From a virus: 22,015 bases of DNA. The DNA lies in IMG/VR virus record IMGVR_UViG_3300028844_000968, positions 1-22,015 of that record; one strand, written 5' to 3'. Positions 1 through 22,015 of the stretch are shown in pieces. The notes below the pieces were generated by a model. That model saw nothing but the letters and a program-made list of their open reading frames with translations, did no database searches and was not told the DNA's origin. Both the position numbers and the translations under genes were made by a program. Within the stretch, counting starts at the first letter, position 1. Each line of letters opens with the position of its first letter.

Positions 1-327
1 AGCAATAGATGTATCAGCGGTTGTGCAATCTATTTTTAAGGTGTTTGAAAAATTTCCAAGACCTGATGTGTCCTGTGATGTAGTTACCCTAGCGGCACTA
101 TTTGTTACAAACTCCCACCTATCAACTGCTGAATATACATTTGATCCGCCCTGACCTGTTTGAGTACCACGCTGTGCCACGTTCATAGCACCGTTAATTA
201 TTAGGTTCCTATTTGACAAAGAAACATCAGGAACCATGTTGTTTATGTTTACCGTTGTTCCCGATCCACCCAACGTAAGCGTTGAGCCAGATTCTTTGTC
301 GATTGCGTTTACGTTTATAGCGCTCAT
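1..327 (-). CDS. Tail-associated adhesin / carbohydrate-binding-like protein, N-terminal part (runs off window)
   Basis: An open frame of 109 codons starts with ATG at 327 and has no stop before the window edge. Translation gives a short beta-rich start, then NLIINGAMNVAQRGTQ at about residues 39-54, and DRWEF soon after. This pattern is familiar from the N-terminus of many marine phage structural proteins, where it precedes a jelly-roll or carbohydrate-binding-type domain. The start codon overlaps the stop of the T7-like fibre gene (ATGA), so translation is probably coupled. By position it is a second fibre component or receptor-binding subunit attached to the short upstream fibre. The C-terminal binding domain is outside the window, so ligand and exact role cannot be read. 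Assignment to the motif family is recognition from memory; the adhesin role is inference. Confidence 0.8.
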   Translation of the reverse strand, partial: MSAINVNAIDKESGSTLTLGGSGTTVNINNMVPDVSLSNRNLIINGAMNVAQRGTQTGQGGSNVYSAVDRWEFVTNSAARVTTSQDTSGLGNFSNTLKIDCTTADTSIA

Positions 328-1670
328 ACGATCACCCACGTTGATCCACTAGGAATTGTAATAGTTCCGGTTATTGTAAGCGGCCCTGCGCTTACTCCGT
401 TGTAAGTGCTAGTCATTGTGTAATCCTCGGAGATCGTGATTTTATTTTCAAAGACAGTCGCTTCACCATTCCCGCCTGACGCGCCTCCTCCAATAGCGCC
501 CCATGCTGATCCGTCATAACCCTCAAACGATCCGTCAGTTGAGTTGAAGCGAATGAATCCCGCTGACGGTGAACCATCCCGCTGTGCTGTTGTCCCTGCG
601 GGAAGTTGTCCTGATCCGGTTGCGGAAGTTTTGGCAACGACTGTTGCAGCGTCGAGCGCAACGTCTGCCCAACTGCTTCCGTCATAGACGCGCATTCGGC
701 TCGTCGCCGTGTTGTAATACATGTCACCTGCTGTGAGAGCGTCACCGTCATTGTCCACCGTGGGATCGCTTGCTTTCGCTCCCAGGTAAACATCATCAAA
801 GTTATCGGCTGCTGCTTCCGCTGCTGCTTGCGCTGCTTCCGCTGCGGTCTTTGCTGTCTCTGCCTGGTTCTTGTAGGTAAGAGCGTTTGCCTCAGATGTC
901 GCAGCATTTGTCGCGCTAGTAGATGCAGCAGACGCTTGGCTTGTTGCCGTGCTTGCGCTTGCAGCCGAACTAACTACATCAGCATTTGTACTAACCACAT
1001 CCGCTGCCGTTGAAACGGCATCGGCTGCTGTGTTCACTGCATCGGCTGCTGTTGAGGCAGCATTTGTCGAAGATGTCGATGCTGAAGTTGCCGAGTTAGT
1101 TTCAGAAATTCCTGCTGCGGTTTCACTGGCTGCTGCTGCCGTTGCACTGGCTGCTGCTGCTGCTGCGCTCGCTGCTGCGTCACTTGTTATGCCGTCAACA
1201 GAATCTGTTGAATTGATAATGGCTGTTCCCGCAGCGTTCCACTTTAATGCTTTTCCGGCTGACGGTGTTTCTACCAGGACTTGACCACCAGTGAACGACG
1301 GCTTCATGCGCAGACTGCGATCTTGCTGCTCAAGCAGTTGTTGCGATAGCATGGTGTTGCGGTCTAAAGCGCTCTCGTGCGTTTCGGCAGGGAATGGATC
1401 GTATGCGGTGTAATCGACTGTCTGTGTGTAGGGAACAGAACGTAGGATGGTGACGTTCAATCCATTGGCGGGTGCTGTGCCAAAGACGACATTGCCCCCA
1501 CTTGCCACACCTGCGTTCGTTACAGTGTAGTGCGTGCTTAAACTTTGAAGCACGTCGTCAACATAAACTTCCAGGTCTGAATCTGAGAATATTAAAAACC
1601 CATAAGCAAACGTGGTAAGCGACCCGTTCGCCGTATATTGGTTTTTATTTACGGTACTGGTAACTGTCAT
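324..1670 (-). CDS. T7 gp17-like tail fibre protein
   Basis: This 448-residue protein has the N-terminal virion-anchoring domain of T7-type fibres at about residues 1-125 (TVNKNQYTANG, FAYGFLIF, DLEVYVDD, ETHESALDRNTMLSQQLLEQQDRSLRM). That domain docks fibre trimers to the tail tube. An Ala/Ser/Thr-rich stretch at about 163-290, including perfect heptads, probably forms a trimeric coiled-coil shaft. Two small repeats of the type GDMYYNT...MRVYDGSSW (about 315-334) and GFIRFNSTDGSFEGYDGSAW (about 371-390) follow, then a beta-rich tip ending TITIPSGSTWVIV. The ATG at 1670 is preceded by a good SD (AGGAAAGCAG). There is no long receptor-binding head or chaperone domain, so binding may lie in the coupled downstream gene. 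Length is shorter than T7 gp17 (about 550 aa). Confidence 0.93.
   Translation of the reverse strand: MTVTSTVNKNQYTANGSLTTFAYGFLIFSDSDLEVYVDDVLQSLSTHYTVTNAGVASGGNVVFGTAPANGLNVTILRSVPYTQTVDYTAYDPFPAETHESALDRNTMLSQQLLEQQDRSLRMKPSFTGGQVLVETPSAGKALKWNAAGTAIINSTDSVDGITSDAAASAAAAAASATAAAASETAAGISETNSATSASTSSTNAASTAADAVNTAADAVSTAADVVSTNADVVSSAASASTATSQASAASTSATNAATSEANALTYKNQAETAKTAAEAAQAAAEAAADNFDDVYLGAKASDPTVDNDGDALTAGDMYYNTATSRMRVYDGSSWADVALDAATVVAKTSATGSGQLPAGTTAQRDGSPSAGFIRFNSTDGSFEGYDGSAWGAIGGGASGGNGEATVFENKITISEDYTMTSTYNGVSAGPLTITGTITIPSGSTWVIV
969..1052 (-). repeat. Four tandem heptad (21-bp) repeats in the fibre shaft
   Basis: Residues 207-234 of the fibre read TAADAVN, TAADAVS, TAADVVS, TNADVVS: four uninterrupted 7-residue units encoded by degenerate 21-bp direct repeats. 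The period fits a trimeric coiled coil. Such tracts can expand or contract by slippage and so alter shaft length. Confidence 0.8.
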
Positions 1671-1680
1671 CTGCTTTCCT

Positions 1681-4545
1681 TTATGGTGTCATCGGGTAAG
1701 TCATCGACGGCGGTAGTGTCACGTTTGGCGTAATTTGAATTGCTTCTTCTTTACGCCTTTCATTTATATGACTACTTAACTCGTCACGGTATTTATCGCG
1801 AATTTTTTTTATGTCAGGCGACGCTCGACGGTTATTGACCTGCCCTTTAAATAACTCGGCATGTACTTCCTGCCTGGCTTTAATCATTACTTTCTCAATC
1901 ATTGCGCCTCTTTCCTCGCCTACTCTTGCGTCACGGAATATGCGAGTCTCGACCAATCGCTCCAGGTATTTCTTTCTGCGTTTACCAAGAGCGACTTTGT
2001 AATCATGGAAGAACCAACCAGTTGAATCGATCTGAAACATATCGAGTTCAATGCTGTCTTCGTTATCCATAAACTTATGCGTCACTGTTGCCAGTCGAGG
2101 AGTCTTGTCCTCGATACTGTTCTCAATAAAGTGCATCGCCAGGTCTGAATTTTGTCTCGCTGCGGAGTAAGTCAAAGGTGATAAAGCGTGCATAAATAAC
2201 AATGGTTCCGACACCAAAACATCGTTTCCGAACATGTCGATACTCGGCGGGACAGACTCATTAAAGTACGGCAGTCTTGCTTTTGCTCTCATAAACAATT
2301 CGCTCAAAAAGTCACCGCTTCTGGCATCGCGAACCACAGCATTACCTTTTTGGAATCGCTCAATGTCTTGAGTTGTTTTTGCTAACCAGTTCGGAACAAA
2401 ACTAGAACCGAACCTCGCTCCCCATCTTTGAACTTTGTTAATCGAACTTTCGTCGCTAGTGCCTTTGAAATCGAGAAGGTCTATCAACTGGGTAAAGCCA
2501 GTCATAAAGGATCGATCCATATAGTATTCAGCCATTCCCAAAATCATTCCGGTTGCAATGTCTGACTTGGCTTCTGCGTCGTACTGATTGGTATACAGTT
2601 CCATCGCGTTTGCTACCGTTCCTATCATCTGACCGAACGGATCAAAACGGTTATACGAAATGTAGTTTCCATCTATATAAACGGAGTACGGTTTAATACC
2701 TGATGCTTCCCAGGCTGCACGCATTTTCCAGTTTTTCGGTCCTGCTCCAGTAATCAATGGTCGATGAACTTTGTTACCGTTCTCATCTTCGCCATAGTTG
2801 TTCCACATCATGTAGGCAATTCCCATGCCTGTAGACCCCATCGATATACGGGCAACAGCCAGGTCGCGTGCCGGACCCGCTTTCTTTAGGTCTGCCCAGA
2901 CTGAAGGCATTGCTAAACCAAACGGGCTACGCTGCATTCCATACTTGATGATGTTTGTAGGTGTACGAACAAACGGTAGAAACAAACGACCAACAGGCAT
3001 GCGAGAAAAATCTAAAACACCCTGTTGCATTCGGGCAGGTAATATCGCGCCAGAATAGGCAGACTTCTGTAATGAATTAGTAAAGGTTTGATACCTGGCA
3101 AACTGTTGCGCGTTCATGTGCATGTCTGCCGGAGGGTTTTCCAAGATGCTTGCAACCCTGTCATCAAACGCTTTACCACTCAATCCTTCCTGGTATGCCT
3201 GGCGTGATGCCAATGCTTTCATCTCGCCGACATATCCAAATGCTTTAAAAAACTCATCTTCTGCTTCAAGAAAACGACTAGGCAATCGAATGTAATTCTT
3301 TCCTAGAAAATCAACTGCTCTACCAAGAGGACCGCCCTCGCGTAGACCTAACTGTTCTGCTGCGACAGCAGGTTGTCTTGGTAATTGACCGCCCTTGCGA
3401 TTAGATGGATCAAGTAATTGTCCTTGCAAACTACCTGCATCGCCATCGCTATGACGCATGGCATCAGCAAACGCTTTAAATCCGAACTTCCAGGACTCAA
3501 GCCATCCACTTGCCATAGCATTTGCTTCGGTAAACGTCACTCGATTTTGAGCATCTACTGGTAAACCAGATAACTCCATTGATCGCCGGACTAATCCAAC
3601 GGTTGCTGCACCGTACCTTTCAGCAACGCCCAGTCCTGCGTTAAGTAGGTTGCCACCAATATTGAGCGCATGAGTAGACGGGGCTGATAACAGACCGTTA
3701 ATCCATACTTCAACTACGGCGTTCCAGGTTCTTGTATACCAAGCACCTCGCGCAATCTTCGCAATCTTTTTGGGATCACCTTTTGCATCGGTAATTAACT
3801 GCGCTATTTTTTGAGTCGCTCCTTTGCCACCCATGTTTTCCATCAGTGAATCAAAGTCCACCATTGATAGATCATTTGATCCAACTGGAATCTGCATAGC
3901 GTTTAGTGTGCGTGCTGCTTCACGAACAGCACCTTGGACACGACGTTGCAGTGCAACGTAGTTTGCTACCTTACGTCTGAACATCCACAGTTCTTCTGTG
4001 TCTGTACTCGCACGACTAGAAATTGCCTTAGCTGCTTTAGTAAGTTCGTCTGCGCCTTGCACCATCAACATCCGCGCACGGGTCAACTGCGTAGAGTTCA
4101 GTGCTGCGCTTGCAGGTTTAGCCAGTAATTCATTTAAAGAATAGTTTTCTTCGTTGGTTGGATCGACTGCACGCGCCCTTGTTGTTTCATGTGATTGTGG
4201 TACGCGATAGCGACTGTTCGGACTGTAACTATCAAAGACAATCTCGCTAGTCCCATCAATCAAACCTTTAATATCTTCTTCGGTATGTATCGCAGCAAGA
4301 CCAAAGTTCCGTGTTTCAGTTCTGCCAGGGTCAATGAATCGACCAACAGGCGTTGATTGCAGGATCGCATCGGCATCTTCCATCGGCGCAGCATCGGCTC
4401 GACCTTTGTAATTTGCCAGGCTATCTATCTTAGGAAACGGCACACGACCTGCTACCATTACAGGCTCTTGTTCCTGCTCTTGCTGTGGCATTTCATCCGG
4501 CTGTATCGGATTGATAACGGGTTCAACTGTGTTGTCTATTGCCAT
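1681..4545 (-). CDS. Large internal virion / ejection protein with LPD38-like polyvalent-protein region
   Basis: This 954-residue protein starts at ATG 4545, which overlaps the previous stop (TAATG). After a Gln/Glu/Pro-rich N-terminus (1-35) and a helical region (130-280), residues 275-300 carry WNAVVEVWINGLLSAPSTHALN. Further on are FLEAEDEFFKAFGYV (about 425-439), FARYQTFTNSLQ (about 482-493), LFLPFVRTPTNIIKYGMQRSPFG (about 521-543), RDLAVARI (about 560-567) and Y.RFDPFGQMIGTVA (about 631-645). This series matches, from memory, the LPD38-type region of phage large polyvalent proteins. The position between internal-core genes and the fibre, and its size, fit the T7 gp16 slot: a core protein ejected into the host during DNA entry. 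No lysozyme-type transglycosylase motif was recognised. The charged C-terminus (about 840-940) is rich in Lys/Arg/Glu helices. Virion location is inference. Confidence 0.7.
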   Translation of the reverse strand: MAIDNTVEPVINPIQPDEMPQQEQEQEPVMVAGRVPFPKIDSLANYKGRADAAPMEDADAILQSTPVGRFIDPGRTETRNFGLAAIHTEEDIKGLIDGTSEIVFDSYSPNSRYRVPQSHETTRARAVDPTNEENYSLNELLAKPASAALNSTQLTRARMLMVQGADELTKAAKAISSRASTDTEELWMFRRKVANYVALQRRVQGAVREAARTLNAMQIPVGSNDLSMVDFDSLMENMGGKGATQKIAQLITDAKGDPKKIAKIARGAWYTRTWNAVVEVWINGLLSAPSTHALNIGGNLLNAGLGVAERYGAATVGLVRRSMELSGLPVDAQNRVTFTEANAMASGWLESWKFGFKAFADAMRHSDGDAGSLQGQLLDPSNRKGGQLPRQPAVAAEQLGLREGGPLGRAVDFLGKNYIRLPSRFLEAEDEFFKAFGYVGEMKALASRQAYQEGLSGKAFDDRVASILENPPADMHMNAQQFARYQTFTNSLQKSAYSGAILPARMQQGVLDFSRMPVGRLFLPFVRTPTNIIKYGMQRSPFGLAMPSVWADLKKAGPARDLAVARISMGSTGMGIAYMMWNNYGEDENGNKVHRPLITGAGPKNWKMRAAWEASGIKPYSVYIDGNYISYNRFDPFGQMIGTVANAMELYTNQYDAEAKSDIATGMILGMAEYYMDRSFMTGFTQLIDLLDFKGTSDESSINKVQRWGARFGSSFVPNWLAKTTQDIERFQKGNAVVRDARSGDFLSELFMRAKARLPYFNESVPPSIDMFGNDVLVSEPLLFMHALSPLTYSAARQNSDLAMHFIENSIEDKTPRLATVTHKFMDNEDSIELDMFQIDSTGWFFHDYKVALGKRRKKYLERLVETRIFRDARVGEERGAMIEKVMIKARQEVHAELFKGQVNNRRASPDIKKIRDKYRDELSSHINERRKEEAIQITPNVTLPPSMTYPMTP

Positions 4546-7211
4546 TACGCAACCATCCTTTCTTGCTCGTTGTCGTCATCGTCACCGTTCTGCGTCAACG
4601 GTATTCCGTTCTCCATAAAGTCTTGTCGCATCTCAGGCGTAATATCGAAGTACCAGACCTCGATGTTCCCTCGCGTTTCCATAAATTGTTTTGCTGCTTC
4701 TTCAGATGGAAGTGGACCGAAAGATTGTTTGTTGCCTCGGTTGTTGAGGTATTCAACATAAAATCCTGATCTGTCTTCTGTCATCTCAAAATCTTTAGAT
4801 TCGATTCGAGTCTTTCCTACCTTTGCGCCATAGCGTTTCAAAAGTTTCTGAGAAAACTTTGGCATTTTCTGGTCATACAAAACCGAAAAGCCTTTGGAGG
4901 GCTGTGTGCGTACGTCTTTAAAAACTATTTGCTGCGGATAAATTGCGTGATCGCGCGACCCCCTTGAACTTCTAGAAGAAATTAACGCGCTTTCTCGCAG
5001 TTCTTCGAACTCTTTTCTTTGCGCCTCACTTAACGTCCGAAAAGTTCTATCACGCATAAGGTCCATATTTCTAACGTCGTAAGTTATTTCATTTTTGTTA
5101 TCTGCTAGATCGGTGTACTTAATTGTGATTTTGTATTTATCCTCAATCTGAAGTGATACTTCTGGATAAAATTCAACTGACTTATAGCGATCTGCTTGAG
5201 TGTTTGCAGTTGTCCAGGTAATACGCTCGATACTTGGATCGCGTAGTGCTTCTGCAATAGCACGCTTAAACATCATCTCATCCCAGTTTTTACCAAAAGG
5301 CGCAAATGGAAGTGGGTCTTTAATGACATCTTTTACTCGTTTAGGAGTAACACCGTCAGGATAAAGATTGTCTACCAAGAACGGCGGTATATACTGACCT
5401 TCTAAATTTTTGCTATTGCCTTCGCTAAACTTCTCGACAAATTCAAATAAATCTTCCTCGGACTCAAACAGTTTCGGACTCTCATCCGGTCTTCTACTAT
5501 CTCTCAAAAACCATTGATCTCCGCTGTCGCCCATCGTGCGAGAAGAATTACCATAGATTAATCGTGTTTCGTTTGATCCACGTTTCGGCATCATTCCAGA
5601 ATCTACTGCTGCGTGATGCCAGTCGCTTTGAATTTCATCTATATGAAACGCCATTTTGCTATCGACGATTCGCTCTTCGGTTCGTGCGTGAGCAAAATAA
5701 TTATGTTCTGGAAAATGACTATGTGTATAAGAGTCAGATGTTCGTCCTGGACCGTTCCCGCTTTCCCACATAATTAAAATATTTTTTGGGTTTGTACCTT
5801 CTTCTCTTGCTTGAACGCTAATTGTGTAGTCAGGGAACCACATCGAATTAACTCCCTCGCCATCATATACTTCGTCTATTTCTCCTGATTCAATCGCGTG
5901 CAAGTTTGCTGCTTGAGTAGTGGACTGCAAATCATAAATGTCGTGATCGTATTGATTAACATCAATTGCTACTCCTCTCGGAGTTTCAGCCGTATATCCG
6001 AACTCATCATTGCCCGTAATCATGTAACCGTATTGGTTGTAGGTAACCAAGACAGGATTATCTTCATACGCTGCTTCTGCTTGTTCTAAAAAATAATCTT
6101 CCAAATCTGCTTCTTCGTAAATAAAGGTTCCTCTTGATCCATTGTCTGCTACGACATAACGATCACTACTTCCAAGTCGTAGATCATCCAACTCGCCTTC
6201 AACCATGTCGGCTTCAACCATGTAAGAACGCGCATGGTCATCCATCCAATCCCTAAACGAATCTATATTTGAGGTGTGGTTTTTAAAATCTTCTCTTAAA
6301 TATTCAATATGATGTTCAATTTCATTGTCCTGCCACGGTCCTCTTTCTATTTCTGGATCGATCCAATCAAAAGAATTTAGTTGCTCGTCTATATCGGCTT
6401 GTTTCCCTTGGTAAATCCGTTCGTATAATTGAAGACGATTGGTATCGATAAAACCTAATAACTTTTCGCGTGTAATCGAACCTTTTATTGAATCAAGAAA
6501 ATCGAACACACCTATCTCATCAGCATCTTTCTTTGGATAGATTGCGTTCTTTGGTCGAATTTCTCCAAGACCTTCAGTTAATATTTTTTTCCAATAACCT
6601 GCGTCGCCTTTTGCCTGTTCTGACATTTCGACTACACGACGCGCAGGAGAGAAAAACCCAACATCGTCAACCATGTATTGAGTAACACGCTTGCTGTTTT
6701 GAATAATCTTTTTATCGATGACGCGATAGGACTCGCCAGTATTCATAGCGTTGTCACCAGTAGTACGATCCATCCCTGGCACTCCTTCTGGGGAAATCAA
6801 TAGATCAACTTCCCTAGCACGCATCATGTCTATGAACATTGGGTCATCACCCAGTTCATTAATGTCTACGCCACCATCACCGAATCGTTCCATAAGTGAC
6901 TGTGTTTCCTGCGGATCAAGATCAAACTTAGATTGCAATTGATTAACAGTGACATATTCCTGATCGAAGGTAACAGGATTTCTAGGCGTTACAGTCATTT
7001 CAAAGACTTGCGGATAACCAGGTGGTCGATCTTCTGGATTAACAATATCCCTTCTGTCTGCGTAGGCATCCGCAACCTTGCGATTACTTGTCCCACCTAC
7101 AGTCGGACGATCCTGGGTGTCTGTTACTTTTTTATCTGCACCCCAGATACCGCGATATATTTTCATCGCTACATCGACAGCAGGTTGTATAACTCCCGAA
7201 TATCTGCCCAT
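4545..7211 (-). CDS. Large polyvalent-type protein (EIQSDWH / TTANTQADRY domain), putative ejected virion protein
   Basis: This 888-residue protein starts at ATG 7211 (TAATG overlap with the 290-aa gene). It carries, in order, the landmarks of a domain common in large phage/prophage proteins: VDDVGFFSPARRVVEM (181-196), ITREKLLGFIDTNRLQLYERIY (246-267), MAFHIDEIQSDWH (520-532), FGKNWDEMMFKRAI (639-652), ERITWTTANTQADRY (662-676), LYDQKMPKFSQKLLKRYGAKVG (778-799), and WYFDITPEMRQDFMENGIPL (853-872). I know this block from multi-domain 'polyvalent' proteins of phages and conjugative elements, which are thought to be delivered with DNA; its chemistry is unknown to me. The protein is very acidic, with an Asp run near the C-terminus. 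Position within the internal-core cluster suggests packaging in the virion. Delivery and an anti-host role are inference; no catalytic residues can be assigned. Confidence 0.65.
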   Translation of the reverse strand: MGRYSGVIQPAVDVAMKIYRGIWGADKKVTDTQDRPTVGGTSNRKVADAYADRRDIVNPEDRPPGYPQVFEMTVTPRNPVTFDQEYVTVNQLQSKFDLDPQETQSLMERFGDGGVDINELGDDPMFIDMMRAREVDLLISPEGVPGMDRTTGDNAMNTGESYRVIDKKIIQNSKRVTQYMVDDVGFFSPARRVVEMSEQAKGDAGYWKKILTEGLGEIRPKNAIYPKKDADEIGVFDFLDSIKGSITREKLLGFIDTNRLQLYERIYQGKQADIDEQLNSFDWIDPEIERGPWQDNEIEHHIEYLREDFKNHTSNIDSFRDWMDDHARSYMVEADMVEGELDDLRLGSSDRYVVADNGSRGTFIYEEADLEDYFLEQAEAAYEDNPVLVTYNQYGYMITGNDEFGYTAETPRGVAIDVNQYDHDIYDLQSTTQAANLHAIESGEIDEVYDGEGVNSMWFPDYTISVQAREEGTNPKNILIMWESGNGPGRTSDSYTHSHFPEHNYFAHARTEERIVDSKMAFHIDEIQSDWHHAAVDSGMMPKRGSNETRLIYGNSSRTMGDSGDQWFLRDSRRPDESPKLFESEEDLFEFVEKFSEGNSKNLEGQYIPPFLVDNLYPDGVTPKRVKDVIKDPLPFAPFGKNWDEMMFKRAIAEALRDPSIERITWTTANTQADRYKSVEFYPEVSLQIEDKYKITIKYTDLADNKNEITYDVRNMDLMRDRTFRTLSEAQRKEFEELRESALISSRSSRGSRDHAIYPQQIVFKDVRTQPSKGFSVLYDQKMPKFSQKLLKRYGAKVGKTRIESKDFEMTEDRSGFYVEYLNNRGNKQSFGPLPSEEAAKQFMETRGNIEVWYFDITPEMRQDFMENGIPLTQNGDDDDNEQERMVA

Positions 7212-8083
7212 TATTCGTTACCTTCCGAATTATTTTTATTCAAACGGTTAACTACTTTTTTTCCTACATAGTCAACTGCCTTACCTCCACCTAGACCAAA
7301 CGCAGTTCCTAATACCCCACCCATAACTGGTTGCGATTTGTCATACGGTCTATCTTCGGCGCGATGCGCTATTGATTCCTTACTGCCTAGTTCGGCTGCG
7401 CCATAAATTCCTGATTCAACCCCGCCTACAGTGGCTCCTATTAGGTTGCGTCTTTTGATTTCTGCTCCTGCTCGATTAACAATATCTTGTAAACGAGTCA
7501 TCACGACGTTCTTTGCAAGACCTTTTGCTACTGCCTTTCCTGCGATAAAACCAAGACCACCAAACATAAAAAATTCTGCTGCGCCTAGCGCAACCGCTCT
7601 TACACCCTGCATAACCGTGGTGTCAGAAGCGTCGTACATTTTTAGCGCATCGTTAAACGCTTTGAGATCAGAAAAAGGTGCGTCTTTCATTTTGGATAGA
7701 TCGATCATCATTCCGCTCAACGAGTTGTTAAACGTGCCTAGTTTTTGAGACAACCATTCCGCTTTATCTTGCGGGGATGATTTACCTTTTGACGGCATAC
7801 CAAACTTGGATGTCATGTAGGACGGCAAGCGTGCATCGCCTTGCCCGTAGGCATTCCATAAGTGTTCTGCCAGGCGCTGATATGTCGGGTCTTTATGTAA
7901 CTGTTCAGCAGTGAGCGTCGGTGTTTGTGCTGCTGCGCGTCGTTCTTTTTCTAATCGATGCTGCTCTTGATCGTCTAACATTCTTTGATAGTCGCCAGGC
8001 AACTTCATAAACGGCGTCTTTGACATATGCGCTTGTTCCGCATCTGCCTCGTACATACTTAGTAATGATTCTTTATCGTTCAT
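7211..8083 (-). CDS. Glycine-zipper-rich hydrophobic protein, putative internal virion protein
   Basis: Not recognised by family. The 290-residue protein starts at ATG 8083, overlapping the previous stop (ATGA), and ends in TAATG with the 888-aa gene. Residues 1-160 are soluble and helical, with a charged patch (RLEKERRAAA, 43-52). Three glycine-spaced hydrophobic stretches follow: about 163-186 (ALGAAEFFMFGGLGFIAGKA), 213-231 (NLIGATVGGVESGIYGAAE) and 253-275 (VMGGVLGTAFGLGGGKAV). Glycine-zipper segments of this kind are typical of proteins that insert into membranes. Placed among the ejection proteins, it could contribute to the trans-envelope conduit, as gp14/gp15/gp16 do in T7. It could instead simply be a hydrophobic core protein. 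No signal peptide is evident. Function is inference from location and composition. Confidence 0.6.
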   Translation of the reverse strand: MNDKESLLSMYEADAEQAHMSKTPFMKLPGDYQRMLDDQEQHRLEKERRAAAQTPTLTAEQLHKDPTYQRLAEHLWNAYGQGDARLPSYMTSKFGMPSKGKSSPQDKAEWLSQKLGTFNNSLSGMMIDLSKMKDAPFSDLKAFNDALKMYDASDTTVMQGVRAVALGAAEFFMFGGLGFIAGKAVAKGLAKNVVMTRLQDIVNRAGAEIKRRNLIGATVGGVESGIYGAAELGSKESIAHRAEDRPYDKSQPVMGGVLGTAFGLGGGKAVDYVGKKVVNRLNKNNSEGNE

Positions 8084-9873
8084 TCAAGAAGACCTGGTGT
8101 ATTCGTTGTCATCCAAACATCTTCGAGATAGTTAGATTGGAAAGAATCATCTCCGCTTACTTCATTTATCTCGGTCATCATTAACTGGATCGCTTCAATC
8201 CGGCGAATCATTTCTCTAGATTGCGCTTCCCACTCCATTCCAGAATCTGCTTTTTCTGTAACATCTCTATTTTCTTTTTCTATCTTGAACATATCCCTAG
8301 TCAAACCAATATCAATTTCGCCTATTCGATTAATACTGGTTACTCGATTGCCTTCGCTATCGACCATCCACTTTTCTAACTTGGCTGTTTGAAGGATTAA
8401 CTTTTCTGCGTAACCTACAAGATCACCATCGGGATTATTGCGTCGCCACTTATCAAGTTTCATTAGCGATCCTGTAAAGATGCCTCTGACTCTTGCGCCG
8501 TACTCGCTATCCAAATAACTTTCGAGGTTTGCTTGATTAGCACCAGGTCCGACAATCGCAGACATAAGAATTGCTTTTGCTAATTGTTCTTCACCACTGC
8601 GTCGGTCTTGTACCTTGCTATTTAATTTGCCTAGCAAAGTTGATGCGTCAGACTTATTTAATTTTTGATTCTTCTGTTGATTGACAATAACTGATCTAAT
8701 AAATGAATCATCGTCGCTATCAAATCCACCGCGCTCCATAATCAACAAATCAAGTTGACCGTAGATGTCTCGATCAGTTGCGCCAGTCTGTTGCGCTTGC
8801 TGCGCCATCTCAACAAGGTCATCAAAGCGTTCGCCGTACATATCCCGTGCGCCAACCTTTGATAACTCGACAGTTAATAATTCTTGAGGATTATCAGACT
8901 TGAACGCTTGCTCGATAGTAATCATGTATGACGCTTCAGATGCCCTCTTGTCTCTAGCAACAAGCATCTTTGATGTTTCTTGATACAACTTAAACGCATC
9001 CGCTTTTGCACTCTCAGGCAACAATAAGTCTGGTTTATCCATGTAGTCGAGAGTTTCTTCCCATCTCGTTTCAAGCAACTCTTGATTAAATTTTCTATAT
9101 TCTGGATTTGTAATAGCCGCCGATGTTTGGAAGTCAATGTAGCCATTTTCAATAACAGAATAATTAACCCGCTTAATATTCTTTGCTGCGTTCTCTAGCA
9201 ACGGTGCTGCCGGAAGTCCTGCCTTAATTGCGTTTGTCGTGCGAAGTTCTATTGAACTAACGCTTGAATCTAAAGAATTTGATTCCTCGATACGAGCAGT
9301 AGCCAGGTCAATCTTCTGATCGCGTTGAAACTTGTAGATGTCCTCGATGTTTTGTTTGTCAAGAGTGTTTCGTTTCTGAGCAAAAATCTTTTTTGCTTGG
9401 CTGCTTGTAAGGTATACGTCGTTTAGTTCTGAAACGAACTGATCCGACACCTGCACATAATCTGCATCGAGTGCTTCCCAATCTCGCGATTCGTTAAATC
9501 CCAATACAGAATCAGGTGAATCAGTGCGCTCTAGGTTGCTGCCCAAGATTGTGCGAGTCGCTTTGAAGTCAAGCATGTGACGCATGTACGCCTGGTATGC
9601 TGCGTTACCACTGGCTTCGGCTTCGACTGCATCTATCTGCGCTTGTACCTGACGCGCCTTCTGAAGATAGTTACCAACAGTACGGGTCAAGTTGTTAGCA
9701 ACAGATTGATTTGCGCTTGCTGTGGTCAATGCCTGGCGAGTTATCTGATCGCTCGTTACCTCTGCAACGAATCGCTGCTGCGGTGAAGCCATCATCGCAG
9801 GTGCACTTCTTGTTGCTGCGGTTCTCATCCGCAGATTTAAACCGCCTGTTGCTTGAAATTCTGGTAACTTCAT
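8080..9873 (-). CDS. Internal virion protein (T7 gp15-like position), 597 aa
   Basis: The frame is open up to TTG 9882, but ATG 9873 overlaps the stop of the gp14-like gene (ATGA) and has purine-rich AGGTTGG upstream, so I take that start. The protein is almost entirely helical and polar. Near residue 30 are PQQRFVAEV, then runs such as LTTASANQSVANNLTRTVGNYLQKARQ (about 45-75). The Gln/Ala-rich helices resemble the stacked helical repeats of internal-core ejection proteins. No enzymatic motif, TM segment or signal peptide was seen. Its place directly after the gp14-like gene and before two giant proteins is the same as T7 gp15 (747 aa). It is probably a middle ring of the core and is ejected on infection. 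Sequence similarity to gp15 is not demonstrable by eye. Confidence 0.6.
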   Translation of the reverse strand: MKLPEFQATGGLNLRMRTAATRSAPAMMASPQQRFVAEVTSDQITRQALTTASANQSVANNLTRTVGNYLQKARQVQAQIDAVEAEASGNAAYQAYMRHMLDFKATRTILGSNLERTDSPDSVLGFNESRDWEALDADYVQVSDQFVSELNDVYLTSSQAKKIFAQKRNTLDKQNIEDIYKFQRDQKIDLATARIEESNSLDSSVSSIELRTTNAIKAGLPAAPLLENAAKNIKRVNYSVIENGYIDFQTSAAITNPEYRKFNQELLETRWEETLDYMDKPDLLLPESAKADAFKLYQETSKMLVARDKRASEASYMITIEQAFKSDNPQELLTVELSKVGARDMYGERFDDLVEMAQQAQQTGATDRDIYGQLDLLIMERGGFDSDDDSFIRSVIVNQQKNQKLNKSDASTLLGKLNSKVQDRRSGEEQLAKAILMSAIVGPGANQANLESYLDSEYGARVRGIFTGSLMKLDKWRRNNPDGDLVGYAEKLILQTAKLEKWMVDSEGNRVTSINRIGEIDIGLTRDMFKIEKENRDVTEKADSGMEWEAQSREMIRRIEAIQLMMTEINEVSGDDSFQSNYLEDVWMTTNTPGLLE

Positions 9874-10592
9874 GCCCACCAACCTGCTGCGTTAATCAGA
9901 CTGTTGTACATTGCCGAGTTCGCTTGCGTTCTTAATGTTGATGCGTTCATCTCTGCGCCACGCTCCATTGACCTGGCTCTCGCCACGGCTTCGTTCCAGG
10001 CGATCTGACTATTGAGTGCTTCGTTAACTACCGTCATCTCTGCACGCTGATCTGTATCCAGGCGAATAAGATTGGCTTGATCGCGTTGATCTTGTAAGTA
10101 ACCAAAGGCAGAAAGCTTTTCTACGCCACGTTTAAACTGACGATCAAACTTTGCTTCGGATACTTGCTGATTTAGATAGTGAAGATTCGATCCTTGATTG
10201 ACGCTGATACCGCTCGACCCTTGCCTGGCTCGTATCTCACCTGCTAGTTGTCGGGTCTGTAGTTCTGCCTGGTAATCACCGTAAGCAGTTTGCAATCCCA
10301 TCAGTGCGAAGTTGCGATTAGCGGTATCGTCTTTTGCCTGGGCATTTGCATACCCGACTTTGCGTATTACCCCTGCGTTATATTCCGCAGACGCTTTTGA
10401 AATTACTCGGTTGGCTTCTGTTACCGCTATCAGATCAGACGCATTAGCAGCACCTATCTCCATAGCCAACGCTGCTTGATCTCTCAAGTCACTGCTTTGA
10501 TTGGCTCCAAATAAAATACTAAGACCTGTTCCTAAACCTGGAATCCAATAATCTGCAAGAGGTAACAAAGTTTTGATATCGATGTCAGCCAT
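9870..10592 (-). CDS. Internal virion protein (T7 gp14-like)
   Basis: This 240-residue protein starts at ATG 10592 (TAATG overlap with the nozzle gene). It has a short hydrophobic/glycine segment near the N-terminus (about 15-30, YWIPGLGTGLSILFG) followed by a long Ala/Gln-rich helical body with very regular spacing. It contains GEIRARQGSSGISVNQGSN (about 137-155), a loop common in gp14-type proteins of marine podoviruses. T7 gp14 is 196 aa, forms a ring of the internal core next to the portal, and is ejected to form the outer-membrane part of the channel. Location directly after tail tube B also fits T7 order, where gp13/gp14 follow gp12. Fold similarity is by recognition and context, not alignment. 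Confidence 0.75.
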   Translation of the reverse strand: MADIDIKTLLPLADYWIPGLGTGLSILFGANQSSDLRDQAALAMEIGAANASDLIAVTEANRVISKASAEYNAGVIRKVGYANAQAKDDTANRNFALMGLQTAYGDYQAELQTRQLAGEIRARQGSSGISVNQGSNLHYLNQQVSEAKFDRQFKRGVEKLSAFGYLQDQRDQANLIRLDTDQRAEMTVVNEALNSQIAWNEAVARARSMERGAEMNASTLRTQANSAMYNSLINAAGWWA

Positions 10593-12310
10593 TACGCGCT
10601 TACCGTCATTTGTCCGAAGATCGCCAGGATGTGCATCGCTACTGGCAGGTCTTGTGTAATTGTTATGGTTCCGTTATCTGAATGCCCTAAGTTGTAGTGC
10701 GTAGAGTCACCAGTCGTTAAGGGTTCCGATGCGTCCATAGGAGATGAAGGCGAACGATCAGGAGGTCGAACACCATTTATTTTTGGCAAAGCCGATTCAT
10801 GCAGACGCAACTTTGCCTGGACCCACCGTTTCGGTAGACCCTGCGAAGACCCAGAAGGCACTCCCCCTTCGTACTCCACTGGTTGCAGAGTAGGTATAAA
10901 AGGAAGTCCCACCACCACTGTACCCGCAGCATAATCAAGAGTGATTCCGCTACTCGACACCACCTTCTGCGGATGTACTGCGTTATCCGCTAGAACGCTG
11001 ACTGTCTTACCTTCCAGGTGTGCAAGACCACTGATCGCTGTAGTCGCTGAACCAGAGTACGTCAGCGCAGAATCCATATACATCGATGAATCTAAATACT
11101 CGATGTACTGTTTTACTGCGCCGTTAATGGTGCGCTTAACAACAATCCAGGTTTCATCAAACGCATCGCGAGGAATGGTCGCAATGCTTTTTGCTTCTCC
11201 ACCATCAAACGAATGCTTTGCCCAACCAACCCCACCGAACACGTCATCTTCTATAGACGGATCGTAAGTTGATGACAGCAGCACACCGTCGTTACGAATA
11301 CACCACAGCACGGAATCAGGAATCTGGGAGTACGACATGTCAACCACACCGCCAACAGTCAAATGCTCAGACAACCACGCCAGGTTGATCGAGTCGTATA
11401 TCTCGACCACGGATGTTTGGTTCTGACTAAAGGTGCGAATCTGACGACCCGAACCTTGAACAAATACAAGTTTGCTGCCGATGTACTCAGGCTGTATATG
11501 TCGTGATCCGTAACTGGCTTGTCGGGTGATGTCCGGTATGTTTGTTGTACTGATATAAGAGTTCGGTGTTAATCGATGCTCGGTTGAGGTCGTACCGATA
11601 AACAATACTTCGGCTGCTGCTAACCATTGAATCGTGTCCTTCGTGTAAGACGCCATGACATATTCAACTGGGTCATCAGCAACGGCAGAAGCAGGGATTG
11701 TAAAGTTCTCAAAGTCTGCAACCTTCGAACCCCATAATGTTGTCGGCTTTGATACCGTGCCACCGAACCACAACCGCTGCTCAAAGAAGGCAACGGTTCG
11801 AGGAAATCCATCAGCATGTCCATCTGCGTTACCGTTCCACGCGGAACCCGTAAGGGTTGGTTGAGACAATGCCCAACTGGTTGCAGACGTATGCGTTAGT
11901 TTGCGTGGGTTGTATCCGTCATGCACCATGTACATCACGTCGTTAGCCTGGGCGATGTGAATGTCCCAAATGTCATTCTCAGTCCAGGGCGTTACTACCT
12001 CAACAGGTGAGCCACCAGATACTACCTGCGCGTTCGCATAATAGAAGCGCAGATACAGATGCCCGACCTCGATGATGTACGATTCATCTCGCGAGATGTT
12101 GAACGGAATTAATCGTGTGTTCTTTGATGAGTCTTTTACTTCAGAGACAAATCGAGTTCCTGCCCTACGCTTTACGCCACCATGCGACTCAGGCAAACAG
12201 TTCTCCATTGTCTTGCATGATCGTGCGTACTGACTGGTTCCTACCCGACCCAACAATAACGGTGATATTTCTCCAGTCGTAAACGATTCTATGATCGGTT
12301 GGAATCTCAC
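10592..12310 (-). CDS. Tail tubular protein B / nozzle (T7 gp12-like)
   Basis: The start is GTG 12310, in a GTGA overlap with the tail tube A stop. The 572-residue protein opens with FTTGEISPLLLGRVGTSQYA and MENCLPESHGGVKRRAGTRFV (about 10-56). This is the N-terminal signature of podophage nozzle proteins, which cap the tail below the adaptor ring and hold the fibres. Later segments (VAFFEQRLWFGGT about 173-185; SYTKDTIQWL; LTVGGVVDMSYSQIPDSVLWCIRNDG about 316-341) fit the beta-propeller-like platform. It is shorter than T7 gp12 (794 aa), as is common outside close T7 relatives. Coupling with tail tube A matches their assembly as a 1:1 tail tube. Confidence 0.9.
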   Translation of the reverse strand: MRFQPIIESFTTGEISPLLLGRVGTSQYARSCKTMENCLPESHGGVKRRAGTRFVSEVKDSSKNTRLIPFNISRDESYIIEVGHLYLRFYYANAQVVSGGSPVEVVTPWTENDIWDIHIAQANDVMYMVHDGYNPRKLTHTSATSWALSQPTLTGSAWNGNADGHADGFPRTVAFFEQRLWFGGTVSKPTTLWGSKVADFENFTIPASAVADDPVEYVMASYTKDTIQWLAAAEVLFIGTTSTEHRLTPNSYISTTNIPDITRQASYGSRHIQPEYIGSKLVFVQGSGRQIRTFSQNQTSVVEIYDSINLAWLSEHLTVGGVVDMSYSQIPDSVLWCIRNDGVLLSSTYDPSIEDDVFGGVGWAKHSFDGGEAKSIATIPRDAFDETWIVVKRTINGAVKQYIEYLDSSMYMDSALTYSGSATTAISGLAHLEGKTVSVLADNAVHPQKVVSSSGITLDYAAGTVVVGLPFIPTLQPVEYEGGVPSGSSQGLPKRWVQAKLRLHESALPKINGVRPPDRSPSSPMDASEPLTTGDSTHYNLGHSDNGTITITQDLPVAMHILAIFGQMTVSA

Positions 12311-12873
12311 TTGCGCAATGTTTCCAGGTGATTAGCGATCAGGGTGGATGTGCTGCCCTCAATAGAACTGGCTTCTCTTGCTTCGTCTATCTTGCCAACG
12401 TAGATGTTTGTCATCTGCGCTTGCAGTGTCGTTGACCCAACGAGCGGGTAAGCAATCTCCGCTGCCAGGCGTGCAGCAACAGCGTCACGCAGCAACGAAT
12501 CAAATGCTGACGCATCGATGCGCCCGATAAATGTGATCTTGCAGGAGTCAAGGTTGGTGTAAACAAAGTCACCGTACCTGTCCCACTTGTCCTGCGTGTC
12601 TGCGTCTTTGACATCCAGTATGCGTAAGCACACGGGATCGACTGGTAGTTGGTAAGCGTGATCCCATCCGTACACAGGAGGGGTTGCTGATTGCGCAAGT
12701 TCTGCCTGGCGACGTGCGCACTTCCAGGGATAACTGCGAAGAACGGCATCGACCGTTCGTTGATACAACTGGTTCATCACCTTCGCCTCAGTCTGCTCAT
12801 CAGACAATGAGGTGATACGCGATGCTCCAATAAATGTTAATGCGTCGTTAGCGACATCGACTTCACTCGCCAT
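12307..12873 (-). CDS. Tail tubular protein A / adaptor (T7 gp11-like)
   Basis: This 188-residue protein (T7 gp11 is 196 aa) begins with VDVANDALTFIGASRITSLS (about 5-24), then AKVMNQLYQRTVDAVLRSYPWKCARR (about 30-56). This is the canonical start of gp11-type adaptor proteins, which form a ring joining portal and nozzle. LRILDVKD (about 83-90) and the LLRDAVAARLAAEIAYPL helix (about 127-144) are also family-typical. ATG 12873 has a TGAGG SD about 7 nt upstream. It is the first gene after the capsid terminator, so it relies on read-through or on a promoter I cannot identify. Confidence 0.92.
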   Translation of the reverse strand: MASEVDVANDALTFIGASRITSLSDEQTEAKVMNQLYQRTVDAVLRSYPWKCARRQAELAQSATPPVYGWDHAYQLPVDPVCLRILDVKDADTQDKWDRYGDFVYTNLDSCKITFIGRIDASAFDSLLRDAVAARLAAEIAYPLVGSTTLQAQMTNIYVGKIDEAREASSIEGSTSTLIANHLETLRK

Positions 12874-12893
12874 ACTTTGCCCTCAAGGAAATA

Positions 12894-12919
12894 GTGGGGC
12901 ATCCCGAAGGACACCCCAC
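12894..12919 (-). terminator. Stem-loop terminator after the capsid gene (UUCG loop)
   Basis: Eleven bases downstream of the capsid stop, the minus strand can fold GTGGGGTGTCC-TTCG-GGATGCCCCAC. That is an 11-bp stem, with two G-U pairs, closed by a UUCG tetraloop. It is followed by TATTTCCTT rather than a clean U-run, so termination is probably partial. T7 places its main terminator at the equivalent point after gene 10. An RNase-processing or mRNA 3'-stabilising role is the alternative. Confidence 0.72.
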
Positions 12920-12929
12920 CGTACGACGG

Positions 12930-13793
12930 TTAGTAGGTCGCTTGTACCTCTACGACTTTTTCTTCCTCGATGCGTGTAGCCTGGGCAGAGAAAGCCATGT
13001 ACACCTGCGTGGCGTATGACTTATCTGCTCGGTCATCGATGCGAGTAGAAACGTCGGCTCCAATAGCAAGACCGATACCAGACTGGCAGAACGCCAGGCA
13101 CTTACGGAAGTTCGTTCCGCTTGTGTCCACGTTTAACTGCTCACTTCTAATAAAACGGAATCCACAGAAGTCCGAAAGTTCACCTTTTGCCAACGCCTTG
13201 ACGGTGTTGTAGTCGGAACTTTTTACTTCCGTGGTGTTCAGAAGATCGGTGAGTTCACCGGAACCAATCACCATGTACATCGGATCGGCTTCTTCATCCA
13301 CATCGTTAGCCAAAAGAATCTCGCGTGCAGCAAGAATCTTTGCAACGGTCATACCGCCGGACGCATGAACAACTTTGTTACCTGCGGGAAGCGCAACACT
13401 AGCACCGTCACCATCAGTCGCAGCAGCAGTCGCTGCATCGATGATGAGTTTGTCCCAACGACGACCCATTGCATACGCACCCGTCTTGGCATACTCAGAC
13501 TGCGGAGAGATCAGGAGACGAATCTTGTCTTCCTGGTCAATCATGTCAGCCCACTGCCAATCCTTTAGCGTGACAACACGTCGTGAATGTGGAACATCAA
13601 GTACGGGCGTGTCGGTGTGGCGAGTTGTTTTCTCCACACTGTCCATCGCGCCGATGCGCTCGAAGTTATGTTTCTCACCAGTTACGGTTTCATTTCGCAC
13701 GGCATCTTTAAGACGACTACCGCGCTGTTGTGCAAGATGCACGACATTCGATTTGAATTGCTCAACGAATGCCTTTGAGATGGTATTAGCCAT
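12930..13793 (-). CDS. Major capsid protein
   Basis: This 287-residue protein lies between scaffold and tail tube A, the capsid slot of T7-like genomes. It starts with MANTISKAFVEQFKSNVVHLAQQRGSRL and includes RRVVTLKDWQWADMIDQEDKIRLL (about 71-94). YAKTGAYAMGRRWDKLIIDAATA (about 101-123) resembles the HK97-fold spine-helix region of the compact capsid proteins of non-T7 podophages. The length is below that of T7 gp10A (345 aa). ATG 13793 has a strong SD (GGGAGAG). The gene is flanked by the largest spacer in the window (171 bp upstream) and by a terminator, consistent with the need for high expression. No slippery site for a T7-type gp10B frameshift was found before the stop. Confidence 0.9.
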   Translation of the reverse strand: MANTISKAFVEQFKSNVVHLAQQRGSRLKDAVRNETVTGEKHNFERIGAMDSVEKTTRHTDTPVLDVPHSRRVVTLKDWQWADMIDQEDKIRLLISPQSEYAKTGAYAMGRRWDKLIIDAATAAATDGDGASVALPAGNKVVHASGGMTVAKILAAREILLANDVDEEADPMYMVIGSGELTDLLNTTEVKSSDYNTVKALAKGELSDFCGFRFIRSEQLNVDTSGTNFRKCLAFCQSGIGLAIGADVSTRIDDRADKSYATQVYMAFSAQATRIEEEKVVEVQATY

Positions 13794-13796
13794 TTG

Positions 13797-13837
13797 ACTC
13801 TCCCAAGTTTGTTAAAAAATTAAACCCTTCGGAGAGT
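13797..13837 (-). promoter_or_regulatory. Possible SD-sequestering helix of the capsid mRNA
   Basis: The capsid SD region GGAGAGT (13803-13797) is perfectly complementary over 7 bases to ACTCTCC (13837-13831). A loop of 27 bases that includes a T6 run separates them. ACTCTCC is also the 3' arm of the upstream stem-loop (13856-13831), so the two pairings are mutually exclusive. This is the layout of a translational switch or thermometer. The complementarity is seen; regulation is inference. Confidence 0.4.
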
Positions 13838-13856
13838 TGCCCTTTCGGACTCGTCC
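13831..13856 (-). promoter_or_regulatory. Capsid leader stem-loop 2 (GAAA loop, GCA bulge)
   Basis: The minus strand folds as GGA-(c)-GAGT-CC-GAAA-GG-(GCA)-ACTC-TCC: 9 pairs, a GNRA tetraloop, a one-base and a three-base bulge. It would sit at the very 5' end of a transcript from the predicted promoter. Its bulged helix is the same as that of stem-loop 1, with the loop at the opposite end. Confidence 0.5.
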
Positions 13857-13860
13857 TACC

Positions 13861-13889
13861 ATTTTACGTCTGGGTTGACGAACAGTTAA
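13861..13889 (-). promoter_or_regulatory. Sigma70-like promoter for the capsid gene
   Basis: On the minus strand a -35-like TTAACT (13889-13884; 4/6 to TTGACA) is followed after 17 bases by TAAAAT (13866-13861; 5/6 to TATAAT). It points toward the capsid start at 13793. The predicted transcript would begin near 13854. It is located in the only large intergenic spacer. No phage-RNAP-type consensus was recognised. Confidence 0.45.
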
Positions 13890-13901
13890 CGATGTCAGCG
13901 C

Positions 13902-13926
13902 GATGGACTCTTGCGAGTTGCCCATC
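13902..13926 (-). promoter_or_regulatory. Scaffold-capsid spacer stem-loop 1 (GCAA loop, GCA bulge)
   Basis: The minus strand folds as GATGG-(GCA)-ACTC-GCAA-GAGT-CCATC: 9 Watson-Crick pairs with a GNRA tetraloop and a 3-base bulge. It lies between the scaffold stop (13965) and the predicted capsid promoter, so only read-through RNA carries it. There is no T-run after it, so a terminator is unlikely; an RNA-processing or protein-binding site is more plausible. Confidence 0.5.
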
Positions 13927-13964
13927 AATATGTGCTTAATAACTCGTCACGCAATCCAATGCAA

Positions 13965-14759
13965 TCATTCTGGATGCGCAATCTCCATCAGTCGCTGCAC
14001 ATGCTCGACTCTTGTCTTGTGATTGGGATGCGACGCATCGTGATACGCATCCTTCAAGTCACCAATGATTCCCATTGCACGCTCACGCGCTTCGCCTGGT
14101 GCAACACCAAACACGTTGCTCGTATCCTTCGCTGCAATTTGTTTCTCACCTAGCATGTCACCAATAGCAACCAACGCTTTAATGAGTAACGGGTTGTCGC
14201 CCATGCCAGGCTCACGCAATGCGTCAGTTAACTTGCCATCGGCTTTGATCTTCTTGTCTAGGAATTTAACTGCCTGACCTGCTTGCTTACCCTTCGACTC
14301 AAACTCTGCGCCCCACTCTTGCTTGAGTTCTTCCATCATGTTGGCAACCTGCACCTGGCGTGACTCTTGACGCTGCTGCTCTTCTCCAACATACGCCCGA
14401 TACAACTGCTGCGCCTGGCTCTTGGTTAGATGGTTCGCATGTGCGACCTGTGCAAACGCAGCATCATCAATGCCGTATTCGTTTATGTCTGAGGGCTTGC
14501 CTAGTTTGGAATACAGGTTGTCCCATCCTTGCTCGTCTTCTTCTCCAGGCATCATCGCAATGCCAGGCACGCTTGATAGTTTGTCTTTGAACTGATCCCA
14601 TTGCCCTTGTTCTGCGTCTTCGGATGGGATGCGTATGCTGCCACCGATCATGCTTTCCGCATTGGTATATCCTTTAGCCAGGTCTTCTACTGTCTCGAAC
14701 TTCTCGACCTGATGGTGCATGTCTTCCGGTAATCCTGCATACCACTTTTCTTCAGCCAT
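13965..14759 (-). CDS. Scaffolding / capsid assembly protein (T7 gp9-like)
   Basis: This 264-residue, acidic, Glu/Gln/Lys-rich protein lies between portal and capsid. The N-terminus (WYAGLPEDMHHQVEKFETVEDLAKGYTNAESMIGGSIRIP, about 6-45) is the recognisable start of capsid assembly proteins in marine T7-like phages. The middle is helical and the C-terminus (HKTRVEHVQRLMEIAHPE) is a basic helix of the kind that contacts the capsid shell in scaffolds. It directs procapsid assembly and leaves before DNA packaging. ATG 14759 overlaps the preceding small gene by 8 bases; T7 gp9 is about 307 aa. Confidence 0.88.
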   Translation of the reverse strand: MAEEKWYAGLPEDMHHQVEKFETVEDLAKGYTNAESMIGGSIRIPSEDAEQGQWDQFKDKLSSVPGIAMMPGEEDEQGWDNLYSKLGKPSDINEYGIDDAAFAQVAHANHLTKSQAQQLYRAYVGEEQQRQESRQVQVANMMEELKQEWGAEFESKGKQAGQAVKFLDKKIKADGKLTDALREPGMGDNPLLIKALVAIGDMLGEKQIAAKDTSNVFGVAPGEARERAMGIIGDLKDAYHDASHPNHKTRVEHVQRLMEIAHPE

Positions 14760-14958
14760 TTTTTGCCTCGTCTGAGTTTGATAGATTGATTAACATGTTG
14801 ACCATGTGCGACATACCAAGTCGGTATGCCGTTTCATGGGTATCGCCTTGCACATAATTACTACGGTCTACATAACAGTTCTTTAATTCGTTGAGTAAGT
14901 CCTGACCGGACTGATTACGAAATGTTAAAGAAGCCAACTCACTGATCTTGTCCGGCAC
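14752..14958 (-). CDS. Small conserved protein between portal and scaffold (68 aa)
   Basis: The start is GTG 14958, supported by a strong SD (GGAGG, 6 bases upstream). It overlaps the end of the portal gene by 20 bases and the scaffold start by 8. The sequence is polar, with YVDRSNYVQGDTHETAYRLG (about 29-48) followed by an amphipathic helix SHMVNMLINL (about 50-59). A small gene with this kind of sequence at this place is common in marine podoviruses; I do not know its function. It was kept because of the SD, the tight coupling and the absence of another frame explaining this interval. Confidence 0.7.
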   Translation of the reverse strand: MPDKISELASLTFRNQSGQDLLNELKNCYVDRSNYVQGDTHETAYRLGMSHMVNMLINLSNSDEAKNG

Positions 14959-16540
14959 TCTCTGCCTCCGCTTGTTGTTGCATCATCATCTGTTGCTGCT
15001 GTTGTTGCTGCTGCATGCGTTGAGCGCGTGCCTCTTGCATCTCGTCTGCACCTTTGCGTACGTCAGCAGGGACACCGTGTCGGTCTGCAAGTTTTATTGC
15101 TACCTTATCGAAGTCGATAGCGTCCAAGATTTCTGGATTGAGTTGCGCCATTTGACTAAGCGAACCCACCCATCGTTCGATTGCTTGCACGTCACCCATC
15201 TTCTGAGCGCGTGCCAGGGGTGACACATACTCGATGTCCAGTTCCCCGCCTTGATAGGCGATCACGGACTCAGGTGGTTCTGGGAATTGCATCGCTCGAT
15301 ACATCATGTAGAACACACGCTCGACCATTGGCGTGAGCAGTTCAGATTGCAGTCGTCCAAGCGTTGCACCCAACAGGCGCTGCATCATCTCGTATCGAAT
15401 CTGCACCTCAGTTGCTGTCGCATTAGGTCGATCAGGTAACTCAAGTTGATCTGAATAGAACATCATGCGAATCGATTGACGTAACTCCGCTGACTTAATC
15501 TGAGACACGTCCCATCGTGTACCGTTCTCAAGCACACGCAGTTCACCCATCTCACGCATTAACGTCAGACCGCCTGGCTCCAAGTGCAGATCACCAATTA
15601 TTGCGTTGCGTCCTGCCATGTACGGTGGGTCGATGGACTTTTCCCATCCCGTTAACTCAAGACGCTTCGCTTCATTCAGCGTCGTGATGTCTGCCCTGGC
15701 AATCAAGCCAGGTGAATAACCCCAGGCTTCGCCCGATGTCTTCGACCAACGTGGAATGAAGTACGGCAGTTCGTAGTACCCGCCCTCCTCAATGATCGCT
15801 TGATCCTCCAGGGAGATGTACTTCTCCATGAACGGTCTATCCTGCGGGACTTTCATGTCGTTGTCTGGGTACGATCTATCGGTACTTGGAGAGACACAGT
15901 GCAGGAACTTAAACATCTGATCGGGGTTCTTGTTTAACGCTGCCGTAACCTTTGGCATGTCAGCGTCTTGCCATCGCTCCGATGCTGCACGCGCTGTTAA
16001 CTCAAAACATCGATACACGGTATCAACCTTTCCGGATGCTGACTCGCTGATACATAGATCAGACAAGTGAACCGTATCGAAACGCAAACCACCGAACGCT
16101 GTCGGTGCGTTACCTTCTTCCAAGAACAAGCAGCCAGTACCGAATGCTCCCAGGTCAAGGTACAACTCGTTGACCTGCGTATTAAAGTTGCTCTCACCTA
16201 ACGCATCGAACATGCGATCCGTGCATTCTTCTAGCCACTCGTTTGCTGCGTCATCTTCAGCAAGTTCTGTATCTCTAAATCGAACAGAGAACCAGGGCGA
16301 TGCAGGTGACGTTAACGCCATGTGCAGTGATGCTGCCAGGACGTTGTTCGCATGTATCGCTGTGCTGTCGTATATCTTCTCGGTTCTTGATCGATCCCCT
16401 TTTGATCTCTGCGTCACGAAGTCTGCACGGTTGGGCATGACATACATTGCCACGTCTTCCCAATCCCGATCCCAATTAGATCGAGCAGCCTTGAGTGATT
16501 CGTAACGCTTTACGATTTGCTCTACGGAACCCGAAGCCAT
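14939..16540 (-). CDS. Portal / head-tail connector protein (T7 gp8-like)
   Basis: This 533-residue protein matches T7 gp8 in length (536 aa) and opening: SNWDRDWEDVAMYVMPNRADF (about 21-41), STAIHANNVLAASLHMALTSP (about 59-79) and SPWFSVRFRD (about 81-90). PDRPNATATEVQIRYEMMQRLLGATLGRLQSELLTPMVERVF (about 371-412) is the conserved stem/wing region of gp8-type connectors. It forms the dodecameric ring at the packaging vertex, and docks TerL, the internal core and the tail adaptor. The C-terminus (509-523) is a Gln/Met tract, unusual for the family. ATG 16540 overlaps the previous stop by one base (TAATG). Confidence 0.95.
   Translation of the reverse strand: MASGSVEQIVKRYESLKAARSNWDRDWEDVAMYVMPNRADFVTQRSKGDRSRTEKIYDSTAIHANNVLAASLHMALTSPASPWFSVRFRDTELAEDDAANEWLEECTDRMFDALGESNFNTQVNELYLDLGAFGTGCLFLEEGNAPTAFGGLRFDTVHLSDLCISESASGKVDTVYRCFELTARAASERWQDADMPKVTAALNKNPDQMFKFLHCVSPSTDRSYPDNDMKVPQDRPFMEKYISLEDQAIIEEGGYYELPYFIPRWSKTSGEAWGYSPGLIARADITTLNEAKRLELTGWEKSIDPPYMAGRNAIIGDLHLEPGGLTLMREMGELRVLENGTRWDVSQIKSAELRQSIRMMFYSDQLELPDRPNATATEVQIRYEMMQRLLGATLGRLQSELLTPMVERVFYMMYRAMQFPEPPESVIAYQGGELDIEYVSPLARAQKMGDVQAIERWVGSLSQMAQLNPEILDAIDFDKVAIKLADRHGVPADVRKGADEMQEARAQRMQQQQQQQQMMMQQQAEAESAGQDQ
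14972..15013 (-). repeat. Poly-Gln/Met tract at the portal C-terminus
   Basis: Residues 510-523 of the portal read eight Gln, three Met, three Gln, encoded by mixed CAA/CAG codons with three ATG codons between. The tract is a near-trinucleotide repeat and may vary in length. Confidence 0.75.
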
Positions 16541-17817
16541 TAGCCGATCACCGCTGAGTAGAGACTAGAACCTGCACGCTTTGCATCAAACACATACTTG
16601 TACACCCAGTTCGTTACACCTGCGCTCCTGGCTTGTGCCGGATTGCGGTACACCGTACCCGTTGCAGGATCGACAACTGAGTTAGCCGTGCCTAGATTGC
16701 GTGCGCCCAGGTTAGTTAAGAATGTTTGTCTCAACGCATCATCGGACAAGGGTCGCTTGCTTAGAATCGTATCTTCCAATCCATAAGAATCTTCACTGCT
16801 TGATGCCGGATCATCCATGCTATCGGCACGCTCAGTAAGCGCATCTAGCAACGACTCGTATGTTACGTCCATAGAACCACCGAACACAGGGTCATATACC
16901 GTTGCACCTGATGAACCGCTCGATCCGCTACTGCCTGACGACGAACCACTGTATCCCGAACCGCCACCGATCTCAGGCTCTGTTTCGATTTGTGGTGAAT
17001 CGTCTGTCACTGTTTCTTCTTCGTCCTCCTTTTCTTGAGGATCGATCTGCGGACCGTCAGGTGCATCATCATTTCCTTCTGCGCCGATAGGTGCGTCGAA
17101 GTTTGCAGCACGGTCAGCGTCATCAAGACCCATGTAACCCGCTAACGCACTGGGTTCAAATCGAGCAGCCATTCGTTGACCTGGAGTACGACCTGGATTG
17201 TTTACAGTTTCTGACTCGACCACCGCTTCTGGAGTTTCAAGTGCAGCCCTAGTTGCTTGCTGACTTCCACCTAAAGCGGGACCAGTGTCTGCTACTGCTG
17301 ATCTTGTTGCTGCTTGACTACCACCTAATGCGGGAGAATTATTGCTCTTCGTCGCATTACTGCTTGATGATCTACTGCCACCGCTGTTTGTGTTTCCGCT
17401 TTGCGCTGCATTACTTCTGGTCGCTGCCTGACTACCACCCAGTGTTGATCTTGTAGCATTATTGCTCGATGACCTACTGCCAGTGCTTCGAGTTGCATTA
17501 CTTCTGGTCGCTGCCTGACTCCCGCCAAGTGTTCTGCCACCGCTGTTCGTGTTCCCACTCGCTGCTGCTGCGCTTCTCGTTGCTGCTTGACTACCACCTA
17601 ACCTGCCTCCTGATGCGCTAGCATTTCCGCTAGATGATGCGTTACCCCCACGGTTTCCGCGATTACCCCCGCGCTGCCCTGCGGGATTGCCCTCGTTCTT
17701 GCCAGTGCCAGGTCCGACACCGCCACCATCACCGCCACCCCCATCACCAAAACATAAATGCTGTATACGAGCAAGGCTGTACTGGTCGTTTTCAAATCTA
17801 AAAGTCTTTCGTTCCAT
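16540..17817 (-). CDS. Gly/Ser-rich protein with five LGGSQAATR repeats, between TerL cluster and portal
   Basis: Not recognised. The 425-residue protein starts at ATG 17817 with a good SD (GGAG, 8 bases upstream). It has four parts. A short N-terminus (1-24) precedes a Gly/Asn/Ser-rich low-complexity stretch. Five copies of LGGSQ[A/Q]ATR follow at residues 73-81, 97-105, 126-134, 164-172 and 182-190. Next is an acidic linker (240-285, QEKEDEEETVTDD) plus a Ser-Gly run (286-304). The C-terminus (305-425) is ordered, with DALTERADSMDD and NWVYKYVFDAKRAGSSLYSAVIG. The repeats read as short linear motifs presented on a disordered chain. The place between terminase and portal suggests a head, packaging or DNA-ejection role, but nothing in the sequence proves it. 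There is no signal peptide or TM segment. Confidence 0.7.
   Translation of the reverse strand: MERKTFRFENDQYSLARIQHLCFGDGGGGDGGGVGPGTGKNEGNPAGQRGGNRGNRGGNASSSGNASASGGRLGGSQAATRSAAAASGNTNSGGRTLGGSQAATRSNATRSTGSRSSSNNATRSTLGGSQAATRSNAAQSGNTNSGGSRSSSSNATKSNNSPALGGSQAATRSAVADTGPALGGSQQATRAALETPEAVVESETVNNPGRTPGQRMAARFEPSALAGYMGLDDADRAANFDAPIGAEGNDDAPDGPQIDPQEKEDEEETVTDDSPQIETEPEIGGGSGYSGSSSGSSGSSGSSGATVYDPVFGGSMDVTYESLLDALTERADSMDDPASSSEDSYGLEDTILSKRPLSDDALRQTFLTNLGARNLGTANSVVDPATGTVYRNPAQARSAGVTNWVYKYVFDAKRAGSSLYSAVIG
17248..17601 (-). repeat. Five interspersed LGGSQ[A/Q]ATR motif repeats
   Basis: Five near-identical nine-residue motifs lie 24, 29, 38 and 18 residues apart, separated by variable Ser/Asn/Thr spacers. 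Two spacers share SGNTNSGG. Motif sequence is kept while spacing and spacers drift, which argues for selection on the motif rather than simple tandem slippage. Confidence 0.8.
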
Positions 17818-17818
17818 A

Positions 17819-18211
17819 TCAATATCTCCGCTTCAAGTACCTATGTAATTGCCGTGGTGTAAACACCCACGCTGCCCGTATGCCTAACAATGCTTTGACC
17901 TGCTCGGTACAGGTCCACACCCACAGCAACCAGGGCGTTCGATAGCGGTACTTGTCCAGTCTTTCGAACCCAACTTGGTAGGTGTAATCGATCTCCAGTT
18001 CTTCCACGATCAGTGGCAGGTCGGACTCTCGTTGATAGTCCAACACCTGCACTTCCATGTACCCGATGCGTGGCTGCACCATCACCCATTCGTATCCCGT
18101 CCACTTCAGAGCGAACACATGAATTGCTCGACGGTCGAACCATAGGTAATCGACCCACCAGAAACGCCTGGTTAATCGTTGATCGGTCTGCCAGGCGATG
18201 ACGTAATACAC
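17819..18211 (-). CDS. Trp/Tyr-rich 130-aa conserved phage protein following TerL
   Basis: The start is GTG 18211, immediately after the TerL stop (18212). The protein is rich in Trp and Tyr, with an N-terminal hydrophobic/basic stretch, a beta-like core (AIHVFALKWTGYEWVMVQP, about 29-47), and a C-terminal CTEQVKALLGIRAAWVFTPRQL (101-122) ending in basic HRYLKRRY. Comparable proteins with a late Cys-x-Glu-x-Val and TPxQL segment occur beside phage terminase genes; I know no verified function. An early His (31) and late Cys (101) with Glu103 recall circularly permuted NlpC/P60-like peptidases (CSELV near the C-terminus), but this is a weak resemblance. An overlapping +1-shifted frame from 18215 looks like a shadow because of its Arg/Gly-rich random composition. 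Confidence 0.62.
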   Translation of the reverse strand: MYYVIAWQTDQRLTRRFWWVDYLWFDRRAIHVFALKWTGYEWVMVQPRIGYMEVQVLDYQRESDLPLIVEELEIDYTYQVGFERLDKYRYRTPWLLWVWTCTEQVKALLGIRAAWVFTPRQLHRYLKRRY

Positions 18212-19585
18212 TCATGCTGCCTTGATAACCGATGGAACCCGCATGTCCATGTTGCTTTCATCCACCGTGAACAAACGAGTTGCCACATATTGCACGGCGT
18301 CCATTGGATGACTGAATGAATCCTTGTCCGGCTTGTCAGTGAATCGGTTCCCCGATACTTGCAGCCTTCGGAATTTGTACCCACCACGGAATGCTTTGCG
18401 TACTGTCTTGCATCGAGGATGAACAAGCACCGCAGGTTCACCATCGATCATGCGATTGAATCGCGAACGCACTGCATCCAGGCGACGCTCAAGGTTCTGT
18501 TCACCTGCCTCGATGTCGATGTCCTGGGCGCGTAGTATTTGGAAGCATGTCTTCTCGTCTGTCTCGCTCGGTGTGCGTCCGGCAGGATCACCGTAGTCGC
18601 CCTCGATCTTCATGCCTGGGTAGTTGATGTTCGTATGCTGTATCACTTCCTCACCCATCGCACGCGCACCCATGCGGGTTGCTATCACCTCATCGAAGAT
18701 ACGCCACTGACCGTTCGGCATTAACTGCGTGTACACACATGCAGGTGACAAGCCGAAGTCCCAACCCCGATACACTGGCACGCTCGGTATCACCTCGAAC
18801 TCCCTGCAATGTATCGAGTCCGTGTACTCAGGATAGACTGGCTTGCCCTCTTGAACGTAGCCGTACTCACCGTCAACGTAGACGCGAATGAAATCGTCGC
18901 TCTTACCTGCTGATAGATTGTTGTAGTAGTTCGGCGGTAAGTTGTTTGTGTTCTCTGCGTTCTCGCCTCGACCACTCGGCTGCTTAAAGATTCCTGCGTT
19001 GTCCGGTCGCTGCTCCTCGAAGACTTTGTATATCCAGTGATCGTCGTCGCACGGGTTGGTATCGCCGATGACTCCGAACCAGGTCGCGCCTTCCTCACGG
19101 AAGGATGGGTATCGACCAACCCTACCTTGCAACGCTTCCCATATCTGCTGCGGTACTTCCCTGGCTTCGTTCACCCAGGCTCCCGTCAGTTCAAGCGATA
19201 GCAGGTTGCTCACCTGGTCAGGTCGATCAAGCGCACGAAACAACAGTTCACAGTTCACTGTCGTCTGGTCCTCGCACGCCCATTGCATGGTGTAGTTGTG
19301 GTTGACTTCGCTGTATCGTCCCCACTCGGGATTGGGATACCAATCCAACACTGTTCGTATAGTGGTGTCCCGCAGTTGCGGATACGAGTTTCGGATGATT
19401 GCCCATCGAGATCGTCGTACTCCATCGCTGTTCGGATGTTGCCTAGATGCACGACGTACAATCTCTTGAACACACCCACTGGACTTTCCAGAACCAAAGG
19501 GTCCAATAAGCATTCGCTGAAACCCGTTATGTTTCCAGAAATCTCGTATCGTTGGGACATTGCTTGCGTCGTAGTCAGTTGCCAT
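18212..19585 (-). CDS. terL: Terminase large subunit (packaging ATPase-nuclease)
   Basis: The 457-residue protein has the complete TerL plan. The ATPase has Walker A GPFGSGKSS (28-36), a Walker-B-type strand ending in the catalytic Glu (LELTGAWVNEA, 131-141, E140), and coupling motif GVIGDTNP (171-178). The RNase-H-like nuclease has Asp276 in RGWDFGLSP (273-281), Asp330/Asp333 in IEGDYGDPAG (327-336) and Asp429 in DSFSHPMDAVQYV (422-434) as candidate metal ligands. It pumps DNA through the portal and cuts the concatemer. ATG 19585 overlaps the TerS candidate by 11 bases. Length is shorter than T7 gp19 (586 aa) and in the range of P22/Sf6-type TerLs, so headful or direct-repeat packaging cannot be decided from this. 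Confidence 0.96.
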   Translation of the reverse strand: MATDYDASNVPTIRDFWKHNGFQRMLIGPFGSGKSSGCVQEIVRRASRQHPNSDGVRRSRWAIIRNSYPQLRDTTIRTVLDWYPNPEWGRYSEVNHNYTMQWACEDQTTVNCELLFRALDRPDQVSNLLSLELTGAWVNEAREVPQQIWEALQGRVGRYPSFREEGATWFGVIGDTNPCDDDHWIYKVFEEQRPDNAGIFKQPSGRGENAENTNNLPPNYYNNLSAGKSDDFIRVYVDGEYGYVQEGKPVYPEYTDSIHCREFEVIPSVPVYRGWDFGLSPACVYTQLMPNGQWRIFDEVIATRMGARAMGEEVIQHTNINYPGMKIEGDYGDPAGRTPSETDEKTCFQILRAQDIDIEAGEQNLERRLDAVRSRFNRMIDGEPAVLVHPRCKTVRKAFRGGYKFRRLQVSGNRFTDKPDKDSFSHPMDAVQYVATRLFTVDESNMDMRVPSVIKAA

Positions 19586-19853
19586 CGCGAATCATCACCA
19601 CTGGTAGTGCAGCCACAGCATCACCTGAGTGTTCGATTGCTTTGCGTTTAGGCGCAACGTACTGCGCCAGTTCTTTAAGCATTGAAGCACGCAGGGGTAA
19701 CTCGACGGATTCATCCATAGCAATCCGTGCCATGCCTTCGATGGGATCACAATTCAAATCACGCAGAAGTTGTTGAACTTCCTTCGTCGCTTTGTTTGCT
19801 ACTCCCTTCGCTCGACCGCCCCTTCGTTCCCCTGGCTTTGCTCCTCTTGGCAT
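19575..19853 (-). CDS. terS: Terminase small subunit candidate
   Basis: This 92-residue basic protein lies directly before TerL with an 11-base overlap. The N-terminus MPRGAKPGERRGGRAKGVANKAT (1-23) is the familiar 'RGGRxKGxxNK' start of many phage small terminases, followed by helical segments (EVQQLLRDLN; ASMLKELAQYVAPKRKAIEH, 57-76). TerS recognises viral DNA and regulates TerL. The helix-turn-helix is not distinct by eye. The ATG at 19853 has no strong SD and lies 95 bases inside the preceding dUTPase-fold gene, in another frame. The conserved N-terminal motif falls inside the overlap, so the start is probably right. Confidence 0.75.
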   Translation of the reverse strand: MPRGAKPGERRGGRAKGVANKATKEVQQLLRDLNCDPIEGMARIAMDESVELPLRASMLKELAQYVAPKRKAIEHSGDAVAALPVVMIRDGN

Positions 19854-20187
19854 TACTTTTATCCACTACTTTTGTGATAGTCATGTCTGCTAACAACTCA
19901 CCTGGCTCAATCCATTGAGCAACACTCGCATCGTTTACAACAGTTAAAACAATCTCACTGAAGAAACCTGGCGCAATCATCTTCGGCATTACATTTACTT
20001 CTGGACTCGCCGGAAAAATCAAACCAACATATCCTTCTGGCACGTCGGCTGCGATCCCTGTTCGAACCAACGCCGTGTTACCTGAGTTCAATACAAATGT
20101 CTTTTCTCTTTCTGCTGAATGCAGTTGATTAACTTCTCTGCTTTCATCAGGTTCATTTGTTCCATCAACGATTACCTTAAACATCAT
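19759..20187 (-). CDS. dUTPase-fold protein lacking recognisable catalytic motifs
   Basis: The frame opens at TTG 20214, but I chose ATG 20187 because GAGG lies about 9 bases upstream (142 aa). Residues 38-59 (TALVRTGIAADVPEGYVGLIFP) and 71-104 (IAPGFFSEIVLTVVND, then IEPGELLADMTI) follow the beta-strand pattern of trimeric dUTPase/dCTP-deaminase-family proteins, whose usual motifs are roughly 'LVxTGxxxxIPxGYxGxIxPRS', 'IDxGYxGEI' and 'GxRIAQLxI'. The PRS is PASP here, and the Asp-x-Gly-Tyr of the substrate-pocket motif is APGF. The N-terminal AGYDL and the C-terminal GFGSTG arm are missing, the latter replaced by a Ser/Gly/Lys tail (about 111-142). dUTP hydrolysis therefore looks unlikely; a regulatory or structural use of the fold is inferred. 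It overlaps TerS by 95 bases. Confidence 0.62.
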   Translation of the reverse strand: MMFKVIVDGTNEPDESREVNQLHSAEREKTFVLNSGNTALVRTGIAADVPEGYVGLIFPASPEVNVMPKMIAPGFFSEIVLTVVNDASVAQWIEPGELLADMTITKVVDKSNAKRSKARGTKGRSSEGSSKQSDEGSSTTSA

Positions 20188-20207
20188 CTGCATATACCTC
20201 GTCACGT

Positions 20208-20414
20208 TCACCAATACAAAAGTTTTTGTTTAACGGGTTTATTACCCGCACCTTCTTTTTTTGCAGCACGCCTTAACCGCTCCCGCGTGGCATGACATGG
20301 CTTGCAAATATTTTTGCGTCGATACTTCGACATCGTGTCGTATACGAAATGATCTCGCTGCTCAGTAACACCACACTGATTACACGTTTTCTGTATGTCG
20401 TTCAGATTTGTCAT
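20208..20414 (-). CDS. Small CXXC...CXXC zinc-ribbon protein (68 aa)
   Basis: The preferred start is ATG 20414 (the frame extends to TTG 20459); no clear SD is seen for either, so the gene probably depends on translation of the upstream nuclease gene, which it overlaps by 35 bases. Cys11/Cys14 (KTCNQCG) and Cys37/Cys40 (ICKPCH) form a CX2C-X22-CX2C pair, followed by a basic helix (RERLRRAAKK). The pattern is like the zinc-binding half of phage HNH/endonuclease VII-type proteins, but no His-Asn-His motif follows. It may be a nucleic-acid-binding accessory to the nuclease next door. Function is unknown. Confidence 0.6.
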   Translation of the reverse strand: MTNLNDIQKTCNQCGVTEQRDHFVYDTMSKYRRKNICKPCHATRERLRRAAKKEGAGNKPVKQKLLYW

Positions 20415-20820
20415 GCGAAAGACGACTATCGTTTGCGTGCCAAAGATCAGCAGACACAATGTGTTCTCGTGCCACAGTGATCCAGTCCATCAAGTCCATC
20501 TCGATTTGGAAATGTCCGTAGGCAGGATTGATTGAACACATGCAACAACGTGCCATCCAGGGCTTTCGATCCAGTCGATACAACAAGACGGGTTCAAGTC
20601 CGGCACTCGCTGCTTGTTCTGCTGCTTGTGTCCACCAGGAACGCAGGTATTTTTTCTGACGCTTAACTTCGATTGCCCAACCTGGCACACCGATGATGTC
20701 CGAACCACCCACCGCTGCTTGCTCACGCAGGTTGCGAGTAGCAGGGACACCCAGTTCGTTGCGCAAGATGGTGGCAATCTCTCGCTCACCTGCCTTGCCT
20801 TTATCCCTGACGTTTATCAA
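20380..20820 (-). CDS. PDDEXK nuclease, Holliday-junction-resolvase-like
   Basis: The 146-residue protein has the archaeal Hjc/phage resolvase-like PDDEXK layout. KGKAGEREIATIL (7-19) supplies Glu12. GGSDIIGVPGWAIEVKRQ (38-55) supplies Asp41 and Glu51-x-Lys53. WWTQAAEQAASAGLEPVLLYR (62-82) is the helix-strand unit that completes the fold. Such phage nucleases resolve recombination or replication junctions and can trim DNA before packaging. The start is TTG 20820, overlapping the upstream stop (TTGA); no good SD is visible, but the N-terminal motif needs this start and no ATG lies before it. The C-terminal 50 residues, with a CCMC cluster (92-95), are not typical. Confidence 0.82.
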   Translation of the reverse strand: MINVRDKGKAGEREIATILRNELGVPATRNLREQAAVGGSDIIGVPGWAIEVKRQKKYLRSWWTQAAEQAASAGLEPVLLYRLDRKPWMARCCMCSINPAYGHFQIEMDLMDWITVAREHIVSADLWHANDSRLSHDKSERHTENV

Positions 20821-21074
20821 TTAGTCGTGGTTGAGTTGTTGGTGTTGTCTGAGTTGTCGGACTCATCATGCGTGCCACACTCAGTGCCGGAACAAACGTC
20901 AGCAGTTGACCCACCAATCTCGACGCAGCCCAACATCATGTGAAGACACACAATAATTACGCAACCCCACCCGATGAACTGCATCCAGAACCATCGATGC
21001 TTTGATTCCCACTGTTCACGGGTGAGGACGTTAGGGTTTGCCGTTGGTTTTTCTTCGCTGTTATTCATGCTCAT
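20817..21074 (-). CDS. Single-TM small membrane protein (85 aa)
   Basis: Not recognised. ATG 21074 has AGGA just upstream; ATG 21068 is an alternative with better spacing. A polar N-terminus (1-27) precedes one hydrophobic segment at about 29-49 (WFWMQFIGWGCVIIVCLHMML) ending in GC at 49-50. A Cys-containing tail (Cys61, Cys66) then ends in an Asn/Ser/Thr/Asp run. It overlaps the lipoprotein-like gene by 14 bases. The N-in/C-out topology suggested by charges would place the Cys-rich tail in the periplasm. A spanin or holin-type role is possible because no other lysis gene is in the window, but nothing specific supports it. Confidence 0.6.
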   Translation of the reverse strand: MSMNNSEEKPTANPNVLTREQWESKHRWFWMQFIGWGCVIIVCLHMMLGCVEIGGSTADVCSGTECGTHDESDNSDNTNNSTTTN

Positions 21075-21246
21075 ATTTTCCTAGTGAAAGTGATCCGGTG
21101 TACGTTGACTCACCAATCGTCAATGAGTGATGCGTCGAGCAACCCATCAACGTCAAACAAAAGAACGCCAGGTAAGCAACAATCAAAAACTCCCAGGTCA
21201 GCAGTCGCTTCAATGCCCCTGGCTTTCCTTCTCTTTGTCTAACCAT
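21061..21246 (-). CDS. Small lipoprotein-like protein (61 aa)
   Basis: The frame opens at TTG 21300, but ATG 21246 has a GGAG SD 8 bases upstream and gives a sensible signal sequence, so I use it. A basic n-region (RQREGKPGALKR) leads into a hydrophobic core (about 15-33) and a lipobox-like LMGC, with Cys36 as the candidate lipidated residue. The mature part is only about 26 residues (STHHSLTIGESTYTGSLSL...). The size suits an outer-membrane spanin (o-spanin) or superinfection-exclusion lipoprotein; the neighbouring one-TM protein would be the natural partner. Both roles are inference. It overlaps the 64-aa gene by 37 bases. Confidence 0.58.
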   Translation of the reverse strand: MVRQREGKPGALKRLLTWEFLIVAYLAFFCLTLMGCSTHHSLTIGESTYTGSLSLGKYEHE

Positions 21247-21404
21247 TTGCGATACTCCATCAATGTCATGCCAAACTTTTTGGTGAACCAATCTGCCCAA
21301 GAGATGCGACTGATTGGAGTGAGTTCATGTCGGTGTTCGTATGCAAACTTTGCTGCGTAATGTCTAAGTCTTTTGAATTGCTTTTGATGTTCGTCAATCT
21401 GCAC
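21210..21404 (-). CDS. Small hypothetical protein (64 aa) after the initiator
   Basis: The start is GTG 21404, with an AGGGAG SD about 7 bases upstream, overlapping the initiator stop by 11 bases. The sequence is charged and helical (EHQKQFKRLRHYAAKFAYEHRHEL), then ISRISWADWFTKKFGMTLMEYRKWLDKEKE. The WADWFxxxFGxTLxEY portion looks like a folded helical motif rather than a shadow. No membrane segment. It occupies the place where lambdoid phages have the helicase loader (P), but it is far too short and shows no similarity that I can see. Confidence 0.6.
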   Translation of the reverse strand: MQIDEHQKQFKRLRHYAAKFAYEHRHELTPISRISWADWFTKKFGMTLMEYRKWLDKEKESQGH

Positions 21405-22015
21405 GCATCCGCTCCCTTACTGCGGATGACAAACGTGCGCGGTACATCGGGAATGATTCGCCAGGCTTTGGGTCAGGTAAGCGATGCCACCTTGCATGGT
21501 CTGCCAGTTTGGAATCATCTCGTGGTAGGTCAGCCCAAGATGGAATGCTTGCGCTTGATTGCTTGCGCTCACCTGGCTTTGACTCCTTGCGTACCCAGTT
21601 ACGCCACACTGCAAACCAATCTCTTTTGGTAGCGCGAGAACCAGGCACGGAAATCCAGTAGTCTCGGAAGGAATCTGCGACGCTGCGGGGATCGAGATCA
21701 GGACGATTCTCTTTGCACCAGGCAGCGTATTCGTCTGGCAACTTCCAATCTTCAGAGAGTCGGGAGGCGTTAGCCTCTCTCTGTTTAATATTACGTTTCT
21801 TTATTACTGTTTCTATGTTGTGATCCTGCGTCACATGGGCATGTGATCCTGCGTCACTACCCTTGTGATCCTGCGTCACATGGGTCTGTGACTTAGACTC
21901 ATATGGGATGACGTATTTGCTTGATCGTTTGCCACCGTTGTCTCGGTACTGGTGGGTGACAATTAGAACTCCGGCTTCTTCTAGTCGAGCAACCACCCTG
22001 TTGACTGTCTCGCGG
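21394..22015 (-). CDS. O-like replication initiator with winged-helix N-terminus (5' end beyond window)
   Basis: The frame is open to the window edge, so the start lies outside; the GTG at 21996 is internal. The visible N-terminus RETVNRVVARLEEAGVLIV is the recognition-helix end of a winged helix-turn-helix, and GGKRSSKYVIPY is its wing. A hydrophilic linker carries VTQDH twice; this is where the DNA iterons lie. The C-terminal part DEYAAWCKENRPDLDPRSVADSFRDYWI, then TKRDWFAVWRNWVRKE, is the family-typical helical region of phage replisome-organiser proteins that contact the helicase or loader. The last 60 residues are Pro/Asp/Arg-rich. Identity as an initiator is from these motifs; self-origin binding is inferred from the embedded repeats. 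Confidence 0.8.
   Translation of the reverse strand, partial: RETVNRVVARLEEAGVLIVTHQYRDNGGKRSSKYVIPYESKSQTHVTQDHKGSDAGSHAHVTQDHNIETVIKKRNIKQREANASRLSEDWKLPDEYAAWCKENRPDLDPRSVADSFRDYWISVPGSRATKRDWFAVWRNWVRKESKPGERKQSSASIPSWADLPRDDSKLADHARWHRLPDPKPGESFPMYRARLSSAVRERMRAD
21780..21819. other. AT-rich candidate unwinding element next to iterons
   Basis: About 75% A+T by hand count over 40 bases (TTTAATATTACGTTTCTTTA and following), directly flanking the iteron array on the 3' side relative to the initiator gene. Neighbouring coding DNA has roughly balanced composition. The arrangement is that of a DNA unwinding element. Confidence 0.6.
21820..21907. repeat. ori: Iteron array (candidate replication origin) inside the initiator gene
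   Basis: On the plus strand GTGATCCTGCGTCAC occurs exactly at 21820-21834, 21843-21857 and 21865-21879, with a degenerate fourth unit at 21888-21902 (GTGACTTAGACTCAT). Spacings are 23, 22 and 23 bases, about two helical turns. Units 1, 3 and 4 continue into ATGGG. Each unit has inverted GTGA/TCAC ends. Because of the 22/23 spacing, units 1 and 3 encode VTQDH while unit 2 is read in another frame (SDAGS), so the DNA and not the protein is conserved. The layout matches lambda ori within gene O. Confidence 0.78.

Follow-up and report, generated by a model that had tools for sequence, protein, structure and literature searches.

A stretch of phage DNA upstream of a capsid gene raises the question of whether two small hairpins in it are real RNA structures and what role such structures could play. 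The stretch analysed, referred to here as the window, is 22,015 nucleotides long (IMG/VR virus record IMGVR_UViG_3300028844_000968, positions 1 to 22,015) and represents the late region of a Pelagibacter-HTVC010P-like podovirus. A sequence-only reading had noticed two stem-loops with one bulged helix in permuted order, and had suggested an autoregulatory binding site for a capsid, scaffold or portal protein.

The capsid gene and its neighbours

All features of the window described here lie on the minus strand, where the gene order is portal (14939-16540), a scaffold-like gene (13965-14759), a 171-nt spacer, the capsid gene (12930-13793), and more late genes. The spacer is the 5' leader of the major capsid gene, whose 287-aa product is assigned to PF19821 (Phage_capsid_2; E 2.7e-85) and phrog_3437; the named phages among its nearest relatives include the Pelagibacter phages Baldr (55%) and HTVC010P (51%). 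The gene upstream of the spacer encodes a capsid assembly or scaffold-like protein of 264 aa (phrog_3742), and a 'capsid assembly protein' holds the same position in Baldr. In the database entries OQ414635 and OQ414636 (Pelagibacter phages Hodr and Baldr), the locus tags look swapped, Baldr genes being tagged EXVC031PHodr and vice versa.

Directly 3' of the capsid gene lies a terminator-like hairpin with a poor U tract (12893-12920). A survey made without shuffle control showed one in 18 of 115 cases, the window included, which suggests that the capsid gene can be its own transcription unit in some phages. It is also seen in the group of L005, L054, L057, and L060.

Anatomy and folding of the two hairpins

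The nine-mer GGGCAACTC occurs at 13834-13842 and 13915-13923 and nowhere else in the virus record, and GAGTCC lies at 13847-13852 and 13905-13910, exactly where the sequence-only reading had placed them; both stem-loops can be drawn as it claimed, and both loops are GNRA. Stem-loop 1 (SL1), GATGG-[GCA]-ACTC-GCAA-GAGT-CCATC, lies inside 13901-13927 and has its long side (GCAA) on the 5' strand; covariation supports an outer stem GATGG/CCATC and an inner stem CTC/GAG capped by GCAA, and an adjoining U-A pair is also possible. Stem-loop 2 (SL2), GAGT-CC-GAAA-GG-[GCA]-ACTC at 13834-13852, has its long side (GCAA) on the 3' strand and is extended by GGA/TCC to 13831-13856. Between the two stands a middle hairpin, CGTC-AACCCA-GACG (13867-13880), which shows a compensatory change from U-A to C-G in one of six relatives. 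Next comes a UAAAAUGG/UUAAAUGC-like stretch that, by eye, is shared by several lineages. An A/U-rich linker (13807-13830) leads from SL2 to GGGAG (13800-13804), the Shine-Dalgarno sequence of the capsid gene. The 3' arm of SL2, CUCUCC (13831-13836), is complementary to the Shine-Dalgarno region and is predicted to pair with GGGAGAG (P > 0.99); this pairing and SL2 are mutually exclusive.

The 171-nt spacer is more stable than dinucleotide shuffles of it (z -2.93; 1 of 200 equally good), and its minimum-energy fold contains neither SL1 nor SL2. When the RNA is assumed to start at about 13929, SL1 forms (outer helix P = 0.995) and the 3' arm of SL2 prefers the Shine-Dalgarno sequence in the predicted fold. 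Folding energy alone could therefore not decide whether the hairpins are real, and recurrence in relatives did: the two stem-loops are real and exceed chance, and the proof is their recurrence in other phages, folding energy aside. A covariance model built from 15 SL2-type hairpins of other phages, trained without the window, gave SL2 of the window as its top match in the 22 kb (17.5 bits, E 0.036; next E 1.9). At E <= 0.001, the model returned no match from the virus record of the window, because one 22-nt hairpin reaches only E 0.036. No intrinsic terminator, that is, a G+C-rich hairpin followed by a U run, was found at SL1 or SL2 in a terminator scan of the window.

Recurrence in the capsid leaders of other phages

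Capsid-gene neighbourhoods were collected from viral contigs (39, 80, 27, and 80 loci, overlapping) and from 18 named phages. After removal of 13 viral loci whose upstream DNA was too short and of L040 and L041, which are additional copies of the window, the sample consisted of 222 spacers of at most 220 nt each, which reduction by shared 12-mers brought to 120 representatives.

When the scan was tied to the flanking G-C pair, the motif hairpin turned up on the mRNA strand of 97 of the 120 distinct capsid leaders. None of the 120 reverse complements had it, and among neighbouring stretches, coding or upstream, the count was 0-3 of 109-120. The element is therefore an RNA of the capsid sense strand and is local to the leader. 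Unrestricted enumeration of hairpins with a 1x4 loop recovered the motif in 92 of the 120 representatives, compared with 3-6 of 120 in each of ten dinucleotide shuffles. An element of the DNA itself, such as a cruciform or an operator, or a set of chance repeats might be suspected, since a promoter lies nearby in part of the family; both are extremely improbable. The strand test rules out symmetry at the DNA level, the stems pass through G-U intermediates on the mRNA strand, and chance is ruled out by the recurrence and strand tests together. The module is absent by scan from the remaining 23 leaders, which means that it is either dispensable or too divergent there.

In six complete phage genomes, the strict scan placed the module at the capsid leader of ZP6, Baldr, YeP5, HTVC010P, and MW202510, with other matches scattered; it was not evident before the early operons of the six. 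The K300 leader has none at the strict cut-off, its hairpins having fewer pairs; the covariance model ranks this leader first, but that hairpin is part of the training set. The hosts of phages carrying the module are as different as Pelagibacter, Alteromonas, Vibrio, and Yersinia. The module is part of a conserved leader RNA of capsid genes in a widespread group of phages, and one that is apparently undescribed.

Pattern searches of viral contigs that were blind to protein content led to the same genes. The pattern GGTTTCCC..GGAYAAAAACC had 98 matches, 92 with a capsid-family start downstream; among the other six, four look like chance matches in other genes and two repeat one of these. For GTGGAYAACC..GGCCCAC there were at least 120 matches, and among the 120 listed, 117 were accompanied by the capsid family and 3 had less than 400 nt downstream. 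GAGTCCGNRAGGGTAGCTC likewise had at least 120 matches; among the 120 listed, 114 were accompanied by the capsid family, 3 were too short, and 3 (L637, L649, and L680) had a scaffold-like gene immediately after the module. The L649 gene encodes 257 aa and is followed by a different head protein (phrog_9953), and the portal is also different (phrog_156), which makes binding by this particular capsid protein one option among others. In these three loci (in L649 the region from 4927 to about 5300, minus strand), the module is accompanied by a small frame of 38 aa, seen by eye, and, further upstream, by a terminator-like hairpin. A fourth pattern, P2, was rejected as too loose: among the 120 listed of at least 120 matches, 20 were accompanied by a capsid gene, and of the other 100 a few held a module-like hairpin and the rest read as chance. 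Since the three protein-blind patterns find capsid genes in 94-98% of the matches listed, the module is a compact marker of capsid leaders in metagenomes. The scan of 84,980 cellular genomes covered one form of the module, GAGTCCGNRAGGGTAGCTC, and gave two matches: one inside reading frames, and one in a phage, on a contig filed under a Sneathiella MAG, again with the capsid family.

Covariation of the stems

The sequence-only reading had named covariation, and loss of the helices in close relatives, as the observations that would speak for and against it. In the window group (A3, six sequences), the helices are kept: 95.8% of the cells are paired, and both partners have changed in 4 of 20 pairs. 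The both-side changes are distributed over the outer stem of SL1 (two, exchanging G-C with A-U and U-A with C-G), its inner stem (one, C-G with U-A), and the middle hairpin (one); SL2 shows one-side changes and some unpaired cells, with no both-side change. A second group (A2, 21 sequences) has both-side changes in 7 of 25 pairs, those of an extra helix around SL1 included, and G-U intermediates on the mRNA strand. Both-side cells number 7 in A3, compared with 2.2 in shuffles (0/500), and 15 in A2, compared with 3.6 (0/500); related sequences can exceed shuffles, and slid-partner controls are far lower in both groups. The A4 hairpins were picked for pairing, so their pair counts are not independent proof. 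With compensatory changes beyond both shuffles and slid controls, the leader is a conserved structured RNA.

The internal loop

Where the sequence-only reading had described one helix with a three-base GCA bulge in both hairpins, the constant part across the family is a 1x4 internal loop. In the consensus module, one pyrimidine (U or C) stands opposite R-Y-A-R/C, with a G-C pair flanking the loop, and the GCA of the window is the form with U opposite GCAA. In the unrestricted enumeration, the most frequent loops have C opposite AUAA, U opposite GUAG, or C opposite ACAA; whichever strand carries the long side, those with AUAA and ACAA rank close to the top. A G-C pair flanks the loop in 97 representatives, and the other three pairs account for 15, 4, and 2.

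The first position of the long side was counted with all four letters allowed on each side and with the long strand read as N-Y-A-N after the G-C pair. The partner of A is C in 89 cases and U in 3, and that of G is U in 33 cases and C in 2. The G.U and A+.C wobbles are isosteric, and as the Watson-Crick partners are avoided, the loop looks like a case of isosteric wobble covariation under apparent selection for wobble geometry. Position 2 is U or C in 122 cases and A or G in 14 (when A follows), and position 3 is almost always A. An exception is L001, a near-identical relative of the window, with G instead of Y at position 2 of the SL1 loop; by eye, L013 and L015 have C opposite GCAA. Both loop classes occur within one leader in L118, L230, L233, L234, and L049, so they look equivalent to one binder. 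The GNRA caps are common in the family but not required.

Copy number and orientation

The permuted order of the two hairpins is a feature of the family as well as of the window. With A denoting a long side on the 5' strand and B one on the 3' strand, the 97 leaders fall, under the strict scan, into AB (19, the arrangement of the window), BB (27), single A (24), single B (22), AAB (3), ABAB (1), and BA (1). The duplicated RNA site that the sequence-only reading had placed upstream of the capsid gene is borne out in this sense: at least two modules are found in 51 of the 97 leaders (60 of 120 at a relaxed cut), and a single one in 46. In the window, SL1 alone passes the strict cut; SL2 fails it because it has five Watson-Crick pairs without the GGA/TCC extension. 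A nearly fixed loop within covarying stems, duplicated and swapped in orientation, looks like a recognised RNA site.

Position relative to promoter and start codon

At the start of the spacer, a weak candidate promoter, TTGCAT-17-TATTAA (13936-13964), can be inferred; it has 7 of 12 consensus bases and is missing from the list of a consensus promoter scan of the window, and by eye its position and spacing are kept in L003 and L005. In the family, a sigma-70 promoter with at least 9 of 12 consensus bases ends 3-16 nt before hairpin 1 in 17 of 79 leaders, compared with 2.4 (maximum 6) in shuffles, and one with at least 10 of 12 lies before hairpin 1 in 10 of 79, compared with 0.24. The distance from the -10 box to hairpin 1 is mostly 11-12 nt in relatives with strong promoters; wherever the promoter is good, the mRNA would therefore have just a few nucleotides ahead of hairpin 1.

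Such a position is what one would find if the leader stabilised the 5' end of the mRNA and enhanced translation by way of the host's general machinery (avoidance of RNase E/RppH, ribosome standby), in the manner of the T7 gene 10 and ompA leaders. The A/U-rich linker and the Shine-Dalgarno sequence that come next and the terminator-like hairpin that closes the gene in some phages also fit. A 5' hairpin can protect, however, without any fixed internal loop, whereas nothing in the module is more constant than this loop and its wobble; the second copy, moreover, lies far from the 5' end. We regard this explanation as doubtful.

The last recognised hairpin ends at least 28 nt before the AUG in all 97 leaders, which keeps the site clear of the Shine-Dalgarno sequence and the start codon. 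In about half of the leaders it ends at -28 to -46, and in the rest further upstream, which is in part an effect of the strict cut, since the second hairpin often does not pass it. The competition between SL2 and Shine-Dalgarno pairing seen in the window has a similar predicted potential in L003, L005, and L006, and anti-Shine-Dalgarno stretches stand mid-leader in other phages. This would suit a switch operated by a ligand or by temperature, without protein, that toggles between SL2 and the helix blocking the Shine-Dalgarno sequence. But the pairing is not general in the family (mean P 0.68 in 56 leaders, compared with 0.63 in shuffles), and complementarity to a GAG-rich Shine-Dalgarno sequence partly follows from the GAG/CTC stem itself; a switch of this kind is quite unlikely. 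General sequestration of the Shine-Dalgarno sequence was likewise rejected, being strong in the window group with no trend across the family. The leaders of L060, L063, L168, and L166 share a conserved mid-leader AUCUCG that may pair over a long range with the Shine-Dalgarno region, to which it is complementary; by eye, L168 has a change that matches.

Proposed function

The reading that we prefer, at a probability of roughly 45%, is that of a cis-acting structured 5' leader of the capsid mRNA whose modules bind a factor and so tune capsid synthesis. The module probably helps control the amount of shell protein made. A trans-acting factor, most likely a late or assembly protein of the phage, would dock on each module; with two sites it could bind cooperatively or as a bridge and so adjust the translation of the capsid gene and the lifetime of the mRNA. 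In the window lineage, where SL2 and the Shine-Dalgarno sequence compete for CUCUCC, the start site would be freed by a factor that holds SL2 and shut once SL2 is lost; because the two helices exclude each other, binding to SL2 would be an ON signal there.

A factor-binding leader agrees with a nearly fixed loop in freely varying stems, with up to two copies, with two wobble classes that can replace each other, and with an element found in phage capsid modules and rare in cellular genomes. The promoter just ahead of hairpin 1 in part of the family, the terminator-like hairpin after the capsid gene in some phages, and the competition between SL2 and the Shine-Dalgarno sequence in the window group also count in its favour. 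Against it stand the distance of at least 28 nt between hairpin and AUG, which is far for simple steric repression, as well as the lack of general Shine-Dalgarno pairing, the 23 leaders without the module, the loop exception in L001, and the 46 leaders with a single module. The partner may be a phage assembly protein or universal host machinery; the spread of hosts and the cases before a scaffold-like gene fit both, and confinement to capsid modules favours a phage protein. Binding of the capsid protein to the hairpins is a plausible proposal.

A bolder and only tentative proposal is that we are dealing with a new RNA-recognition module, a 1x4 loop with an interchangeable G.U/A+.C wobble followed by Y-A-R/C, present in up to two copies in the capsid leaders of a very abundant group of marine podoviruses and also ahead of a scaffold-like gene in phages with another head family. 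By way of this module, a phage factor would couple capsid synthesis to virion assembly. A defined conserved leader offers a handle on how such phages set their capsid supply, and the wobble-plus-Y-A-R loop is a target for structural and binding studies.

Comparison with known RNA elements

Rfam 15 gave no match in the window, and no match at or above the gathering score in 20 diverse loci searched at E up to 1. A match to L20_leader in L118 (2242-2375, plus strand; 25.7 bits, gathering 58.7, E 0.86) lies outside the leader and is probably due to chance. The kink-turn, in which a 3-nt bulge is followed by tandem G.A/A.G pairs, and other 3-nt-bulge motifs share with the module a three-base asymmetry in a short helix; here, a G.U or A.C wobble precedes Y-A-R, and the loop table shows Y opposite R-Y-A-N and no GA/AG pair.

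Structured 5' UTR elements of marine phages are represented by manA and wcaG, which, according to the available part of the source, are linked to metabolic genes (PMC2864571); they resemble this leader in kind but precede metabolic genes, whereas here capsid genes follow. Neither was matched in the window or in the 20 loci scanned. In the accessible text of a paper on Pelagibacter RNAs (PMC2704228), a term search showed the words phage, viral, and capsid to be absent. Within the collection searched, titles and the beginnings of abstracts held no report of such a capsid-leader element, and none on scaffold autoregulation that concerned phages. The module, unnamed in Rfam 15 and present in the leaders of hundreds of related phages, is thus apparently undescribed.

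HK022 putRNA, as the available part of its description has it, consists of two irregular stem-loops near the 5' end of phage transcripts, with an RNA triplex and non-canonical pairs of its own, at early-gene sites (PMC9378689). A leader of this type would bind RNA polymerase while nascent, as put does at the beta' zinc-binding domain, and let it pass the terminators of the late operon. Irregular hairpins near the transcript 5' end, which hairpin 1 is in leaders with a good promoter, and the intrinsic-terminator-like hairpin held by the L637, L649, and L680 leaders are in line with this. The triplex and base pairs described for putRNA are, however, unlike the 1x4 loop (PMC9378689), which is repeated here, often in swapped orientation, before capsid genes, in hairpins that are not adjacent. 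No such hairpin was found at the cut-off in HK022 at 24-34 kb. The different anatomy, the terminator-like hairpins after the capsid gene, and the six genomes in which no module was evident before early operons make antitermination unlikely.

In the T7 gene 10 leader, an abundant phage mRNA carries a hairpin close to its 5' end. In the T4 gene 32 leader, the stability is attributed to the CUUCGG hairpin or its tetraloop itself, as cited in the accessible text of PMC8948821. Both share a 5'-end hairpin with the present leader and, as far as those descriptions go, are without a conserved internal loop.

The coat operator of RNA phages (MS2/Qbeta type) is a small irregular hairpin with one bulged A that overlaps the start codon. 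Like the present module, it stands upstream of a phage gene as a site for a virion protein, which for the module is a possibility; unlike it, the module lies at least 28 nt upstream, comes in up to two copies, and belongs to dsDNA phages. If a phage factor does couple capsid synthesis to assembly through this leader, it would be a dsDNA-phage feedback system comparable to the coat operator.

Follow-up and report, generated by a model that had tools for sequence, protein, structure and literature searches.

We analysed a 22-kb virus fragment (22,015 nucleotides, hereafter the window), at the edge of which the gene of a predicted replication initiator is truncated at its 5' end (21394-22015, minus strand; the C-terminal 206 of 257 amino acids). 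The complete gene for the 257-amino-acid protein is found at positions 8029-8802 of L002 (IMGVR_UViG_3300001346_001173), a contig that overlaps the window with 98.7% identity over 5 kb and extends it 8.2 kb upstream; together the two cover about 30 kb of a genome that is incomplete. Some 290 bp into the coding sequence lie three perfect copies of the 16-bp repeat TGTGATCCTGCGTCAC, all on the minus strand, with starts 23 and 22 bp apart in window coordinate order. In gene order these are iteron 1 (21864-21879), iteron 2 (21842-21857) and iteron 3 (21819-21834), which share the 15-bp core GTGATCCTGCGTCAC and span 21819-21879. A sequence-only reading of this DNA had described three perfect 15-bp repeats at 22-23 bp spacing inside the initiator gene, and they proved identical even to 16 bp. 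The degenerate fourth copy that it had added did not hold up: the segment at 21887-21902 (minus strand) agrees with the repeat at only 9 of 16 positions, and most of it is absent from the two relatives in which the other three repeats persist, so that it is probably non-functional. On the gene's 3' side, iteron 3 adjoins the 40-bp AT-rich stretch noted in the same reading (21780-21819, minus strand), a candidate unwinding element with 77.5% AT, which places it in the top 0.35% among the 40-bp windows of L002. This is also the gene's least stable DNA, as the least stable 50 bp start at L002 8371 and, in all three close relatives, begin within the last iteron or a little ahead of it, reaching into the AT stretch.

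Codon shuffling of the initiator gene, done 2000 times, never produced a 15-mer present even twice, and within the window the pattern GTGA-N7-TCAC occurs at the three iteron sites only. The 15-mer is near-palindromic, with 10 of its 15 positions self-complementary. The two outer copies encode the peptide HVTQDH, whereas the middle one, which had rightly been said to lie in another reading frame, encodes SDAGSH. The related phages L003 and L058, in which the gene is about 72-76% identical at the nucleotide level, keep the three repeats at the same site with 22/23-bp spacing. The 15-mers of iterons 2 and 3 are identical in both, and that of iteron 1 is identical in L003 and matches at 14 of 15 positions in L058; the spacers vary among relatives whereas the 15-mers hardly do. 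L002 and L003 agree in every one of the 16 iteron codons, compared with 87 of the 175 amino-acid-conserved codons elsewhere in the gene (Fisher p=2.9e-5), and the other two pairs of relatives gave p=0.0007 and 0.0055. These values support the earlier proposal that selection acts on the iteron DNA beyond its action on the protein.

In the predicted structure of the initiator, a winged-helix domain (residues 3-86; partial coding sequence at 21910-22015, minus strand, the rest lying beyond the window) is followed by a disordered linker (residues 91-131, pLDDT<50) and a helical C-terminal domain (residues ~129-257; coding sequence at 21394-21783, minus strand), which the structure and a family profile suggest to be DnaT-like. 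In this model the linker is the product of the iterons and the AT-rich DNA. The N-terminal part matches HTH_36 (PF13730; residues 14-66, E 1.4e-14), and the protein carries the PHROG label replication initiation / primosomal protein. Fold matches of the winged helix, all of them weak (E 0.0017 for the best to 0.02), include the DnaD N-terminal domain 2v79 and the initiator entries 4pql, 4pt7 and 5kbj, which we take to be RepA_N-type initiator structures; a RepA_N domain is absent from the Pfam matches of the initiator, the resemblance being one of fold only. PF17948 (DnaT) is matched by 4 of the 32 members of the C-terminal family (best E 1.3e-5), with no match in the 257-amino-acid initiator itself, and DnaT structures occur among the weak C-terminal fold matches (E 7-10, probability about 0.1); the family appears to be distantly DnaT-like.

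An O-like initiator with a lambda-type origin had been proposed for this locus, and that proposal is supported in so far as iterons and AT-rich DNA lie inside the gene of an O-like initiator. Membership of the lambda O family fared less well. The Phage_rep_O N-terminal profiles PF04492 / TIGR01610 have no match in the initiator, the lambda O control giving 5.7e-36, and direct profile comparison with lambda O was weak (probability 2.3%, E 0.021). Three PHROG families labelled 'replication initiation O-like' (phrog_391, 678 and 345) are matched by both the initiator and lambda O, partly over different regions. By the Pfam comparison, the initiator is outside the lambda O N-terminal family PF04492.

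Repeats inside the gene are also found among homologues. In a non-redundant set of 44, scored against codon-shuffle controls, 22 carry at least three in-gene repeats above the controls, mostly in the linker, about 15 of these being convincing by eye and some, such as those of L025, L045, L064 and L066, resembling low-complexity coding repeats; by the same codon-shuffle-controlled method, no repeats were detectable in 15 of the 44 distant homologues. The repeats are positioned between the N-terminal DNA-binding domain and the DnaT-like domain, reach 4-7 copies per array and differ in sequence by subfamily (e.g. TCACCCCCGAAC, ACCCCCGCCAAA, GGGACCATT, CGAACCACAGTT). DUF1376 appears as an alternative N-terminal domain before the same C-terminal domain in 3 of 15 members. 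As a separate observation, the initiators of L026, L038, L044, L048, L061 and L067 have a common DnaT-like C-terminus and differing N-terminal domains, often with in-gene repeats of their own, which looks like modular exchange.

The upstream part of L002 encodes a tyrosine integrase, a YqaJ exonuclease, an ERF recombinase, an S24 CI-type repressor and a Cro/YdaS-like protein besides the full initiator, with divergent early operons and the order CI-Cro-initiator. Contig L058/L060 shares this gene order, which there continues into terminase, portal, capsid and tail genes. Beside the integrase gene lies the 3' half of a tRNA-Glu, including CCA (L002 about 2066-2114, L060 3512-3582), which is 95.7% identical to E. 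coli tRNA-Glu and likely represents the phage attachment site (attP). From this attP-like site, our one basis for a host assignment, the host is likely gammaproteobacterial; no relatives were found in the bacterial genomes scanned in the host search, and a nucleotide search against phage records gave no match. Between CI and Cro are copies of a palindrome, TACCACnnnnGTGGTA (L002 6458 and 7742; L060 9558, differing by one arm base, and 9624; L003 902), which are likely the CI/Cro operators. Since L002 carries the integrase, the attP-like tRNA-Glu, the recombinases, CI, the Cro-like gene and the initiator, the phage is, by its gene content, temperate with a lambdoid early region. The label 'T7-like phage' given to it before therefore fits the virion block, which follows the T7-type short-tail plan, but not the early region. 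The portal is nearest to those of Pelagibacter phage Baldr and Vibrio VP2/VP5-type phages (38-45% identity), and the phage appears to be a short-tailed, temperate one known from environmental DNA alone.

The repeats might be read as operators of a regulator, be it CI, Cro or an autorepressing initiator, and not as an origin. They do lie early in the rightward operon, and a near-palindromic 15-mer is like many operators; however, a different palindrome, TACCACnnnnGTGGTA, is present at the expected CI/Cro operator sites, the iterons are far into the coding sequence and adjoin its least stable DNA, and homologues have whole arrays at the same place. We consider the operator explanation very unlikely and rejected it for a repressor, as the separate palindrome would have that role. 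It seems extremely unlikely that a repetitive protein linker gave rise to the repeats incidentally, through selection for HVTQDH or recent tandem duplication, and that they have no function as DNA. A disordered linker would tolerate duplications, and the distant homologues L045, L064 and L066 have simple codon repeats at that place, but a shared peptide does not account for the frame of the middle copy, for iteron codons kept beyond amino-acid conservation or for spacers that change between relatives while the 15-mers barely do. The frame change and the codon conservation led us to reject the protein-repeat explanation.

An initiator with in-gene repeats could also serve chiefly for plasmid-like maintenance of the prophage and not for lytic replication. 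Distant homologues (28% identity) in Mycobacterium phages are annotated as RepA-like initiators, and mycobacterial prophages of the RepA type replicate outside the chromosome, with an origin suspected upstream of or within repA. Here, however, a tyrosine integrase sits beside the attP-like tRNA-Glu site, and the genes scanned included none recognisable as partition genes, which leaves this role highly improbable.

We consider it very probable that the linker-coding part of the initiator gene holds a lambda-type origin, with the winged helix as the iteron-binding part, melting on the AT-rich side and a C-terminus that helps recruit the host helicase. Its anatomy, conservation and gene context are observed directly; we infer iteron binding, AT melting and helicase recruitment by analogy with pSK41 (below), and the theta mode from the anatomy. 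The three iterons, near-palindromic 15-mers separated by about two turns of the helix, would be bound by the N-terminal winged helix, and the bound initiators would form an O-some-like complex and thereby destabilise the AT-rich stretch 3' of them. The exposed single strand may then be bound by the DnaT-like C-terminal domain, which may also, or instead, help recruit host DnaB, directly or via host DnaC, and theta replication of the circularised genome would begin after infection or induction. The theta-type, initiator-driven start that had been proposed from the sequence is supported to this extent by the anatomy of the locus.

DnaB_C and IstB/DnaC-type profiles had no match in the window, L002 or the relatives, and PF00476 (DNA_pol_A), which T7-type replication would call for along with a helicase-primase, had none in the window, L002 or L060, the genome being incomplete in both cases; the controls of the PF00940 RNA polymerase search were silent, which makes that search uninformative. 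By these profiles, the suggestion that helicase or loader genes might lie upstream of position 22015 was not borne out on L002, and since no loader was found the helicase recruitment step would lack a known phage partner. In both L002 and L060 the GC skew has its minimum close to the initiator, where the cumulative skew check proposed earlier would place an origin, but it is uninformative as independent evidence, since the skew follows gene orientation and transcription diverges at the initiator as well. More tentatively, and as a view less likely than not to be right, we envisage a one-protein, lambda-like system in a widespread group of temperate phages, in which a swappable cassette of DNA-binding domain plus iterons is combined with an invariant DnaT-like domain that engages the host replication-restart primosome (PriB/DnaT/DnaC), so that a phage helicase loader would be unneeded.

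Lambda and Stx phages (PMC7466680), SPP1 (PMC6316719) and pSK41 (PMC5703833) all have well-documented origins inside initiator genes, and short-tailed 933W is a further precedent, so that the locus is not a new type of system; rather, it is a well-supported further example of a known arrangement, which would function like lambda ori. As in lambda, the iterons occupy a central position in the initiator gene (spacing 20/24/23 in lambda, 22/23 here; PMC7466680), the AT-rich stretch is on their 3' side and the order is CI-Cro-initiator. Lambda differs in having four iterons of 18 bp and of other sequence, and an O protein that falls into PF04492, with P as the next gene, whereas the protein here has HTH_36 and a DnaT-like tail, and no loader gene was recognised. 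The plasmid pSK41 offers a close parallel in which this layout has been put to the test: its RepA_N-type Rep binds four boxes central in rep, which encode a dispensable linker between the winged-helix and primosome-interacting domains (PMC5703833). The hybrid Rep of pPR9 has the same HTH_36 (pfam13730) as the initiator here, and between pPR9 and pSK41 the N-terminal domain and the origin region differ together (PMC5703833). Both are plasmid systems with a DnaD-like C-terminal domain, in contrast to the DnaT-like one here.

In SPP1, oriL likewise has direct repeats and an AT-rich element within initiator gene 38, and its theta replication has been reconstituted in vitro (PMC6316719), but this phage itself encodes a helicase (gp40) and a loader (gp39), neither type of which was found here. 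Podovirus 933W also combines a short-tailed virion with a lambda-type origin (PMC8065619, PMC7466680), though with O/P-type replication genes, six iterons and a virion block and initiator other than those here. With this precedent, and with several distant contigs that carry a related initiator together with a related portal or terminase, the link of a lambda-type origin to a T7-like virion, pointed out earlier, is unsurprising.

The analysis provides a predicted replication origin and its cognate initiator for a group of uncultured temperate phages. Furthermore, it suggests that in-gene origins are seemingly common among initiators annotated just as 'replication initiation' or 'primosomal', and the repeats can serve directly to predict origins from sequence. 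With no recognised phage helicase loader, how the host helicase is loaded becomes a testable and moderately interesting question.

Downstream of the initiator are small ORFs and PDDEXK, HNH and dUTPase-like genes. Near the integrase end, a gene at L002 478-1494 and L060 1935-2957 has a Fis-type HTH and a weak match to calcineurin-like phosphoesterases. Three large late genes of the window (4545-7211, 7211-8083 and 8080-9882) have no Pfam or PHROG match and presumably encode internal virion proteins. The gene between terminase and portal (16540-17817) encodes repeats of the GGSQAATRS type, an array that seems not to be the same in the window as in L002, which has ambiguous bases there.
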